DNA from: Phytohabitans flavus | GTDB taxonomy: Bacteria; Actinomycetota; Actinomycetes; Mycobacteriales; Micromonosporaceae | Direction: 5' to 3' | DNA: 64,000 nucleotides | Assembly (NCBI RefSeq): GCF_011764545.1 | Contig: NZ_AP022870.1 | Span: forward strand, 7,880,001-7,944,000 | Notes under the pieces: model-generated | Told to the model about the DNA's origin: nothing | What the model saw: only the letters and a program-made list of their open reading frames with translations | Database searches by the model: none | Translations under genes and position numbers: made by a program | Shown: positions 1 through 64,000 of the stretch, one piece after another | Layout of the letters: each line of letters begins with the position of its first letter | Numbering within the stretch: position 1 is the stretch's first letter

Positions 1-726
1 GCATCGAGCCCGGTAAACGAGCTGATGAAGACGATGCCGATAAACCCGTACGGCAAGACGAAGCTCGTCGGCGAGAGTCTGATCCGGGCCGCCGGTGACC
101 GCCACGGCCTTTCCTGGCTTGTGCTCCGCCATTTCAACGTGGCGGGCTCGGTCGGCCCCCGCTTCGCCGACCGCAGCCGTACGAGCCTGCTGACGAACAT
201 CTTCCGGGCGGCGACGGGTGGTCCGGTGCTGGCCGTGCTGGGCACCCAATATCCCACCCCCGACGGCACGGCGATCCGGGACTACGTCCATGTGGACGAT
301 GTCGCGAGCGCGTACGCGAAGGCGGTGGATCTCTTCTCCAAGCAGCCGTCGAGATGGCCCGGTGGCGAGATCCTCAACGTCGGTCGCGGGACCGGGACAT
401 CGGTGCGGGAGGTCATCGCGGAAGTCGAGCGGGTGATCGGCCGCGTGGTGCCGCGCCGCGAGATGCCGAATCGCCCGGGTGACCCAGCCGCCGTCGTCGC
501 CGATCCACAGAACGCGATGGACCGACTGGTCTGGAAGCCCGAAAGCGAGCTGGCCGAGATGGTGGAAAGCGCCTGGCAGGCGTGGTGCGCCTTGTCGAGC
601 GGGCGCCCGCGTCAGGTCTCCGGGTCGTTGCGGAGGACCAAGATCGCGATGTCGTCGCGGGGGCCTTCCGCCGAGAAGCCCATGGTGGCGGCGCGGAGCC
701 TGGCCGCCACGATGTCCGCCGAGTAG
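1..726 (+). CDS. UDP-glucose 4-epimerase-like NAD-dependent sugar epimerase, C-terminal part
   Basis: The reading frame is open from the first base, so the N-terminus with the Rossmann GxxGxxG lies outside the window; 241 residues are visible. The extended-SDR catalytic YxxxK appears as NPYGKTK near the left edge, followed by the RHFNVAG segment and a DGTAIRDYVHVDD segment typical of GalE-type enzymes that interconvert UDP-glucose and UDP-galactose. A GalE role is likely, but related nucleotide-sugar epimerases fit too. The last 35 or so codons run antisense through the 3' end of the convergent phosphatase gene and look unlike the family, so the natural end may be nearer 600; the overlap of about 115 bp is odd for convergent genes. 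Confidence 0.8.
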   Translation, partial: ASSPVNELMKTMPINPYGKTKLVGESLIRAAGDRHGLSWLVLRHFNVAGSVGPRFADRSRTSLLTNIFRAATGGPVLAVLGTQYPTPDGTAIRDYVHVDDVASAYAKAVDLFSKQPSRWPGGEILNVGRGTGTSVREVIAEVERVIGRVVPRREMPNRPGDPAAVVADPQNAMDRLVWKPESELAEMVESAWQAWCALSSGRPRQVSGSLRRTKIAMSSRGPSAEKPMVAARSLAATMSAE

Positions 727-2642
727 CCGGCCAGCGGCGCAGCCGTGTCGCGCAGCCGCTCCGGGCCGAAGAGCTCGCGGCCGCGCCGCCGCTCGGTGAC
801 GCCGTCGGTGTAGAAGACCAGCGCGTCGCCCGGGTCGAGCAGCACGGTGGCGACCGGCGTCGCGATCGAGTCGAGCAGGCCGAGCGCGGTGCCGCCGGTA
901 CCCACGAACGACGCCCGCCCGTCCGCGCGGACCAGCACCGGCCGGTCGTGGCCGGCGAGGTGCAGCGAGACGTCGAGCTGGTCGCCGTCGCCCCGGCCGA
1001 CCGCGGCGAGCGCCAGCGTGCAGTACCGCCCACCACCCCGCTCGACGAGCGTGTCGTTGAGCCGGCCGAGCGCCTCGGGCAGCGGCTTGCCGTCGCCGAC
1101 GAGCACCCGGATCACGTCGCGGACGAGGCCGGTGACCGCCGCCGCCTGCACGCCCTTGCCGGACACGTCGCCGACGACCACGAGCCACCGCTCGTCGGGC
1201 AGCGGGACAACGTCGTAGAAGTCGCCGCCCACCTCGGCGGCGTCGCCGGTCGGCACGTACTCGGCGGCGAAGCCGATGCCCCTGACCACCGGCAGCACGG
1301 GCGGCAGCAGCGACTGCTGGAGGGTGTGCGCGACCCGGCGGCGCTCCTCGTGGATGCGGGCGTTGTCGACCGCGAGCGCGGCGCGCCGGGCGACGTCTTC
1401 GAGGATCGCGATCTCTTCGGCGTCGTGCCGGTGTCGCGGGTGTCGCCCGACGGAGAGCGTGCCGAGGCGCTGCCCGCGCGCGGCGAGCGGCACGGCGAAG
1501 CCCTCCAGCGGCGGCCCCAGTGGCACTTGCGAGCCACTGCGGGACGCCTCCCGGAGCCGCGCGATCGGCGAGTCCGGACCGCTCTCCTGGAACATCGCGT
1601 GCACCTGCGGCAGCGCCATCTCGTCGGCGTGCGTGGCGGCGGCGAGCTGGAGCCGGCCCCACTCGTCGGTGGTGTGCACGGCACACCACTGGCCGAGCCG
1701 GGGGACCACAAGCTGGGGGATGAGCGCGAGCGTCAGGTTGACGTCGAGCGACTGGGCCAGCAGCTCGCTCGCCTCGGCGAGGAATGTCAGCCAGGTCTGC
1801 CGGCGCAGGTCGGCGCGGCGCAGGCGGTCGTTTTCCAGGTGGAGGGCGAGGCGCTCGGCGGCCAGCGCGGCGAGCGGCCCGGCGTACCCGGAGGGCGCGA
1901 CGTCGAGCTCCAGCTCCCCTGAGTACGGCCGGTTGACGTTGAGCGGCACCCGCAGCAGCTCGGCGCCGGCGCGGGGCTGGCGCCCGTACCGGGCCAGGAG
2001 CTGCGCCCCGCTGCCTTCGCCCCGGTCGAGGCGGACCGCGCCGCCGGCGGCACCCACCAGCTCGGCGACCCGGGAGAGCAGGTGGCCGGCGAAGTCGGCG
2101 AGCGCGTCGTCGGCGTGCGGCTCGGGTGCGATCTGGAGCAGCGTGGTGAGTGCCCCGGCCGTGGGCGCGGGCGCCTCTGGAAGTGCACCCGCGGGCGGCA
2201 CGGTCTTGCGGTCGAGCCGGAACCACACGCCCTTGCCGGTCGCCATATGTGTGGTGCCCCACCGGCTGGCGAAGTGGTCGACGAGTAGCAGGCCGCGTCC
2301 GCGTTCCGATACGTCCGAGATGTCTATCTCGTCGTTGCGCGGGCCCGCCGTCAGGGTCTCCGACGGGCTGGCTTTGTAGTCCGTCACCGTGACCATCAGC
2401 CCCGAGGGGCCCGCGATGACCTCGATGTCCAACTCAGTACCGGCGTGCACCACCGCATTCGTGGAAAGCTCGGTCGTCAGTAGGAGTGCCTCGTTGAGCA
2501 GCTCGTCCAGGTGGGCCTCGGCCAGCACCGACCGCACGACCGCCCGGGCCGCGGCCGGTGTACGCCGGTCGGCCGGCAGTCGGACGCGACGGACGTGCTC
2601 CGCCGCCGGGGCGGCGTCCGCTCGACTGACCTCCGCTGACAC
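612..2642 (-). CDS. RsbU/SpoIIE-type PP2C serine phosphatase with anti-sigma-like ATPase and GAF domains
   Basis: A regulator of about 676 residues. An N-terminal RsbW/SpoIIAB-like HATPase domain (about 20-140) shows TTELSTNAVVHA and SERGRGLLLVDH motifs. A GAF-like segment (145-265) and a clearer GAF domain (265-430) follow, then a C-terminal SpoIIE phosphatase (about 440-670) with GGDFYD, GDVSGKG, FYTDGVTE and RDDIAILVL metal-site motifs. Such proteins dephosphorylate a STAS anti-anti-sigma factor; a STAS gene lies at 7746-8063. The GTG at 2642 is preceded by GAGG at 8 nt; a longer TTG start at 2678 is possible but has a weaker ribosome site. A 59-bp dispersed repeat lies just upstream. Partner choice is inferred. 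Confidence 0.88.
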   Translation of the reverse strand: MSAEVSRADAAPAAEHVRRVRLPADRRTPAAARAVVRSVLAEAHLDELLNEALLLTTELSTNAVVHAGTELDIEVIAGPSGLMVTVTDYKASPSETLTAGPRNDEIDISDVSERGRGLLLVDHFASRWGTTHMATGKGVWFRLDRKTVPPAGALPEAPAPTAGALTTLLQIAPEPHADDALADFAGHLLSRVAELVGAAGGAVRLDRGEGSGAQLLARYGRQPRAGAELLRVPLNVNRPYSGELELDVAPSGYAGPLAALAAERLALHLENDRLRRADLRRQTWLTFLAEASELLAQSLDVNLTLALIPQLVVPRLGQWCAVHTTDEWGRLQLAAATHADEMALPQVHAMFQESGPDSPIARLREASRSGSQVPLGPPLEGFAVPLAARGQRLGTLSVGRHPRHRHDAEEIAILEDVARRAALAVDNARIHEERRRVAHTLQQSLLPPVLPVVRGIGFAAEYVPTGDAAEVGGDFYDVVPLPDERWLVVVGDVSGKGVQAAAVTGLVRDVIRVLVGDGKPLPEALGRLNDTLVERGGGRYCTLALAAVGRGDGDQLDVSLHLAGHDRPVLVRADGRASFVGTGGTALGLLDSIATPVATVLLDPGDALVFYTDGVTERRRGRELFGPERLRDTAAPLAGYSADIVAARLRAATMGFSAEGPRDDIAILVLRNDPET

Positions 2643-2691
2643 GCTTGCATCCTCTACCGCCCAGCCGGGTTCATCCAAGCTCTGCTTGTCA

Positions 2692-2750
2692 CGCTACGTC
2701 GCTCGGCGCTCGTCCGCCGTCGTGGTTAAGGCCCGTAGCCTCACGACTCC
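2692..2750 (-). repeat. 59-bp dispersed repeat, copy A
   Basis: Read on the minus strand, this stretch matches 11415-11473 on the plus strand at 52 of 59 positions. The second half (CACGACGGCGGACGAGCGCC and following) is almost identical, while a 10-base patch in the middle has diverged. Copy A lies between two divergent signalling genes. The role is unknown; it resembles small intergenic repeats scattered in actinobacterial genomes. Confidence 0.7.
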
Positions 2751-2823
2751 GGCTCGGGCACTCGCATCTGCCGGACAGCACGAGCCATGATGTGGGGAAC
2801 CACCCAAGGTGAGCGAGGACTGC

Positions 2824-5800
2824 ATGACCACGGCAAAGCAGGTGAGTACCAGGCCGGCCTCGGACGAGGCCGCTGTTCTCAATGAGCTGGCCGACGCGTT
2901 GCGGCGGGTGCGCCGCGGCGACTTGAAAGTGCGCCTTCCCCGGCGGGCCGGTGTGGCCGGCGAGGTGGCCGACGCCTTCAACGACGTGGTGGCTCTCCAG
3001 GAGCGAAAAAACCTCGAGGTTCGCAAGATCAGCCGGATCGTCGGACGGGACGGTCGGCTCACCGAGCGCCTTGACGAGGAAGACGTCGACGGTGCCTGGG
3101 CCGACCACGCCCGCGCCATCAACTCGCTCATCGACGACCTGGGCCGCCCGACCACCGAGATCTCCCGGGTCATCGTGGCGGTCGCGGACGGCGACCTTTC
3201 CCAGCACATGGCGCTGGAGATCGACGGCCGGCCGCTGCGCGGCGAGTTCCTCCGCATCGGCCGCACGGTGAACACGATGGTCGACCAGCTCTCGTCGTTC
3301 GCCGACGAGGTGACACGCGTGGCCCGCGAGGTGGGCACCGACGGCGCGCTGGGCGGCCAGGCCGACGTCCGCGGCGTCGCGGGTACCTGGCGTGACCTGA
3401 CCGACTCCGTCAACACGATGGCGTCCAACCTCACCAGTCAGGTGCGGTCGATCTCGCAGGTGACCACCGCGATCGCCCGCGGCGACCTCTCCCAGAAGAT
3501 CACCGTCTCAGCCAAGGGCGAGGTCGCCGAGCTGGCCCACACGATCAACTCGCTCACCGACACGCTGCGGACCTTCGCCGAGCAGGTGACGCGGGTGGCC
3601 CGCGAGGTGGGTACCGAAGGCAAGCTCGGTGGTCAGGCCCAGGTGCCCAACGTGGCGGGCATCTGGAAGGACCTCACCGACAACGTGAACTCGATGGCGT
3701 CCAACCTGACCGCCCAGGTGCGAAATATCGCCCAGGTCTCCACGGCGGTCGCCAAGGGCGACCTCTCGCAGACCATCACGGTGGCCGCCCAGGGCGAGAT
3801 CCTGGAGCTGAAGAACACCATGAACACGATGGTGGACCAGCTCTCCTCGTTCGCCGAGGAGGTGACCCGGGTTGCCCGCGAGGTGGGTACCGAGGGCAAG
3901 CTCGGAGGCCAGGCGCAGGTGCGTGGCGTCGCCGGTACGTGGCGCGACCTGACCGAGAGCGTCAACCAGCTCGCCGGCAACCTCACCGCCCAGGTGCGAA
4001 ACATCGCCCAGGTCTCCACGGCCGTGGCGAAGGGTGACCTGTCGCAGAAGATCACAGTGGACGCTCGTGGTGAGATTCTTGAGCTGAAGAGCACTGTGAA
4101 CACGATGGTGGATCAGCTGTCGTCGTTCGCCGACGAGGTGACCCGGGTGGCCCGCGAGGTGGGTACCGAAGGGAAGCTCGGCGGTCAGGCCCAGGTGAAG
4201 GGCGTCCTCGGTACCTGGCGCGACCTCACCGACAACGTCAACTCGATGGCCTCCAACCTCACCTCCCAGGTCCGCAACATCGCGAGCGTCACCACGGCGG
4301 TCGCGAAGGGTGACCTGTCGCAGAAGATCACAGTGGACGCTCGTGGTGAGATTCTTGAGCTGAAGAGCACTGTGAACACGATGGTGGATCAGCTGTCGTC
4401 GTTCGCCGACGAGGTGACGCGGGTGGCCCGCGAGGTGGGTACCGAGGGCAAGCTCGGCGGTCAGGCGCAGGTGCGGGGTGTGGCGGGTACCTGGCGCGAC
4501 CTGACGGACAACGTCAACTTCATGGCCTCCAACCTGACCGCCCAGGTGCGAAACATCGCGCAGGTCTCCACCGCGGTCGCCCGCGGCGACCTCTCCCAGA
4601 AGATCACCGTCGATGCGCAGGGTGAGATCTGGGAGCTGAAGAACACGATGAACACGATGGTGGACCAGCTCTCCTCGTTCGCCGAGGAGGTGACCCGGGT
4701 TGCCCGCGAGGTGGGTACCGAAGGGAAGCTCGGCGGTCAGGCGCAGGTGCGGGGTGTGGCGGGTACCTGGCGCGACCTGACGGACAACGTCAACTTCATG
4801 GCCTCCAACCTCACCGCCCAGGTCCGCAACATCGCGAGCGTCACCACCGCCGTGGCGAAGGGCGACCTGTCGCAGAAGATCACGGTCGACGCCGAGGGCG
4901 AGATCCTGGAGCTCAAGCAGACCGTCAACACAATGGTCGACCAGCTCTCCTCCTTCGCCGAGGAGGTCACGCGGGTCGGCCGCGAGGTGGGTATCGAGGG
5001 CAAGCTGGGCGGCCTCGCGCGGGTGAAGGGCGTGTCGGGTACCTGGCGCGACCTCACCGAAAACGTCAACCAGCTCGCCGCGACGCTCACCACGCAGCTG
5101 CGGGCGATCGCGCAGGTGTCCACATCGGTGACCAAGGGCGACCTGACCCAGCGGATCACGGTCGAGGCGCAGGGCGAGGTCGCCGAGCTGAAGGACAACA
5201 TCAACCAGATGATCGTGGCCTTGCGGGAGACCACCCGGAAGAACGCCGAGCAGAGCTGGCTCGACTCCAACCTGGCCCGCATCGGCGGCCTCCTCCAAGG
5301 GCAGCGCGACCTCGGCGAGGTCTGCCGGATGCTGATGGGTGAAGTGACCCCGCTGGTCGAGGCTCAGCTGGGCGCATGCTTCCTGGTCGACAACAACGAG
5401 GCCACGACGCGGCTGCGCCTGGCCGCCTCGTATGGCTATGTCACGCGTACCAATGAGGTTGTTTTCGGCCCCGGCGAGGGGTTGATCGGCCAGGCGGCGG
5501 TCTCCCGGCGGATGATCCGGGTGAGCACCGACGCCACCGGCGCGCTGACGCTGCGGTCCGGGCTGCTCACCACGAAGCCCCGCGACGTCGTGGTGCTGCC
5601 GATCCTCTTCGAGGGCGAGATGCTCGGCGTGATCGAGTTCGCCTCGGTCAACGCCTACTCCGACCTGCATATCTCCTTCCTTGAGCGACTCGTCTCCACG
5701 ATCGGCATCGCGCTGAACACGATCCAGGCCAACCGGCGTACCGAGGAGCTGCTCTCCCAGTCGCAGCGGCTGGCGCACGAGCTTCAGGAGCAGTCGGCGG

Positions 5801-7194
5801 AGCTACAGCGCACGAACGCCGAGCTTGAGGACAAGGCGCAGCTGCTGTCCGAGCAGAAGGCCAACATCGAGACGAAGAACCGGGAGATCGAGCTGGCCCG
5901 GATCGGCCTGGAGGAGAAGGCGCAGCAGCTGACCCGGGCCTCGGCGTACAAGTCGGAGTTCCTCGCGAACATGAGCCACGAGCTGCGTACGCCGCTCAAC
6001 TCACTGCTCCTGCTGGCCCGGCTGCTCGCCGACAACCCCGAGCACAACCTCACCGACAAGCAGATCGAGTTCGCCCGGACCATCCACAGCGCCGGCTCCG
6101 ACCTGCTCTCGCTGATCGACGACATCCTCGACGTGGCGAAGATCGAGGCGGGCCGGATGGACGTCGAGCCCACCGAGGTCAACCTCCAGGACATCCGGGC
6201 GTACGTCGAGCAGGCGTTCACGCCGCAGGCCGAGGAGAAGGGCCTCGACTTCGCGGTTACTGTCGAGTCCGGCCTGCCCGCGGCGGTGGTCACCGACGCC
6301 CAGCGGCTCCAGCAGATCCTGCGCAACCTGCTGTCGAACGCGGTGAAGTTCACCGACACCGGCTCGGTCACGCTGACCATCGGACCGGCGGCACCGGAGG
6401 ATCAGGCGGCCTCGGCCCGTCCGCTCGTGGCGTTCACGGTCGCCGACAGCGGGATCGGGATCTCGGAAGACAAGTTCGACCTCATCTTCGAGGCGTTCCA
6501 GCAGGCCGACGGCACGACGAGCCGGCGGTACGGCGGTACCGGCCTCGGCCTGTCGATCAGTCGCGACCTGGCCCGCCTGCTTGGCGGCACGATCGTGGTG
6601 TCCTCGGTGCCCGGCGTCGGCTCCACGTTCACGCTGCTCCTGCCGGACGTGCTGATGCCGGAGGCGATTCAGACGCCGCTGCCGATCGCACTGCCGGTGA
6701 CCAGGGCCAACCTGCCTGACCTGCCGGCCCTGGCCGACCTGCCGATGCTGCGGCCGCCGATGGAGAGCGAGCGGCCGGCGTCGCCCGCGGCTCGCCAGCT
6801 CGACGGCGCCACAGTCCTGATTATCGATGACGATGTCCGCAACGTCTTCGCCCTGACCAGCGCGTTGGAGCTGCACGGCATGACGGTTCTCTACTCGGAC
6901 AACGGAGTCGATGGCGTACGGTTGCTGGCGGAGCACCCGGAGGTGGACATCGTGCTGATGGACGCGATGATGCCGGACCAGGACGGCTACGAGACGACGC
7001 GCGCCATCCGCCGCAACCACCGGTTCGCCGAGCTGCCGGTCGTCTTCCTCACCGCGAAGGCGATGCCTGGCGACCAGGAGTCGGCGATCGGCGCGGGTGC
7101 GAGCGACTACATCACCAAGCCCGTCGACCTCGACGAGCTGATCGAGATGATGGCTGCCTGGGTCAACGGGGGCGGCCGGGAGGTAAGCAACTGA
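2824..7194 (+). CDS. HAMP-array hybrid sensor histidine kinase (HAMP repeats-GAF-HisKA-HATPase-REC)
   Basis: A cytosolic hybrid kinase of about 1456 residues with no transmembrane segment. Residues 1-800 are a tandem array: one divergent N-terminal HAMP unit, then eight HAMP units with a [10 protein letters not shown]-type core alternating with seven [17 protein letters not shown]-type linkers, repeating every 92 residues. A GAF domain (about 815-970), a coiled coil, HisKA with the phospho-accepting His in [10 protein letters not shown] (about 1050), HATPase_c with GTGLGLSI, and a receiver domain with Asp near 1380 in [11 protein letters not shown] follow. The architecture matches fungal group III (Nik1-type) kinases and bacterial relatives, in which alternating HAMP units relay stress signals. 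ATG 2824 has GAGG at 5 nt; GTG 2809 is also in frame. Its stop overlaps the next gene by one base. Confidence 0.93.
4027..4142 (+). repeat. 116-bp exact DNA repeat inside the HAMP array, copy 1
   Basis: This block is identical base for base to 4303-4418, one 276-bp HAMP period downstream. It carries unusual codons for the gene (gct, cgt, ggt, att, ctt in a row), which are shared by both copies and absent from the other units. That favours a recent duplication or gene conversion over protein-level conservation. Confidence 0.95.
4303..4418 (+). repeat. 116-bp exact DNA repeat inside the HAMP array, copy 2
   Basis: Identical to 4027-4142, 276 bp upstream, and with the same rare codon run. The two copies first diverge at the third base of a threonine codon (4143 versus 4419). 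Confidence 0.95.
4450..4535 (+). repeat. 86-bp exact DNA repeat inside the HAMP array, copy 1
   Basis: Identical to 4726-4811, again offset by one 276-bp HAMP period. It covers the linker unit ending in NVNFMASNL, a phenylalanine variant that only these two units share. Confidence 0.92.
4726..4811 (+). repeat. 86-bp exact DNA repeat inside the HAMP array, copy 2
   Basis: Second copy of 4450-4535. Together with the 116-bp pair it shows that the middle of the array has been homogenised recently. Confidence 0.92.
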
Positions 7195-7736
7195 TGGCTG
7201 TCGCCAAGGCGCTCCTGGTCGACGACCGGCGTGACAACCTGGTCGCGCTCGAAGCCATCCTCCAAGGCCTGCCGGTGCATACGGTCGCCGTGGAGAGTGG
7301 CGAGGCCGCGCTCAAGCAGCTCCTCGTCGATGACTTCGCGGTGATCCTGCTCGACGCGCAAATGCCCGACATGGACGGTTTCGAGACGGCCAGCCACATC
7401 AAGCGGCGGGAGCGTACCCGCCACGTCCCGATCATCTTCCTCACCGCCGCCGACCGCGACGCGCAGCTCGCCCTGCGGGGGTACTCGGTCGGCGCGGTCG
7501 ACTACCTGACCAAGCCGTTCGACCCGTGGGTACTGCGCGCCAAGGTGTCGGTCTTCGTCGATCTCTGGATCAAGACGCAACAGCTCCAGGCGCAGTCCGA
7601 GGTGGTACGCGAGCGGGAGGCGCAGTGGCGGGCGCTGACCGAGGCCGTGGACGAGGCCACCGCCCTGCTCCGCTCGTCCGATCCGGACGCCCGCGAGCGT
7701 GCCGTCACCCTTCTCGAACAGGCCCGTTGGGGTTAA
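7194..7736 (+). CDS. Response regulator receiver protein with C-terminal helix
   Basis: A single receiver domain (residues 5-125) with the acidic pair D10-D11, phospho-acceptor D54 in LLDAQMPDMDG, a conserved Thr in IFLTAAD and a Lys in LTKPFD. The remaining 55 residues form a charged helix, probably a coiled coil, and contain no DNA-binding or output domain. Its ATG overlaps the stop of the HAMP-array kinase (TGATG), so the two are translationally coupled and the kinase is the likely phosphodonor. It may act as a diffusible phosphorelay partner or by protein-protein contact; its output is not visible in the sequence. Confidence 0.9.
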   Translation: MAVAKALLVDDRRDNLVALEAILQGLPVHTVAVESGEAALKQLLVDDFAVILLDAQMPDMDGFETASHIKRRERTRHVPIIFLTAADRDAQLALRGYSVGAVDYLTKPFDPWVLRAKVSVFVDLWIKTQQLQAQSEVVREREAQWRALTEAVDEATALLRSSDPDARERAVTLLEQARWG

Positions 7737-7745
7737 CGGTGACCG

Positions 7746-8063
7746 TCAGCGGACGGTGAGGGCCGAGCGTAGGCCGGTGATGTCCAGCACGCGAAGCAGG
7801 AACTCGCCCACATTGGTGAGCATCAACACGCTTCGCGTGTGGCTGGCCTTCTTGGTCAGGACCACGATCGTGCCGAGGCCTTGGGAGTCACAGAACGTGA
7901 CGCCGGCCATGTCGAGGACGATGCGAACGGGCGGGTCGGCCAGGATGTCGTTGACGACGTTGGAGAGCCGACCTGCGGTGAGCATGTCGATCTCGCCGGC
8001 GAGCTTTAGCACAGTCTCGTCGGGATCACGTAACACCGCGATGGACAACTCCGGACGTTCCAC
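7746..8063 (-). CDS. STAS-domain anti-sigma factor antagonist
   Basis: A 105-residue single STAS domain. The regulatory phosphoserine is conserved in FCDSQGLG, the equivalent of the DSSGLG of SpoIIAA and RsbV. Such proteins bind and sequester an anti-sigma kinase when unphosphorylated. The RsbU-like phosphatase at 612-2642 is a plausible activator, and its own RsbW-like domain a plausible partner, although no separate sigma factor lies nearby. Start is GTG 8063. The gene converges on the response regulator gene with a gap of only 9 bp. Confidence 0.87.
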   Translation of the reverse strand: MERPELSIAVLRDPDETVLKLAGEIDMLTAGRLSNVVNDILADPPVRIVLDMAGVTFCDSQGLGTIVVLTKKASHTRSVLMLTNVGEFLLRVLDITGLRSALTVR

Positions 8064-8164
8064 CCCAACAGCCTATCGTGATCTAGTGAAGGTCGCCCGG
8101 TGGAGCGGTTGCGGACGGGGTGCCCTGCCTTCACTCCAGGTACCACTGTCAGAATGGCTGCACC

Positions 8165-9466
8165 GTGAGCGACACGCCAGCATCCGATGCCCTCTTCGAC
8201 CGCGCCCGCGCCATCGTGCCAGGCGGGGTCAATTCACCCGTGCGTGCCTTCCGCGCTGTCGGCGGTACGCCCCGCTTCATGGTCCGCGGTGACGGTCCGT
8301 GGTTGTACGACGCGGACGACCGGCGCTACGTCGACCTTGTCTGCTCGTGGGGCCCGCTGATCCACGGCCACGCGCACCCCGAGGTGGTGGCCGCCGTGCA
8401 GGCCGCCGCCGCCCTCGGCACCAGCTTCGGTACGCCCACGCCGGGTGAGGTCGACCTCGCCGAGGAGATCGTCGGGCGTACTCCGATCGACCAGGTGCGC
8501 CTTGTCAACTCCGGCACCGAGGCGACCATGTCCGCGATCCGGCTGGCGCGTGGCTTCACCGGCCGTTCGAAGGTGGTGAAGTTCGCCGGCTGCTACCACG
8601 GGCACGTCGACGCGCTGCTCGCCTCGGCTGGCTCGGGTGTGGCGACGCTCGGGTTGCCCGACTCGCCTGGCGTAACCGGCGCGGCGGCGAGCGAGACGAT
8701 CGTGCTGCCGTACAACGACGTGGCCGCCGTGGAGGCCGCCTTCGCCGCTGACGGCGAGCACATCGCGGCCGTGATCACCGAGGCGGCGGCGGGCAACATG
8801 GGCGTTGTCGCGCCCCGCGACGGCTTCAACAGGGCGCTCGCCCAGATCGCCCACCGGCACGGCGCGCTGCTGGTCGTCGACGAGGTGATGACCGGGTTCC
8901 GGGTGGCGCGCGGCGGCTGGGCCGAGTTGGATCCCGCCGACGCCGACCTGTACACGTTCGGCAAGGTCATGGGTGGTGGCCTGCCGGCCGCGGCCTTCGG
9001 CGGGCGTGCGGAGATCATGGCCCGCCTTGCCCCGGCCGGCCCGGTCTACCAGGCCGGCACCCTTTCCGGAAACCCGCTCGCCTGCGCCGCCGGGCTGGCC
9101 AGCCTGCGTCTCGCCGACGCGGAGACCTACCGCCGGCTGGACGAGACGGCCACCGCCGTGGGCGCGCTCGCGAGCGAGGCGCTCACCGTCGCCGGTGTCC
9201 CGCATCGGCTCGAGTACGCGGGCAACATGTTCTCGATCTTCTTTACCGGTGACTCCGTGTTCGACTACGACAGCGCCAAGACCCAGGACGTGGCCGCGTT
9301 CAAGGCGTTCTTCCACGCGATGCTGGACGGCGGTGTCTACCTGCCGCCCAGCGCGTTCGAAGCATGGTTCGTATCCACCGCGATCGGCGACGACGCGCTG
9401 GAAGTGATATCGGCGGCCCTGCCCTCCGCAGCGGCGGCCGCGGGGGCAGCGGGGAGCGGGTCATGA
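8165..9466 (+). CDS. hemL: Glutamate-1-semialdehyde 2,1-aminomutase
   Basis: Class III PLP aminotransferase-fold enzyme that converts glutamate 1-semialdehyde to 5-aminolevulinate in the C5 route of tetrapyrrole synthesis. The 433 residues match the family length. Visible features are the N-terminal [12 protein letters not shown], the [15 protein letters not shown] substrate region, DEVMTGFR and the PLP lysine in [20 protein letters not shown] 8165 was chosen because the product then begins with [14 protein letters not shown], as hemL proteins do; an upstream ATG at 8120 would add 15 residues unlike the family. The stop overlaps the next ATG (ATGA). Its place before the cytochrome c maturation genes links haem supply and haem use. 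Confidence 0.95.
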
Positions 9467-10260
9467 CGAGCAAGACCATCGTGCACGTGTTACGGCACGG
9501 GGAAGTACACAATCCAGACAAGGTCCTGTACGGGCGGCTGCCCGGGTTCCACCTCTCGGAGGTGGGCGGGCAGATGGCCAAGGCGGCGGCGCAGGCCCTC
9601 GCCGACCGTGACGTGACGTATGTGGTGGCGAGCCCGCTGGAGCGCGCCCAGGAGACGGCCGAGCCGTTCGCGGCCCAGTTCAAGCTGCCGGTGGCGACCG
9701 ACGAGCGGCTGATCGAGAGCGCCAACTGGTTCGAGGGCAAGCGGGTGGGGCCGGGCGACGGCTCGTTCCGCGACCCGCGCAACTGGTGGGTGCTGCGCGA
9801 CCCGGTGACCCCGTCGTGGGGCGAGCCGTACAAGCAGATCGCCGAGCGGATGTTCGCCGCGCTGCACGCCGCGCGGGTGGCGGCGGAGGGGCGCGAGGCG
9901 GTTTGCGTGTCGCATCAGCTGCCGGTGTGGATTCTGCGCCGGTACGTCGAGCGCAAGCGGCTCTGGCACGACCCGCGGCGCCGGCAGTGCAGCCTGGCCA
10001 GCCTCACCTCGTTCCACTTCGAAGACACGAAGATCGTCGGCATCGCCTACTCCGAGCCGGCCGCGCACCTTGTCGCGATATCCCCGGCGCCCGGACGGCC
10101 AAGGGCGCCTGATGCGTGCTCGCGCCCTGCTCGCCGTCCTGCTGCTCACCACCACGCTGGCAGCGTGCACTGGAAAAGACGACGGCTGCGACACCTCACC
10201 CTCGGGGATGGTCGAGTGCCCGGTCGACAAGCGTCCAGCCGCCCCACAGCTCTCGGGTGA
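9463..10260 (+). CDS. Histidine phosphatase family protein (phosphoglycerate mutase-like)
   Basis: The branch-1 histidine phosphatase motif appears as LRHGEVHNP near the start (RHG with the catalytic His), with [12 protein letters not shown] and the second His in [10 protein letters not shown]. The substrate is unknown. ATG 9463 overlaps the hemL stop. The frame runs to 10260 (265 residues), but the last 49 codons lie over the start of the next gene and read as low-complexity Arg/Pro/His. One added base near 10082-10100 would end the protein at a TGA at 10110-10112 that overlaps the next ATG, the usual layout in this cluster. The true length is therefore probably about 216 residues. Confidence 0.85.
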
Positions 10261-10654
10261 GCTTCTGGAGGGCGGCCGCTACGAGCTGAGCCAGGACCGC
10301 GGCCAGGTCGTGGTAGTCAACTTCTGGGGTTCCTGGTGCGCGCCCTGCCGGGCCGAGATCGACGACCTGGAGCAGGTGTACCAGGCCACCAAGGACCAGG
10401 GTGTCCGCTTCCTGGGCATCAACGTCCGCGACGACCGGGACAAGGCCAAGGCGTTCCACAGCGGCGCCGTGACGTACCCGAGCGTCCTCGACCCGTCCAG
10501 CAAGCTGGCGCTCGACTTCGACATCCCGCCCAACACCATTCCGGCCACGATCGTGCTCGACCGCGAGGGCCGGATCGCGGTGGTGATCCGGAAGGCGGTC
10601 CAGGCGGCCGAGTTCGAGCCGATCGTGGCGCGCGTGGCGGCCGAGGCCAGCTGA
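10112..10654 (+). CDS. TlpA/ResA-like thiol-disulfide lipoprotein
   Basis: A 180-residue exported lipoprotein with the lipobox LAAC (C19) followed by a thioredoxin-fold domain (about 40-175). The redox pair C76-C79 is in WCAPC, and the cis-proline loop is in the NTIPATIVLD region. Proteins of this type keep the apocytochrome c CxxCH cysteines reduced before haem attachment. It sits directly before ccdA, resB and ccsB, which supports that role. ATG 10112 was chosen over an in-frame start at 10070 because it places the signal peptide at the N-terminus. Confidence 0.92.
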   Translation: MRARALLAVLLLTTTLAACTGKDDGCDTSPSGMVECPVDKRPAAPQLSGELLEGGRYELSQDRGQVVVVNFWGSWCAPCRAEIDDLEQVYQATKDQGVRFLGINVRDDRDKAKAFHSGAVTYPSVLDPSSKLALDFDIPPNTIPATIVLDREGRIAVVIRKAVQAAEFEPIVARVAAEAS

Positions 10655-10655
10655 G

Positions 10656-11408
10656 ATGGGCGAGACGTTCCGCGAGCTGGCCAACGGGGGACCGCTCGCG
10701 CTCGCGATCGGTGCCGCTGCCCTCGCCGGGCTGGTCAGCTTCCTCTCGCCCTGCGTGCTCCCGCTGGTGCCGGGCTATTTGTCGTACGTCACGGGGCTCT
10801 CCGGCGCCGAGCTCGACGCGGGCACCGAGCGGATCCGGCGCGTGCTCGCCGGCACCACGCTCTTCATCGCCGGCTTCACGGTCGTCTTCACGCTGACCGC
10901 CGTGCTCTTCACCAGTGCCACAGGTGCGTTGATGGGCAACCGGCGGCTGCTGGAGATCATCGGTGGGGCGCTGATCATCGTGCTGGGTCTGGCGTTCCTC
11001 GGTCTGGTGCCGGGGATGCAGCGCGAGTTCCGCATCCACAAGCTGCCGAATGCCGGCCTGATCGGCGCGCCTGTCTTCGGTGCGGTCTTCGCGCTCTCCT
11101 GGGTGCCGTGCGTGGGCCCGACCCTGGGCGCGGTGCTGACGATGGCGTCGGTCAGCGGCAAGACCGACCGGGCCGTGGTGCTCGCGGTCGCGTACTGCCT
11201 CGGGCTCGGCCTGCCGTTCATCGCCTTCGGGCTGGGTTTCCGCCGGCTGCTCGGCGTGTTCAAGGCGATCCGGCGCAACAGCCGCTGGGTCACCCGGGCC
11301 GGCGGCGCGCTGCTGATCGTGGTCGGGCTCGCGCTCGTCACCGGGGGGTGGCAGACCTTCCTCATCTGGCTCCAGACGACGGTCGGCGTCGGCGAGGTGA
11401 GCATTTGA
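10656..11408 (+). CDS. ccdA: Cytochrome c biogenesis protein CcdA (thiol-disulfide transporter)
   Basis: A 250-residue DsbD/CcdA-family membrane protein with about six hydrophobic helices. The two reactive cysteines sit in LSPCVLPLVPG (helix 1) and LSWVPCVGPTLG (helix 4), the family hallmark. It carries electrons from cytosolic thioredoxin to the extracellular thioredoxin-like lipoprotein encoded just upstream. The gene starts 2 bp after the lipoprotein stop. Its TGA overlaps an ATG (11408) that opens a 23-codon frame made mostly of a dispersed repeat. Confidence 0.95.
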   Translation: MGETFRELANGGPLALAIGAAALAGLVSFLSPCVLPLVPGYLSYVTGLSGAELDAGTERIRRVLAGTTLFIAGFTVVFTLTAVLFTSATGALMGNRRLLEIIGGALIIVLGLAFLGLVPGMQREFRIHKLPNAGLIGAPVFGAVFALSWVPCVGPTLGAVLTMASVSGKTDRAVVLAVAYCLGLGLPFIAFGLGFRRLLGVFKAIRRNSRWVTRAGGALLIVVGLALVTGGWQTFLIWLQTTVGVGEVSI

Positions 11409-11414
11409 TGAGCG

Positions 11415-11473
11415 GGAGTCGCGAGGCTACGGACATCGAGCACGACGGCGGACGAGCGCCGAGCGACGGAGCG
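11415..11473 (+). repeat. 59-bp dispersed repeat, copy B
   Basis: Matches copy A (2692-2750, opposite strand) at 52 of 59 positions. It fills the gap between ccdA and resB and is read through by a 23-codon frame at 11408-11479. Its presence in two unrelated spacers argues for a mobile or recombining small repeat and not a coding sequence. Confidence 0.7.
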
Positions 11474-11481
11474 GGGTAGGC

Positions 11482-13047
11482 ATGGTCTCGGTCCAGGACC
11501 CTCCCGTCACCTCGCCGCGACCGAGGCGGGCCAACCCGGTACTCGCGCTGCTGCGCAACTCCTGGCGGCAGCTGACCAGCATGCGTACCGCGCTGATCCT
11601 GCTCTTCCTGCTCGCGGTCGCGGCGATCCCCGGTTCGGTGCTGCCCCAGCGCGGCGTCAACATCGACGACGTCGACCGGTACTTCGTCGAGCACCCCGAT
11701 CTCGCCCCGGTGCTCGACCGGTTGGGCATGTTCGAGGTGTTCGCCTCGGTCTGGTTCTCCGCGATCTACCTGCTGCTCTTCACCTCGCTGGTCGGCTGCG
11801 TCGTGCCGCGCCTGGCCGAGCACTGGCGGGCGATCCGCAGCGCCCCGCCGAAGGCGCCGTCCCGGCTCGACCGCCTGCCGCAGCACGCGACCATCGCGCA
11901 GGCGATCGGTGGTGCCGAGGAGATCGGCGCCGCGCTGCGCAAGCGCCGCTGGCGGGTCGCGGTCCGCGGCGACACGGTCTCCGCCGAGAAGGGGTACCTG
12001 AAGGAGACCGGCAACCTGCTCTTCCACTTCGCGCTGCTCGCGGTGATCGTCGGCGTGGGCTACGGGTCCTCGTACGGCTGGCACGGCAACCGGCTGCTCG
12101 TCGCCGGTACCGAAACGGCGTTCTGCAACACGCTCCAGCAGTTCGACGAGTACGGGCTCGGGCCGAGGGTGGACGCGGCCGACCTGCCCCGCTTCTGCCT
12201 GGAGTTGACCGACTTCAACGCGGAGTTCCTGCCGACCGGGCAGCCGTCGTCGTTCCGCGCGACCGTCCGGGTCGACAACGGAGCGCCCCGCGGCTTTTCG
12301 GTCAACTCACCGTTGCGGCTCGACGGCGCCAACGTCTACCTGCTCGGCCACGGGTACGCGCCGATGATCCGCTACACGGACAGGTACGGGCAGGCGCAGA
12401 CCGCGATCGCCCCGTTCCTGACCGTCGACGGGATGCTGACAAGTGAGGGCGTGGCCGCGTTCCCCGACGCGAACATCGACCCGAAGGCCGGCAGCGCCCG
12501 CGACCCGAACGCGCAGGTGGCGTTCGAGGGGCTCTACCTGCCCACCGCGCCGGACCAGCCGCCGTACACCCGCTCGGTCTACCCCGAGGAGCGCTCGCCC
12601 GCGCTGATGCTGTGGGCCTACCGGGGCAACCTCGGGCTGGACGCGGGCATCCCTGGCTCGGTCTACCGCCTGGACCAGCGGCAGGTCGACAACGGGCGGC
12701 TCAAGCGTGTAGGCGAGGCGACGCTGCTGCGGGTCGGCGAGCGGATGACGCTCGACGACGGCAGTTCGGTGGAGTTCCTCGGCACCCGGGAGTACGCGAC
12801 GCTCTCCATCCGCTACGACCCGGGCGAGAAGATCGCGCTCGGCGGTGCGGCGATCGGCCTGCTGGGGCTGATGCTCTCGCTGACCGGCAAGCGCCGGAGG
12901 GTCTTCTTCCGTGTCACTACGGGAGGTAGTAGTTTGGTGGAGGCCGGTGGCCTGCCACGCACCGACTACTCCGGCTTCGCGGAGGAGTTCAAGCAGACCG
13001 TAGAGGCTGTGGAGCGAGCGAACGAGGAAGGCAGCGTGAAGCGCTGA
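11482..13047 (+). CDS. resB: ResB/Ccs1-family cytochrome c biogenesis protein
   Basis: A 521-residue ResB-family protein. There are hydrophobic helices near residues 35-55, 85-105 and 170-190, a large extracytoplasmic domain (about 200-440), then a last helix (about 450-470) and a cytoplasmic tail. With CcsA/CcsB it forms the system II synthase that exports haem and attaches it to CxxCH motifs of apocytochromes c. ATG 11482 was chosen: the spacer before it is a dispersed repeat and there is no better start. The stop overlaps the ccsB start (TGATG). Confidence 0.93.
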   Translation: MVSVQDPPVTSPRPRRANPVLALLRNSWRQLTSMRTALILLFLLAVAAIPGSVLPQRGVNIDDVDRYFVEHPDLAPVLDRLGMFEVFASVWFSAIYLLLFTSLVGCVVPRLAEHWRAIRSAPPKAPSRLDRLPQHATIAQAIGGAEEIGAALRKRRWRVAVRGDTVSAEKGYLKETGNLLFHFALLAVIVGVGYGSSYGWHGNRLLVAGTETAFCNTLQQFDEYGLGPRVDAADLPRFCLELTDFNAEFLPTGQPSSFRATVRVDNGAPRGFSVNSPLRLDGANVYLLGHGYAPMIRYTDRYGQAQTAIAPFLTVDGMLTSEGVAAFPDANIDPKAGSARDPNAQVAFEGLYLPTAPDQPPYTRSVYPEERSPALMLWAYRGNLGLDAGIPGSVYRLDQRQVDNGRLKRVGEATLLRVGERMTLDDGSSVEFLGTREYATLSIRYDPGEKIALGGAAIGLLGLMLSLTGKRRRVFFRVTTGGSSLVEAGGLPRTDYSGFAEEFKQTVEAVERANEEGSVKR

Positions 13048-14027
13048 TGTCCGCACTGTCCGATCAGCTCCTGGTCGTCGCGATCCTGTCGTACCTCGCG
13101 GCGATGGTCTGCCACGCCGCCGAGTACGCGTTCGGCAACCGCAGCCACATCGGCCGCGCGGCCTCGCGCCCCGCGCGGGAGCTCGTCGCGGTCGGCTTCG
13201 GCTCCTCTGCCGTCAAGGTGGACGAGCCGCCCGCGGACGATATGCCGGCGGCTCCGTCCGGGCGCGACCGGGCTGCCCTGGCCGGCAGGGCCGCTGTCGT
13301 GGTCACCGCCCTCGCCGCGCTCGTCCACCTCGGCACGCTCGTCACCCGCGGCATCGCGGCCGAGCGCATGCCGTGGGGCAACATGTACGAGTTCGTGCTC
13401 TCGGTGACGTTCGTGGGCAGCGCGGCCTGGCTTGTGGTGCTCTCCCAGCGGCCGGCGATCCGCCACCTGGGCCTCTTCGTCGCGACCGCCATGGTGGTCC
13501 TGCTCGGCATCGCCGGCATGGTGCTCTATACAGAGGTGGCGCCGCTGGTGCCCGCCCTCAAGTCGACCTGGTTCGTCGTGCACGTGTCGGCCGCGGTGCT
13601 CTCGTCCGGCATATTCTTGCTCGGCTTCGTGCCGGCCGCGATGTTCCTCATCCGCAGCGGGTACGACCGGGGCAAGCGCAGTTTCCCGTACTCCCTGGGC
13701 CGGCGCGTGCCCGAGGCGGCGGCGCTCGACCGGCTGACGTTCCGGCTGCACGCGTTCGCGTTTCCGATCTGGACTTTCGGCGCGCTGATCGCCGGCCCCA
13801 TCTGGGCCGAGGCCGCGTGGGGCCGCTACTGGGGTTGGGATCCCAAGGAGGTGTGGGCGTTCATTTCGTGGATCGTCTACGCCGGCTACCTGCACGCCCG
13901 CGCGACGCCGAGCGTAAAGCGCACGACCGCGACCTGGATCGCGGTGATCGGGTGGCTGACGATGCTGATGAATCTGTTCGGCGTTAACATTTTCTTCACC
14001 GGCCTCCACTCGTACGGCGGCCTTTAA
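13047..14027 (+). CDS. ccsB: Cytochrome c biogenesis protein CcsB/CcsA family
   Basis: A 326-residue multi-helix membrane protein with the tryptophan-rich haem-handling signature WGRYWGWDPKEVW (WWD domain) near residue 260 and conserved histidines in flanking helices. It is the haem-transporting half of the system II cytochrome c synthase and pairs with the ResB protein encoded directly upstream. It is the last gene of the hemL-to-ccsB run. Confidence 0.95.
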   Translation: MSALSDQLLVVAILSYLAAMVCHAAEYAFGNRSHIGRAASRPARELVAVGFGSSAVKVDEPPADDMPAAPSGRDRAALAGRAAVVVTALAALVHLGTLVTRGIAAERMPWGNMYEFVLSVTFVGSAAWLVVLSQRPAIRHLGLFVATAMVVLLGIAGMVLYTEVAPLVPALKSTWFVVHVSAAVLSSGIFLLGFVPAAMFLIRSGYDRGKRSFPYSLGRRVPEAAALDRLTFRLHAFAFPIWTFGALIAGPIWAEAAWGRYWGWDPKEVWAFISWIVYAGYLHARATPSVKRTTATWIAVIGWLTMLMNLFGVNIFFTGLHSYGGL

Positions 14028-14188
14028 ACCGGCTCAGCAGATGCCTGAGCTGTTTTCGTTCAACCTGTTCCGTCCGAACGGCTGAACCGTTGATCCACAC
14101 CTTTAGACAACGATGGCGACGTCTTTTGCCGTAAGGCAGCGTCCGTCCACCCCTCTACAGTGGACGCCGACCCCACGGGGAGTCCGTC

Positions 14189-16291
14189 GTGTTCCAACTT
14201 CGCCGAGCGCGTCGCTCGGCTGTGGCCGGAGTCGTCCTTGTCGCGGTGGCAGGCTCGGCCACCGCTCTTTTCATCGGCGGTGGCACGGCGGTCGCCGAGC
14301 CGACCCCCGTCAAGCCGACGCCCATCAAGCCGCGCGCCGAACACATCGAGGTCTCCCGCGGCACCGGCCAGGTGATCAAGGACAGCTACATCGTCGTCTT
14401 CAAGGACGGCAAAGCGAAGGCAGCCGACGTCGCCACCCATGTCAAGTCCCTGACCAATACGTACGGCGGCTCGGCGCGCAGGACGTTCACCAAGAGCCTG
14501 CGGGGCTACTCGGCCAAGATGACAGCGGCGCAGGCCAAGGAGCTGGCGAAGGACCCCGACGTGGCCTTCGTCGAGCAAAACCGCCTGCTGAGCAAGTCGG
14601 CGACCGCTGGGTCGTGGGGGATCGACAGGATCGACCAGCAGTGGGTGCCGCTCGACGGGTCGTACACCGCGCCGAATACGGCGAGTGATGTGACCGTCTA
14701 CGTCATCGACAGTGGCATCGACATCAGTCATCCGGAGTTTGGCGGGCGGGCCCGGTACGGCATCGACGTCGTGGACGAGTCGGCGGCCCCCACCCCAACA
14801 AGTCCTGGGCGCGCCGACGACACCGTCCCAGCCGACTGTGACGGCCATGGCACGCACGTGGCGGGCACGATCGGCAGCAAGAGTTACGGCGTGGCCAAGG
14901 GTGTGCAGCTCGTCGCCGTGCAGGTCCTCGACTGCGCCGGTGTCGGCAGCGTCGAGGAGGTTATCGCCGGCATCGACTGGGTGACCGCCAACGCTGAAAA
15001 GCCGGCGGTGGCCAACATGAGCCTTGGGGGCTCGGCAAGCGCCGCCATCGACAAGGCGGTAGAGAAGTCGATCGCCTCCGGCGTCACGTACGTAGTGGCG
15101 GCGGGTAACGGCACGGAAAACAAGGCCACCGGATTGCCAGAGCCCGTCCCCGCGTGCAATGTCTCGCCGGCGAGGGTGCCGGCGGCCATCACCGTGAGCG
15201 CTACCGACGTGGCCGACTTCCGGGTGTCGTGGGCGGGCCTTGGTACGTGCGTCGACATCTTCGCGCCGGGCAACGACATCGTGTCGACATACCACGACGC
15301 GGTCACGGGCAAGCCAACGATCGCCCAGATCAGCGGCACCTCGATGGCCAGCCCGCACGTCGCGGGCGCGGCCGCGCTGCTCCTCGCGGACAACGAAGGC
15401 ATGACGCCGCAGCAGGTGCGCGACAGGTTGGTGGGCACCGCGACCCGGGGGGCCGTGAAGAACCTGGGTACGGGCTCGCCCGACCGCCTGCTCCGGATCG
15501 GCTCGGGCCTGCCGTCGACGACTGCCCTTCGCGCGGCAGCCAATGGCAAGCTCGTCACTACTCCCGGCGCGGGCGCTTCGGCCCTGATCGCCAGCGGCTC
15601 CCTGGCGCTCCAGGGGGAGCAGTTCGACCTCGTCAAGAACAGCGACGGCACCACATCTTTCAGGGCCAGGTCCAACGGCAGGTACGTCACCGCCGAGCGC
15701 GCCGGCGCCCAGCCGCTGATCGCCAACCGGACCGCCGTCGGCCCGTGGGAGAAGTTCGACCTCAGCACCAACGCTGACGGGACGGTCAGCGTCAAGGCGC
15801 TGGCAAACGGCAAGTACGTCACGGCCGAGCGCGCCGGCGCCCAGCCGCTGATCGCCAACCGGACCGCCGTCGGCCCGTGGGAGAAGTTCACCTGGACCTC
15901 TCCGGTGCCGGTGATCAGCCTCCTGGCCTACGTCAACGAAAAGATCGTGTCGGCGGAGACCCGGGGCACCAAGCCTTTGATCGCCAACCGCGCCGGCATC
16001 GGCGTCTGGGAGCAGTTCGACATCATCGATCGAGGCAACGGCAATGTCGCTCTGCGCGCCCACGCCAACGGCAGGTTTGTCGCCGCCGAGCGCGCCGGCG
16101 CCCAGCCCCTGATCGCCAACCGCACGGCGGTCGGCCCCTGGGAGACCTTCCAGGTCCTGAATCTGGGCGGTCCGGTGGCCTTCAAGGCGGCCGCCAACAG
16201 CCGGTGGGTGAGCGCCGAGTCCAGGGGCACGAAGCCGCTCATCGCCAACCGCACTTCGCCCGCCGCCTCAGAGGCATTCTTCCTCCTCTGA
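14189..16291 (+). CDS. Secreted S8 subtilisin-like protease with inhibitor I9 propeptide and fascin-like repeats
   Basis: A 700-residue exported protease. A signal peptide (about 1-38) is followed by an I9 propeptide (about 60-140) and the S8 domain with catalytic D174 (VIDSGID), H223 (GHGTHVAG) and S385 (GTSMASPHVAG). Residues 445-700 hold six repeats of about 44 residues, each with an NGRYVTAE...GAQPLIANR pattern like fascin or actin-crosslinking beta-trefoils, which often bind carbohydrate; that role is inferred. GTG 14189 has GGGGAG six bases upstream. A strong hairpin follows the gene. The target is unknown. Confidence 0.93.
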   Translation: MFQLRRARRSAVAGVVLVAVAGSATALFIGGGTAVAEPTPVKPTPIKPRAEHIEVSRGTGQVIKDSYIVVFKDGKAKAADVATHVKSLTNTYGGSARRTFTKSLRGYSAKMTAAQAKELAKDPDVAFVEQNRLLSKSATAGSWGIDRIDQQWVPLDGSYTAPNTASDVTVYVIDSGIDISHPEFGGRARYGIDVVDESAAPTPTSPGRADDTVPADCDGHGTHVAGTIGSKSYGVAKGVQLVAVQVLDCAGVGSVEEVIAGIDWVTANAEKPAVANMSLGGSASAAIDKAVEKSIASGVTYVVAAGNGTENKATGLPEPVPACNVSPARVPAAITVSATDVADFRVSWAGLGTCVDIFAPGNDIVSTYHDAVTGKPTIAQISGTSMASPHVAGAAALLLADNEGMTPQQVRDRLVGTATRGAVKNLGTGSPDRLLRIGSGLPSTTALRAAANGKLVTTPGAGASALIASGSLALQGEQFDLVKNSDGTTSFRARSNGRYVTAERAGAQPLIANRTAVGPWEKFDLSTNADGTVSVKALANGKYVTAERAGAQPLIANRTAVGPWEKFTWTSPVPVISLLAYVNEKIVSAETRGTKPLIANRAGIGVWEQFDIIDRGNGNVALRAHANGRFVAAERAGAQPLIANRTAVGPWETFQVLNLGGPVAFKAAANSRWVSAESRGTKPLIANRTSPAASEAFFLL
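15692..15757 (+). repeat. 66-bp exact repeat in the protease tail, copy 1
   Basis: Identical to 15824-15889, 132 bp (44 codons) downstream. It encodes the AERAGAQPLIANRTAVGPWEKF part of two successive C-terminal repeats, pointing to recent tandem duplication within the gene. Confidence 0.93.
15824..15889 (+). repeat. 66-bp exact repeat in the protease tail, copy 2
   Basis: Second copy of 15692-15757, in register with the 44-residue protein repeat. Confidence 0.93.
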
Positions 16292-16311
16292 GCACGGCTG
16301 GATCAGCCTCG

Positions 16312-16355
16312 GGGTGGCCGTCGGCCAGGTGTCGCACCTGACTCGGCGGCCACCC
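16312..16355 (+). terminator. Hairpin terminator after the protease gene
   Basis: Arms GGGTGGCCG (16312-16320) and CGGCCACCC (16347-16355) pair perfectly, and inner CAGGTG/CACCTG arms extend the stem, with TCG as the loop. There is no T-run, as is common in actinobacteria. It lies 20 bp after the protease stop and 41 bp before the next start. Confidence 0.7.
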
Positions 16356-16396
16356 GCGTCGTTGGGGTTGCGTCCCGGTAGGCGAGACTTGCAGTC

Positions 16397-17860
16397 ATGG
16401 CGGTACGCGGATTCCCGTACACGGGACTGAAGGACTTTCTCGCGGCGCTTGAGCAGGCCGGTGAGCTGCGCCGGGTGTCCGTGCCGGTAGACCCGACGCT
16501 GGAGATCAGCGAGGTGGTCACGCGGACCGTCGCGGCCCGAGGCCCAGCGCTGCTCTTCGAGCGCCCCACCCGCGGCGAGATGCCGCTGGCGATCAACCTC
16601 TTCGGCACCCAGCGCCGCATGGCCATGGCGCTCGGTGTGGAGAGCGTCGACGAGATCGGCGACCGGATCGGCGACCTCGTCAAGCCAGAGCTGCCGGTGG
16701 GCTGGTCGGGCATCCGCGAGGGGCTCGGCAAGGTGATGCAGCTCAAGTCGGTACCGCCGAAGAAGGTCAAGACCGCGCCCTGCCAGCAGGTGATCTACCG
16801 CGACGGCCACGTCGACCTGGGCCGCCTGCCCGGCTTGCAGACGTGGCCGGACGACGGTGGGATCTTCCACAACTACGGGCTGACGCATACGAAGCACCCG
16901 GAGACCGGCAAGCGCAACCTCGGGCTGTACCGGCTCCAGCAGCACTCGCCCACCACGCTGGGCATGCACTGGCAGATCCACAAGGACTCCACGGCGCACC
17001 ACGCGGTGGCCGAGCGGCGGGGCGAGCGGCTGCCGGTGGCGATCGCGTTCGGCTGTGACCCCGTGGTGTCGTACAGTGCGTCCGCGCCCCTGCCAGGCGA
17101 CATCGACGAGTACCTGTTCGCAGGGTTCCTGCGCGGCGAGCGGGTGGAGATGGTCGACTGCCTGACCGTGCCGCTCCAGGTGCCGGCGCACGCCCAGGTG
17201 GTGCTGGAGGGGTATGTCGAGCCGGGCGAGCGCCTTCCCGAGGGGCCGTTCGGCGACCACACCGGCTTCTACACGCCGGTCGAGCCGTTTCCGGTGTTCC
17301 ACGTCGAGTGCATGACCACCCAGCGCGACCCGGTGTACCACTCGATCGTGACCTCGAAGCCGCCGCAGGAGGACGGGCCGATCGGGCACGCCACCGAGCG
17401 GATCTTCCTGCCGCTGCTCAGGCTCCTCATTCCGGACATCGTGGACTACTCGATGCCGGAGGCCGGCGTCTTCCACAACTGCGTGATCGTCTCGATCCGC
17501 AAGCGGTACCCGAAGCACGCGCAGAAGGTGATGTCCTCGATCTGGGGCGCCCACCTGCTCTCGCTGGCCAAGCTGATCGTGGTGGTAGACGACGACTGCG
17601 ACGTGCACGACTACAACGAGGTGGCGTTCCGGGCGTTCAGCAACGTCGACTACGACCACGACCTGCTGCTCACCCAGGGGCCGGTCGACCACCTGGACCA
17701 CGCGTCTTACCAGCAGTTCTGGGGTGGCAAGGCGGGCGTCGACGCGACTCGCAAGCTGCCGACCGAGGGGTACACGCGTGGCTGGCCGGACGAAGCGGTC
17801 ATGTCGCCGGAGGTCAAGGCGCTGGTCGACAAGCGCTGGAGAGAGTACGGGATCTCATGA
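16397..17860 (+). CDS. UbiD-family menaquinone biosynthesis decarboxylase
   Basis: A 487-residue UbiD-family prenylated-FMN decarboxylase of the kind called menaquinone biosynthesis decarboxylase, SCO4490 family (futalosine route). Family features include the N-terminal FPYTGLKDFL, a PEGPFGDHTGFY loop near residue 280 and the long beta-sheet core. It needs the cofactor made by the UbiX-type enzyme at 19707-20327. Its stop overlaps the start of the UbiA-like gene by ATGA, so the two are coupled. Role by family; the substrate is inferred to be a dihydroxynaphthoate-type acid. Confidence 0.9.
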   Translation: MAVRGFPYTGLKDFLAALEQAGELRRVSVPVDPTLEISEVVTRTVAARGPALLFERPTRGEMPLAINLFGTQRRMAMALGVESVDEIGDRIGDLVKPELPVGWSGIREGLGKVMQLKSVPPKKVKTAPCQQVIYRDGHVDLGRLPGLQTWPDDGGIFHNYGLTHTKHPETGKRNLGLYRLQQHSPTTLGMHWQIHKDSTAHHAVAERRGERLPVAIAFGCDPVVSYSASAPLPGDIDEYLFAGFLRGERVEMVDCLTVPLQVPAHAQVVLEGYVEPGERLPEGPFGDHTGFYTPVEPFPVFHVECMTTQRDPVYHSIVTSKPPQEDGPIGHATERIFLPLLRLLIPDIVDYSMPEAGVFHNCVIVSIRKRYPKHAQKVMSSIWGAHLLSLAKLIVVVDDDCDVHDYNEVAFRAFSNVDYDHDLLLTQGPVDHLDHASYQQFWGGKAGVDATRKLPTEGYTRGWPDEAVMSPEVKALVDKRWREYGIS

Positions 17861-18711
17861 GGGCGTTCCTCCGTCTTGTCACGATCGAGCACTCGGTCTT
17901 CGCGCTCCCGTTCGCCTTCCTCTCCGCGCTCGCCGCGATGCGCCACCTCGGCGGCGGCGTGCGCTGGGGCGATCTGGCGCTGATCACGATCGCGATGGTG
18001 GGCGCCCGCACGTTCGCGATGGCCGCCAACCGGATCATCGACCGGCACATCGACGCGCAGAATCCCCGTACCTCGAAGAGAGAGCTTGTCACCGGGGCCG
18101 TGCGGGTCAAGACGGCCTGGACCGGTGCGGCAGCCGCGCTCGTGGTGTTTGTCGGTGCCGCCGCCCTGCTCAACCCGCTCTGCCTCGTGCTCTCGCCGCT
18201 CGCGGTAGCGCCGCTGGTCGTGTACCCGTACGGCAAGCGGTTCACCGACTGGCCGCACGGGATCCTCGCGGTGGCGCAGGCGGTGGGTCCGGTCGGCGCG
18301 TGGCTGGCGGTCACGGGCACGTTCGAGGGCTCGTGGCCGGCGTGGGTGCTCGGCGCCGCCGTGGGGCTGTGGATCGGCGGGTTCGATCTGATCTACGCGT
18401 GCCAGGACGCCATCGTGGACCGGGAGATCGGCGTGCGCAGCGTCCCGGCTCGCTACGGGTTGCCGTTCGCGCTTGGCCTGTCCACGGTGGTGCACCTGGT
18501 GACGTTCGCGTTGTTCGTCTACTACGGCGAGCTCGTCGAACTCGGCTGGCTGTGGTGGGTCGGGCTGGCGCTGACCGCTGTCGCGTTCGGCTACCAGCAC
18601 GTGGTGGTCACGCCCACGGACCTCTCCCGGGTCAACCGCGCCTTCTTCACCGCCAACGGGTTCGTGGGCATCGCCCTGTTCGCATTCGCGCTACTGGACT
18701 ACGCGGCCTGA
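17857..18711 (+). CDS. UbiA-like polyprenyltransferase (menaquinone pathway)
   Basis: A 284-residue membrane prenyltransferase with about eight helices. Both Asp-rich motifs are visible: NRIIDRHIDAQNPRT (about 53-67) and DLIYACQDAIVDREIG (about 175-190). It would attach the polyprenyl tail to the naphthoate ring next to the UbiD and UbiX steps. ATG 17857 overlaps the decarboxylase stop. The terpene synthase gene converges on it, with stops 4 bp apart. Confidence 0.92.
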   Translation: MRAFLRLVTIEHSVFALPFAFLSALAAMRHLGGGVRWGDLALITIAMVGARTFAMAANRIIDRHIDAQNPRTSKRELVTGAVRVKTAWTGAAAALVVFVGAAALLNPLCLVLSPLAVAPLVVYPYGKRFTDWPHGILAVAQAVGPVGAWLAVTGTFEGSWPAWVLGAAVGLWIGGFDLIYACQDAIVDREIGVRSVPARYGLPFALGLSTVVHLVTFALFVYYGELVELGWLWWVGLALTAVAFGYQHVVVTPTDLSRVNRAFFTANGFVGIALFAFALLDYAA

Positions 18712-18715
18712 GCCG

Positions 18716-19645
18716 TCACTGGTAGCGCGCGCTCTCGTAGGACCAGTCCATCGTGCCCCGGATGGCGTACTCCACGCCGTCGAGGTACCTGCGGCCGGCG
18801 GCACCGTGCGGTGGCACCGCCGCCCGCAGGACCGGGAAGTGGCGCATCGTCCGCTGCCAGCGCGCCCGAGCCACCTCGGCGGCCTCCTCCAGCGATACGC
18901 CGCGCTCGGTGGCGATGGCCAGCACGAGGTTGTGCCCGCCGGCGGTGGCCGCGTCCCGCTCGAGTGAGAGCAGGTCGTTGAACCAGGAAAGCAGGTCGTT
19001 GCCGGTACGGCTGAACGCCCGCACGGCTGGGTGGTAATAGAACGATTCATTTACAAGGTCACCGTTGCCCGCGAAGTCGACGAGCGCGTGCGCCACGTAC
19101 GCCGCGGAGGTGGCCCGTCGCAGCTCGACGTACTCCTGCACGGCAGGTCGGTGTCCGCCCGCCTTGTTGCGCGCCTCGACCACCACCCCGTTGAGGTGAT
19201 GCTCGACGGTGGCGACGAAGCGGGTCCGCCACCTCGCCGGCATCCGGCGCTGGGGCTCGCGCCAGGCGTCGGCGAGCATGCTGCCCAGCGGCCCGGGCAG
19301 TGCGTCATCGGGGGATCCGGGCTCGCCGCGCAGCAGGGACAGCGCGCCGCCGACCAGAGCGCGTACCCGCTCCGGCTCCGGCACGCTTGCCCGGTCGCAC
19401 TCGTCGTCGATGAGGAAGAACCAGGTGAAGAGGGCGGAGAGCACGTGGAGGTCGCCTGGGCTCGCGTGGGGGTAGAGGCGGGCCGCGTACCGGGCGATTC
19501 GGCCTTCGGCGAGCCGGTCGGCGTACACGCCGGGCAGCCCATGGCTACGGGTCCATCCGTCGAGCCAGCCGTGGGCCTCTTCGGCATAAGCCGAGATAAC
19601 CGGATTAATCGGGCACTGGAGATCAAGGGAGATCGTCCGCAACAT
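18716..19645 (-). CDS. Class I terpene synthase
   Basis: A 309-residue all-helical terpene cyclase. The Asp-rich metal site is DDECD (D80, D81). The NSE triad is NDLLSLERD (N223, S227, D231), with Asp in place of the usual final Glu. The C-terminal Arg-Tyr pair is R307-Y308. It should ionise a linear prenyl diphosphate, probably farnesyl or geranyl diphosphate, to a cyclic terpene; the product cannot be read from sequence. The start at 19645 is fixed by a perfect AGGAGG five bases upstream; an ATG at 19672 lacks a ribosome site. The gene lies between the UbiA-like and UbiX-like genes on the opposite strand, 61 bp from the UbiX start. Confidence 0.92.
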   Translation of the reverse strand: MLRTISLDLQCPINPVISAYAEEAHGWLDGWTRSHGLPGVYADRLAEGRIARYAARLYPHASPGDLHVLSALFTWFFLIDDECDRASVPEPERVRALVGGALSLLRGEPGSPDDALPGPLGSMLADAWREPQRRMPARWRTRFVATVEHHLNGVVVEARNKAGGHRPAVQEYVELRRATSAAYVAHALVDFAGNGDLVNESFYYHPAVRAFSRTGNDLLSWFNDLLSLERDAATAGGHNLVLAIATERGVSLEEAAEVARARWQRTMRHFPVLRAAVPPHGAAGRRYLDGVEYAIRGTMDWSYESARYQ

Positions 19646-19650
19646 CGCAG

Positions 19651-19656
19651 CCTCCT
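19651..19656 (-). promoter_or_regulatory. Ribosome binding site that sets the terpene synthase start
   Basis: On the minus strand this reads AGGAGG, five bases before the ATG at 19645. It decides against the upstream in-frame ATG at 19672. Confidence 0.85.
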
Positions 19657-19706
19657 GCAGTCCCGCCAACATCAGCTTGGCCTGACGGTAGCTCTAGTCT
19701 GGATCT

Positions 19707-20327
19707 ATGCGGAATCCATGGATCGTCGGTGTTTCAGGTGCTTCAGGGACGCCGTACGCTGCGGCGCTCCTGCGTGGACTGTTCGACGCGGGTGAATCGG
19801 TTGATCTCGTGGTATCCCGCGCCGCCCGGCTGACGATCCTCGACGAGACCCGCGCACCCTTCCGCGACGCCCACTGGAAGGACGACCTGGCCGGGTGGCT
19901 CGGGCGTGACCTCGACGGTGCCGACGTGAGCTACTGGCCGGCCGGTGACCTGGCGGCCGGGCCGAGCAGCGGCTCGTACCTGGCGCGCGGCATGGTGGTC
20001 GTTCCGGCGAGCACCGCCGCGTGCGCCGGGATCGCGATCGGCCTCTCGAAGGACCTGCTCCAGCGGGCCGCCGAGGTAAACCTCAAGGAGCGCCGGCGGG
20101 TGGTGGTGGTGCCGCGCGAGACGCCGGTGACCCGTAGCCACCTGAGCCACCTCATCGCACTGCACGACGCCGGGGCCGTCGTGCTGCCGGCCAGTCCGGG
20201 CTTCTACGGTGCCGGCGCGTCCGCGACGGCGCAGCAGTTGGTGGACTTCGTCGCTGGCAAGGCGCTGGACGCGCTCGGTGTGCCGCACTCACTCTTCCGC
20301 CGCTGGCAGGGCCAGCTCGGGTCCTAA
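19707..20327 (+). CDS. ubiX: UbiX-family flavin prenyltransferase
   Basis: A 206-residue enzyme that prenylates FMN to the prFMN cofactor used by UbiD-family decarboxylases. The N-terminal GVSGASGTPYAAALLRGL is the family signature, and the SSGSYLARGMVVVPAS and ETPVTRSHLSHLIALHDAGA segments match the FMN and dimethylallyl phosphate sites. Its client is most likely the decarboxylase at 16397-17860. No clear Shine-Dalgarno precedes ATG 19707, so the mRNA may be leaderless. The terpene synthase reads away from it. Confidence 0.93.
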   Translation: MRNPWIVGVSGASGTPYAAALLRGLFDAGESVDLVVSRAARLTILDETRAPFRDAHWKDDLAGWLGRDLDGADVSYWPAGDLAAGPSSGSYLARGMVVVPASTAACAGIAIGLSKDLLQRAAEVNLKERRRVVVVPRETPVTRSHLSHLIALHDAGAVVLPASPGFYGAGASATAQQLVDFVAGKALDALGVPHSLFRRWQGQLGS

Positions 20328-20375
20328 GGATCCGGCCTGGCCGCAGGTGCCGGTGGCGCGTGAGCCGGCCTTGGC

Positions 20376-20690
20376 TCAGCGCATGTTGACGTTGCCCGGG
20401 CTGGGCGTATGGTGACCGGCGCTCCGCGGCGGACCAGGATTCGCGCCCGGGCCGTCGTTGCGCGGCCGGTTGGCGGTCGACGGCGGCTGCTGCTCATCGC
20501 GCAGCTCGTCCAGCTCGCCCTCGCCCTCAAGCAGCGCGCGCACCTCCGACTCGCGGAAGCGGCGATGGCCACCGGGGGTGCGGATACTGCCGATCCGCCC
20601 CGCGGCCGCCCACCTGGTCACGGTCTTTGGATCGACGCGGAACAGCGCAGCCACCTCGCCCGGCGTCAGCAGACGATCTCCAGTGTCCAC
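20376..20690 (-). CDS. BldC-family MerR-like helix-turn-helix regulator
   Basis: A 104-residue protein whose residues 5-55 closely follow BldC: LLTPGEVAALFRVDPKTVTRWA, then a GRIGSIRTPGGHRRF wing and SEVRALL. BldC binds DNA cooperatively as head-to-tail oligomers and times sporulation. This protein has a polar 45-residue tail that BldC itself lacks, so it may be a paralogue. GTG 20690 was chosen because GGAGG lies four bases upstream and the product then starts at the conserved domain; the frame extends upstream to 20849 without family similarity. Confidence 0.88.
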   Translation of the reverse strand: MDTGDRLLTPGEVAALFRVDPKTVTRWAAAGRIGSIRTPGGHRRFRESEVRALLEGEGELDELRDEQQPPSTANRPRNDGPGANPGPPRSAGHHTPSPGNVNMR

Positions 20691-20876
20691 AGCCCCTCCC
20701 TCGCGTCGCACGATGGCCGTAGGTTGGATGCCCGACAGCCTCGATAGGGACGTACGGTCATTACAGCACCGCGAGCGTGCCGTGTCCGGGAAACAGGGAA
20801 AACGCACTGTCTGGGAAGTTAGGCAGTAGGATTTGCGAGCCTTGCTCACCTCCCCGACTGTTAATGTCTACCACCA

Positions 20877-21352
20877 GTGGACGACATAGATCTGAGGCTT
20901 GTGGAGCTATTGCGGGGGAATGCCCGGCTCTCGTATGCGGAGCTGGCCCGGCAGGTCGGCCTCTCCGCACCCGCAGTGCACGATCGCGTGGGCAAGCTGG
21001 AGAGCAGCGGGGTGATCCGCGGCTACCGCGCGGATGCTGAGCCGGGGGCGATCGGGCTTGGCGTGACGGCGCTGATCGGGCTGGTGCAGGACTCCGGCGG
21101 TGACACCGACGACGTGCTCGAGGCGCTGCGTGGGATGCCCGAGATCGAGTCGTGCTACTTCATGGCCGGGGTGGAGTCGTTCCTCCTCAAGGTGCGGGTG
21201 CCCACGATCCAGGAGCTGGAGACCGTGATCCTCCGGCTCAACCGGACCGCGGGGTGGCATCGACGCGTACCACCATCGCCCTCTCCACCAAATGGGAGGA
21301 GCGGCCGCAGCCCCTGTTACGGTCCGAGGATGGAACTCCTCGATCGGTGTAA
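20877..21352 (+). CDS. Lrp/AsnC-family transcriptional regulator (frameshifted near 21252)
   Basis: An N-terminal helix-turn-helix ([39 protein letters not shown]) is followed by an RAM ligand domain (VTALIGLV onward). After LNRTAG the frame is lost. Adding one G to the gggg run at 21252-21255 restores [15 protein letters not shown], the normal Lrp C-terminus, and a stop at 21350-21352 that overlaps the next gene by 23 bp (158 residues). As given, the frame instead runs straight into the Cds1-like gene. A sequencing error is likelier than a fusion. DecR-type Lrp proteins control cysteine desulfhydrases, which fits the neighbour. Start is GTG 20877. Confidence 0.85.
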
Positions 21353-22442
21353 TGACTCCGATCGCGCCTGGGTCACCGACGCGATCGCCAAGGTCGAGGC
21401 CGACGCCAACCGCTCCGCCGACACCCACCTGCTGGCGTTTCCGCTGCCTGTCGACTGGGGCATCGACCTGTACCTCAAGGACGAGTCCGTGCACCCCACG
21501 GGCTCGCTCAAGCACCGGCTCGCCCGCTCGCTCTTCCTCTACGGCCTCTGCAACGGCTGGATCGGGCCGAAGACGACGATCGTGGAGGCGTCGTCCGGCT
21601 CTACGGCCGTCTCCGAGGCGTACTTCGCCCGCATGCTCGGCCTCCCCTTCATCGCGGTGATGCCGGCCTCCACGTCGCAGGAGAAGGTGGCGCTGATCGA
21701 GTTTCAGGGCGGCAGGTGCCACCTCGTCGAGGACCCCGCCTCCGTCGTGGTCGAGGCCCGCTGGCTGGCCGAGGACACCGGCGGGCACTTCATGGACCAG
21801 TTCACGTACGCGGAGCGGGCCACCGACTGGCGGGGCAACAACAACATCGCCGAGTCGATCTACGCGCAGATGGCGCTGGAACGGCACGCCATCCCAGCCT
21901 GGGTCGTCGTCGGCGCCGGCACCGGGGGCACCAGCGCGACCATCGGCCGGTACGCCCGCTACTGCCGCTATCCCACCAAGCTGTGTGTGGTCGACCCGGA
22001 GAACTCGGCGTTTTACCCAGCCTGGCAGGCGGCCGACTGGAGCCACGAGACCGGGCTGGGCTCGCGCATCGAGGGGATCGGGCGGCCGAGGGTGGAGCCG
22101 TCGTTTCAGCCCACGCTTGTGGACCGCATGGTCCGGGTGCCGGACGCCGCCTCACTCGCCGCGATGCGCGCGGCCTCCGCGCTGCTCGGGCGCCGCGTCG
22201 GCGGATCCACCGGTACGAACCTGTGGGGCGCCTTCGGCCTGATCGCCGAGATGCGCGCGGCCGGCACACGTGGCTCGGTGGTGACCCTGCTCTGCGACGC
22301 CGGCGAGCGGTACGCCAACACGTACTACTCCGACGAATGGGTCGCAGCGCAGGGTCTCGACATGGCCCCTTACCTGGGGATGCTCGACGGCTTTCTGGCG
22401 ACCGGGATCATGCCTGCCGCTCTGCCAGCCCTGGGTACGTGA
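21330..22442 (+). CDS. cds1: PLP-dependent L-cysteine desulfhydrase, Cds1 type
   Basis: A 370-residue fold-type II PLP enzyme of the cysteine synthase family. The PLP lysine is in [13 protein letters not shown], with a [14 protein letters not shown] substrate loop and a [14 protein letters not shown] phosphate-binding loop. It closely resembles mycobacterial Cds1 (Rv3684), which breaks L-cysteine to pyruvate, ammonia and sulfide. The gene follows and slightly overlaps an Lrp regulator, as in cysteine-sensing desulfhydrase loci of other bacteria. ATG 21330 was chosen as the family start. Its end overlaps the convergent glycolipid-binding gene by 35 bp. Assignment to desulfhydrase and not synthase rests on the family match. 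Confidence 0.82.
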
Positions 22443-23031
22443 GCACATACCCCTCCTTGTCGACGGCCAGGTCGGCGCCGAAGCCCTCGAGGTCGAAGCG
22501 GATCGTGCTCTCGTCGACCACCCGGTAGGTCTGGGCGCTGGGCAGCACCTCGAGGCTGGGCACCAGCACCCACGCCATCGTGAGGGCGTGCGTGGTGCCG
22601 GGCGGCGCGTCGAGCAGGCCAAGCCGCCGGATGGGCAGTGTGTTGGGAAGAGGGGCGCCGGCGAGGTCGATGTCGATCGCGTCGTGCAGCCGGTCGGGCT
22701 CGTCGGTGCCGGGCAGGCCGGCTGGGGCGTGGCCCTCGCTGATCAGCACTCGGTCGAGGTCACCCTGCTCGGCGGTGGTCGCCCGCCAGCGGCCGGCCGC
22801 CCGCTCCAGCCGCAACGAGCGCAGCCAGCCGGCGCCCTCGACGGTCACGTCGAGGTGAGCGGTGGCCCAGGTCTCGTCGGTGACCAGCTCATAGCGGCAC
22901 AGATAGGGAATCGGGTCGATGGCAGTCGCGACGCCGCGCGCGATCAGACCGCGCCGGTCGTCGAAGAGCGCCAGGTCGGTGCCGGTGGTGTCGGTGCGTT
23001 GCCACAGCAGTGCCTTGGGTAACGTCGCCAT
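22408..23031 (-). CDS. Putative glycolipid-binding domain protein (PF06475 type)
   Basis: A 207-residue soluble protein. The layout, with [15 protein letters not shown] at the start, an alternating beta pattern, [20 protein letters not shown] and [16 protein letters not shown] near the end, matches the bacterial putative glycolipid-binding family. No enzymatic residues are obvious, and the biological role is not established. ATG 23031 was chosen; a longer frame to 23076 adds Arg-rich residues. A strong hairpin lies upstream, separating it from the helicase gene. Confidence 0.72.
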
Positions 23032-23082
23032 GCCCGAAACGCTACCGGCACAACGCGCTCGGCGCCGCCCGTGCACCGCTGA

Positions 23083-23115
23083 TCATGGGTTCCACCGCAG
23101 GGGTGGAACCCATGA
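23083..23115 (-). terminator. 14-bp perfect hairpin terminator after the helicase gene
   Basis: 23083-23096 and 23102-23115 are perfectly complementary (core ATGGGTTCCACC / GGTGGAACCCAT) with a five-base loop. It begins 8 bp after the minus-strand helicase stop. There is no T-tract on either side, so it would act as an intrinsic terminator of the I-shaped actinobacterial kind or as an mRNA 3' stabiliser. Confidence 0.8.
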
Positions 23116-23122
23116 CCGTCAC

Positions 23123-24493
23123 TCAGTGAGTACGTGCGGCTGGCCGGCGGTCGCCACCGGAGCGGCGAAAGCCCTGCGGGCGATCCCCGCGGGGACGGCC
23201 GTCGTGGCGGAAACCGCGCGGGCGGTCGGTGCGGCGTGCCGGCGGCGGCGTGGGCTCGTCCACCACGGGAACACCGCTGGGCTCCCGGGCACCGGTCACC
23301 TCGGCCAACGCGGCGTCACCGGCGCGTACCCGAATCTGTCCGGGCTCCTCGACACCGGCCCGCTTGAGCATCGCCAGCGTCGACTTGCGCTGCTTGGGCA
23401 GGACCAGCGTGACCACCGCGCCCGACTCACCAGCCCGCGCGGTACGGCCGGCGCGGTGCAGGTAGTCCTTCTCGTCCTTGGGCGGGTCGATGTGAACGAC
23501 GAGCGAGATGCCGTCGACGTGGATGCCGCGGGCGGCGACATCGGTGGCGACCAGCACGTTCATCCGTCCCTCGCGGAACTCGGCGAGCGTGCGGGTGCGT
23601 GCCCGCTGCGTCTTGCCGCCGTGCAGCGCCCCGGCCCGCACGCCCACCGCGGCGAGCTGCCCGACCAGCCGGTCGACGCCCATCTGGGTGCGCGCGAACA
23701 TGATCGTGCGGCCCTCGCGGGCGGCGATCGAGGCGGTCACACCGAACTTGTCGTGCGGCGGGATCAGCAGCAGGTGGTGGTCCATCGTGGTGACGGTCGC
23801 GACCGGCGGAGCGGTCGAGTGGGTCACCGGGTCGCTCATGAAGCGCTGCACCAGCGTGTCGACGTCGCCGTCGAGCGTGGCCGAGAAGAGCAGCCGCTGG
23901 CCACCCTCCGGCGTCTTGTCGAGCAGCTCGGTGACATCGGGCAGGAAGCCCATGTCGGCCATCTGGTCGGCCTCGTCGAGCACCGTGATGGCGACGTCGT
24001 CGAGCGAGCAGGCGCCGCGCTCGATCAGGTCCTTGAGCCGGCCGGGCGTGGCCACCAGGACCTCGGTGCCGCGGCGCAGCGAGTCGATCTGCCGGTCGTA
24101 CGGCACACCGCCGACGGCTGTGGCCAGGAACACACTCAGCGCCTTGCCGAGCGGTCGCAGCGCGTCAGCGACCTGCATGGCCAGCTCACGGGTCGGCACC
24201 AGGATCAGCGCACGCGGACGCCGCGAGCGGGCTCGCTCGCCCTCCGCGACCCGCGCCAGCAGCGGCAGCCCGAAGGCGAGAGTCTTGCCCGAGCCGGTCT
24301 GGCCACGGCCGAGGACATCACGGCCGGCCAGCGCGTCGGGGACGGTCGCGGCCTGGATCTCGAACGGGGTGAAGATGCCCTCCCGGTCCAGCTCGCGCAC
24401 CAGGGGCATTGGCAGGCCGAGGTCGGCGAAGGTCTGCTCGGAGGAGGGCTCGAAGGCGGATGGGAACGTGCTTGGATCAGCGAACGTGGTCAA
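23123..24493 (-). CDS. DEAD-box ATP-dependent RNA helicase
   Basis: A 456-residue helicase with all core motifs in order: Q motif (FTPFEIQ), I (GQTGSGKT), Ia (PTRELA), Ib (TPGR), II (DEAD), III (SAT), IV (IMFARTQ), V (ATDVAARGIH) and VI (HRAGRTARAG). A basic RG-rich tail of about 45 residues (DRPRGFRHDGRPRG type) would add RNA affinity. Roles in ribosome assembly or mRNA unwinding are typical. The start is TTG 24493, with AGAGG five bases upstream; no in-frame ATG fits. The 193-bp upstream spacer is long and could hold a leader. Confidence 0.93.
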   Translation of the reverse strand: MTTFADPSTFPSAFEPSSEQTFADLGLPMPLVRELDREGIFTPFEIQAATVPDALAGRDVLGRGQTGSGKTLAFGLPLLARVAEGERARSRRPRALILVPTRELAMQVADALRPLGKALSVFLATAVGGVPYDRQIDSLRRGTEVLVATPGRLKDLIERGACSLDDVAITVLDEADQMADMGFLPDVTELLDKTPEGGQRLLFSATLDGDVDTLVQRFMSDPVTHSTAPPVATVTTMDHHLLLIPPHDKFGVTASIAAREGRTIMFARTQMGVDRLVGQLAAVGVRAGALHGGKTQRARTRTLAEFREGRMNVLVATDVAARGIHVDGISLVVHIDPPKDEKDYLHRAGRTARAGESGAVVTLVLPKQRKSTLAMLKRAGVEEPGQIRVRAGDAALAEVTGAREPSGVPVVDEPTPPPARRTDRPRGFRHDGRPRGDRPQGFRRSGGDRRPAARTH

Positions 24494-24686
24494 GTAAACC
24501 TCTCAGCGGGGGGCGCTTCTTCGCGTGGCCCCGCCGCGGCTAATGGGCAGCCGCCGTGTATCGCCCCAAAGAACGCCCAAGGACGCGCAAATCAAGCGCG
24601 CCGGGTCGGTAGAACTCGACAAGTGTACGGGCAGCCAGGCGTATCGGCACACGGATATGCCCGGTCGTGGGGAGGCTCACCCGGGG

Positions 24687-27202
24687 TCAGCTTTTGAGGA
24701 AGCTGTCGAACAGGCTGGAGAAGGTATCTCCGCTTACGAGTACGACCAACGCCCCGACCGCCACGAGGATTCCCAACACAAGAGCCATGACGAGGAAGAC
24801 CTTGGCCGTGTTTCCAGCCGAGGTGGGCCCGTCGGAGCGCCCCTGGGAGAGGATGTGGCCGGTCAGCGAGCCGGAGTTTTCCAGCGGGCTGGCCCCAGCG
24901 ATGGCCATGGTCATCTGACCTGGCCCGGAGCCCGAGGCACCGTAGACCGTCCCAGGTGGCGGCTGATCGCCCCTGCCGCGCTGGCCGCGGGCCCATTCCC
25001 CATATTCCGCTGAGGTGGAGACCGGTGGCGCCGAGGTGGGCGGCGCGCTGGTGGGCGCGGGCGGCGGCTCCACGGGTGCCGGCGGAGGCGCGGGCGGCGG
25101 GGAGAAGAGCGAGGGAGCAGGCGGGGGCGGCGGCGCGCTCGTGGCCGCCTCGCTCACCGGGGGCGGCGCGTCGACGGCGCTCCAGCGCCCGGGCGCGGTC
25201 GGGTTGCCAGCCGGCGGCCAGGTCGGCAGCGCGGGCGCCGGGACGACCGGTGCGGCAGATGGCGGTGGCGCGGCCGGCGATGGCGCCGAGGTGAGTGGCG
25301 GCGGCGCGGCCGCATATGGCGGCAGGGGGCTGTGTGACGCCTGCGCCGGGTGGGGCGGCATGGCCTCCAGCGGCGGCCGTGCGCCCTGCGGCGGCGGTGC
25401 GAGGTACGGCGGTGGCGTCACAGCGGGCGGCCCCAGCGGCGGCGCGGCGGCGGCCGGCGGCGCGAGGTGCGGCGGGACCCCGGGCGGCCCTGGCGAGGGC
25501 GGGACGGCTGGCAGCGCAGCCGCCCCGCGAGGCGTGAACGGCGTCGTCGCACCGCGGACCGGTGTGCCCGGCGGGGCTGGCACCACTTGGGGGACCGTCA
25601 TCACCGGCGGTGGCGGCGGAAACGGCGGCAATGGCTCCGGCGGCTGCGGCCCCGGCGTCGGCGCAGGGTTGGGCGGCCCCGGCACGGGCGGGATCGGCAC
25701 CGGCGGCGCCGGCTCCGGCGTCGGGAACGGGTTGGGCGCCGGCCCCGGACCCGGCGGCTCCGGCGCGGGCGGGCCGGGCGGCGGCTCGCCCGGCTCCGGC
25801 TGCTCGGGATCGGGGGTACCGGCACGGTAGACGCGGGCACGGCCGGCCGAGGGCTGCGCGGCCACTGCCGCCTCTGCGGCCGAGACCTGGCCCGCACCCG
25901 GCACGCTCGCCCGGGCGCGGGCACCCAGGGCGGAGATGAGCGAGTCACCGCGCGGCGCGGATCGCTGAGGTGGCACGAGGTACTCCGGCTCGGCCGCCTC
26001 TGCCTGCACGGCGGCGGGAGGAACCGGTGGCGTCAGCGCCCCGCCCGGCGGTGTGGGGGTGGCGGACGGCACCGAGTAGGCGGGAGTCTCCCGCACCGGC
26101 GGCGGCTCCGGCGGCTGGGCCTCCCGCTCTTCGGGCTGCGCGTCCCGGGGGCGGCGGGGGCGGAGTCGCGCCACGGCACCTCGAACGCCGACCACGGCGA
26201 GTCGGTCTGCGGCCTCTTCGGCTGGCGCCGCTCCAGCGGCGGGCCGGGGACCGCCGACTTCACCGGCGCGGGCAGCCCGGCCGCCGGCGGAGCGGAGGCG
26301 GCGGCCGCCGTGGGCGATGGCGGTGTGAAGGCGGAGGCCGGCAGCCCGGACGGCATGGAGGCGGCCGGCGGGGCGGAGGTCGGCGCGGGCGAAAGAGAGG
26401 CCGGCGTGCCAAAGACGGGTGCGGGCGGAGACGAGGCCGGTGCCGCGGAGACGGGTGCCGGCGGAGCGGAGGCCGGTGCGAGTGGGCTGGGTGGCGGCAT
26501 GACCGGCGGGACGCTCGGTGCGGCCGGGGAGGCGCTCGACTCGCCGGCCCGGTACGTGCGGCCGGCGGCGGGCGGTGTCGGCAGGGCGGCGAGGTCGGCT
26601 GGAGCGAGCGGGGCGGAGCCCGAGACCGAGGCACGCCCGACGACACCCGGCCGGGGCGATGGCACCGGCTGGGGTGGTGGGACCGGCTGGGGCGGTTCGT
26701 TCGGGGTCGGGGTGCTCCAGGCGGGCACGATCCGCAGGGGCGCCGGCGCGGCTGCCGCTGGCGGCGCGCTCACCTGCGCCGCGCCGGCCCACACCGCCGG
26801 GGGTGCGGCTGGCGGGGATGCGGATGCGGGGGCGGGTGGAGAGCTCACCTGCGCCGGGCCGGGCCACACCGCCGGGGGCGTGGCCGGCGGGCTGACCGGG
26901 GCGGACGAGGCCGCCGGCGGACCGCTCACGGAGGCGGATGCGCGAGCCGGAGCCGCGGGTGGCGCAGACGAGGGCGCTGGCGGGGCGGAAGAAGGCGCGG
27001 CCGGAGAGGCGAAGCCAGGCCACAGCGCGCCCTCGGGTGGGGGCGGTGGCATCTCATACGCCTCGGGCAGCTGCTCCGACGGCGGCTCGGGCAGTGTCGT
27101 GCCCACGGGCGGTGGCGGAGGTAGTGGTGGCAGCTCAGCCGCGAGCCCTGTCGGCTCGCCGGCCTTTCCGGCGGCCGGCGGATCCTGTCGCTCGTCCATC
27201 AT
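24687..27202 (-). CDS. Proline-rich tail-anchored membrane protein (frameshifted near 26147)
   Basis: I do not recognise this protein. It begins MMDERQDPPAAG at 27202 and is dominated by Pro and Ala with PPAAP, APPAP and PPPP runs for about 750 residues, then a Gly/Ser/Thr stretch and a single C-terminal helix (VFLVMALVLGILVAVGALVVLV) with a short tail, so it looks tail-anchored or bitopic. The first 350 codons and the last 485 are in different frames. Adding one G to the ggggg run at 26147-26151 joins them (about 838 residues), and both halves share composition. The role could be scaffold or cell-envelope related; this is inference. Confidence 0.65.
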
Positions 27203-27303
27203 CGCCTCCCGCTCCCCCGCCGCACCGGACCGGTGCCGTCCGGACCGGAGCGTCCTTCAGCTTTTACCGTGCCACATCGCCCGGCGCCCGGACACCCGGA
27301 GTC

Positions 27304-27334
27304 GGGTTGTGGGCCGCTACCTGGCCCACAACCC
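27304..27334 (-). terminator. 12-bp perfect hairpin terminator after the NlpC/P60 gene
   Basis: GGGTTGTGGGCC (27304-27315) pairs perfectly with GGCCCACAACCC (27323-27334) around a seven-base loop, 42 bp past the minus-strand stop of the NlpC/P60 gene. Confidence 0.8.
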
Positions 27335-27375
27335 ACTTCCTACGGCCCAAGCCGTCCACTATGCGGACAGACCCG

Positions 27376-28969
27376 TCAGCCAGCCGTGCTCGCTCCGGCG
27401 GAAGAGTCGGACGAAGCGGGCACATCGGGCTGGGCCTCGGTAGTGGCCGGGGCGGCTTCGCTGGTGCTGGTCGCCGGGGGCTCGGACGACGGCTCCTCGG
27501 CCGGGGGACTCGGCGGGTCGGGCGTCGGCGTCGGCGTCGTCGGGGGCGGTTCCTCCGGCGTGGTGGGGGCGGGCTCTCCGGTGGGGTGGTCGGCTCCCCT
27601 GGCGTGGTCGGAGGCGGGGTCTCCGGCGGCGTGGTCGGCTCGCCCGGCGTGGTGGGCGGCGGCGTCGTCGGCGGCGTGGTGGTGGGCGGCGTCGTCGCGG
27701 GCGGGTTGGTGGTGGGCGGCGGCGTCGTGGACGGGGGGTTCGTCGGCGGCGCGGTGGGCGGCAGGTCCGGGGGAGCGGGGACCGCGCCGTAGATCCGGGT
27801 GGCCGCGAAGAGCCGCGAATACCAGACCGTGGAGACCTTGACCTTCTCCCGGCTGTTAGGCGCGTGGACCATCCGGCCCTCGCCGAGGTACATCCCCACG
27901 TGGTGGATGCCGCTCGCGGTGCCATTGGAGCTGAAGAAGACGAGGTCGCCGGGGAGCATCGCGCTGGTCGACACGCTCCGCGAGCGGGTCGCCGCGTACT
28001 GGTCGCGGGAGACCCGGGGCAGCTGGTAGCCGGCGTACCGGTACGCGGCCCACATCAGGCCGGAGCAGTCGTACGTATTCGGCCCCTCGGTCCCCCACAC
28101 GTACGGCTTGCCGAGCTCGCCGAGCGCGAAGTTGACCGCCTTGATCGCGCGCGGGTCGGCGGCCATCCCGGCGATGTTGTCGGCGTTGAGGAAGCCCTCG
28201 CTGAGCTTGGCCTCCTGCGCCTCGCGCTCCCGCTCGATAACCGCGAGCTGGGCCGAGTTGCGCTCCTTGACCTCCGCGAGAGCGGCTTCCTTGGTCTTGA
28301 GCGTCGCCTCGATCGTGTTGAACTGCCCGACGAGCGACTGCTCCTTGCCAAGCGCCGTGTTGTACGCCTCCTGGGCGACCCGCTCGGCGTCCTTGGCCCG
28401 GGCCACCTCGTGCTCGGCGGCGTCGCTCTTGGCCGTGGAGGACTCGCCGCGCTGGATCCGGCCCAGCTCGCTCAGCCCGTGGAGGTCGGAGCCGAACGCG
28501 CCCGGCGGCAGCTCGGCCGCCTCCTTGATCGCCTGGGCGGCAGCGCTCTCCGCGTCTGCCTCGGCCTCGGCCACCGCGACCCGCGCCTCGTCGAGCTGCC
28601 GGTGGGCGATCGCCAGGTCGGTGCGCGCCTGCGCTTGCTCTTCCCGCTTTTTCAGCAGGTCTTCGCTGAGCAGGCCGATCTCGGTCTCGGCGTTGTAGAT
28701 CTGGGCGGCCAGCGGGCCGGTGGCCGAGGGGGCGGCGTATACGTACTGCCAGGGGGCGGCACGTTGGCGCCGGGCAGCTGGAACGAGCCGGCAGGCAGGG
28801 GCCGAGCACCCGCGTCGGGGACCGTGCTGGGCGTGGGCTCGGCATAGGCCGGGGCCGCTAGCGCGGCAGCCGCAGCGGCGCCGAGCATGGCGGACCAGGC
28901 CAGTGGCCGGAGGACGGGACTGATGTACCCGTCCGGGCGCGCCTGATGCCTGCCCTTGCGCTTCGCCAT
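27376..28969 (-). CDS. Secreted NlpC/P60 peptidoglycan endopeptidase with coiled coil (two frameshifts)
   Basis: Read with two one-base repairs, this is an exported protein of about 531 residues. It has a basic start (MAKRKGRHQ), a signal peptide ending in APAYAEP, a helical coiled coil (about 90-260) and an NlpC/P60 domain (about 285-400). The catalytic Cys is in YDCSGLMWAAY and the His in GIHHVGMYLGEG. A Thr-Pro-rich tail of about 120 residues follows, as in RipA-like cell-separation hydrolases. Repairs fall in G runs at 28728-28732 (or 28752-28756) and 27565-27569; the second restores a clean tail ending at the TGA at 27376. ATG 28969 has GGGGAG upstream. It probably cleaves peptide stems at division. 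Confidence 0.85.
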
Positions 28970-29095
28970 ATGCACATCTCCCCGCCGCTCGCGTACCCAT
29001 TCTGTCCTACCGCACTGGAGCAACGATGTCGATTGGAGAGCAGGTAACAGGTACCTGAGAGCTCGTTTACGTAAGGGGTGACTAGGCTCAAAGCC

Positions 29096-29611
29096 ATGGA
29101 CGCGGCCCGCAGGCAAGAGATCGAAGAGCGTGTTTACGCAGGTGACCGGCTCACCGGCCCGGACAGCGAGGAATTGGCAGCCGCCAACGACCTCGCATGG
29201 CTCGGGCGGCTGGCCGACGACCGCCGCGCCGCCCACCACGGCGACCGGGTCACGTTCCTGATCGGCGATGGTCAGGTTTCCGACAGCGTGACCGCGTCGA
29301 CGGACCCGGCGCCCGCGCCGGCCGAGGTGCTCCGCCGATTCGCGGTCGCCCGCCTGGCGATCATCGGCCCCCGCCACGTGAGCTGCTCGACGGCCGACCA
29401 CACCACCGCGCTGGCCCAGCTCGCCCTCAACTTCGGCGTCGACGACATCATCGCCCCGCCCGACGCCGACCGCGACGAGATCCTCCACCTGATCTGGGAC
29501 GCCGGCTTCCGTCCGGTCGAGCGGGACGCGGAGGACAACGTCGTCCGGGAGTACGACCCGCCGGTGCCACTGGCCGAGCGCCGAGCCACCCCACAGCAGG
29601 TCTGGGCCTGA
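29096..29611 (+). CDS. Shrunken MqnE-like protein lacking the radical-SAM core
   Basis: A 171-residue protein. Its N-terminus (MDAARRQEIEERVYAGDRL, NDLAWLGRLAD) and C-terminus (ALAQLALNFGVDDI, IWDAGFRPVERDAEDNVVREYD) follow the two ends of aminofutalosine synthase MqnE, a radical-SAM enzyme of about 390 residues. The middle 200 or so residues are missing. At the spot where MqnE carries its CxxxCxxC cluster, a TAS tripeptide is kept but the cysteines are gone, so it cannot hold the 4Fe-4S cluster. It sits near a DUF4229 gene, which accompanies mqnE in Streptomyces as I recall. The frame is intact. The role is unknown; it could bind futalosine-type ligands or MqnE itself. Confidence 0.72.
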   Translation: MDAARRQEIEERVYAGDRLTGPDSEELAAANDLAWLGRLADDRRAAHHGDRVTFLIGDGQVSDSVTASTDPAPAPAEVLRRFAVARLAIIGPRHVSCSTADHTTALAQLALNFGVDDIIAPPDADRDEILHLIWDAGFRPVERDAEDNVVREYDPPVPLAERRATPQQVWA

Positions 29612-29651
29612 GGACGGACCCCACCGCGCCCGGCAGTACCCTCAATGGGTC

Positions 29652-30074
29652 ATGACTGAGGCGCAGAGTGGCTTTCCGAAGCGCGACGCCGACGGGCGGA
29701 TCCTCGCCGTGACCGACCTGCTGGGCCTGGTCCTGGCCGGCCTGGTCATCGGCGTGCTCGCGCTGCTCGTCTTCGACGGCGTCTTCTCCCTGCTCGGCTT
29801 CGGCGACTTCGGCCGGGCCTCCGGCTGGCTGGCCGTGATCCTGCCGGCCTGGGTGTTCGTCGAGGAGTTCCGGGCCTGGTCGTACGGCGCCGCACGGGTG
29901 GTGGTCGCGCTGGTCGGCGCTGCCGTCTCGATCACCCTGGGGCTGCTGGTCGCCGGCCTGCTCAACGAGGCGGCGCCGCTCTGGTCCGGCTCGGCCGCCG
30001 CGGCGGCGTTCGCGCTGGCGTACTCGCTGATCTGGTTCTACGGCATCCGGTGGCTGGACCACCGGACCGGGTAG
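29652..30074 (+). CDS. Small four-helix membrane protein of unknown function
   Basis: A 140-residue protein with four hydrophobic segments (about 24-45, 57-70, 80-102 and 112-130) and a short charged N-terminus. No catalytic motif is visible and I do not recognise the family. It follows the MqnE-like gene by 40 bp and precedes the DUF4229 gene by 9 bp, so the three probably share a transcript. Confidence 0.75.
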   Translation: MTEAQSGFPKRDADGRILAVTDLLGLVLAGLVIGVLALLVFDGVFSLLGFGDFGRASGWLAVILPAWVFVEEFRAWSYGAARVVVALVGAAVSITLGLLVAGLLNEAAPLWSGSAAAAAFALAYSLIWFYGIRWLDHRTG

Positions 30075-30083
30075 GGGATGGGC

Positions 30084-30347
30084 ATGAGCCCGGTAATCAA
30101 GTACACCCTGGCTCGCGTCGGACTCTTCGCGGCTGTCTTCGCCGCGCTGTTTCCGATCGACCTCGACATCTTCATCAAGCTGGCGATCGCGCTGATCGCG
30201 TCGGCCGGTTTCTCGTTCATCCTGCTACGCGGCCTGCGTGACCAGGTGGCCAACCAGATGGCCGCGTCGGCCGAGCGGCGGCAGGCGGAGAAGGACCGCC
30301 TGCGCGCCGCCCTGGCAGGAGACGACGAGCCGAAGCGCGAGGACTAG
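30084..30347 (+). CDS. DUF4229 small membrane protein
   Basis: An 87-residue protein with two hydrophobic helices (about 7-25 and 30-50) and a charged tail (SAERRQAEKDRLRAAL). This matches the actinobacterial DUF4229 family, which is often encoded next to mqnE. ATG 30084 is preceded by AGGGG at 6 nt; the in-frame ATG at 30078 is too close to that site. Function unknown. Its stop overlaps the convergent oxidoreductase gene by 4 bp. Confidence 0.78.
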   Translation: MSPVIKYTLARVGLFAAVFAALFPIDLDIFIKLAIALIASAGFSFILLRGLRDQVANQMAASAERRQAEKDRLRAALAGDDEPKRED

Positions 30348-30766
30348 GGCACCCGCGCGACCACACCGCCGCCGACCACCGCGACGAACGAGGTCGGCCG
30401 GATCGTCATGATCACCCGTACCGCCGCGTCCTTGATCGGGTAGTCCATGCCGTACCGGTACTGGAGCGACTTGTAGAAGCCTGCCTCGGCGTCGTCGTCC
30501 TCGATCGCCTCGACTACGCCGCGCACCTCGAGGAAGCGGTACCCGTCCTCCGGGTCCGTGATGGAGAGCGCGATCCGCGGCTCGCGGTTGAGGTTCTGGA
30601 ACTTCTGGCGGGTCTTCGTGTGTGTCATCCGGATCCGCTTGCCGTCCCACTCGAACCACATCACGCTGCTCTGCGGCGAGCCGTCGGGGCGGACGGTGGC
30701 GAGGTGGGCGAAGAGGGGGCGTTCGAGGAGGTCGGCGTGAGTTTCCGGCGGGAACACGTCAGTCAT
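30344..30766 (-). CDS. PPOX-class F420-dependent oxidoreductase-like protein
   Basis: A 140-residue split-barrel protein of the pyridoxamine 5'-phosphate oxidase/F420 oxidoreductase superfamily. It shows FAHLATVRPDGSPQSSVMWFEWDGKRIRM (strands 1-3 of the barrel) and RGVVEAIEDDDAE. Members reduce or oxidise small substrates with F420 or flavins; the substrate is unknown. ATG 30766 was chosen over a TTG two codons upstream. Confidence 0.82.
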   Translation of the reverse strand: MTDVFPPETHADLLERPLFAHLATVRPDGSPQSSVMWFEWDGKRIRMTHTKTRQKFQNLNREPRIALSITDPEDGYRFLEVRGVVEAIEDDDAEAGFYKSLQYRYGMDYPIKDAAVRVIMTIRPTSFVAVVGGGVVARVP

Positions 30767-30824
30767 GGTCAACGGAATACACCGCGGACGGGCCCGCCGC
30801 CAACAGGCGGCGAGTCCCGCACCC

Positions 30825-32162
30825 CTACCTCGGCAGGCCCGCCACCTGCGGCCAGGCCTTCCACCAGGGCTTGATCAGGTACGCGATGCCGCCCGAGCCG
30901 CCGGAGACACCCCCGGACGCGTTGATCCGCTTGGTGCGCAGCCACACGGTCTCGAACTGCTCGCGCGGGTACACGTTGCGCACCGCCTCGTTGGATGACG
31001 AGGCCGGGTCGTTGACGATCACGTCACCCTCGGCCGTGAATCCCACCACGACGAAGAGGTGGCCCGAGGTGCCGTAGTTGGCCCCGTCCAGCTCGCTGGC
31101 CAGGAACGACTGGCTCGTGATCACTGGGATGCCGGCGCGGATGAGCCGCTCCACGTCGTCCAGCGAGTGCAGCCGGGTGACGAACGCGTCGAGCCCGGGG
31201 AAGGATGCCGCGTACGCGGTGTTGAACGGCCAGTTGCCCGCGCCGTCGTACGCGTAGTCGTAGACCATCCGGGCGGCGTGGTTGACGGTCGGGTCGGGGT
31301 AGGTCGGGTCCACCCAGGACGTGTCCTCGTCGGACGGGCGCCGGCCCCAGTACTCCACCACCATCTCCGTGGATGTGGGCGAGCACCAGGCCTCTCCGCC
31401 GCCGTCGTACTCGGGGTAGTGCCCCTCGTGGACGTTCTGCGAGTAGCGCGGCACCGGCAGCTCGCGGCCCCACGCGATACGGCCCCTGCTCGGCGGCACC
31501 GTGAAGCGGTCCGGCACGAAGGAGCTCATCGCGCCGACCATCCACACGCGGGGCGAGCGCCACTGGTCAGGCGCGCGGTACAGGGTGACGCGCAGCTGGT
31601 AGTCGCGCAGCAGCACGCCGGCCGCCACGTCGTCGATGGAGAACGTGTCGGTCCAGATCGTGGACCACGGGTCGCCTTGCCGGTTGACGCTCGTACGGCG
31701 AATGTCCTGGTCGCCGGAGGCCCACCGGCCCATGACGTACCAGGGTGTGTGGTCGCCGGTGTTGTAGGTGCCCTGCATCTCGATCTGGATCCAGGTGCCG
31801 GCCGGCGTCTCCGCGTTCCACGAGGCGACAAGCTCGCTCGCGTCGAAGCCAGCCGTGCGGACCGGCGACGTCCACGTCGCGTACGCCCACGTCTTCGCCC
31901 CGCCGGTGTGCGGGTCGGTGTAGTCGACGGTGCCGGCGGGCCGTCCGATCGTGATGCCCGTACGCACACCCGGCAGGGCCACCGTGCCCTGGTGCGTGCC
32001 GCCGCGCCAGTCCTGGTACGTGGACCAGCGCTGGAAGGTGATCTGCTCGTCGTGGCTGATGGCTCCTCCGGCCGGGGCGGCTGCCGCGGGGGCGGCGACG
32101 GCCGGTGTCGCGGCGCCAAGCAGGGCGAGGGCCGTGACGGCTACGGCGGTGGTTCTGACCAT
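30825..32162 (-). CDS. Secreted C39-like peptidase domain protein
   Basis: A 445-residue protein with an Ala-rich signal peptide ending near residue 24 (VAAPAAA). Residues 35-210 form a beta-rich N-terminal region of unknown type, and residues 230-425 a papain-like C39_2 domain. The likely active Cys is in EAWCSPTSTEMV, the His in TSGHLFVVVGF and the Asp or Asn in VNDPASSS. It is exported, and its substrate is unknown. The gene is divergent from a secreted M14 carboxypeptidase across a 158-bp spacer, so the two secreted peptidases may share control. Confidence 0.85.
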   Translation of the reverse strand: MVRTTAVAVTALALLGAATPAVAAPAAAAPAGGAISHDEQITFQRWSTYQDWRGGTHQGTVALPGVRTGITIGRPAGTVDYTDPHTGGAKTWAYATWTSPVRTAGFDASELVASWNAETPAGTWIQIEMQGTYNTGDHTPWYVMGRWASGDQDIRRTSVNRQGDPWSTIWTDTFSIDDVAAGVLLRDYQLRVTLYRAPDQWRSPRVWMVGAMSSFVPDRFTVPPSRGRIAWGRELPVPRYSQNVHEGHYPEYDGGGEAWCSPTSTEMVVEYWGRRPSDEDTSWVDPTYPDPTVNHAARMVYDYAYDGAGNWPFNTAYAASFPGLDAFVTRLHSLDDVERLIRAGIPVITSQSFLASELDGANYGTSGHLFVVVGFTAEGDVIVNDPASSSNEAVRNVYPREQFETVWLRTKRINASGGVSGGSGGIAYLIKPWWKAWPQVAGLPR

Positions 32163-32309
32163 GTCGCCACTATCCCGTTTGAAGGGAAGTTTCGCCAGAG
32201 TGTGGCACGAGGAAAATCTTTGTCAACGTGACGACCACATTGGAATGAGGGTCCGAGGACCCGGATGTGGTGCAGTTTTCATCAGTACACATCGGATCTC
32301 CCCAGCCCC

Positions 32310-32315
32310 AGGAGG
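32310..32315 (+). promoter_or_regulatory. Ribosome binding site that sets the carboxypeptidase start
   Basis: AGGAGG lies five bases before an in-frame TTG at 32321, directly ahead of the signal peptide. It argues for a TTG start over the longer upstream frame. Confidence 0.8.
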
Positions 32316-32320
32316 TCGTT

Positions 32321-34176
32321 TTGTCCATTCGTCTGAGGCCGCGCCGCGCGGTCATCCTCGTCGCCGCCCTCGCGGCCGGGCTGTTGCTGGTCACCAGCAG
32401 CCCTGGCAGCGCCAAGCCAGATCCCGGCCCGAAGACGGCCGAGGTCGCCGCGCAGTACACGGTGATCGGGCCGCGCACGTTCGCGGACCGTGACGCCATC
32501 GCCCGTACCGGCGCGGCCATCGACTACATCGAGCACGGAAAGATCTACGTCTCGGCGATCCAGTCCGAGGTGCTCGCCATCCGCAAGCTCGGCTTCCAGG
32601 TGGTGCCGGTACCGGTCCCCGCACCCGGCGGCGTGACCACGTTCGACTTCCCGCCGGCCGACTCGGCGTACCACAACTACGCCGAGCTCAACGCGGTGGT
32701 CAACCAGGTGGTGGCCGATCACCCGTCGATCGCCCGCCGGATCTCGCTCGGCAACTCGTACGAGGGCCGCGACATCATGGCCGTCAAGATCTCCGACAAC
32801 GTCGCCACCGACGAGTCGGAGCCGGAGATCCTCTTCAACTCGCAGCAGCACGCCCGCGAGCACCTGACCGTGGAGATGGCGATCTACCTGCTCAACCTCT
32901 TCACGGACAGCTACGGCTCGGACTCGCGGATCACCAACATCGTCAACGGCCGCGAGATCTGGATCGTGCCGACGGTCAACCCGGATGGCAGCGAGTACGA
33001 CGTCGCCACCGGCGCGTACCGCTCCTGGCGCAAGAACCGCCAGCCGAACTCCGGCTCGTCCAACGTGGGCACCGACCTCAACCGCAACTGGTCCTACAAC
33101 TGGGGCTGCTGCGGCGGCTCGTCCGGCACGACCAGCTCCGAGACGTACCGCGGCCCGTCTGCCTTCTCCGCGCCGGAGACCCAGCGGCTGCGCGACTTCG
33201 TCAACAGCCGGGTGGTCGGCGGCGTGCAGCAGATCAAGGCCAACATCGACTTCCACACGTACTCGCAGCTCGTGCTCTGGCCCTTCGGCTACACGACGGC
33301 GAACACCGCGCCCGGGCTCAACGCCGACCAGGAAGCGGTCTTCCGCACGATCGGGCAGCAGATGGCGGCCACCAACGGGTACACGCCGGAGCAGTCCTCT
33401 GACCTCTACATCACCGACGGCGACAGCATCGACTGGATGTGGGGCAGCACGGCATTTGGGCGTACACCTTCGAGATGTACCCCGGCTCGTCCGGTGGCGG
33501 CGGCTTCTACCCGCCCGACGAGGTCATCCCCGCGCAGACCTCGCGCAACCGCGAGGCGGTGCTGATCCTCAGTGAGTACGCCGACTGCCCGTACCGCGCG
33601 ACCGGCCAGCAGGCCCAGTACTGCGGCACCGGCGGCGGCACGACGGTGTGGTCGGACACGTTCGAGACCAACACCGGGTGGACGGTCAACCCGTCTGGCA
33701 CCGACACGGCGACGCTGGGCCAGTGGCAGCGGGGCACCGCCCAGGCCACCAACTCCAGCGGCGCGAAGCAGCTCGTCCCGTTCGCCGGCAGCAATGACCT
33801 GGTGACCGGCCCGCTGGCCGGTGCGAGCGCTGGCGACCATGACATCGACGGTGGGCTGACCAGCGTCCGTTCGCCCGCGGTGACGCTCCCGTCGAGCGGC
33901 ACGCTGTCCATGTCGTTCGCCTGGTACCTGGCGCACGGCACGAACGCCTCGTCCGCCGACTTCCTGCGCGTCAGCGTGGTCCACGCCGGCGGCACGACGG
34001 CGGTCCTCACCCAAGCGGGCGCGGCGAGCAACCGCAACGCCTCGTGGGCGACGGCGACGGCGAACCTGACCCCGTACGCCGGGCAGTCGATCCGCATCCT
34101 GATCGAGGCAACTGACGCCTCCGGCGCCAGCCTGGTCGAGGCCGCGGTCGACAACGTGACGATCACCTCCGCGTAA
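32321..34176 (+). CDS. Secreted M14 zinc carboxypeptidase with C-terminal beta-sandwich (frameshifted near 33441)
   Basis: About 618 residues once repaired. A signal peptide ([18 protein letters not shown]) is followed by a propeptide-like region and the M14 domain (about 110-430). Zinc ligands are in QQHAREHL (HxxE) and DFHTYSQL, the substrate-binding DLNRNW segment is present, and the catalytic Glu is in YTFEMYP. That Glu falls after a frame break that one extra G at 33441-33444 repairs ([17 protein letters not shown]). Residues 450-618 form a Ser/Thr-rich jelly-roll-like domain. It should trim C-terminal residues from extracellular peptides. Start is TTG 32321. Confidence 0.88.
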
Positions 34177-34224
34177 GCGGAGTTCTCACAGGATGGGCCC
34201 GGGCCGTACGGTCCGGGCCCATCT

Positions 34225-34345
34225 GACCTGGGGTACCGTCGCAGGCGATCGGCCGCAGCGAATCCGGTGCCCAAACCGGAGCTGTCCCGCAACTGTGATG
34301 CCGTACCGGTGCAAACCGGACGGACTAGCCAGGTCGCCTGCGGAC
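34225..34345 (+). ncRNA. Cobalamin (B12) riboswitch
   Basis: The conserved core is present in order: GAATCCGGTG with the paired CCGGAGCTGTCCCGCAACTG segment, TGATGCCG, and the B12 box AGCCAGGTCGCCTGC at 34327-34341. It sits about 100 bp before an ABC transporter whose first gene is a substrate-binding lipoprotein, so that transporter is most probably specific for cobalamin. Binding of adenosylcobalamin normally shuts off expression by hiding the ribosome site or by termination. The ends given are approximate. Confidence 0.92.
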
Positions 34346-34444
34346 GGTCGCGAACAAGCGCTCTCGAGGAAGGGCGCCTCGCGGGCGGAGCGGCGACCCC
34401 TCTCTTGTCGGCGAAGCACCAGATCCTCGACCGACAGGAGGACC

Positions 34445-35383
34445 ATGAAGAGACGCATCACAGCGGCCGTGATCGCGGCCGCCGCGGCGATCGCGATGAG
34501 CGCGTGCGCCAGCAACGACAGCACCGGCGAGCCGAGCGGGGGCGGCGAGGCGACCGCAAACGCCGCGACCTACCCCGTGACCGTCGGCAGCCTCACGCTC
34601 GACAAGCGGCCCGAGAAGATCGTGTCGCTCTCGCCCAGCGCGACCGAGATGCTCTTCGCCATCGGGGCGGGGGCACAGGTGACGGCGGTAGACGACAACT
34701 CAAACTATCCGCCCGACGCGCCCAAGTCGGACTTGTCCGGCTTCCAGCCCAATGCCGAGGCGATCGCGGCCAAGTCGCCCGACCTGGTGGTGATCTCCAA
34801 CGACACCAACAAGGTGGTCGACCAGCTCACCACGCTGAAGATCCCGGTGTACCTGGCGGCCAGCGCGGTCACGCTTGACGACTCGTACAAGCAGATCAAC
34901 GACCTCGGCGCGCTCACCGGGCACCCCACGGAAGCGGCCGACACCGTGCAGCGGATGAAGGACGACATCGCCAAGCTGGTCAAGGACGTGCCGCAGCGGG
35001 CGGAGAAGCTCACGTACTACTACGAGCTGGACCCCACGCTCTACTCGGTCACCAGCAAGACGTTTATCGGTGCGCTCTTCTCCCTCGCCGGTTTGGAGAA
35101 TGTGGCCGACCCCTCGGATGCGGATGGCAAGAAGGGCGGCTACCCGCAGCTCTCGGCCGAAGGGCTGGTCAAGGTGGACCCGGACCTGATCTTCCTGGCC
35201 GACACCAAGTGCTGCCAGCAGTCGCTGGAGACGGTGAAGGCGCGCACTGGTTGGGCGAGCATCACCGCGGTCAAGAACGGCAACGTGATCCAGCTCGACG
35301 ACGACATCGCCTCCCGGTGGGGGCCGAGGGTCGTCGACCTCGTGAAGGCGATCACGGACGCGGTGGCCAAGGCACCCGTGTGA
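34445..35383 (+). CDS. btuF: Cobalamin ABC transporter substrate-binding lipoprotein
   Basis: A 312-residue class III solute-binding protein with lipobox MSAC (C21) and a Ser/Gly linker, then the two lobes of a BtuF/FhuD-type fold. EKIVSLSPSATEMLFAIGAG and SPDLVVISNDTNKVVDQL are typical of the family. It captures B12 outside the membrane. The B12 riboswitch upstream supports the ligand. ATG 34445 has AGGAGG nearby (34436-34441). Its stop overlaps the permease start (GTGA). Confidence 0.9.
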   Translation: MKRRITAAVIAAAAAIAMSACASNDSTGEPSGGGEATANAATYPVTVGSLTLDKRPEKIVSLSPSATEMLFAIGAGAQVTAVDDNSNYPPDAPKSDLSGFQPNAEAIAAKSPDLVVISNDTNKVVDQLTTLKIPVYLAASAVTLDDSYKQINDLGALTGHPTEAADTVQRMKDDIAKLVKDVPQRAEKLTYYYELDPTLYSVTSKTFIGALFSLAGLENVADPSDADGKKGGYPQLSAEGLVKVDPDLIFLADTKCCQQSLETVKARTGWASITAVKNGNVIQLDDDIASRWGPRVVDLVKAITDAVAKAPV

Positions 35384-36453
35384 GCAAGGCCCTACGGGCA
35401 GCGCGGGAGCGCCAGGCCGGCTGGATCGTCGCGGGCGTCGTATCCGTCGTCGTCGCGGCCATCGCCGGCCTGGCGTTCGGCCCGGTCAGCCTGCCACCGG
35501 GCAGCGTCGCGGCCGAGGTGCTCAACCTGATCCCGGGCGTACACATGCATAGCGGGCTGGACGAGCGGGAGATCGCGATCGTCACCCAGATCCGCCTGCC
35601 TCGTGTCGTGCTCGCACTGCTGGTGGGCGCGATGCTCGCCCTCGCCGGCGGGTGCTACCAGGGCGTCTTCCGCAACCCGCTGGCCGATCCCCACCTGCTC
35701 GGCGTGGCGGCCGGCGCCGGCCTGGCGGTGACCGCCGTCATCGCGTTCCGGATCGGCTCCGGCACCTCCGGCGGTGACGTGACCTCGGGCCTGCCGCTCA
35801 CCACGCCGGTGGCCGCGTTCGCCGGTGCGGTCGGGGCGGTCGCGCTCACGTACCTGCTCGGCGTCGCCGGTGGCCGCGACCGCTCCCCGGCCACGCTGAT
35901 CCTCGCCGGCGTGGCGGTCTCCGCGTTTCTCGCCGCCGGCCAGACCTATGTCATGCAGCGCAACGTCGACGCCATCCGCGAGGTGTACTCCTGGCTGCTC
36001 GGGCGGCTGGCCACGGCGGGGTGGCACGACGTGCTGGTCATCCTGCCGTACGCGCTGGTGACCGGCGCGGTCCTCCTGCTCTTCCGCCGCGAGCTCGACG
36101 TGCTGTCGGTCGGCGACGACGAGGCCGCCAGCCTGGGCCTGCACCCGCAGCGCTCCCGGTACATCCTGCTCGCCGCCGCCAGCCTCGGCACCGCCGCGGC
36201 CGTTTCGGTGTCCGGCCTGATCGGGTTTGTCGGGATCATTGTGCCGCACACGGTGCGGCTGCTCGCCGGCGCCAGCTACCGCATGATCCTGCCGCTGTCG
36301 GTGCTCTTCGGGGCCGCGTTCCTCGCCTTCACCGACCTTGTCGCGCGCACTGTGGCCAGCCCGGCGGAGATCCCCATCGGTGTGGTCACCGCGTTCTTCG
36401 GAGCGCCGTTCTTCGTGCTCGTGCTGCGCACCACGAAGCGGGTCAGCCTGTGA
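35380..36453 (+). CDS. btuC: Cobalamin ABC transporter permease (FecCD/BtuC family)
   Basis: A 357-residue permease with about ten hydrophobic helices. RLPRVVLALLVGAMLALAGG, QGVFRNPLADPHLLG and GLIGFVGIIVPHTVRLL are FecCD-family hallmarks, the last lying beside the ATPase coupling helix. GTG 35380 overlaps the btuF stop, and its own TGA overlaps the btuD start. It pairs with the ATPase as the B12 channel. Confidence 0.92.
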   Translation: MSKALRAARERQAGWIVAGVVSVVVAAIAGLAFGPVSLPPGSVAAEVLNLIPGVHMHSGLDEREIAIVTQIRLPRVVLALLVGAMLALAGGCYQGVFRNPLADPHLLGVAAGAGLAVTAVIAFRIGSGTSGGDVTSGLPLTTPVAAFAGAVGAVALTYLLGVAGGRDRSPATLILAGVAVSAFLAAGQTYVMQRNVDAIREVYSWLLGRLATAGWHDVLVILPYALVTGAVLLLFRRELDVLSVGDDEAASLGLHPQRSRYILLAAASLGTAAAVSVSGLIGFVGIIVPHTVRLLAGASYRMILPLSVLFGAAFLAFTDLVARTVASPAEIPIGVVTAFFGAPFFVLVLRTTKRVSL

Positions 36454-37235
36454 ACGCGCTGGAAGCGCGCGGCGTCCGGGTCACCCTGGGCGGCGCCACG
36501 ATCCTGGACGGCGTCGACCTCACGGTCGCCGCCGGTGAGTGGGTCGCGGTCATCGGACCCAATGGCGCCGGCAAATCGACCATGTTGCGCGCCGTCGGCG
36601 GCCTGCTCCCCGCAGCTGGTGCCATCTCCATCTTCGGTACGTCCACCGGGCGCCTCTCCCGTCGACAGCGGGCCAGGCTCGTGGCGACAGTGGCACAGTC
36701 ACCGGTGGTGCCGGCCGGCATGGCCGTCTTGGACTACGTGCTCCTCGGCCGCACTCCCTACGTCCCGCCGCTGGGCCGGGAATCCACCGCCGATCTGGCC
36801 GCCGCTCGCGAAGTGCTGACCCGGCTCGACCTGCACCGCTTCGCCCGCCGCGAACTCGCCACGCTTTCCGGTGGCGAGCGGCAGCGCGTCTTCCTGGCCC
36901 GCGCGCTCGCCCAGGGCGCCCCGCTGCTGCTGCTCGACGAGCCGACTACCGCGCTCGACATCGGCCACCAGCAGGAGGTGCTGGACCTGGTCGACGGGCT
37001 GCGCCGGGACCGAGGGCTGACGGTGCTGGCCACCATGCACGACCTGTCGATCGCCGGCGAGTACGCGGACCGCATGGTCCTGCTCGCGGGCGGCCGGGTG
37101 GCGGCGAGCGGCACTCCGCGGGAGGTACTGACCGAGGAACTGCTGGCGACCCACTACGGCGCCCGGGTCCGGGTCATCGAGGGCGATCACGGCCCGCTCG
37201 TCGTACCGGTACGCTCGACCGCGAGCGGCGCCTGA
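36450..37235 (+). CDS. btuD: Cobalamin ABC transporter ATP-binding protein
   Basis: A 261-residue ABC ATPase with Walker A GPNGAGKST, a Q-loop glutamine in VAQSPVV, signature LSGGERQR, Walker B LLLLDEPTTALD and the switch His in TMHDLS. It powers B12 import with the permease and lipoprotein encoded upstream. GTG 36450 overlaps the permease stop, so all three genes are translationally coupled under the riboswitch. Confidence 0.93.
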   Translation: MNALEARGVRVTLGGATILDGVDLTVAAGEWVAVIGPNGAGKSTMLRAVGGLLPAAGAISIFGTSTGRLSRRQRARLVATVAQSPVVPAGMAVLDYVLLGRTPYVPPLGRESTADLAAAREVLTRLDLHRFARRELATLSGGERQRVFLARALAQGAPLLLLDEPTTALDIGHQQEVLDLVDGLRRDRGLTVLATMHDLSIAGEYADRMVLLAGGRVAASGTPREVLTEELLATHYGARVRVIEGDHGPLVVPVRSTASGA

Positions 37236-37280
37236 CCCCTAAGCCTTGCCGCGGTTGGCTACCTTGATCCCCGAGGTGGT

Positions 37281-38624
37281 GTGACGGTGACGACTCTCGT
37301 ACGTGAACCGGCGACCCGGGCACCTGCCGTCGCACCCGTGGCCCGACTACGCAGGCGGGCCGCGGGACGATTCCGGGGGACCCCGGGCCGGCTCGTGCTC
37401 GCCACGGCGGCCCTTGTCGTGCTCGGCCTGGCGACCGGCGTCGCGGGCGCCGTTGGGGTTCGGCAGCGGGCCGACCTCGTCGACGGTGCCGTGGCGCGCA
37501 GTGGCGAGCTGACCGTGGCCGCCCAGCAGCTCTACCGCGCTCTCTCCGACGCCGACGCGACCGCCGCGAGCGCGTTCCTGACCGGTGGCGTGGAGCCGGT
37601 GGCACTGCGCGAGCGCTACCAGGCCGACATCGCCGACGCGGCCGCCGCGCTCGCGGTCGTGTCCGGCGGTGGCGCGGGCGATGGCCGGGGTGCCAACGCG
37701 GTCGCCCGGATCGCCGCGCAGCTGCCGGTCTACACCGGCCTCGTGGAGACCGCCCGGGTCTACAACCGCCAGGGCGTGCCGGTGGGCGGCGCGTACCTGC
37801 GCGAGGCGTCCGGCGTGATGCGCGAGCGGCTGCTGCCGGCGGCGCAGGAGCTGTACGACGCGGTCTCGGCCGAGCTGGACGAGGCGCGCGACGACGCGGG
37901 CGCGTTCCCGTGGTTCGCGGTGGCGCTCGGCGTGCTCACGATCGCCGCGCTCGTGGTGGTCCAGCGTTTCCTGACCCGGCGCACCAACCGCGTGTTCAAC
38001 GTGGGTTTGGTCGTCGCGACCGTCGCCGCCGTGGCCGTGGTGCTGTGGCTCGGCCTCTCCGCGCTGGTGGCCGCCGGGCGGCTGGAGGCAAGCCACGACC
38101 GGGGTTCGGAGGAGGTGGCCCGGCTCGCCGACGCCCGGATCGCCGCCCTCCAGGCCCGGGCCGACGAGTCGCTGACGCTTGTCGCGCGGGGCAACGGCCA
38201 GGCCTTCGAGACCGACTACGACAAGATGATGGACCGGCTGGCCGGCGACGACAGGTCCGGCGGCCTGCTTGTCGCGGGCGACGCCGACGCGTCGACCCGG
38301 GATGCCCTCGCGGCTGCGCTGACCGAGGCGCGCAACTGGGACTCGGCGCACAAGCAAGTGCGGCAGCTGGACAACGACGGGCAGTACGCGCAGGCGGTCA
38401 CGGCCTCGGTCGGCGGCGAGCCGACAAGTACAGCGAGCATCGCCGGCCGGTTGGACGAGCGGCTCGGCGCCGCGATCGAGCACAACAGCGAGGTGTTCCG
38501 GCAGGAGGTGCGCGGCGCGGGTGGCTCGCTCGCCGGCGCCGACATCGGTATCGGTTTGCTCGCCACGCTGCTCGTGCTCGGCGCGGCGATCGGCATCCAG
38601 CGCCGCCTTGCGGAGTACCGATGA
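37281..38624 (+). CDS. GlnX-like membrane sensor protein of the PknG operon
   Basis: A 447-residue membrane protein with hydrophobic helices near 45-65, 215-232, 240-262 and 422-442, enclosing two helical extracytoplasmic segments (about 66-210 and 265-420). This matches GlnX of mycobacteria, which with lipoprotein GlnH senses extracellular aspartate and glutamate and activates PknG. Start is GTG 37281 with GAGG upstream; a second GTG two codons on is possible. Its stop overlaps the GlnH start (ATGA). The assignment rests on order and topology. Confidence 0.8.
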   Translation: MTVTTLVREPATRAPAVAPVARLRRRAAGRFRGTPGRLVLATAALVVLGLATGVAGAVGVRQRADLVDGAVARSGELTVAAQQLYRALSDADATAASAFLTGGVEPVALRERYQADIADAAAALAVVSGGGAGDGRGANAVARIAAQLPVYTGLVETARVYNRQGVPVGGAYLREASGVMRERLLPAAQELYDAVSAELDEARDDAGAFPWFAVALGVLTIAALVVVQRFLTRRTNRVFNVGLVVATVAAVAVVLWLGLSALVAAGRLEASHDRGSEEVARLADARIAALQARADESLTLVARGNGQAFETDYDKMMDRLAGDDRSGGLLVAGDADASTRDALAAALTEARNWDSAHKQVRQLDNDGQYAQAVTASVGGEPTSTASIAGRLDERLGAAIEHNSEVFRQEVRGAGGSLAGADIGIGLLATLLVLGAAIGIQRRLAEYR

Positions 38625-39598
38625 GGGCGCGGCTCGCAGTGGCAGTGGCCCTGCTGTCCGCGCTGGTACTCGCCGGATGCGGCGGCTCGGACACCCCGCC
38701 GCCCGGCGCCAACCCGGCCGAGCCCGCCCGCCCGGTGGGCGTTCAGGATCCCGCGGTGCTGCCCACGAGCAGCGCGGCCGCGGCCGGTGCGTGCAACCCT
38801 CGGGCCAGCTACCGCCCGACCGGCGCGCTGCCCGCGGCCGGACGGATGCCATCCGGCTCCGCGATGGCGCGCATCCAGCAGGCCGGCCGGCTCGTGGTCG
38901 GCGTCGACCAAAACAACTTCCGGTTCGGGTACCGCGACCCCAAGACCGGCAACCTGGTCGGCTTCGAGATCGACCTGGCCCGCGAGCTGGCCAAGGCGAT
39001 CTTCGGCAGCCCGGACAAGGTGCTCTTCCGCGCCATCACGACGGCCGACCGGGAGAAGGCGATCCAGGAGGGGCGGGTCGACGTCGTCATCCGCAGCATG
39101 ACGATGAACTGCGACAGGTGGGAGCGGATCAACTTCTCCACCGAGTACTTCTCCGCTGGGCAGGCCATCATGGTCACCCGCGACTCGCCGATCAAGGGGA
39201 TCAAGGACCTCGCCGGCAAAAAGGTCTGCGCGGCCACCGGCAGCACCTCGATCCGCAACATCGCGGCCAAGGCGCCCGACGCAGTGCCCGTGTCGGCGCC
39301 CGACGCGCTCGACTGTCTCGTGCTGCTCCAGCAGCTCCAGGTGGATGCGGTCTCCACTGACGACGCGATCCTGGCCGGCTTCGCCGAGCAGGACAGAGGC
39401 ACGAAGATCCTGCCGGACCGGTTCACCGAGGAGCCGTACGGCATGGCGGTGAAGAAGGAGTCCGTCGACCTGGTGCGGTTTGTCAACGGGGTGCTGGAGC
39501 GGATGCGCGCGGACGGCACCTGGACCCGCCTCTACAACGCGTGGCTCTCCTCGCTCGGCTCCACCCCGCAGCCGCCCGCGCCGCAATATCGGGACTGA
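38621..39598 (+). CDS. glnH: GlnH-like amino-acid-binding lipoprotein
   Basis: A 325-residue lipoprotein with lipobox LAGC (C20), a Pro/Ala linker and a type II periplasmic-binding domain (about 85-310). LVVGVDQNNFRFGYRDPKTGNLVGFEIDLA and DVVIRSMTMNCDRWERINFS are typical of polar amino-acid binders. In mycobacteria GlnH binds Asp, Glu and Asn and feeds a signalling path to PknG without a transporter. No ABC permease lies here, which supports the same sensor role. Confidence 0.88.
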   Translation: MRARLAVAVALLSALVLAGCGGSDTPPPGANPAEPARPVGVQDPAVLPTSSAAAAGACNPRASYRPTGALPAAGRMPSGSAMARIQQAGRLVVGVDQNNFRFGYRDPKTGNLVGFEIDLARELAKAIFGSPDKVLFRAITTADREKAIQEGRVDVVIRSMTMNCDRWERINFSTEYFSAGQAIMVTRDSPIKGIKDLAGKKVCAATGSTSIRNIAAKAPDAVPVSAPDALDCLVLLQQLQVDAVSTDDAILAGFAEQDRGTKILPDRFTEEPYGMAVKKESVDLVRFVNGVLERMRADGTWTRLYNAWLSSLGSTPQPPAPQYRD

Positions 39599-39600
39599 CC

Positions 39601-40809
39601 GTGTCGACGACGCCGCCGCCGATGAGCCGCGACGAGGTCGATCGGGCCATCGTCGGGCTCGTCGCGGTGTACGACCGGATCTCCGCCGCGATGTTCGTGA
39701 TGGACGCGCACCCGGCCCTTGTGCTGCTGCGCGGCGGTGGCCTGCGGGGCCGTACCGCCGAGGTGGCGAAAGAGGTGCTGGCGGCGGTCGAGGTGCTCTG
39801 GTCCCAGTTCGCCGCGCTGGGCGCCCAGCTCGACCGGGCCAAGGCGGTGCGCGCCGAGCGCTCGCGGCCCGGCGAGAGCGAGCTGCGCGTGCTGACCTCG
39901 GTGCTGCGGCACCCGATCGTGGGACTGAGTGCCTCCGGCATGGTGCTCGACACCCTCGCCGCCGGTACGCCGGCCTCGTGGCAGACCGTGCCGGGGCTCG
40001 CCGACGACCTGGAGACCGTGGCCGCCGAGGTGGTGCACGCGCTCAGCGAGGTCGAGGCGGCCAGCGGCCGGATCGCCGCGCTGTACGCCCAGCCGAGCGC
40101 CACGCTGGCGAAGGCGAGCGCCGACGCGGCGAACCTGGGCGGTGACGCGCTCCGGGGGTCCGATGTGGACGGACTCGCGCGCAAGCTCGGCGACGCGCAG
40201 GCCGAGGCGCTCGGCGACCCGATCGGCGCGAGCGGCCCGCCACCCGCGCTGGTGTCCGAGATCGACGCGCTTGCCGGACGGATCGCCGGCTTGGCGGAGC
40301 TGCGCACCGCGTACCCGGAAAAGCTCCGGATCCTGACCATCGCGGTGGGTGAGGTCGCCGAGGCGGAGGCGGGGGCGCGCAAGGTCTGCGATCTTGCGCT
40401 GACCAAGATTGCCAATGCCGGCCTGCCGCCGGTGCCGGACGCGGTGGGTGGGCTGCGCGCGCACCTCGCCCAGCTCGGGCAGCTCCAGCGCGAGGGGCGT
40501 TGGCTGCGCCTGGCCGACGAGCTGTCCATCGTGGAACGTTCGGTGTCGCAGGCGATGGAGCAGGCGGCCCACCTGTACGAGGCGGCGGACGGGCTGCTCC
40601 AGCGCCGCACCGAGCTGCGTGGGCGGCTCGACGCGTACCGCGCGCGGGCCGGCCGGATGGGGCTCGTCGAGCACCAGGAGCTCGCCGCCAAGCATCGCGC
40701 CGCCCAGGACCTGCTCTACACGAGTCCGTGCGACCTGCCCGCGGCCACCCGCGCGGTGGTCGCCTATCAGCGTTACCTCAACCAGCTCACGGAAAGGGGC
40801 AACCCATGA
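39601..40809 (+). CDS. Helical protein of unknown function in the PknG operon
   Basis: A 402-residue, Ala/Leu/Glu-rich, almost wholly helical protein with no signal peptide or membrane segment. Heptad-like stretches (VAKEVLAAVEVLWSQFAALG, AEAGARKVCDLALTKI) suggest coiled coils. I do not recognise a catalytic domain. It starts 2 bp after the GlnH stop (GTG 39601; ATG 39622 is an alternative), and its stop overlaps the pknG start, so it is made together with the kinase and may be an adaptor between sensor and kinase; that is inference. Confidence 0.78.
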   Translation: MSTTPPPMSRDEVDRAIVGLVAVYDRISAAMFVMDAHPALVLLRGGGLRGRTAEVAKEVLAAVEVLWSQFAALGAQLDRAKAVRAERSRPGESELRVLTSVLRHPIVGLSASGMVLDTLAAGTPASWQTVPGLADDLETVAAEVVHALSEVEAASGRIAALYAQPSATLAKASADAANLGGDALRGSDVDGLARKLGDAQAEALGDPIGASGPPPALVSEIDALAGRIAGLAELRTAYPEKLRILTIAVGEVAEAEAGARKVCDLALTKIANAGLPPVPDAVGGLRAHLAQLGQLQREGRWLRLADELSIVERSVSQAMEQAAHLYEAADGLLQRRTELRGRLDAYRARAGRMGLVEHQELAAKHRAAQDLLYTSPCDLPAATRAVVAYQRYLNQLTERGNP

Positions 40810-43091
40810 GGTGTGTCCGGCCCGGCTGCTCCGGCACGTATGGCGCCGAGGGCTACTGCGACGAGTGCGGGCGTCGGGCGCCGGCCGGTGCGGTGCCGGC
40901 GCAGGCCACGCCAGCGTCCTCGGCGACGCCGGCGTCCACCGCGACACCGGTGAGCGTGGCCACGACGCCCGGCTCGGTGCCGACGATCAGCGGGCGGGGC
41001 TCGACCCGCGGCTCCGGCCGCAGCCGTGGCGCCTCGCGGGGCGGGCTGGGCGCCGGCCTCATCGAGCTGCCCCGCGTGCCGTTGCGCGACCCGGCCACCG
41101 CGGTCATGCGCGACCCCAAGGTCTCCGAGTCGCGCCGCTACTGCAGCAAGTGCGAGGAGCCGGTCGGCCGCGGTCGGGACGGCAAGCCCGGCCGGAGCGA
41201 GGGTTTCTGCCAAAACTGCGGTACGCCCTTCTCGTTCCTGCCCCGGCTGTCCCAGGGCGACCTGATCAACGACCGGTACGAGGTGCTCGGCGCGCTCGCG
41301 TACGGCGGCCTCGGCTGGATCTACCTGGCCCGCGACCGCAACGTCAGCGACTCGGTCAGCGACCGCTGGGTCGTCCTCAAAGGACTGATCAACACGGCTG
41401 ACGCGGACGCGATGGCGGCGGCGGTGACCGAGCGGCGGTATCTGGTCGAGATCGACCACCCCAGCATCGTGAAGATCCACGACTTCGTGCAGCACCCGGA
41501 CCCGAAGACCGGTGTGCCGGTGGGCTACATCGTCATGGAGTACGTGGGCGGCCAGTCACTGCGCGACATGCTGATGGCCCGCCGCGCCGAGGGCCAGCGG
41601 GTGCTGCCCCTCGCCGAGGTCCTCGCGTATGGCGCGGAGGTACTCCCCGCGCTCGGCTACCTGCACGGCCGTGACCTGCTGTACTGCGACTTCAAGCCGG
41701 ACAACGTGATCCACGCCGAGGAGCAGTTGAAGCTCATCGACCTCGGTGCCGTACGCCGGGTCGACGACGATGTGAGCGCGGTCTACGGCACGCCCGGCTA
41801 CCAGGCGCCCGAGGTGGCCGACGTGGGGCCCTCGGTGGCCGCCGACATCTACACGGTGGGGCGGTCGCTGGCGGTACTGAGCTTCGAGTTCCGCGGCTTC
41901 TCCACCACGTACGCGGGCAAGCTGCCGGACCGCGCCGGCGTGCCACTCCTCGCGCAGGAGGAGTCGTACTACCGGCTCCTGGTCCGCTCCACGCACCGCG
42001 ACCCGGACCGGCGCTTCCAGACCGCCGCCGACATGAGCGACCAGCTGCTCGGCGTACTCCGCGAGGTGCTCTCGGCGAACGACGGCGTGCCGCGCCCGGT
42101 GGTGTCCCGGCAGTTCACGCCGGAGCGGCGGGCGTTCGGCACCGGGGCGGGCGAGGTGAGCGGCGAGGCGATACCGGTCGAGCTCCAGCCCGCCGGGGTG
42201 GCCGCCGCGCTGCCGCTGCCGCAGGTGGACGTGCTCGACCCGGGCGCCGGCTTCCTCGCCACGCTCAGCAGCACCGACCCGGCCGAGCTGGTACGGCAGC
42301 TGGAGTCGCCGCCGGTACGCAGCACCGAGGTCTCGCTCCGCCTGGTCCGCGCCCGGATCGAGGCGGGTGACCTCGCCGGCGCCGCGGCCGGGCTGGAGGA
42401 GCTGGCCGCCACGGACCCGTTCGACTGGCGGGTCGACTGGTACCGGGGCATCGCCGCGATGGCCGGCGACAGCGCGGGTGACGCGCGGGTCGCGTTCGAC
42501 GCCGTTTACGGCGAGCTGCCCGGCGAGCCCGCCGCCCGCCTCGCGCTCGCCGCCTCGATGGAGTGCACCGGCGACAAGGAGGCGGCGCTCCGGCTGTACG
42601 ACCGGGTGTGGCGGGTCGACCGGGGCTTCATCAGCGCCGCGTTCGGGATGGCCCGCATCCTGCTCGGCAGCGACGACCGCAGCGGCGCGCTGGCCGTGCT
42701 CGACCAGGTGCCGGACAGCTCCAGCCACCACGTGACCGCGCAGGTGGCAGCCGTGCGGGCCAGCCTGCACAAGGGTGGCCCGATCGCCCACGCCGACGAC
42801 CTCCTGCGCGCCTCCGGGCGACTTGAGCGGCTGGGGCTCGACGTGGAGCGGCAGGCCCGGCTGACCGTGGAGATGCTGGAGGCCGTCCTCGCCTGGCTGA
42901 CCGCCACCAACCTGCCGCCACACCGCCTGCCGGCCGGCGCGCGGGTGCTGGGCCACGACCTGTCCGAGCGCGGGCTGCGGTTCGGGCTGGAGCGGGCGTA
43001 CCGCACGATGGCCCAGATCGCCCGCGACCCCGACACGAAGATCGCGCTCGTCGACCGGGCCAACGCCGTACGCCCTCGGACGCTCGTATGA
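40806..43091 (+). CDS. pknG: Serine/threonine protein kinase PknG
   Basis: A 761-residue PknG-type soluble kinase. An N-terminal zinc ribbon (CVRPGC...CDECG) is followed by the rubredoxin-like metal site (YCSKCEEP...FCQNCGTP, about 110-140), the kinase domain (about 152-430) with catalytic CDFKPDN in place of HRDLKPEN and DLG in place of DFG, and a C-terminal TPR region (about 480-760). In mycobacteria PknG phosphorylates FHA protein GarA to steer 2-oxoglutarate flux. The extra N-terminal ribbon is shared in kind with the phosphatase and FHA proteins downstream. ATGA overlaps at both ends. Confidence 0.95.
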   Translation: MRCVRPGCSGTYGAEGYCDECGRRAPAGAVPAQATPASSATPASTATPVSVATTPGSVPTISGRGSTRGSGRSRGASRGGLGAGLIELPRVPLRDPATAVMRDPKVSESRRYCSKCEEPVGRGRDGKPGRSEGFCQNCGTPFSFLPRLSQGDLINDRYEVLGALAYGGLGWIYLARDRNVSDSVSDRWVVLKGLINTADADAMAAAVTERRYLVEIDHPSIVKIHDFVQHPDPKTGVPVGYIVMEYVGGQSLRDMLMARRAEGQRVLPLAEVLAYGAEVLPALGYLHGRDLLYCDFKPDNVIHAEEQLKLIDLGAVRRVDDDVSAVYGTPGYQAPEVADVGPSVAADIYTVGRSLAVLSFEFRGFSTTYAGKLPDRAGVPLLAQEESYYRLLVRSTHRDPDRRFQTAADMSDQLLGVLREVLSANDGVPRPVVSRQFTPERRAFGTGAGEVSGEAIPVELQPAGVAAALPLPQVDVLDPGAGFLATLSSTDPAELVRQLESPPVRSTEVSLRLVRARIEAGDLAGAAAGLEELAATDPFDWRVDWYRGIAAMAGDSAGDARVAFDAVYGELPGEPAARLALAASMECTGDKEAALRLYDRVWRVDRGFISAAFGMARILLGSDDRSGALAVLDQVPDSSSHHVTAQVAAVRASLHKGGPIAHADDLLRASGRLERLGLDVERQARLTVEMLEAVLAWLTATNLPPHRLPAGARVLGHDLSERGLRFGLERAYRTMAQIARDPDTKIALVDRANAVRPRTLV

Positions 43092-44062
43092 GGGTCTGTC
43101 CGGAGCACGGCCCGCCGAGCGAGCCGGAGCACAGGTTCTGCGAGGTGTGCGGGCGCAACCTGGTCACCGGCGAGGCCGCGCCCGTCATGCCGGTACCGAC
43201 AGTCTCGCTTTCCTCCCGCGCGGGCCTGGCCTGCACCGGCTGTGGCGATTCTGGCACCGAGCCCTACTGCGACAACTGCGGCCGGCGCCGCTCGGTCGGG
43301 CGGGACCATGCGGAGCTGGACCTGAGCGCGGTGGCGGCGGTCACCGACCGGGGCCGGCGCCGGCCACGCAACGAGGACGCGGTGGTGATCGGCCGGTACG
43401 ACGGCGGCCTGGTGTCGGTGGTCTGCGACGGGGTGTCCACCTCGACCCGTTCCGACGCTGCCTCACTTAGCGCGGCCGAGGCCGGAGTCGCCGCGCTGCT
43501 CGACGCGCTCACCGCCGGCGCCGATCCCGCCGAGGCGACCGCGCTGGCCGCGCATGCCGCTGCGAAGGCTGCTCGGGCCGCCGCCGGTCCGGACGAGAGC
43601 GACACCCCGCCCAGCTGCACATACGTGTCGGGGGTCGTCACGCCCGACGCGGTGACCGTGGGCTGGATCGGCGACAGCCGGGCGTACTGGCTCGGCGCCG
43701 AGCCCGCCTGCCTCACCGTCGACGACTCGATCGCCGGGCAGCTCGCGGCCGGCCGTCCCGCACCGGCCACAGTGGACGCCGACCCCACGTCGCGGGCGCT
43801 GATCCGGTGGCTGGGCGCCGACTCCGACGACGCCGAGCCGCAGGTGGTCACGCTGCGGCCGAGCGGTGAGGGGCGGCTGCTGCTCTGCTCCGACGGCCTG
43901 CACCACTACCTGTCCGACCCCGCCGAGCTCACTGCCGCCGCCACCGGCAGCCCCATCGAGGTGGCCCGCCACCTGACCACCGTGGCCCTCGAAGGCGGCG
44001 GGCACGACAACATCGCCGTCGCCGTCCTCTCCTTCCCTGCCTTAGGAGGATCCGCCGCATGA
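43088..44062 (+). CDS. PP2C-type protein phosphatase with zinc ribbons
   Basis: A 324-residue protein with two N-terminal zinc-ribbon modules (CPEHG...CEVCGR and CTGCG...CDNCGR, residues 4-60) and a PP2C domain (about 80-320). The metal-site motifs are RPRNEDA, VCDGVS, GWIGDSRAYWL, LLLCSDGL and GGHDNIAVAV. It probably reverses phosphorylation by the PknG encoded upstream, since the genes overlap by ATGA. The double ribbon is unusual for PP2C enzymes and suggests tethering to a complex. Confidence 0.92.
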   Translation: MRVCPEHGPPSEPEHRFCEVCGRNLVTGEAAPVMPVPTVSLSSRAGLACTGCGDSGTEPYCDNCGRRRSVGRDHAELDLSAVAAVTDRGRRRPRNEDAVVIGRYDGGLVSVVCDGVSTSTRSDAASLSAAEAGVAALLDALTAGADPAEATALAAHAAAKAARAAAGPDESDTPPSCTYVSGVVTPDAVTVGWIGDSRAYWLGAEPACLTVDDSIAGQLAAGRPAPATVDADPTSRALIRWLGADSDDAEPQVVTLRPSGEGRLLLCSDGLHHYLSDPAELTAAATGSPIEVARHLTTVALEGGGHDNIAVAVLSFPALGGSAA

Positions 44063-45354
44063 CCGCGCAGTTCACGGCCGAGGTCGACCAGAACGAGTAC
44101 CTGCCCGAGGGCGGCCGCGTCGTCGACGCGATCGTCACGGTGACCGCGCAGGGCGGCGACCTGCGCGACGCCTCCACGGCGCTGACTGCCGCGCAGGTCA
44201 TCCTGGTCGACACGTCGGGCTCGATGGCGATGCCCGGCACGAAGATCGCGGAAGCCAAGAAGGCGACCGCCGTCGCGATCGACACGCTCCGCGACGGCGT
44301 GGCCTTCGCCGTGGTGGCCGGTACCGCGGGCGCCCACATGATCTACCCGGGCGACACCCGCATGGTCCCGGCCAACCCGCAGACCCGCGCCGAGGCCAAG
44401 GCCGCCGTCTCCCGCCTGCGAGCCGACGGGGGTACCGCCATCGGCCGCTGGCTCGACCTCGCCAACTACCTCTTCGCCGGTCAGCAGGCCGAGGTGAAGC
44501 ACGCGATCCTGCTGACCGACGGGCAGAACCAGCACGAGACGCCGGCCGAGCTCCAGCGGGTGCTGGACGCGTGCGAGGGGAAGTTCATCTGCGACAGCCG
44601 TGGCGTCGGTACCGACTGGGTGGCGACCGAGCTGCGTAAGGTCGCCTCGACCCTGCTCGGCACGGCCGACGGCCTGGAGGACCCGTCCGAGCTGCCCGCC
44701 GCGTTCCGCTCGATGACCGAGGCGGCGATGGGCAAGTCGGTCGCGGACGTCTCGCTGCGCGTGTGGACCCCGGCCGGCTCGAAGATCCGCTTCGTCAAGC
44801 AGGTGTTCCCGCAGGTCGAAGAGCTCACCGGCCGCAAGGTCGAGGTCAGCGCCCGGATCGGCGACTACCCGACCGGCGCGTGGGGCGCGGAGAGCCGCGA
44901 CTACCACATCTCGGTGGAGGTCGAGCCGGACACGATCGGCGAGGAGGTGCTCGCCGCCCGGTTCAGCCTGGTCAGCGGCGGCTCGGTGCTGACCGAGAAG
45001 CTTGTGCTCGCCCGCTGGACCGACGACACCGCGCTCTCCACGAAGATCAACCCGCAGGTCGCCCACTACACCGGCCAGGCCGAGCTGGCCTCGGTCATCC
45101 AGGAGGGGCTCAAGGCCCGCGACGAGGGTGACGCGGAGACGGCGACGGCCAAGCTGGGGCGCGCGGTCCAGCTCGCCAACGAGTCCGGCCACGAGGGTAC
45201 GGCCAAGCTGCTGGCCCGCGTCGTGGACGTGGTGGACGCGCCGACCGGCACCGTGCGCCTGAAGAAGCAGGTCGCTGGCGTCGACGCCGAGCTGACCAAC
45301 GTACGCAGCACCAAGACGGTCCGCGTGAAGAAGAAGCAGCCGGAGGAGGGCTGA
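44059..45354 (+). CDS. VWA-domain protein of the PknG operon
   Basis: A 431-residue soluble protein. A von Willebrand A domain (about 45-230) has the metal-site motif DTSGSMAMPG, and ILLTDGQNQ supplies another metal loop. Beta-rich and helical parts follow and the protein ends in a Lys-rich tail (RVKKKQPEEG). VWA domains make metal-dependent protein contacts. AGGAGG lies 8 bp before ATG 44059. The gene overlaps both neighbours by a few bases, so it is part of the same signalling unit. The partner is unknown. Confidence 0.88.
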   Translation: MTAQFTAEVDQNEYLPEGGRVVDAIVTVTAQGGDLRDASTALTAAQVILVDTSGSMAMPGTKIAEAKKATAVAIDTLRDGVAFAVVAGTAGAHMIYPGDTRMVPANPQTRAEAKAAVSRLRADGGTAIGRWLDLANYLFAGQQAEVKHAILLTDGQNQHETPAELQRVLDACEGKFICDSRGVGTDWVATELRKVASTLLGTADGLEDPSELPAAFRSMTEAAMGKSVADVSLRVWTPAGSKIRFVKQVFPQVEELTGRKVEVSARIGDYPTGAWGAESRDYHISVEVEPDTIGEEVLAARFSLVSGGSVLTEKLVLARWTDDTALSTKINPQVAHYTGQAELASVIQEGLKARDEGDAETATAKLGRAVQLANESGHEGTAKLLARVVDVVDAPTGTVRLKKQVAGVDAELTNVRSTKTVRVKKKQPEEG

Positions 45355-46078
45355 TGGCAACCTGCCCCAAGGGCCACGAATCGGCGACGCTCGACTACTG
45401 CGAGGTCTGCGGAGCCAGGATGGGCGCCGCACCCACGCCGGCCTCCTCGCCGGCACCCACCCCTACACCTACCGCTGCTGCCACCTCGTCACCGCCGCCG
45501 TCCGGTGAAGTCTGCCCGGTGTGTGGGACGCCCAAGACCGGCCGCTTCTGCGAGGAGGACGGGTACGACTTTCTGCTCGCCCCGCCGGTCTCCGCGATGT
45601 CCACTCCCGCCCCCAGGTTTCTCCGGCCCCGGTTTCGCCGCCGCCGCCGGCCACTCCTTCCGCTTCCGCCGCGGTCTCGTGGGAGGTCGTGGTGCGCGCG
45701 GACGCGGCGTACTTCGAGGTGGTCAAGGCGATGGGCGGCGAGGACGCCGGCTCGCTGGCCATGCCCCGCTTCGTGGCCGAACGCCGGTTCGCGCTGACCG
45801 GCCAGCAGATGGTCATCGGCCGGCGAAGCCGCTCCCGCGGCGTCAACCCGGACATCGACCTGGTCGGCCCGCCCGAGGACCCGGGCGTCTCGCACGTGCA
45901 CGCGCTGCTGGTCCCGCAGGAGGGCGGCTGGGCGGTGGTAGACATGGAGTCGGCGAACGGCACGTACCTGAACGACCCGAACTCCGAGCCCCTCGAACCC
46001 AACGTGCCGGTCGCCCTTAAGGACGGCGACGTCGTATACCTGGGCGCCTGGACCGCCCTGACAATCCAACCCGCCTGA
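45354..46078 (+). CDS. Zinc-ribbon FHA-domain protein (frameshifted near 45610)
   Basis: About 241 residues once repaired. Two zinc-ribbon-like modules (CPKGH...CEVCGAR and CPVCG...FCEEDGYDF) flank a Thr/Pro/Ala linker, then comes a C-terminal FHA domain (about 140-240) with the phosphothreonine-binding GRRSRSRG, SHVHALL and NGTYLN segments. One extra C in the ccccc run at 45610-45614 joins the two frames (TPAPQVSPAPVSPPPP). It resembles GarA in being an FHA protein beside PknG, but no GarA-like ETTS phosphorylation motif is seen. TGATG overlap with the VWA gene. Confidence 0.86.
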
Positions 46079-46083
46079 CCGCA

Positions 46084-46102
46084 GCCGCCTTTGGGAGGCG
46101 GC
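46084..46102. terminator. Bidirectional hairpin terminator
   Basis: GCCGCCT and AGGCGGC pair perfectly around TTGGG, between the stop codons of the FHA gene and the convergent gene at 46120. It can end both transcripts. Confidence 0.65.
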
Positions 46103-46119
46103 GGCGGGCTTGCGGGGCC

Positions 46120-46869
46120 TTAGTACGCACGAAGACGCGCGACGTTGTCCTTCGGGACCACGGTCCCGGGTGCGACGTCGTAGTCGAGCAGCCGCAGCAC
46201 CTCCGCCGCCTCCTCTGGGGCATCCCGGACTGCCGCTCTCAGCTGGAGGCGCCGCCACTGCTCACGGCCCTCCTTCACCGCACTCTCCCAGCCGTCGACC
46301 GGGTCGACGCAGAACTCGACCACCAACGCGTGTAATACGTCTTCGAGGCAGGGTCGGAAACGGTGGCCGCCGAGCGGAAAATGGAACTCTTGTAAGCGGG
46401 GCGGCTTCCCCTTCCGCCATCGCTGCCGCGCCTTGCCCTTTTCCGCCGCGATCAATGCGTACGCGAATTCGTCTCGATGGGCGTGCACCTGTAAGTGGGC
46501 GACCGGCACCGAGTTGGTGGCGTCGCGTAGGTACTCATAGCGGAACAGGGGAACCCTGTCACCCTTCGGCAAAACGTGCATCCACGATTCTTCGACGGCC
46601 AGGAACCTACCGCTGGAGTCGAAGCAGCAGTTGAACTTGGGGAGCAGATCCAGCAGATGCCTGCCATCGACACTCAGCGGCAGCGTGCCGAAGCTGTCTC
46701 CATCGAGGACTCCGACGGTGATGCGCGAATCACTGGGATTTTCGCGCACAAGCGGCGTCAAATCCTTGCTTGTCTTGATGATCCGGTGCAGCCGTAGGTT
46801 GATTTCCGCGGCAAACGCGGCAGCCGTATCGGTGAGGGGCGGGTGAGCGGTGACCTCGGGGCTAGTCAT
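46120..46869 (-). CDS. Unrecognised 249-residue protein of a two-gene accessory module
   Basis: I cannot assign a family. The protein is soluble, with an N-terminal helical part (about 1-60), a central beta-rich part (RFLAVEESWMHVLP, LFRYEYLRDA, VAHLQVHAHRDEF) and a C-terminal part with HFPLGGHRFRPCLEDVL and many charged helices. The His and Arg clusters (HLQVHAH, GGHRFRP) could be catalytic or metal sites, but this is a guess. ATG 46869 overlaps the end of the small upstream gene by 8 bp. The pair has less extreme GC than its neighbours and lies between two conserved operons, so it may be acquired. A toxin-antitoxin-like role is possible. Confidence 0.6.
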   Translation of the reverse strand: MTSPEVTAHPPLTDTAAAFAAEINLRLHRIIKTSKDLTPLVRENPSDSRITVGVLDGDSFGTLPLSVDGRHLLDLLPKFNCCFDSSGRFLAVEESWMHVLPKGDRVPLFRYEYLRDATNSVPVAHLQVHAHRDEFAYALIAAEKGKARQRWRKGKPPRLQEFHFPLGGHRFRPCLEDVLHALVVEFCVDPVDGWESAVKEGREQWRRLQLRAAVRDAPEEAAEVLRLLDYDVAPGTVVPKDNVARLRAY

Positions 46870-47044
46870 CGCCGAGCAGGTAGTCGATGCTCCGGATGAG
46901 CTCGTAAACACCGCGCTGCTCGGGCAGGAGCTCAAACTCCCGACCGAGATCGTACAGCCGCTCCTTCGACATGCCGACCTGGTTGAGCAGCCGGTCACGC
47001 CACTCCCGCAGCTCCTCAGACGTTTTAACGATCGCGGTGGACAT
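46862..47044 (-). CDS. Small 60-residue helical protein, first gene of the two-gene module
   Basis: MSTAIVKTSEELREWRDRL is followed by GMSKERLYDLGREFELLPEQ and an acidic end (YLLGDD). It is small, helical and mildly acidic, with a possible helix-turn-helix of the SKERLYDLG kind. GAGAGG lies upstream of ATG 47044. Its size, position and overlap with the larger gene are typical of an antitoxin or chaperone-like partner, but no known family is recognised. Confidence 0.6.
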   Translation of the reverse strand: MSTAIVKTSEELREWRDRLLNQVGMSKERLYDLGREFELLPEQRGVYELIRSIDYLLGDD

Positions 47045-47261
47045 GTTAGATCCTCTCGCTGGCGGTGACGCTGTAACGCCAATGCTAGAGGTACCCCCTT
47101 TGGTGCTGTCGCTTTAAGCACCGACTAAGCCACGGAGACGTGGTATAGCTGCCTCAGTGTTTCGTCAGGCGACCCGGACCACACCGCCCGGACGGGTACG
47201 GAGCTGTCAAGTCAGGGACAGAACGCCCCGGCCCATCGAGGTGGGCCAGGGCGGTCAATCG

Positions 47262-47444
47262 CTAGCAGCAGCTTGCCGTCGGGTGTTCGTCGCGGCGGTC
47301 GGTGCGGCAGTGTTCGAACTGGCGGCGGGTCATCAATGGTTGGTCCGGGTGGAGGCGGCGGTGGCGGTCGACGTAGTGGTCGTACTCGGCCTCGCCGCTC
47401 AGCTCCCGGAAGTACCAGCGGACCGCCGCCAGCGCGCGTCTCAT
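47262..47444 (-). CDS. YbdD/YjiX-family small protein
   Basis: A 60-residue protein with the family pattern (RWYFRELSGEAEYDHYVDR, HPDQPLMTRRQFEH) and a terminal CC pair. Members are encoded after CstA-type pyruvate or peptide transporters and are needed for their activity in enterobacteria. Its ATG overlaps the cstA stop (ATGA). The family is sometimes called a putative selenoprotein, but only cysteines are seen here. Confidence 0.85.
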   Translation of the reverse strand: MRRALAAVRWYFRELSGEAEYDHYVDRHRRLHPDQPLMTRRQFEHCRTDRRDEHPTASCC

Positions 47445-49636
47445 GTCCGGTCACCCGCCGCGGCCAGCTCGCGCTTCTCCTCTGCCGTCGGGAAGAGGCC
47501 GGCGGGGGCGACGATCTGCGACTTCACGTACGGCGCCTCGGTCGTGGGCAGCGGCTCGCGGGCGCGGATCGCCTTGTAGCAGACCCAGGCCGCGTTGGCG
47601 ATGACGATGATGACCAGGATCGCGAAGAACGCGGCCAGCACACCGTCCACCGTGGAGTTGGTGACCACCGCGCGCATGTCGTCGAGGTTCTTGGCGGGTG
47701 CGAGTACCTCGCCGCGGTCCAGCGCATCGGCGAAGCGCTCCCGCTGGGCGAAGAAGCCGATCGCCGGGTTGTCCGAGAAGACCTTCTGCCAGCTTGCGGT
47801 CAGCGTCACGGTGGCGTCCCAGACCAGCGGTACGCCGGTGACCCACGCCCACTTCAGCCGCCCGCTCTTGACCAGGATCGTGGTCGCCACCGCCAGGGCG
47901 ACGGCTGCCAGCAGCTGGTTGGCGATGCCGAAGAGTGGGAAGAGCTGATTGATACCGCCGAGCGGGTTTGTCACGCCGGTGTAGAGGAAGTAGCCCCACG
48001 CGAGGACCACGACGGCGCTGGTGGCCCAGAGACCCGGCTTCCAGCTGACCCGGCCGATCGGCTTCCAGATGTTGCCGAGCGTGTCCTGGAGCATGAACCG
48101 GCCGACCCGCGTGCCGGCGTCCACCGTGGTCAGGATGAACAGGGCCTCGAACATGATGGCGAAGTGGTACCAGAACGCCTTCAGGCTCGCCCCGCCGATC
48201 ACGCTGGAGAAGATCTCCGACATGCCGATGGCCAGTGTGGGTGCGCCACCGGTACGGGCGACGAGCGTCTGCTCCTCGACCTCGGCGGCCGCGGCGCTGA
48301 GATCTTGCGGTGAGATCGTGAAGCCCAGGTTGGCCACCGCCGCGGAGGCGCTCTCCACTGTGGAGCCGAGCACGCCGGCCGGCGCGTTCATCGCGTAGTA
48401 GAGGCCGGGCTCGAGGATGCAGGCGGCGATCAGCGCCATCACGGCGACGAACGACTCCATCAGCATCGCGCCGTACCCGACGAGCCGCACCTGCGATTCC
48501 TTCTGGATCATCTTCGGCGTGGTACCGGAGGAGATCAGCGAATGGAACCCGGAGAGTGCGCCGCACGCGATCGTGATGAAGACGAACGGGAACAGTGCTC
48601 CGGAGAAGACCGGGCCGTTGCCCTCCCTGGCGAAGTCCGTGATCGCCTCGGTCTGTAGCGCCGGCGCGGCGATGATCACGCCGACCGCGAGCAGGCCGAT
48701 CACGCCGACCTTCATGAACGTGGACAGGTAGTCGCGCGGCGCGAGCAGCATCCAGACCGGGAGCACCGAGGCGAAGAAGCCGTACACGATGAGGCAGATC
48801 GTGAGCGCCTCCGGGCTGAGCGTGAACGTGTCGGCGAGGCTCGACTCCTGTACCCAGCCGCCCGCGACGATCGCGAGCAGCAGCAGGCCGACGCCGATCG
48901 CGGTGGTCTCGATGACCCGGCCCGGGCGGAGTACGCGCAGGTAGAAGCCCATGAGAAGGGCGATCGGGATGGTCATCGCGATGGAGAACGTGCCCCACGG
49001 CGACCTGGCCAGCGCGTTGACCACGACAAGCGCGAGCACGGCCAGCAGGATGATCATGATGGAGAAGACCGCGATCAGCGCGGCGATGCCGCCAACGGTG
49101 CCGATCTCGTCGCGGGCCATCTGGCCGAGGCTCTTGCCGTTGCGCCGCATCGAGAAGAACAGGATCACCATGTCCTGTACGGCGCCGGCGAAGATGACGC
49201 CGAAGATGATCCACATGGTGCCCGGCAGGTAGCCCATCTGCGCGGCGAGCACCGGGCCGACAAGCGGGCCCGCGCCGGCGATCGCGGCAAAGTGGTGCCC
49301 GACCAGGATGCGGCGGTCGGTCGGCTGGTAGTCGATGCCGTTGTCCAGGCGCTCCGCCGGGGTGGCGCGAGTGTCGTCGACCTTGAGCACCTTGCGGGCG
49401 ATGAAGCGGGCGTAGAAGCGGTACGCGATCGCGTACGAGGCGAGCGCCGCCACCACGAGCCAGATGGCGTTGATCTCCTCGCCGCGGGAGAGCGCGAGCA
49501 CCCCCCACGCGATCGCGCCGGCGACCGCGACAGCCGTCCAGATGGCGATCGACCGGGGGTTCAGCCGGCCACGCCCGGCGGGGGCCGTGGTCGTGGGTGG
49601 GGGTGTGGGCGGGCTCGCCGGGGTTGTGGTCGTCAC
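47441..49636 (-). CDS. cstA: CstA-family carbon starvation transporter
   Basis: A 731-residue membrane protein with about 16 hydrophobic helices. The CstA signature VGHHFAAIAGAGPLVGPVLAAQMGY is near residue 110, and GALSGFHSLISSGTTPKMI near 370. CstA proteins import pyruvate or peptides when carbon is short. GTG 49636 was chosen because GGAGG lies five bases upstream; a TTG at 49648 overlaps that site. ybdD follows with an ATGA overlap. Confidence 0.93.
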   Translation of the reverse strand: MTTTTPASPPTPPPTTTAPAGRGRLNPRSIAIWTAVAVAGAIAWGVLALSRGEEINAIWLVVAALASYAIAYRFYARFIARKVLKVDDTRATPAERLDNGIDYQPTDRRILVGHHFAAIAGAGPLVGPVLAAQMGYLPGTMWIIFGVIFAGAVQDMVILFFSMRRNGKSLGQMARDEIGTVGGIAALIAVFSIMIILLAVLALVVVNALARSPWGTFSIAMTIPIALLMGFYLRVLRPGRVIETTAIGVGLLLLAIVAGGWVQESSLADTFTLSPEALTICLIVYGFFASVLPVWMLLAPRDYLSTFMKVGVIGLLAVGVIIAAPALQTEAITDFAREGNGPVFSGALFPFVFITIACGALSGFHSLISSGTTPKMIQKESQVRLVGYGAMLMESFVAVMALIAACILEPGLYYAMNAPAGVLGSTVESASAAVANLGFTISPQDLSAAAAEVEEQTLVARTGGAPTLAIGMSEIFSSVIGGASLKAFWYHFAIMFEALFILTTVDAGTRVGRFMLQDTLGNIWKPIGRVSWKPGLWATSAVVVLAWGYFLYTGVTNPLGGINQLFPLFGIANQLLAAVALAVATTILVKSGRLKWAWVTGVPLVWDATVTLTASWQKVFSDNPAIGFFAQRERFADALDRGEVLAPAKNLDDMRAVVTNSTVDGVLAAFFAILVIIVIANAAWVCYKAIRAREPLPTTEAPYVKSQIVAPAGLFPTAEEKRELAAAGDRT

Positions 49637-49651
49637 GGGGGCCTCCAAGAG

Positions 49652-49843
49652 CTAGCGACGCAGCAGCAGGTAGGCAACGAACATGAGCAAAACACTCACA
49701 GGCACCCAAGCCATCTGGTACCAGTAGAAAAACGGCACGCCGGCGAGCGTGGGTCCACTGGCGTAGAACGGCACCCATAGCAAGGCGACGAACGGGGCGG
49801 CCAGGCAGCCGACCGCGAGTACCCGTGCGGTGTTCGACGTCAC
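49652..49843 (-). CDS. DUF3311 small membrane protein
   Basis: A 63-residue protein with two hydrophobic helices (VLAVGCLAAPFVALLWVPF and FYWYQMAWVPVSVLLMFVAYLL). This is the DUF3311 pattern; such proteins usually accompany sodium:solute symporters, and here the symporter gene is divergent and 56 bp away. GTG 49843 is the likeliest start; TTG 49864 is also possible. No clear ribosome site is seen. Confidence 0.78.
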   Translation of the reverse strand: MTSNTARVLAVGCLAAPFVALLWVPFYASGPTLAGVPFFYWYQMAWVPVSVLLMFVAYLLLRR

Positions 49844-49889
49844 ATGGCAGAGTTGCGCAACCAAGGCATTCGGTTTACCCGATGTTTCA

Positions 49890-49894
49890 GGGAG
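49890..49894 (+). promoter_or_regulatory. Ribosome binding site that sets the symporter start
   Basis: GGGAG lies five bases before GTG 49900. It favours this start over an ATG at 49882, which has no such site. Confidence 0.65.
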
Positions 49895-49899
49895 ATGTC

Positions 49900-51372
49900 G
49901 TGCTCGCCACCGTGGCCGCGTTCCTCGCCGTCGTCGGCGGGACTTCGCTGGTGGCGGTGGGTGCGCGCTGGTTCCACCGGGACGACTCCCTGCCCACGCT
50001 GGAGGGCTGGGCGCTTGCCGGCCGGCGGTTCGGCGCGCCCACGACCTGGCTGCTGCTCGGCGGCACGATCTACACGGCGTACACGTTCGCGGCCGTACCC
50101 GGTCTCGTGTACGGCGCCGGCGCGCTCGGCTTCTTCGCGCTCCCGTACACGGTGATCGTCTATCCGCTCGCCTTCGTGCTGCTCCCGCGCCTGTGGAAGG
50201 CCGCCCGCGACAACGGCTACATCACGGTGGCCGACTACGTGAAGGGGCGGTACGACTCGCCGCCGCTCGCGCTCGCGGTCGCGCTGACCGGGATCCTCGC
50301 CACGATGCCGTACATCGCGCTCCAGCTCCTCGGCATCCGGGCGGTGCTCACCGCCGGCGGCCTGTACCCCCGCGGGCTCGCTGGCGACCTCGCGATGATC
50401 GCGGTGTTCGGCGTGCTGGCGCTGGCCACGTACCGGCACGGGCTGCGCGCGCCCGCGGTCATCTCGATCGTCAAGGGCGCGGCGATCTTCGGGGCCACGC
50501 TGGCGGTGGTCGCGGTGGTGCTCGACGAGCTGGGCGGCCCGGGCCGGATGTTCGAGACGGCCGCGACCCAGCACACCGCGCTCGCGCTGGAGCCCGAGCT
50601 CTTCCCGGCCTTCGCCACGCTCGCGCTCGGCTCGGCGATGGCCCTGCTGATGTACCCGCACGTGCTGACCGCCGCGTTCGCCGCCTCGGGCCCGGACACC
50701 CTGCGCAAGGTGACCGTTGCCCTGCCGGCGTGGACGGCGGTGCTCGGCCTCTTCGGCGTGCTCGGGATCGCCGCGCTCGCCGCCGGAGTGGAGGCACCAC
50801 CGGGCAACGCCGAGTCGGCGGTACCCCTGCTGGTGGATCAGCTGATGCCGGCGGCGCTGACCGGCGTGCTCTTCGGCGCGTTCGTGGTGGGCGCGCTGGT
50901 ACCGGCGGCGGTGATGTCGATCGCGGCGGCCACAGCATTCGTCCGGAACATCTACGTCGAGTACTTCCACCCGACCGCCACACCCAAGCACCAGACCCGC
51001 ATCGCCCAGGCTGTCTCGCTGACCGCGAAGGTGGGCGCGGTGGCCTTCGTACTCGGGCTGCGTAACCAGGCCGCGATCAATCTACAGCTGCTCGGCGGGG
51101 TGTGGATCCTGCAGACGTTCCCGGCGGTGGCGATCGGCCTCTTCACGACCTGGCTGCACAAGTGGGCGCTGCTCGCCGGCTGGGCCGTGGGCATGGTCGC
51201 CGGCACGCTGCTCGTGGTCTGGGGTGGCTTTTCGTCGGTGGTCTGGGTGGGGTTCGGCGGCGCGCGGGTGCCGATGTACGCGGCCGTGGTCGCCTTCGCG
51301 CTCAACCTTGTCGTCGCGGTCGTCCTCACGCCGTTCTTCTCCAGGTCGCGGGAGGCGGTGCGGGCCACATGA
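49900..51372 (+). CDS. Sodium:solute symporter family protein
   Basis: A 490-residue SSS-family transporter with about 13 hydrophobic helices. GWALAGRRFGAPTTWLLLGGTIYTAYTF is the family's typical helix 1-2 region, and NGYITVADYVKGRY follows. Sodium-driven uptake of a small organic acid or monocarboxylate is likely, in keeping with the nearby CstA, but the substrate is not shown by the sequence. Start is GTG 49900. Its stop overlaps the ECF sigma gene by ATGA, an unusual coupling. Confidence 0.9.
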   Translation: MLATVAAFLAVVGGTSLVAVGARWFHRDDSLPTLEGWALAGRRFGAPTTWLLLGGTIYTAYTFAAVPGLVYGAGALGFFALPYTVIVYPLAFVLLPRLWKAARDNGYITVADYVKGRYDSPPLALAVALTGILATMPYIALQLLGIRAVLTAGGLYPRGLAGDLAMIAVFGVLALATYRHGLRAPAVISIVKGAAIFGATLAVVAVVLDELGGPGRMFETAATQHTALALEPELFPAFATLALGSAMALLMYPHVLTAAFAASGPDTLRKVTVALPAWTAVLGLFGVLGIAALAAGVEAPPGNAESAVPLLVDQLMPAALTGVLFGAFVVGALVPAAVMSIAAATAFVRNIYVEYFHPTATPKHQTRIAQAVSLTAKVGAVAFVLGLRNQAAINLQLLGGVWILQTFPAVAIGLFTTWLHKWALLAGWAVGMVAGTLLVVWGGFSSVVWVGFGGARVPMYAAVVAFALNLVVAVVLTPFFSRSREAVRAT

Positions 51373-51896
51373 CATCCCCGTTGATCCGCGCCCAGCAGGC
51401 CGCCGCCGAACCCGACGAAGCGCTGGCCACGCTCTTCCAGACGCAGTACGCGGGAATGCTCCGCCTCGCCGTCCTGCTCGGCGCGGACGACGCGGAGGAC
51501 ATCGTGGCTGAGGCGTTCTACCAGCTCTACCGGCGCTGGAAGAAGCTGCGCGGCGCGGACGCGGCGGTACCGTACCTGCGGTCCGTGGTCTGCAACCTCA
51601 CCCGGATGCGGCTGCGACACCTACAGGTGGTCCGCAAGCACTCCACCCCAGAGACGGCCCAGCCGCCAGGCATCTCGGCCGAGGCGGAGGCGCTGCTCCA
51701 CGACGACCAGCGGGCGCTGGTGGCGGCGCTCAAGGAACTGCCCGCCCGGCAGCGGGAAGCACTCGTCCTGCGACACTGGCTGGGCCTGCGCGAGGCGGAA
51801 ATCGCCGAGGCGATGGGCATCTCCGCCGGCGCGGTGAAGTCACACACCTCGCGCGGGATGGCCGCCCTCACGCGGGTGCTGGAGGAACGCCGATGA
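51369..51896 (+). CDS. ECF-type RNA polymerase sigma factor
   Basis: A 175-residue sigma factor. Region 2 (about 20-85) shows TLFQTQYAGMLRLAVLL and DAEDIVAEAFYQLYRRW, and region 4 (about 115-165) shows LKELPARQREALVLRH with the helix-turn-helix LREAEIAEAMGISAGAVKSH. It resembles the actinobacterial SigE-type ECF group. It is translationally coupled to the symporter upstream and to a small membrane protein downstream, which could be its anti-sigma factor. Confidence 0.9.
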   Translation: MTSPLIRAQQAAAEPDEALATLFQTQYAGMLRLAVLLGADDAEDIVAEAFYQLYRRWKKLRGADAAVPYLRSVVCNLTRMRLRHLQVVRKHSTPETAQPPGISAEAEALLHDDQRALVAALKELPARQREALVLRHWLGLREAEIAEAMGISAGAVKSHTSRGMAALTRVLEERR

Positions 51897-52174
51897 CCAG
51901 GAGCACAGAGGAGCGGCTGCGGGAGACGCTGGACGCGCTCGCCGCAGGTATCGAGGCGGCGCCACCCGCGTACAAGAAGGCGCGCGCGGAATGGCGGCGG
52001 CGGGAGCGCCGGCGCCGGCTCGTGCTGGCGGTGCTGATCGCGATCGTCTTCGCGCTGGCCGACCTGATCGGCCTGTGGGCACTCAACCAGACCCGCGACC
52101 ACGACCCGATCATCTTCGACGACCGCTCCCGCATCCACCAGACCGACCCAGCGACAGGCGTCATCCCGCCGTAA
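51893..52174 (+). CDS. Small single-pass membrane protein, candidate anti-sigma factor
   Basis: A 93-residue protein with a charged N-terminal half (RSTEERLRETLDALAAGIEAAP, then RRRERRRR), one hydrophobic helix (about 43-63, LVLAVLIAIVFALADLIGLWAL) and a short extracellular tail. It has the bitopic layout of many small anti-sigma factors, with the cytosolic part in front of the helix, but no ZAS zinc motif. ATGA overlap with the ECF sigma gene supports a working pair. Confidence 0.72.
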   Translation: MTRSTEERLRETLDALAAGIEAAPPAYKKARAEWRRRERRRRLVLAVLIAIVFALADLIGLWALNQTRDHDPIIFDDRSRIHQTDPATGVIPP

Positions 52175-52330
52175 TCCGAAATAGACCAGACCTACAGATC
52201 CATCCAGGACGGTTGGGTCGGCTCATTGAGGGCCGGTCGGGTTTGGGGAAATCTGTTGCTGCCATAGCGGCCATAACTTTTCCCGAATGGTTTGCGGCGC
52301 CGAGTCTGCGCACTCCCGACGGAAACTCTG

Positions 52331-52378
52331 GATCTAGTCGACTTTCTGCCGTCAGGACGACAGTAAGTCGACTAGATC
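52331..52378. repeat. 48-bp near-perfect palindrome
   Basis: Outer arms GATCTAGTCGACTT (52331-52344) and AAGTCGACTAGATC (52365-52378) are perfectly complementary. After one T-T mismatch, the inner arms CTGCCGTC and GACGACAG pair at 7 of 8 positions around AG. That gives a stem of about 23 positions with two mismatches and a two-base loop. It is AT-richer than the genome and far longer than a usual terminator. Confidence 0.9.
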
Positions 52379-52463
52379 TCGCGGGCTTGGCCACAGCGGC
52401 ACCTTTGGCATGGCGCTTGGCTGGTTTGTCCGCATGTCGCAGGCTTCAAATCGTTGATCGAGG

Positions 52464-52514
52464 GGTTGGGTTGTGGAACCGCGGCCCCACCCTTCGCGGT
52501 CCACAATCCAAACC
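52464..52514. repeat. 51-bp imperfect inverted repeat
   Basis: Arms 52464-52483 and 52495-52514 pair over about 18 positions with one mismatch and two single-base bulges (core TTGTGGA / TCCACAA, CCGCG / CGCGG), leaving an 11-base loop. Confidence 0.75.
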
Positions 52515-52538
52515 TTGGACCGGCACGGCCGGCGGTGA

Positions 52539-52611
52539 GGCCAGCACGCACGATCGTGGCCGGCACGGTCGAAAACGGTGGGCGTGGCCTTGATCGCCGC
52601 GTGCTCTGGCC
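52539..52611. repeat. 73-bp imperfect inverted repeat
   Basis: GGCCAGCACGC (52539-52549) pairs with GCGTGCTCTGGCC (52599-52611) across a two-base bulge. Inner CGATC and GGCC segments extend the pairing with several mismatches. Confidence 0.55.
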
Positions 52612-52615
52612 GTCC

Positions 52616-52655
52616 GTGGCGATTCATTGCCCCTGGAGGGGTAATTATTCGCCAC
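52616..52655. repeat. 40-bp hairpin with TGGA loop
   Basis: GTGGCGA (52616-52622) pairs with TCGCCAC (52649-52655), and CCCC with GGGG around TGGA. 15 of 18 stem positions match and one more is a G-U type pair. The AT-rich middle (ATTC, AATTATT) is unusual here. Confidence 0.8.
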
Positions 52656-52750
52656 GATCGCAGCATGGCAGGACGCTACTCGCGTCGATCAAGGAAATCC
52701 GCGCCATACGCCATGATCGGCGTCTTTGCGCGAAGGTTTGCCGCCGTTAA

Positions 52751-52790
52751 CGCGGGGTCTGGGGCCTTCGGCCCTCGACTGGCCCCCGCG
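52751..52790. repeat. 40-bp inverted repeat
   Basis: CGCGGGG (52751-52757) pairs with CCCCGCG (52784-52790); inner GGGCC and GGCCC arms flank a TTC loop. It is GC-rich, unlike the other palindromes in this tract. Confidence 0.6.
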
Positions 52791-53059
52791 ACAATGATCG
52801 TGGTACTCAAGCGAAATAGCACGATCTGTCAGGTGCATCCGGCTGTAGCGCTGATTAAGGGAAGACGGACCCTGGGCGCGTGTTGCTGTCAGCGCGACGG
52901 GAAACGCAACCCAAAGGCCTTTCCGGGTCTGCCCGTGCCGCCAGGCCGTAGGTCGGCGGCGGGGTTGTGAATCGCGGAGGGTGAGGCTGCGGGAGCAGCG
53001 GTCCGGACCACCACGGACATCGCGGTAGCTCAAAATCTCTTTCTTGGGATCGCTCCTCC

Positions 53060-53111
53060 GGGCATGTCTCCCTGGTCGTCGACGTGCGACGGGCCCCAAG
53101 GAGACATGCCC
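53060..53111 (-). terminator. Long hairpin after the SDR gene
   Basis: GGGCATGTCTCC (53060-53071) and GGAGACATGCCC (53100-53111) pair perfectly, and three further pairs extend the stem past one mismatch, around a 20-base loop that can fold on itself. It lies 9 bp past the minus-strand SDR stop, so a terminator role is likely. Confidence 0.65.
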
Positions 53112-53120
53112 TGAGGGCGG

Positions 53121-53875
53121 TCAGCCCTGGACCGTGGGGACGACGATCAGCTCGGCCACGTTCACGCGCGCGGGGGCGGCGGTGGCGTAGGCGATCGCGT
53201 CCGCGATGTCCTCCGGGGGCAGCGGCGGCACGGCCTGAAGCATCCCGGCGAGCACCTCGCGCTGGGTGCTGTCGAGCATCCCGGAGCCGAGCTCGGTGCC
53301 GACGAAGCCCGGCTGGATGTTCTTGACCCGTACGCCGCGCGGGCCGAAGTCTGCCCGCAGCCCCGGGTGAGGTGCGCGACTGCGGCCTTGGTGGCTGTGT
53401 AGACGGCGTAGTTCGGGAAGACCTGGTGGCCGCCGACCGAGCCGACAAGCACGAGGTCTGCCGCCTTGCCGTCTGCGGCGGTCGCGAGCAGGTCGTCGAC
53501 GAACGCGCGGGCCGTGTAGAGCAGGCCGTTGAGGTTGGTACCGATCATCTGGTCCCACTCGATGGTCTGCGCCGACTCGAAGGGCGCGGCGAGCATGACG
53601 CCCGCGTTCGCCACGACCAGGTCGACCGGGCCCAGCGCGGAGCGGATCGTGGCCGCGGCCGCGTACACGGCGTCCTGGTCCGTGATGTCGACCGCGACCG
53701 GCACTGCGGCCGTCCCGATCTCGTCGGCCAGTCCCTTGAGACGGTCCTCGCGCCGCCCGAGGAGGGCGACCGACGCGCCGGCCGAGGCGAGGCGGCGGGC
53801 GGTGGCGGCGCCGATGCCGCTGGTGGCGCCGGTGACGACCGCGACGCGGCCGGAGAGTGTGTTGTTGTCAGTCAT
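53121..53875 (-). CDS. Short-chain dehydrogenase/reductase (frameshifted near 53361)
   Basis: About 251 residues once repaired. A classical SDR with the NAD(P) motif TGATSGIGAAT, the NAG motif (VVANAGVM), catalytic Ser in LVGSVGGHQ and YxxxK as YAVYTATK. One extra base in the cccc run at 53361-53364 restores LRADFGPRGVRVKNIQPGFVGTEL and an end at 53121. The substrate is unknown. It is divergent from an XRE regulator across 115 bp, a common pairing in actinobacteria in which the regulator represses the oxidoreductase. Confidence 0.87.
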
Positions 53876-53990
53876 GCGTCCACCTTCGCGGTGCCGCCGG
53901 AAAGCATCCAGGATGGGCTTTTCCTGGGGATGTCGAGCCTGGTAGTGCGGGGACCAGGCAGGCCGCCGCCGGCCGGCCTAGGCTCGATGC

Positions 53991-54863
53991 GTGGACAGCA
54001 GCAACCAGCTCGGCGAGTTTCTGCGGGCGCGGCGCGAGCTGACCCGACCGGAAGACTTCGGCCTGCCGGACCCGGGCCGCCGGCGGGTGCCCGGTCTGCG
54101 CCGCGAAGAGGTGGCGCTGCTCGCCGGCATGAGCGCCGACTACTACATCCGGCTGGAGCAGGGCCGCGACAAGCACCCATCCGAGCAGGTGATCGAGGCG
54201 CTCGCCCGGGTCTTCACGCTGGACGACGAGGGCGTGGCGCACCTGCGCGCGCTGGCCAGTCCGGCGACCCGCCGCCGGCGCCGGCCCAGCCAGCCGGAGC
54301 GGATCAGCCCTCGGCTGGAGCGCCTGCTGGATGTCTGGACCGACACGCCGGCCCTGGTCGTGGGGCGCTACCTGGACGTGCTCGGCAACAACCGGCTCGC
54401 CGCCGCGCTCAACCGCTGCTCGGTCAAGGGGCAAAACCAGCTCCGGGTGATCTTCCTCGACCCAGAGACGCGGCAGATCTACGCCGACTGGGACAAGGTG
54501 GCGGCCGAGACGGTGGCCACGCTCCGTACGACGGCTGGCACCGACCTCGACGACCCGCGGCTGACCGAGCTTGTCGGCGAGCTGTCACTGAAGAGCGAAG
54601 ACTTCCGCCGGCTGTGGGCGCGCCACGACGTGGGCGCCAAGACCGCCGGCACCAAGCGCTTCGTGCACCCGATGGTCGGGGAGCTGACGCTGGCGTTCGA
54701 GACGTTCGCGGTCAACGGACACCCGGGACAGTTCCTGATCGTCTACCACCCCGAGCCGGCCAGCCCCTCCGAGCGTGCGCTCAAGCTGCTGAGCAGTGCG
54801 ACTGCCGAGGTCACTCTGCCAAGCCACGAATTGAGCGGTCGAGCAGCTCCACCGGGTGCATGA
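53991..54863 (+). CDS. XRE-family regulator with MmyB-like ligand-binding domain
   Basis: A 290-residue regulator. An N-terminal helix-turn-helix (about 8-75: LGEFLRARRELTRPEDFGLP, RVPGLRREEVALLAGMSADYYIRLEQGR) is followed by an MmyB-type PAS-like domain (about 110-270) with LVVGRYLDVLGNN and the KRFVHPMVGELTL segment. Such proteins often sense fatty-acid-like ligands and control a divergent SDR gene, present here. Start is GTG 53991. Its 3' end overlaps the convergent glcF-like gene by 53 bp. Confidence 0.9.
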   Translation: MDSSNQLGEFLRARRELTRPEDFGLPDPGRRRVPGLRREEVALLAGMSADYYIRLEQGRDKHPSEQVIEALARVFTLDDEGVAHLRALASPATRRRRRPSQPERISPRLERLLDVWTDTPALVVGRYLDVLGNNRLAAALNRCSVKGQNQLRVIFLDPETRQIYADWDKVAAETVATLRTTAGTDLDDPRLTELVGELSLKSEDFRRLWARHDVGAKTAGTKRFVHPMVGELTLAFETFAVNGHPGQFLIVYHPEPASPSERALKLLSSATAEVTLPSHELSGRAAPPGA

Positions 54864-56056
54864 TCAGCGGGCCGTCCCCGGCGTACCGGCGGATCTGTAG
54901 CAGGCACCCGGCGTTGCCGGTCGCGATCACGTCGGGGCGCGCGGACATCAGGTTTTCCGCCTTGCGCCGTCCGAGCTGCTCGGCCGTGCCGGCTTGGAGC
55001 AGGTTGTAGACGCCGGCTGAGCCGCAGCAGATCTTCTCCTCCGGTACGTCCACAAGCTCCACGCCGGGGATCGTGCGCAGTGCGTCGCGGGGCTCGCGGG
55101 TGATCCCCTGGGCGTTCGCGAGGTGGCAGGCGTCGTGGTACACCACGCGCAGCGGCAGCGGGTGCCGCTCGGCCACCGGCTCCAGCTCGGCGAGCACCTC
55201 GCTCACGTCCCGCACCCGCGCGGCCAAGGCGGCCGCCCGCTCGGCGTACCCGGGGTCGTCGTGCAGCAGCTCGCCGTACTCCTTGAGCACCGAACCGCAG
55301 CCCGCCACGTTGACCACGACCGTGTCGTACCCCTCGAACGCGTCGATCGTGCGCCGCGCGAAGGCCCGCGCCTCCTCGTCCCGCCCGGTGTGCAGGCTCA
55401 GCGCGCCGCAGCACCCCTGACCCTTCGGCACCGCGACGCGGCAGCCCTCGGCCGCGAGGACGCGCGCGGTCGCGTCGTTCACCGGCTTGAAGAAGACCCG
55501 CTGGGCGCAGCCGGTGAGCAGCGCCACGGTGCGGCGCGGCCTTGTCGGCGTCTTTTCTTGGGTACGGCTGACGAGGTCCCGAACGCGCACCGGTGGCAGC
55601 AGCCCTTCGAGCGCGCGTGCCCGGGCCGGCAGGCGGCCGAGCAGCCCTGAGCGGCGGGTCAGCCAGCGGAGGCCCAGCCGCTGGTAGAGCACCCCGGCCA
55701 GTGCGGCCGCGCGCAGCCTCCGGGGTACGGGAAGAGCGCGAACACCGCCGAGCGGAAGAACCTGTCGCGGGGCACCTCGCGGTCGAGCTGCGGGCGGGCC
55801 GACTCGATCAGCGCGTTGTACTTCACGCCCGAGGGCAGGCCGGCACGCAGGCCAGGCAGCCGAGGCAGGAGTCGAGGTGCTGGGTGACCGCCCCGGCGAC
55901 CGGCGCATCGCCGCGAGTGGCGAGGTCCATGAGGTAGATGCGGCCGCGCGGCGACTCGGCCTCGTCGCCACTGATCACGTACGTGGGGCAGGTGGGCAGG
56001 CAGAAGCCACAGTGGACACACTCGTCGAGCAGCGCCCGGTCCAGGTCGAAAGCCAC
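54811..56056 (-). CDS. glcF: Glycolate oxidase iron-sulfur subunit GlcF-like (two frameshifts)
   Basis: About 415 residues once repaired. Two 4Fe-4S motifs (CVHCGFCLPTCPTY and CLGCLACVPACP) are followed by two CCG domains (QGCCGALSLHTG, NVAGCGSVLKEYGELL, YHDACHLANAQG, EEKICCGSAGVYN). It passes electrons from the FAD subunits to the quinone pool during glycolate or lactate oxidation. Frame breaks at the ggg run 55833-55835 and the gggg run 55722-55725 (plus strand) are each cured by one added base. GTG 56056 has AGGAGG five bases upstream, overlapping the glcE stop. Confidence 0.9.
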
Positions 56057-56061
56057 GCCTA

Positions 56062-56067
56062 CCTCCT
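56062..56067 (-). promoter_or_regulatory. Ribosome binding site that sets the glcF start
   Basis: Reads AGGAGG on the minus strand, five bases before GTG 56056, and overlaps the glcE stop codon at 56066-56068. Confidence 0.8.
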
Positions 56068-57097
56068 AGAACCACGGCCTGTAGCGCCCCGGGCCCAGCC
56101 GCCCATCCGGGTCGAACCGCTGCTTGACCGCCCGCATCAGCGGCACCGCCGCGTGTGGCTCACCCCACGCCTGTATGCCCGGAGGACTGCGCAGCACCGT
56201 CACCTGGGGGAACTCCGCGCGCAGCCCGTCAACGTCGGTCACCCCCAGCGTGTGTACGCCCACCGCCGCGCTGCTCGTCATGCTCGTCGCGTGCTTGGCG
56301 ACGACGGCCAGTTGGCTGGGACGCGTGCCGCAGCGCACCACCAGGTCGCGGTCGCTCACCGCGGTCACCCGCCGCCAGGCCGCCTCGGCGTCCGCGACGG
56401 ACAGTGTGGTACCGCCGGGCGTCGCGGTCGCCCGACGCTCCACACTGGACTCGACACCCTCGTACAAGGCGAGCAGCTCGCCGTCGCACCACTCCAGCGC
56501 GGCCGGCTCCAGCCGCGCCTCCAGCACCAGGCCCGTGTGGGTTACCGCCTCCGCCGCGTCGCAGAGGATCGAGACGGTACGGGAGGCGGGCGGCAGCGGG
56601 TGTGCCCGGAGCACGACCTCGGCGATCACCCCGAGCGTGCCGAACGAGCCGCAGAGCAGCTTGCCGAGGTCGTAGCCGGCGACGTTTTTGATCACGTGGC
56701 CGCCGGAGCGGGCGACCGTGCCGTCGGCGAGCACGACGGTGACGCCGATGAGCAGGTCGCGCGGCCCGCCGTACGCGTGTCGCAGCGGCCCCGAGTCAGC
56801 GGTGGCGACAAGCCCACCGATGGTGGCCTCTGTGCGGGCGGGGTCCAGACAGATCCGCTGGCCGGCGTCCGCCAGCTCCTGCTGAAGGGTGGTCAGGGGC
56901 GTGCCGGCCCGCACCGCGACAGTCATGTCCGCCGGGTTGTACGCGATCACGCCGGTGAGCCCGGTCGTCTCCAGCACATGGTCGGTCGGGTCGGGCGCAC
57001 CGGCCCAGCCCTCGGCCGTACCCGCACCCATGACCAGCAGCGTGCCGTCCGTGTCGCGTACCGCGTCACGCAGCTCGGCGAGCGAGACCGGCCTCAT
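56066..57097 (-). CDS. glcE: Glycolate oxidase FAD-binding subunit GlcE-like
   Basis: A 343-residue FAD_binding_4 protein. MTVAVRAGTPLTTLQQELADAGQ and EATIGGLVATADSGPLRHAYGGPRDLLIGV lie in the FAD-binding half, followed by GHVIKNVAGYDLGKLLCGSFGTLGVI. It partners GlcD and GlcF. ATG 57097 overlaps the glcD stop; a longer frame upstream reads antisense-like Arg-rich residues through glcD and was discarded. Confidence 0.9.
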   Translation of the reverse strand: MRPVSLAELRDAVRDTDGTLLVMGAGTAEGWAGAPDPTDHVLETTGLTGVIAYNPADMTVAVRAGTPLTTLQQELADAGQRICLDPARTEATIGGLVATADSGPLRHAYGGPRDLLIGVTVVLADGTVARSGGHVIKNVAGYDLGKLLCGSFGTLGVIAEVVLRAHPLPPASRTVSILCDAAEAVTHTGLVLEARLEPAALEWCDGELLALYEGVESSVERRATATPGGTTLSVADAEAAWRRVTAVSDRDLVVRCGTRPSQLAVVAKHATSMTSSAAVGVHTLGVTDVDGLRAEFPQVTVLRSPPGIQAWGEPHAAVPLMRAVKQRFDPDGRLGPGRYRPWF

Positions 57098-58539
57098 AGC
57101 CGCTCGATGACGCCGGCCGCCTCCAGCGGGTGCGGCCGGTACGGCCCTGGCCGCTCGCCGCACAGCCGCGGGGTCGGGAAGACCTTGCCCGGGTTGCACA
57201 GCCCTTCCGGGTCGAACGCCGCGCGCAGCCGCCGCATCGTGTCCAGGTCGTCCGCCGAGAACATCCGCGGCATGGAGCACGCCTTGTCGGTACCGATGCC
57301 GTGCTCGCCGGAGAGCGAACCACCCAGCTCGACGCAGAGCTCCGCGATCGCTGTGGAGAGCGCCTCGGCCCGCTCGTGCTCGCCACGCTCCTCGCTGTAA
57401 AGCACGAGGGGGTGCAGGTTGCCGTCGCCGGCGTGGAAGACGTTGGCCACCTGGATGCCCGCCTCGTCGCCCATCTCGGCGATCCGGGTGAGCGCCTCGC
57501 CCAGCCGGGTACGCGGCACGACCCCGTCCTGCACGAAGTAGTTGGGGCTGAGCCGCCCCACCGCCGCGAACGCCGCCTTCCGCCCCTGCCAGATCTTCGC
57601 GCGGTGCTCGGCGTCCCGCGCGATCGTCACCCCGGTGGCCTTGGCGCAGAGCCGGGTGAGGTCGGCGAAGCGCGCCTCCACCTCGTCGGCCGGCCCGTCC
57701 AGCTCCACGATGAGCGCGGCCGCGGTGTCCGGGTCGAAGCCCGCGTCGACGGCCGCGTTGACCGCCTGGATCGCGAGGTTGTCCATCATCTCGATCGCCG
57801 CCGGCACGATCCCGGCGGCGATCACCGCGGTCACGGCGTCGCCGGCCTCCTTCGTCGAGTCGAAGTTGGCCACCAGCGTGCGCACGGTCGCCGGCGTGTG
57901 CAGCAGCCGCACGACAACACTTGTCACGATGCCGAGCGTGCCCTCGGTACCCACGAACGCGCCGAGCAGGTCGAATCCCGCCTGGTGCGGCGCGTCCCCG
58001 CCGAGCCGCGTGGCGGTGCCGTCCGGGAGGACCACGTCGACCGCGAGGATGTGGTTGACGGTGAAGCCGTACTTGAGGCAGTGCGCGCCGCCCGAGTTTT
58101 CCGCCACGTTGCCACCGATCGTGCAAACCTGCTGGCTGGACGGGTCGGGCGAGTAGTAGAGCCCGTACTTCGCGGCGGCGCGGCTGATGTCGAGGTTGGT
58201 GACCCCCGGCTCCACGGTCGCCCGCCGATCGACCGGGTCGACCTCCACGACGCGGCGGAGCCGCTGTAGCGAGATCACGACCCCGTCGGCGACGGGCAAC
58301 GCTCCACCGGAGAGCCCGGTGCCCGCGCCCCTGGCGACGAAGGGCACGCGGTGCTTCGCACAGGCGGCGACGGCGGCCGCGACCTCGGCGGCATCGCGCG
58401 GCAGGGCAACGAGGGCCGGCACCACCCGGTAGCCGGTGAGGGCGTCACACTCGTACGTCCGCAGGTGCGCCGGGTCGGTGACGAGTCCATCCCGCCCGAG
58501 GCGGGCGGTGAGCTCGTCGCGCAGGTCGGTGAGAGACAT
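57094..58539 (-). CDS. glcD: Glycolate oxidase FAD-linked catalytic subunit GlcD-like
   Basis: A 481-residue FAD-linked oxidase with an FAD_binding_4 domain (PFVARGAGTGLSGGALP, IGGNVAENSGGAHCLKYG) and a C-terminal FAD-oxidase domain ending in the family motif SGEHGIGTDKACSM. It oxidises a 2-hydroxy acid, most often glycolate or D-lactate. It is the first gene of the glcDEF-like operon; the genes overlap by ATGA or lie 9 bp apart. Confidence 0.92.
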   Translation of the reverse strand: MSLTDLRDELTARLGRDGLVTDPAHLRTYECDALTGYRVVPALVALPRDAAEVAAAVAACAKHRVPFVARGAGTGLSGGALPVADGVVISLQRLRRVVEVDPVDRRATVEPGVTNLDISRAAAKYGLYYSPDPSSQQVCTIGGNVAENSGGAHCLKYGFTVNHILAVDVVLPDGTATRLGGDAPHQAGFDLLGAFVGTEGTLGIVTSVVVRLLHTPATVRTLVANFDSTKEAGDAVTAVIAAGIVPAAIEMMDNLAIQAVNAAVDAGFDPDTAAALIVELDGPADEVEARFADLTRLCAKATGVTIARDAEHRAKIWQGRKAAFAAVGRLSPNYFVQDGVVPRTRLGEALTRIAEMGDEAGIQVANVFHAGDGNLHPLVLYSEERGEHERAEALSTAIAELCVELGGSLSGEHGIGTDKACSMPRMFSADDLDTMRRLRAAFDPEGLCNPGKVFPTPRLCGERPGPYRPHPLEAAGVIERL

Positions 58540-58918
58540 CGCCTCCTCCTCCCGCCCCGACGCTAGCAGTCAGGCAGCGCGCCTGGCTATGCCAAGATCA
58601 GCGAAGGGCCGAATCGCCATGTGGCGAATGGGTGCATCTCTTTTGGCATTGATGAACATTGCCACTCGAAATGTCGTGATGGCGGCTTTCATCAATCAGT
58701 CACCGCTGCATACTGGCCACCGCGGGGCACGCTAGCACACTATGGATCCATGGGTGGGATTGGTGGCATCCGGTGCGAAGATATCCGCGCCGAAATGGAA
58801 GCGGAAACCTTGGTCAGGCGGATCGGTGGGCGGGAATTGCATTCCGGGATGCAATTGCAGGACAAGGCCGATCGTTCCTGTTCTCTGATGCAAGGCGCAT
58901 GCTCGTCGCGGAACGACC
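58540..58918. other. 379-bp intergenic region
   Basis: A divergent spacer between glcD and the DUF6082-like gene. It is AT-richer than its surroundings and contains a perfect inverted repeat at 58835-58856 and the palindrome ATGGATCCAT at 58742-58751. Promoters for both flanking genes are expected here, but I cannot place them firmly. No gene seen. Confidence 0.6.
58835..58856. promoter_or_regulatory. Inverted repeat, possible operator
   Basis: AATTGCAT and ATGCAATT are perfectly complementary around TCCGGG, 62 bp before the DUF6082-like start. The size and spacing suit a dimeric repressor site. Regulator unknown. Confidence 0.45.
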
Positions 58919-59449
58919 ATGAGTACGCGCGCTGACGACCCGGCGATCCGTGCCGAAGTGGCGGTGCGAACCACCAAGTGGATAGCGGCGTCGACTCTGG
59001 TGGTCTTCGTCAGCGCCGAGGCAAGTCTGAGAATGCTGCATGTCGATCTCATTCGAATGAGCATCGATGATCCTTCACTGGCTGCGGTGTGGCCGCCACT
59101 CGAACCTGGTGTGCCGCACGAGAAGGAGCGCCAGTACCTGTACGCCAATCTGATCTATCAGCATATCTGGCTGGGCTTGCGCATAAGCGACTACACCGAG
59201 GAGCAGATGCAGAACCACCTGCGCTACATCTTCACCAGCTCCCTGATGCGGGAGTACTGGCGCGCCGCCGCAAGGGCACGCACCTCGCTGGTCCCGGGTA
59301 CGGCAGAGTACGCCTTCGCCGAGGCTGCGAATCGCATCTGCGGAGAGTACGAGGATCTTCTTGCCGCCGCGCGGTCAGCTGATCTCGGGCATGAACACGA
59401 AGCAGAGTCCAAGCGCTGGGAGCGCTTGGATGCGGATGTGCGACCGTGA
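58919..59449 (+). CDS. DUF6082-like protein
   Basis: A 176-residue protein with one N-terminal hydrophobic segment (about 18-36) that could anchor it, and a helical domain with YLYANLIYQHIWLGLRISDYTEEQMQNHL and a LMREYWRAAA stretch. This resembles the DUF6082 family of actinobacteria, whose role is unknown. Codon use is less GC-biased than in most of the window, which hints at an accessory origin. Confidence 0.65.
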   Translation: MSTRADDPAIRAEVAVRTTKWIAASTLVVFVSAEASLRMLHVDLIRMSIDDPSLAAVWPPLEPGVPHEKERQYLYANLIYQHIWLGLRISDYTEEQMQNHLRYIFTSSLMREYWRAAARARTSLVPGTAEYAFAEAANRICGEYEDLLAAARSADLGHEHEAESKRWERLDADVRP

Positions 59450-59462
59450 CGAATCCGTCTAG

Positions 59463-59726
59463 CTAGCGATCAGGGATGTCGCCCTTCGCGTGCAGCAGCG
59501 TATCCCGGCTGATGACGACGATGCGTTCGTAGCTCGCCCTGCCCGCGTCGGCGGGCAGGTGCCCCTCGAGCTCGGCAGTGGCGTCCGTGCCGATGATGGC
59601 GAACCGTCCGTCGCTCAGCTGGAAGATGTCAGGACACGTGCCGTTGTCGACGCTGCCACGCTCACGTGGGGTCGACCCCAAACGCCGTTCGATCTCGCCG
59701 AAGGGCGCGCCATGGTCAAGAGACAC
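59463..59726 (-). CDS. Small conserved actinobacterial protein of unknown function
   Basis: An 87-residue protein. CPDIFQLSDGRFAIIGTDAT and ASYERIVVISRDTLLHA form an alternating beta/alpha pattern that I recognise from small Streptomyces-type hypotheticals, often near regulators of the abortive or secretion type. No function can be assigned. It converges on the DUF6082-like gene with 13 bp between the stops. Confidence 0.6.
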   Translation of the reverse strand: MSLDHGAPFGEIERRLGSTPRERGSVDNGTCPDIFQLSDGRFAIIGTDATAELEGHLPADAGRASYERIVVISRDTLLHAKGDIPDR

Positions 59727-59787
59727 AAGCCGAGAGATTACCCAGGCCGGGTGTACGGGATCCTCCAGGGTGGACAGTAGTTTCCTC

Positions 59788-60945
59788 TCACAGTTGGAGG
59801 GGTAGGCCCACGTAGTTTTCGGCGAGGCTGGTGGCGGCGGGCTCCGACGTGGTCACGTACCGCAGCTGGGCCAGCTGTAGCTTCCGCGCGAATGCGTCGG
59901 CGTCCGGGGCCTGATGCAGCATGCTCGTCATCCACCAGGAGAAGTGCTCGGCCCGCCACACGCGGCGCAGGCACGTGTCGCTGTACGCGTCCAGCAGGTC
60001 CCTCCGGCCCTCGCGAAAGTACGCACCAAGCGCCTCCGCCAGCACCCACACGTCCGCGATCGCCAGGTTCATGCCCTTGGCGCCCGTGGGCGGCACGATG
60101 TGCGCGGCGTCGCCGGCCAGGAAAAGCTTGTCTTGGCGCATCGGCTCGGTGACCACGCTGCGCATTGTCGTGATGCCCTTCTCCAGGATCGGGCCGGTCG
60201 CCAGCGTGAAGCCGTCCGCGGACAGCCGGTGGCCCAGCTCGTCCCAGATGCGGGCGTCGGACCAGTCCTCGACGCGTTGGTCCGGCGCGACCTGGAGGTA
60301 CAGGCGGGTGATCTCGGGCGTACGCATGCTGTGCAGCGCGAACCCCCGCTCGTGGTACGCATAGATCAGCTCGCTGTGTGACGGCGGCGCCATGGCCAGG
60401 ACGCCCAGCCACGCGAACGGGTACTCGTGCTTGTGGACGGTCGCGTCCACGCGTGGCGCGCAGACGCCGTGCGAGCCGTCGCAGCCGGCGATGAAGTCGC
60501 ACTCCAGGCGCTGCTCGGCGCCCTCGGCATCCGTGAAGGTGATGAGCGGCGTGGCGGGGTCGACCGTCACGCCGGACACCTCGAAGTGCAGCGGCTCGCC
60601 GGCCGCGACCCGGGCCGCGATGAGGTCCTTGACGACCTCCTGTTGCCCGTACACCGTGATGGTCTTGCCGGTCAGCTCGGTGAGCGCGACGCGGTGGTCG
60701 GCCCCGTCGAAACGCAGCGATATGCCGTGGTGTGGCATGCCCTCCCGGTCGAGGCGGTCGGCGACGCCGGCCTCTCGCAGCAGCTCGACGGTGGGGTGCT
60801 CGAGCACGCCGGCGCGCACCCGCCGCTCGACGTGCTCGCGACCGCGTAGCTCCAGCACCACCGAGTCGATGCCGCCTAGCCACAGCAGGTGGGCCAGCAT
60901 CAGGCCGGCGGGTCCGGCGCCGACGATCGCAACCTGGGTACGCAT
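59788..60945 (-). CDS. pobA: 4-hydroxybenzoate 3-monooxygenase-like FAD hydroxylase
   Basis: A 385-residue group A flavoprotein hydroxylase. It has FAD site 1 (GAGPAGLMLAHLL), the DG motif (FIAGCDGSHG) and FAD site 2 (LAGDAAHIVPPTGAKGMNLA), with lengths and loops like PobA. It would convert 4-hydroxybenzoate to protocatechuate with NAD(P)H and oxygen; other aryl substrates are possible. ATG 60945 starts right at the dinucleotide fold. A long upstream extension of the frame is not family-like. Confidence 0.85.
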   Translation of the reverse strand: MRTQVAIVGAGPAGLMLAHLLWLGGIDSVVLELRGREHVERRVRAGVLEHPTVELLREAGVADRLDREGMPHHGISLRFDGADHRVALTELTGKTITVYGQQEVVKDLIAARVAAGEPLHFEVSGVTVDPATPLITFTDAEGAEQRLECDFIAGCDGSHGVCAPRVDATVHKHEYPFAWLGVLAMAPPSHSELIYAYHERGFALHSMRTPEITRLYLQVAPDQRVEDWSDARIWDELGHRLSADGFTLATGPILEKGITTMRSVVTEPMRQDKLFLAGDAAHIVPPTGAKGMNLAIADVWVLAEALGAYFREGRRDLLDAYSDTCLRRVWRAEHFSWWMTSMLHQAPDADAFARKLQLAQLRYVTTSEPAATSLAENYVGLPLQL

Positions 60946-60977
60946 GCCAGCATGCTGCCCCGTCGATGGCCTTCGCG

Positions 60978-61529
60978 CTAGGAGACCTCCGGCCCCCGCT
61001 TGCGAAGCTCGGCGACCGCGCCCATCGCGTCGCGCAGCTCGTCGAGCCAGGTGTTGGTGTGCTCGCCGACGAGCCGGACGCACCAGGCGAGCGCGTCCGA
61101 GCGGGAGCGGGCCACGCCCGCCTCGACTAGCGTGTCGAGCACCTGGCGCTCGGGCTGGCGGAGCCGGGTCATGACCGGCGCGGAGAAGTTGGTAAAGAGG
61201 GTGCTGGTGCCGCCGCACTCGGCGCCCCAGGCCACCTTGCGCTGGTAGCGGCGCTCCAGCTGCTGTGCGATCTTGATCCGCCGGTCGCGGGTGTCCTCGC
61301 GATGCTGGTTGATGCGGCCGGCCTCGGCGGCGGCCTTGTCCGCGTCGCTCGCGCCCTCGGCGAGCTGGGGCTCGGGCAGCCGCCCGACGATCACAATCTC
61401 GTCCCGGTCGATGACGATCTCGGGTGGCTCGGCGAACCACCCCTCCGGCACCGCACCCGTGACCCACGCCGCCGCGTCATCTGCCGGCGGCGGCTCCTGG
61501 CGGGATCCCGCCCACGTCCTATCGCGCAT
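60978..61529 (-). CDS. Conserved actinobacterial protein of unknown function
   Basis: A 183-residue soluble protein. An N-terminal half with PPADDAAAWVTGAVPEGWF and PEIVIDRDEIVIVGRLPEP is followed by a helical half with WGAECGGTSTLFTNFSAPVMTRLRQPERQVLDTLVEAGVARSRSDALAWCVRLVG. The last part looks like a ribbon-helix-helix or dimerisation motif. I recall close relatives in many actinobacteria without a function. ATG 61529 was chosen; a GTGTAAT pair sits just upstream. Confidence 0.68.
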   Translation of the reverse strand: MRDRTWAGSRQEPPPADDAAAWVTGAVPEGWFAEPPEIVIDRDEIVIVGRLPEPQLAEGASDADKAAAEAGRINQHREDTRDRRIKIAQQLERRYQRKVAWGAECGGTSTLFTNFSAPVMTRLRQPERQVLDTLVEAGVARSRSDALAWCVRLVGEHTNTWLDELRDAMGAVAELRKRGPEVS

Positions 61530-61556
61530 GATTACACAATTACACTGCAACGCGCC

Positions 61557-63560
61557 TTACACAAGGGCGGCCGGCAGCGGCTGTGTGTGGACCACCGAGA
61601 GGCGGGATACGGCCCGGGTGAGCACCACGTACAGGCGGTGGAGTCCGCGCGGCTCAGCCGCCACGATCTCCGCCGGCTCGGCGACCACCACGTGGTCGTA
61701 CTCCAGACCCTTGACCAGGCTCGCCGGCACCACCGTGACCCGCGCCGCCTGGTCGTCGAGGCCCGCGGCCGCCACACCAGCCGCGACCAGCGCCGCGCGC
61801 AGCCGGTCGGCCGCCGCGTCGGCCGCGATCACCGCCACCGACCCCTCGTGCGCGAGCGCCGCCCGCACCTCACCCACCGTCGCGGCATCCAGGTCATCCG
61901 CCGCGCGAACGGTGAGCTCGCCGTCATGCCGCAAAGACCGCGCCTCTGGTACGTCCACCGCGAGCGCGGGCAGCAGCCGGTTGGCGAGGGCGACGACCGC
62001 CTCGGGTACCCGGAAGCCGATCGTCAGCGGTACCACCGGCGCGTCCGGCTTGCCGAGGTGACGCAGCGACTCACGCCAGTCCGTGGCGGCCCACGGTGCG
62101 GTGCCCTGCGCGAGGTCGCCGAGGAGGGTGATCGAGCCGTGCTCGCTGCGGCGGGCGATCGCGCGGCACTGCATGGCGGAAAGGTCCTGCGCCTCGTCGA
62201 GCACCACGTGGCCGAAGCCGGTGGGGCGCTCGATCAGCCCGGCCGCCTCGTCCAGCAGTACCGCGTCGGCCGCGCTCCACCGCGCCGCCTTGGGGGTACG
62301 CGCCGGCTTCGTCCACAGTAGAGCCGCCTGCTCGTCTGGCGTGAGCGCGTCGCCGGCCGCGCGGGCGAGCCTCTCGGGGTCGGCGAGGAGGCCGTACACA
62401 AGTCCTTCTGGCGTAGCGGCCGGCCACACCGCGTCCAGAAACTCCGTCACCGGCTTGACCCGCGCCATCCGCCGCAGCCACGCGTCGCCCGGCGAGTCGC
62501 CGCGGCGGGCCTCGCTCTGCCGCTGGAGGAGACCGACGACACGGGCGCGCACCCGCTCGCGGCCCGTCTCGTACGGCAGCCCTTCCCGGCGCGCCTCGTC
62601 GACGACACGGCGCAGTGGCTCCTCGGCGATGCGCCAGCGGTACGAGCCGTCGGAGACCACGATCGGCGCATCGGGCTTGCGGATGTTGCCCCACAGCGCG
62701 CGGTGCAGTACGCCGGCCATCCGCTCGTCGTGCTTGAGCGCGGCCACCTCGGGCAGATCGCTCGCGCGTACCGGCACGCGCGTGATCAGGTTCTCCAGCG
62801 TGGTCTGCGCCACCTCGACCTCGCCGAGCGCGGGCAGGACAGCGGAGATGTACGACAGGAACGCCCGGTTGGGTCCCACGATGAGCACGCCGTTGCGGCG
62901 CAGCCGCTCGCGGTGCAGGTACAGCAGGTAGGCGGCCCGGTGCAGCCCGACCGCGGTCTTGCCCGTGCCCGGCGCCCCCTGCACGCAGATCGAGTCGGCC
63001 AGGTCCGCGCGAACGAGTTCGTCCTGCTCCGGCTGGATGGTGGCGACGATGTCCCGCATCGGCCCCACACGTGGCCGCTCGATCTCCGCGGTCAGGATGC
63101 GGCTGGCGGTGCCGAGCTCCTCGCCCCGGTCGAGATGCTCGTCCTCGAAGCTGGTCAGGACACCACCGCTGTACCCGAAGCGGCGCCGCACGTGCACGTC
63201 CTGCGGGTCGCGGACGCTGGCCCGGTAGAAGGCCCGCGAGATCGGCGCCCGCCAGTCGAGCACCATCGGCTCGCCGGTCGCGTCCACGACGTGCCGCCGT
63301 CCGATGTGGTGGTCGCTCTCGGTGAAGTGCAGCCGCCCGAAGAAGAGCGGCGTGTCGGGGTTGTCGGCCAGCTCGGCCACCCGGCGGGAGAGCTCCCGCC
63401 CAAGCGTCTCGGCCGCGTACGAGTCGCCGGCAACCTGGTCGCCGGTCGCGAATAGGGACTCGGCCCGCTCCCGCATCCGCCGGAGCGCCACCCGGGAGGC
63501 GGCCAAATGTTGTTGTTCGGCAGTGAGCTCGGTGTCCAGATCCTGTGCGGGCACGGTCAT
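61557..63560 (-). CDS. HelD-like RNA polymerase-associated superfamily 1 helicase
   Basis: A 667-residue UvrD/HelD-type protein. Residues 1-100 are a coiled-coil arm (ELTAEQQHLAASRVALRRMRERAE). Walker A is GAPGTGKTAVGLHR, motif II is VLDEAQDLSAMQ, and later motifs are LLGDLAQGT, FRVPEAVV, VVPASLVKGLEYDHVVV and LYVVLTRAVSRLSVV. Actinobacterial (class II) HelD frees stalled RNA polymerase, and some (HelR) give rifamycin tolerance. No rifamycin-associated inverted repeat is seen in the upstream 280 bp. The start is the M at 63560, since no better ribosome site is seen. Confidence 0.88.
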   Translation of the reverse strand: MTVPAQDLDTELTAEQQHLAASRVALRRMRERAESLFATGDQVAGDSYAAETLGRELSRRVAELADNPDTPLFFGRLHFTESDHHIGRRHVVDATGEPMVLDWRAPISRAFYRASVRDPQDVHVRRRFGYSGGVLTSFEDEHLDRGEELGTASRILTAEIERPRVGPMRDIVATIQPEQDELVRADLADSICVQGAPGTGKTAVGLHRAAYLLYLHRERLRRNGVLIVGPNRAFLSYISAVLPALGEVEVAQTTLENLITRVPVRASDLPEVAALKHDERMAGVLHRALWGNIRKPDAPIVVSDGSYRWRIAEEPLRRVVDEARREGLPYETGRERVRARVVGLLQRQSEARRGDSPGDAWLRRMARVKPVTEFLDAVWPAATPEGLVYGLLADPERLARAAGDALTPDEQAALLWTKPARTPKAARWSAADAVLLDEAAGLIERPTGFGHVVLDEAQDLSAMQCRAIARRSEHGSITLLGDLAQGTAPWAATDWRESLRHLGKPDAPVVPLTIGFRVPEAVVALANRLLPALAVDVPEARSLRHDGELTVRAADDLDAATVGEVRAALAHEGSVAVIAADAAADRLRAALVAAGVAAAGLDDQAARVTVVPASLVKGLEYDHVVVAEPAEIVAAEPRGLHRLYVVLTRAVSRLSVVHTQPLPAALV

Positions 63561-63778
63561 CCTTCAGCAGTCGGATTTTGAGACCGCTCGCGTATCCAGG
63601 GGCGCTCGTTTGACCCCGGCGCGTAGGGACGCCCGATGCGGTGCATTCTCACCACGGCCGTCAAGCGAAGGTTCGACGCTACCCGCCTCCCACCAGCCAT
63701 TCCACCCAATTAGACAGGCGACACGGTGGCGCTCGCGCTCGTGACTTAATAATATCCTTAACATGGGGAGGTGACCGC

Positions 63779-63847
63779 ACGGAGTGGGAGATCCTGATGA
63801 CCGATCAGGTGGAAGCTGAAGGAACGGCAGGGGGAGATTGGCGATGA
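63779..63847 (+). pseudogene. HigB-like toxin remnant
   Basis: The frame reads TEWEILMTDQVEAEGTAGGDW and ends at a TGA that overlaps the next ATG. TEWEILMTDQV is like the first residues of phage-derived Gp49/HigB toxins (WEILLTDEV), but the other 100 or so residues are missing, so an internal deletion is likely. No proper start codon precedes it in frame. Confidence 0.45.
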
Positions 63848-64000
63848 GCGGCGTTAAGCGGTGGCGCGACACCGACCACCTGGCGCGCGCGGTGGAGACG
63901 GCGGGTGGCCAGGAGACGTTTGATGCCTCTGTCGGCGAGATGCTCGACGAGGCTCGCGGCTGGCGCCTCGCCGAGCTGCGCAAGCGGCGTGGCATGACCC
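63844..64000 (+). CDS. XRE-family antitoxin (HigA-like), N-terminal part
   Basis: Starts ATG 63844 and runs off the right edge after 52 residues. The visible part (MSGVKRWRDTDHLARAVETAGG, then EARGWRLAELRKRRGMT) is the lead-in to an XRE helix-turn-helix found in actinobacterial antitoxins paired with HigB-like toxins. The toxin gene directly upstream appears deleted. The rest of the domain lies outside the window. Confidence 0.68.
   Translation, partial: MSGVKRWRDTDHLARAVETAGGQETFDASVGEMLDEARGWRLAELRKRRGMT

Follow-up and report, generated by a model that had tools for sequence, protein, structure and literature searches.

The gene at 29096..29611 on the forward strand of the window, by which we mean the whole 64,000-nucleotide stretch of the Phytohabitans flavus genome analyzed here, codes for a 171-aa derivative of the aminofutalosine synthase MqnE that has lost the core of the enzyme (hereinafter mini-MqnE), as indicated by profile matches, alignment and structural modeling. 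The protein is most likely non-catalytic now, with aminofutalosine coming from an as yet unrecognised enzyme. We give an even chance to the reading that the gene is an mqnE with its radical-SAM core excised, i.e., that it encodes a pseudoenzyme, and that a replacement synthase exists alongside a shell kept as a partner.

The open frame of mini-mqnE runs from an ATG at 29096 to a stop codon at 29609–29611. The NCBIfam profile for MqnE, TIGR03700, matches the protein in two stretches (E=4e-14; 52 bits, below the curated cut-off of 434.55 bits), the best of which places residues 70–146 on positions 256–347 of the 351-position profile; the NCBIfam MqnC and CofH profiles match more weakly, and in a phmmer search of the PDB the Pedobacter MqnE is the sole meaningful match. 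With TIGR03700 matching both ends, the N- and C-terminal MqnE signatures recognized in the original prediction are real. Pfam gives no match of any kind at E-values up to 1, and the radical-SAM domain (PF04055) is therefore absent. In alignment to full-length MqnE, the N-terminal 56 residues and the C-terminal ~95 residues are joined by a short linker and the core is gone, which bears out the predicted loss of both the barrel core and the CxxxCxxC motif of the [4Fe-4S] cluster, the latter missing from the protein and its genus. The resulting layout comprises the N-terminal helices and first strand (residues 1–56), a variable linker (~57–74), the C-terminal part (75–152) and an RRxxPQxVW tail (162–171). 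The TAS tripeptide, earlier read as a relic of the cysteine motif, is instead a chance string in the variable linker: it is missing from the other members of the genus, and the corresponding residues of full-length MqnE in the Micromonosporaceae are CSASC.

Mini-MqnE shares with MqnE proper (TIGR03700; SCO4494 type; PDB 6xi9, 6xig) the orthologous locus, the N-terminal helices, the first strand, the C-terminal part and the tail, but lacks the CxxxCxxC motif, the radical-SAM core and conserved core and loop residues, being 171 as against ~389 residues long. Its C-terminal part corresponds to the CofH_C domain (PF19288; the C-terminal region of CofH and MqnC), which 14 of 24 aligned relatives match; however, the window protein itself lies below threshold, and mini-MqnE has an N-terminal segment in addition. 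It is also homologous to MqnC, the cyclic dehypoxanthinyl futalosine synthase (a 31-bit match), but the genome carries an intact, separate MqnC gene.

Mini-mqnE sits at the position held by a full-length mqnE with the same neighbors in another genome (G189), and is the positional orthologue of mqnE, with no second copy. Upstream lies a divergent NlpC/P60 cell-wall hydrolase gene (27264..29000, −; PF00877, E=1e-27), which neighbors mqnE in both mini and full-length genomes, and downstream two conserved neighbors, encoding a 140-aa membrane protein (29652..30074, +) and a DUF4229 protein (30078..30347, +; PF14012, E=8e-14), the latter confirming the DUF4229 gene reported earlier. The order NlpC/P60–mqnE–140-aa protein–DUF4229 recurs in G057, G140, G050 and G004, and partly in G035. 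Hence, of the earlier description of mini-mqnE as standing beside the menaquinone locus, the proximity to mqn genes holds, but the gene does not accompany a full-length mqnE: it is the mqnE locus itself. An arylamine N-acetyltransferase-like gene, recognized by sequence appearance, adjoins mini-mqnE in G050 and G035, representing two genera (L113:11640-12206 and L120:10153-10875). The NlpC/P60 gene is an intact 509-aa ORF in G057 and is found at the same position in G140, G050, G004 and G189; its reading frame at 27264–29000 is probably broken in the present assembly. Genes at 32321–34176 and 20877–22442 of the window look broken or fused as well. In G057 the genes of these three regions (NlpC/P60, an M14 peptidase, and an Lrp regulator with a PLP enzyme) form single ORFs or have frames of their own, which suggests that the present assembly has frameshift errors; a further split gene, encoding a radical-SAM protein, lies at G000 6307039-6307538.

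The short form is the only form in six of six sampled genomes of the genus, namely the window genome and five others, the latter supplying the same-size homologues from other Micromonosporaceae. Across the family, MqnE scores over the cut-off in 308 of 348 genomes; in the remaining 40, which retain MqnC, the best match is at the level of MqnC or of a diverged MqnE. A Streptomyces-like genome is in the same condition. We read the mqnE locus for 21 genomes of the 40 and, in addition, for Catenuloplanes japonicus; some of the other below-cut-off genomes may be assembly gaps (e.g., G649, in 590 contigs). Among named strains, short forms are carried by, for example, Paractinoplanes aksuensis, P. 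bogorensis, Actinoplanes sp. M2I2 and Micromonospora sp. HM5-17. Class-wide (395 genomes), few genomes outside the family have an MqnC-level best match without a full MqnE (G267, G521 and G346), and a further case (G582) resembles an assembly break. Six genomes (G044, G106, G114, G665, G716 and G215) each code for two full-length MqnE proteins over the cut-off.

The MqnE core has been lost repeatedly, in independent lineages. Mapped onto a tree of MqnC, the mini state requires eight changes (7–9 in bootstraps), at least four of which are forced by well-supported branches, and the lengths and breakpoints of the short forms vary between lineages. Several stages are represented: a full-length, diverged MqnE that retains the cysteine motif (G104), a full-length version from which the motif is gone (G119), a shorter one missing the region around it (G092), a 331-aa copy without the cysteine region and some other segments (G267), and a copy in which the CxxxCxxC string is present and most of the core is missing (G066). 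This shortening series runs down to 171 residues.

Structure prediction indicates that the short forms adopt the fold of the corresponding MqnE segments. The AlphaFold model of the window protein (pLDDT 87, from an input alignment that included full-length relatives) overlays 155 residues of MqnE 6xi9 with Z 14.8 at 2.2 Å, and that of a 211-aa form from another genus (pLDDT 90, from short forms only) overlays 195 residues with Z 19.9 at 2.5 Å; the many further radical-SAM proteins that VIA-align lists have a lower Z, in line with their common fold. In a comparison of 66 full-length with 17 short proteins, 40 positions conserved in the full-length set, including R162, R163, P166 and Q167, persist in no less than 88% of the 17 minis, and 123 conserved positions, all three cysteines among them, are deleted. 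Others, such as K300, F302 and W303 of full-length MqnE, are substituted in the minis. Most minis have thus lost, by deletion or otherwise, residues conserved around the core of the full-length enzyme, namely these three and the YGHIEEP and FIPLRYQHDF motifs, as well as the conserved DGSVVEYKITHDADSYGTP loop within the C-terminal part. The RRxxPQ tail is invariant in 70 of 70 family sequences and has low confidence in the predicted structure, which would fit a docking segment.

Purifying selection on the short forms is relaxed but real. Nei–Gojobori dN/dS values, which are rough owing to saturation and extreme GC, are 0.15–0.36 for mini-mqnE when the four closest members of the genus are compared, rising to as much as 0.6 in distant pairs, 0.26–0.61 for short mqnE of other lineages, 0.05–0.15 for full-length MqnE, and 0.05–0.18 for MqnA and MqnC in the mini genomes, both of which are therefore still strongly constrained. 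The ratio is below 1 in every short-form pair and all mini genes read are in frame. Together, homology, synteny, selection and the same-size homologues across the genus support the view that a dead mini-MqnE is maintained in frame.

Active MqnE is the missing member of the futalosine pathway in this genome. In the window, mqnL (menaquinone biosynthesis decarboxylase, UbiD family; 16397..17860, +; TIGR03701, 625 bits, cut-off 496), mqnP (menaquinone prenyltransferase, UbiA family; 17857..18711, +; NF041584, 477 bits, cut-off 420) and a ubiX-type flavin prenyltransferase gene (19707..20327, +; TIGR00421, 143 bits, cut-off 109) lie upstream of mini-mqnE, with a terpene synthase family 2 gene (18716–19672, −) between mqnP and ubiX. 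Downstream, mqnA, mqnC and menG follow at a distance of ~40 kb, and mqnD and mqnB at ~135 kb. Thus, MqnA, B, C, D, L, P, UbiX and MenG are all present, several of them over curated cut-offs. A second, full-length MqnE can be rejected, as a search of the whole closed, single-contig 9.6-Mb genome found no other copy. A switch to the classical Men pathway can likewise be rejected: MenD is not over the cut-off in any of 23 genomes, the best match in this one reaching 79 bits against a cut-off of 244. The family-level description gives menaquinones of the MK-9 and MK-10 series (PMC6113628).

The strong constraint on MqnA and MqnC, together with the presence of MqnB, the futalosine hydrolase, suggests that the route still passes through futalosine or aminofutalosine, and with no active MqnE the catalytic step must lie elsewhere if menaquinone is made by the futalosine route. 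The radical-SAM proteins shared by five mini genomes (G000, G004, G070, G140 and G267) belong to housekeeping families only, as judged from a grouping by simple gene calls that a badly called gene could escape; hence, a radical-SAM enzyme common to these genomes is unlikely to be the replacement. In the regions compared around the mqn genes, no extra gene is present in every mini genome but absent from G189. Three families, without a counterpart in G189, occur in three of the mini genomes, and two of these are respiratory-complex genes at the edge of the compared regions. We propose that the pathway still runs, with aminofutalosine or futalosine made outside the MqnE/CofH family by an enzyme that would also not be a shared, non-housekeeping radical-SAM protein. 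Preservation of the leftover MqnE shell is best explained by a non-catalytic role in binding or scaffolding, in which the shell and the invariant tail would most likely dock a partner from the pathway.

The main rival to such a non-catalytic partner is slow decay, in which MqnE became redundant after takeover by another enzyme and in-frame deletions are shortening a roleless gene. We regard this as rather unlikely, but the constraint on mini-MqnE is clearly weaker than that on the active enzyme and slow decay also fits: dN/dS exceeds that of full-length MqnE, length and divergence form a graded series, and the linkers vary freely. Against simple erosion, the frames are uniformly open with dN/dS below 1 in each pair, independent lineages have retained an identical set of 40 positions as well as the RRxxPQ tail, and mini-mqnE is retained in C. 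japonicus, where the 140-aa neighbor was not called.

A split enzyme is a considerably more doubtful proposition. Here mini-MqnE would work with MqnC, which would provide the radical-SAM chemistry for both steps; MqnC is indeed homologous to MqnE, is found in every mini genome and is in some of them (e.g., G004) the sole other intact member of the family. However, MqnC is highly constrained in the mini genomes, and mini-MqnE is without the conserved core and C-terminal loop residues. Further, nine MqnC positions invariant in full-length genomes change in at least two mini lineages as compared to five in the reverse control, the changes being mostly conservative, and for want of a convergent signature in the mini lineages a bifunctional MqnC was rejected. 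Marginally less credible still, and quite improbable in our estimate, is the ligand-binding or regulatory derivative suggested in the original prediction, which would sense a pathway intermediate. The location at the mqn locus and the partly kept MqnE fold are consistent with it, but most short forms have lost YGHIEEP, FIPLRYQHDF, K300/F302/W303 and the DGSVVEYKITHDADSYGTP loop, retaining the structural set and the tail, and searches of Pfam and NCBIfam found no DNA-binding or other effector domain in the 171-aa protein. Finally, a local deletion or assembly artefact, conceivable given that other frameshifts are probably present in this assembly, is refuted by the orthologues of equal size that the other five genomes of the genus carry, with comparable short forms in named strains, and can be dismissed for practical purposes.

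Some further observations concern CofH and genes of F420 biosynthesis. CofH relatives without the cysteine motif occur in G140 (L246:1240-2184, −) and G076 (L251:1059-2045, +), scoring 286 and 294 bits to TIGR03551 and adjoining an FAD monooxygenase gene; CofD is present in both genomes, an intact CofH was not found in either, and G140 has a stand-alone CofG (L245:734-1951). In G004, G066, G070 and G050 CofD is over the cut-off and no FbiC, CofG or CofH matches were seen; none was seen for FbiC in G046, from the genus of G004.

Pseudoenzymes in general have lost catalytic residues but keep their fold and stay under selection; mini-MqnE differs in that the core has been removed repeatedly with the rest of the pathway intact. 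The literature searched yielded no report of MqnE core removal or of futalosine-pathway bacteria without MqnE. A survey scoring the pathway by a quorum of genes has been published (PMC13386864), and scoring of this type could overlook the MqnE gap. The MqnE variants described here also make up a graded set that leads from the active enzyme to the pseudoenzyme. MqnE catalyzes an unusual radical addition in menaquinone biosynthesis, and the repeated loss of its core in the presence of an intact pathway points to a second route to aminofutalosine, for the finding of which the mini strains constitute a natural set. It is possible, if somewhat doubtful, that several actinobacterial lineages harbor an undiscovered class of aminofutalosine- or futalosine-forming enzyme unrelated to MqnE, with the core-less shell as its non-catalytic partner.

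Follow-up and report, generated by a model that had tools for sequence, protein, structure and literature searches.

Palindromes between two convergent genes of Phytohabitans flavus probably belong to a mosaic insertion of genus-specific, non-coding mobile repeats

The window analysed in this work is a stretch of 64,000 nucleotides from the 9.6-Mb chromosome of the soil bacterium Phytohabitans flavus (G000:C1:7880001-7944000), which was compared with five genomes of the same genus, that is, P. maris (G002), P. suffuscus (G005, NZ_AP022871.1), G001, G003, and G004. The comparison was anchored on the window region; a trial anchor near a PaaZ-like protein was dropped, and the window region was preferred for synteny because the region of that protein is accessory. 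The palindromes under study are located in a gap of 947 bp between two genes arranged tail to tail, whose stop codons fall at 52174 and 53121 (Table 1). The left gene of the pair is placed downstream of a sigma-factor-like gene, and all five relatives harbor orthologous DNA, with an identity of 80-93%. The right gene apparently lies in two frames in P. flavus; its aligned region comprises 755 bases in P. flavus and P. suffuscus and 756 in P. maris and G001, so that a frameshift common to the former two is possible. Elsewhere in the window, a cobalamin riboswitch match exceeding the Rfam gathering score was retrieved at 34206-34359 (+).

Table 1. Coordinates of the features discussed in the text (window positions, except for the last row).
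Feature	Position	Strand	Remarks
Left gene of the convergent pair	51893..52174	+	ORF; small hypothetical protein; its stop is the left edge of the tract
Repeat module A	52211..52460	+	About 20 matches in own genome among the matches listed
Palindrome 1, hairpin of module A	52331..52378	.	Arms of 23, 21/23 complementary; loop of 2
Palindrome 2, head-to-head fusion of two truncated C left ends	52463..52514	.	Arms of 17, 14/17; loop of 18
Repeat module B	52557..52789	+	About 20 own-genome matches among those listed, 70-83% identical
Palindrome inside module B	52615..52656	.	Arms of 20, 17/20; loop of 2
GC-rich imperfect palindrome ending module B	52751..52790	.	Bulged pairing in both folds
Intact copy of repeat C	52945..53035	+	Core 52973-53032; IS4-type target 10-mer 53000-53009
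Terminator-like hairpin by the stop of the right gene	53055..53116	.	Arms 19/21; single copy
Right gene of the convergent pair	53121..53875	-	Short-chain dehydrogenase-like (named by eye); orthologous stop is the right edge of the tract
IS4-family element inside C	P. flavus G000:C1, near 3297115-3298687		IS4-family domains

The earlier note had described five stacked palindromes within 52331-52790, one of them near-perfect and 48 bp long. The latter corresponds to palindrome 1, which together with the palindrome inside module B represents the strong part of the tract, palindrome 2 and the GC-rich one being weaker. Three of the five were recovered as ungapped inverted repeats and one (the GC-rich palindrome, to which the ungapped inverted-repeat scan gave no match) with bulges, while a separate fifth one, expected at about 52520-52600, was not recovered. 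The same scan retrieved two inverted repeats scoring at least 10 from 52331-52790, whereas 40 mononucleotide shuffles yielded none and 40 random 460-bp pieces of the window yielded 0.125 on average. Moreover, the tract has a fold z-score of -6.3 on the + strand and -5.8 on the - strand, and no shuffle matched its stability on either strand (0/100 each). The terminator-like hairpin by the stop of the right gene falls outside 52331-52790 and, in its own genome, matches only itself.

The tract is altogether absent from P. suffuscus and P. maris, where the corresponding stops are about 6-8 bp apart; at the same junction G001 harbors one element of about 170 bp belonging to the repeat that we call C, itself interrupted, and in G003 and G004 the sequence downstream of the left gene is different. 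Since it has no counterpart in P. suffuscus and P. maris, the tract is inserted DNA rather than a decayed gene. This comparison of relatives had been suggested beforehand, and the empty site in two sister species, together with the purely mechanical nature of the ORFs overlapping the tract (up to 200 aa), agrees with its description as gene-free. Further junctions likewise differ between species, some of them measuring only 0-48 bp where C is lacking.

Probing the genome of P. flavus with 52160-53120 retrieved at least 144 matches (40 of 478 candidates scored), which group mainly as module A, module B, and repeat C. The genome-wide search with the palindrome units, also suggested beforehand, thus returned interspersed repeats, and the tract is a mosaic of them. 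Module A is linked to insertions of an IS4-type element in C (described below): several of its copies run on into IS4-type ends beside a C half, the copy in the tract lacking its outer end and the adjoining C half. The arm of palindrome 1 gave 77 matches in the own genome and two weak ones in the five relatives; a second hairpin module, often accompanying C, gave 88 own-genome matches vs. seven weak ones in the relatives and, like palindrome 1, is almost limited to P. flavus. As for palindrome 2, 13 further matches were found in 800 kb of the own genome, at C copies. Module B, with 13 hits in 800 kb of the own genome (self included), contains the fourth and fifth palindromes of the earlier note, and the one at 52615..52656 is met again, in reverse, in several module B copies. 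The arrangement of the A and B modules varies from locus to locus.

The intact copy of C adjoins the range 52331-52790 and falls outside it. The core of this repeat is 60 bp long and non-palindromic. Searching for a 28-base half-core with at most one mismatch, we found at least 426 copies in P. flavus, 307 in P. suffuscus, 289 in G001, 82 in P. maris, 42 in G003, and five in G004; the reversed half-core, used as a control, gave no match. These hundreds of dispersed copies contradict a partition site, which had been among the possibilities considered for the tract. In the other genomes of the family, a single match (at most one mismatch) was retrieved from one genome out of 194; allowing two mismatches, the half-core has 455 copies in P. 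flavus and none in the phylum sample, which comprised 245 further genomes. In a contig scan, the matches listed (68 stretches) all came from three species, all of them assigned to Phytohabitans in the genome set used. According to these data, C appears to be restricted to the genus in the samples searched. In P. flavus its spread is uneven, with about 38 strong copies at 3.14-3.54 Mb, a region that looks accessory, and eight at 7.78-8.18 Mb.

The alignment of 221 copies anchored on the left half of the core revealed that the right-half columns are mostly 88-98% conserved, except for a number of positions, mostly two-letter transitions, and that the flanks reach about 35-50% per column, the edges of the core being sharp. 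With the anchor on the right half, a recognisable left half lay nearby in 57 of 84 own copies; some of the copies without one represent C split by insertions. The identity of the flanks among own-genome copies is 0.29-0.37; copies are not near-identical outside the core, and therefore no recent burst of C is visible. A peptide encoded by the core was considered and rejected, as the variable positions fit (by eye) no reading frame. A relative of C, repeat D (GGACCGTATGCTCCCGCGGGCACCG), has GCTCCCGCGG in common with it, counts 96 own-genome copies and 5-110 per relative, in all five, and often provides (by eye) the opposite end where an element has only one C.

The position of C relative to genes was tallied in four stretches of 400 kb from three genomes, using our own gene calls. 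C was present in 28 of 178 convergent junctions, 22 of 682 tandem ones, and three of 176 divergent ones. Gene pairs conserved between species are convergent in 102 of 653 cases overall, and in 16 of 19 cases when they contain C, these counts being not fully independent because each orthologous junction was counted once per genome. Close C pairs are mostly inverted, with the same end outward (45/55), and single copies are also common. A previous count had the outer end of C pointing toward the 3' end of a gene in 36 out of 46 copies; at tandem junctions this orientation rule is weak (16 vs. 11). A test of CTAG as target at stop codons found this motif in the vicinity of 25 out of 68 outer ends of C, many of them within one own-genome subtype. 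Where two or three species have C at a junction, its distances are different and its flanks unlike (by eye), which suggests repeated insertion. Convergent pairs lacking C have, on small numbers, a median gap of 5-8.5 bp in P. flavus, P. suffuscus, G001, and P. maris, and of 47.5 bp in G003.

Within C we also found a 1.54-kb element with matches above cut-off to PF13006 (Nterm_IS4) and PF01609 (DDE_Tnp_1). Its versions include, besides that of 1.54 kb, two of about 3 kb and derivatives of 159-233 bp (about 168 bp in P. suffuscus, 220-233 bp in P. maris). The element has inverted ends, CAATGCCACTCA...TGAGTGGCATTG, and all these versions sit in C at GGTCYGGACC; identical 10-mers are present on both sides in nine of 15 places. 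Members of the IS4 family duplicate a target of about 10 bp. All 15 places fetched (15 of 104 matches) showed the insertion within C, one of them in a degraded C, a figure which is biased because the query contained the target. A search of contiguous stretches with a target-free query retrieved eight IS4-type ends, seven of which adjoin a C half, the remaining one adjoining a diverged C half (by eye). These data show that the IS4-family element and the short deletion derivatives of it have the core of C as their specific target and duplicate the 10-bp centre of this core; the IS4-type element is a separate element landing in C.

On the whole, we consider it probable that the tract is a mosaic insertion built from mobile repeats which are non-coding and specific to the genus, with the palindromes as its internal modules. 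Copies of C and D would settle just past the stops of genes, mainly where genes converge, either singly or in inverted pairs, with further repeat modules accumulating between them. The IS4-family element and its deletion derivatives enter the core of C, module A with palindrome 1 being tied to such insertions. C itself would be mobile, moved by some enzyme, the bias toward certain junctions may reflect tolerance and/or targeting, and the hairpins would have no function of their own. Some observations do not favor this reading: visual inspection of the junctions compared revealed no target duplication of C, the ends of C being without an exact definition; no transposase could be linked to C, neither an ORF common to its pairs nor a Y1 enzyme; copies diverge outside the core, whose conservation could also mean host selection; and the orientation rule at tandem junctions is weak.

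Alternatively, C might be a host-selected site, that is, a 60-bp core bound by a genus-specific protein at tail-to-tail junctions, where the binder would act as a transcription roadblock or as a chromosome organiser, C having perhaps once been mobile and being now kept for the host. The conserved core with sharp edges and random-looking flanks and the strong preference for convergent junctions would agree with this possibility, which we nevertheless regard as unlikely: close species differ in occupancy, many convergent junctions are without C, copy number ranges from five to 426 within the genus, and recognition by a transposase accounts equally well for the conservation of the core, which is compatible with either role. 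A little more doubtful still is a scenario in which C would be a new kind of repeat, born in the genus, placed at tail-to-tail junctions by a recombinase, kept by a host protein (e.g., for stopping colliding transcription), and inhabited by the IS4-type element.

A structured RNA, either a non-coding RNA or an array of terminators, had also been proposed as a product of the tract, which does fold better than its shuffles on both strands. The core of C, however, has no special stability when folded alone (z-scores of -0.1 and -1.0), RNAalifold gave no convincing consensus structure for C, and the top mutual-information pairs in the covariation analysis of the core are flank positions. Moreover, no Rfam family matched the tract at the gathering score (the best hit below threshold had 28.6 bits, with a cut-off of 95), and modules A and B are rearranged between loci. 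This makes such an RNA very improbable.

Even less credible is that C represents a classical REP/BIME repeat mobilised by a RAYT (Y1) transposase. The niche past gene ends, the inverted pairs, the mosaics, and the use as insertion target are all alike; nevertheless, the RAYT domain PF01797 was absent from all six genus genomes, with matches in five of 14 control genomes, and the core, with its 60 bp, is no palindrome. Finally, the remnant of an old decayed gene with unique, unconserved arms, for which only the mechanical ORFs might speak, can be practically dismissed, as the arms are repeated elsewhere and sister species have an empty site.

Excerpts from published accounts of REPs and BIMEs describe hundreds of intergenic copies that follow the ends of genes, with an excess where genes converge; adjacent units point in opposite directions, the segments between repeats in the mosaics are unlike, the distribution is genus- or species-specific, and the repeats are hot spots for insertion sequences (PMC3733652, PMC2817692, PMC1525189). 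The C family is similar in having more than 100 copies, extragenic siting, opposite orientation, and mosaics; it differs in its unit, since that of REPs is an imperfect palindrome of 20-40 bp, often with a GTAG tag. GTAG is present within the core of C, but not (by eye) at the foot of a hairpin. The C family is REP/BIME-like, but it is no classical REP; we did not file it as such because the defining palindrome and RAYT were both searched for and neither was found. The "REP/MITE cluster" of the earlier note therefore holds as far as interspersed repeats, empty sites, and REP/BIME-like behaviour are concerned, and fails on the Y1 transposase and on the non-palindromic core. REP-like repeats are as a rule associated with a single transposase class; a family of at least 426 copies with a REP-like niche, in a genus without sign of RAYT, implies that such families can apparently also arise through some other machinery. 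In addition, as close species differ in how many copies they carry and in which junctions these occupy, it becomes testable what mobilises the repeats and why they prefer tail-to-tail junctions. A literature survey, judged mainly from search results, gave no report of such repeats in Phytohabitans or Micromonosporaceae.

Compared to MITEs, the C elements are similarly short and non-coding, have inverted ends in paired copies, and show empty sites in relatives; they differ in that many copies consist of one C alone, with no target duplication seen by eye and no parent transposon found. Fourteen long inverted pairs were searched for an autonomous parent and have no ORF in common; the ORFs read in five of them are ordinary-looking genes or lack a common theme. 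We consequently rejected the idea that a C pair forms a single transposon equipped with a gene of its own.

The element inside C, on the other hand, shares with the IS4 family the DDE transposase, the inverted ends, and the 10-bp target repeat, and differs from it in its strong preference for a single repeat as target. Insertion sequences having REPs as targets are known, according to an excerpt of PMC1525189, and the case of the IS4-type element and C resembles them and offers a clear-cut example of a mobile element that has another repeat as its landing site.
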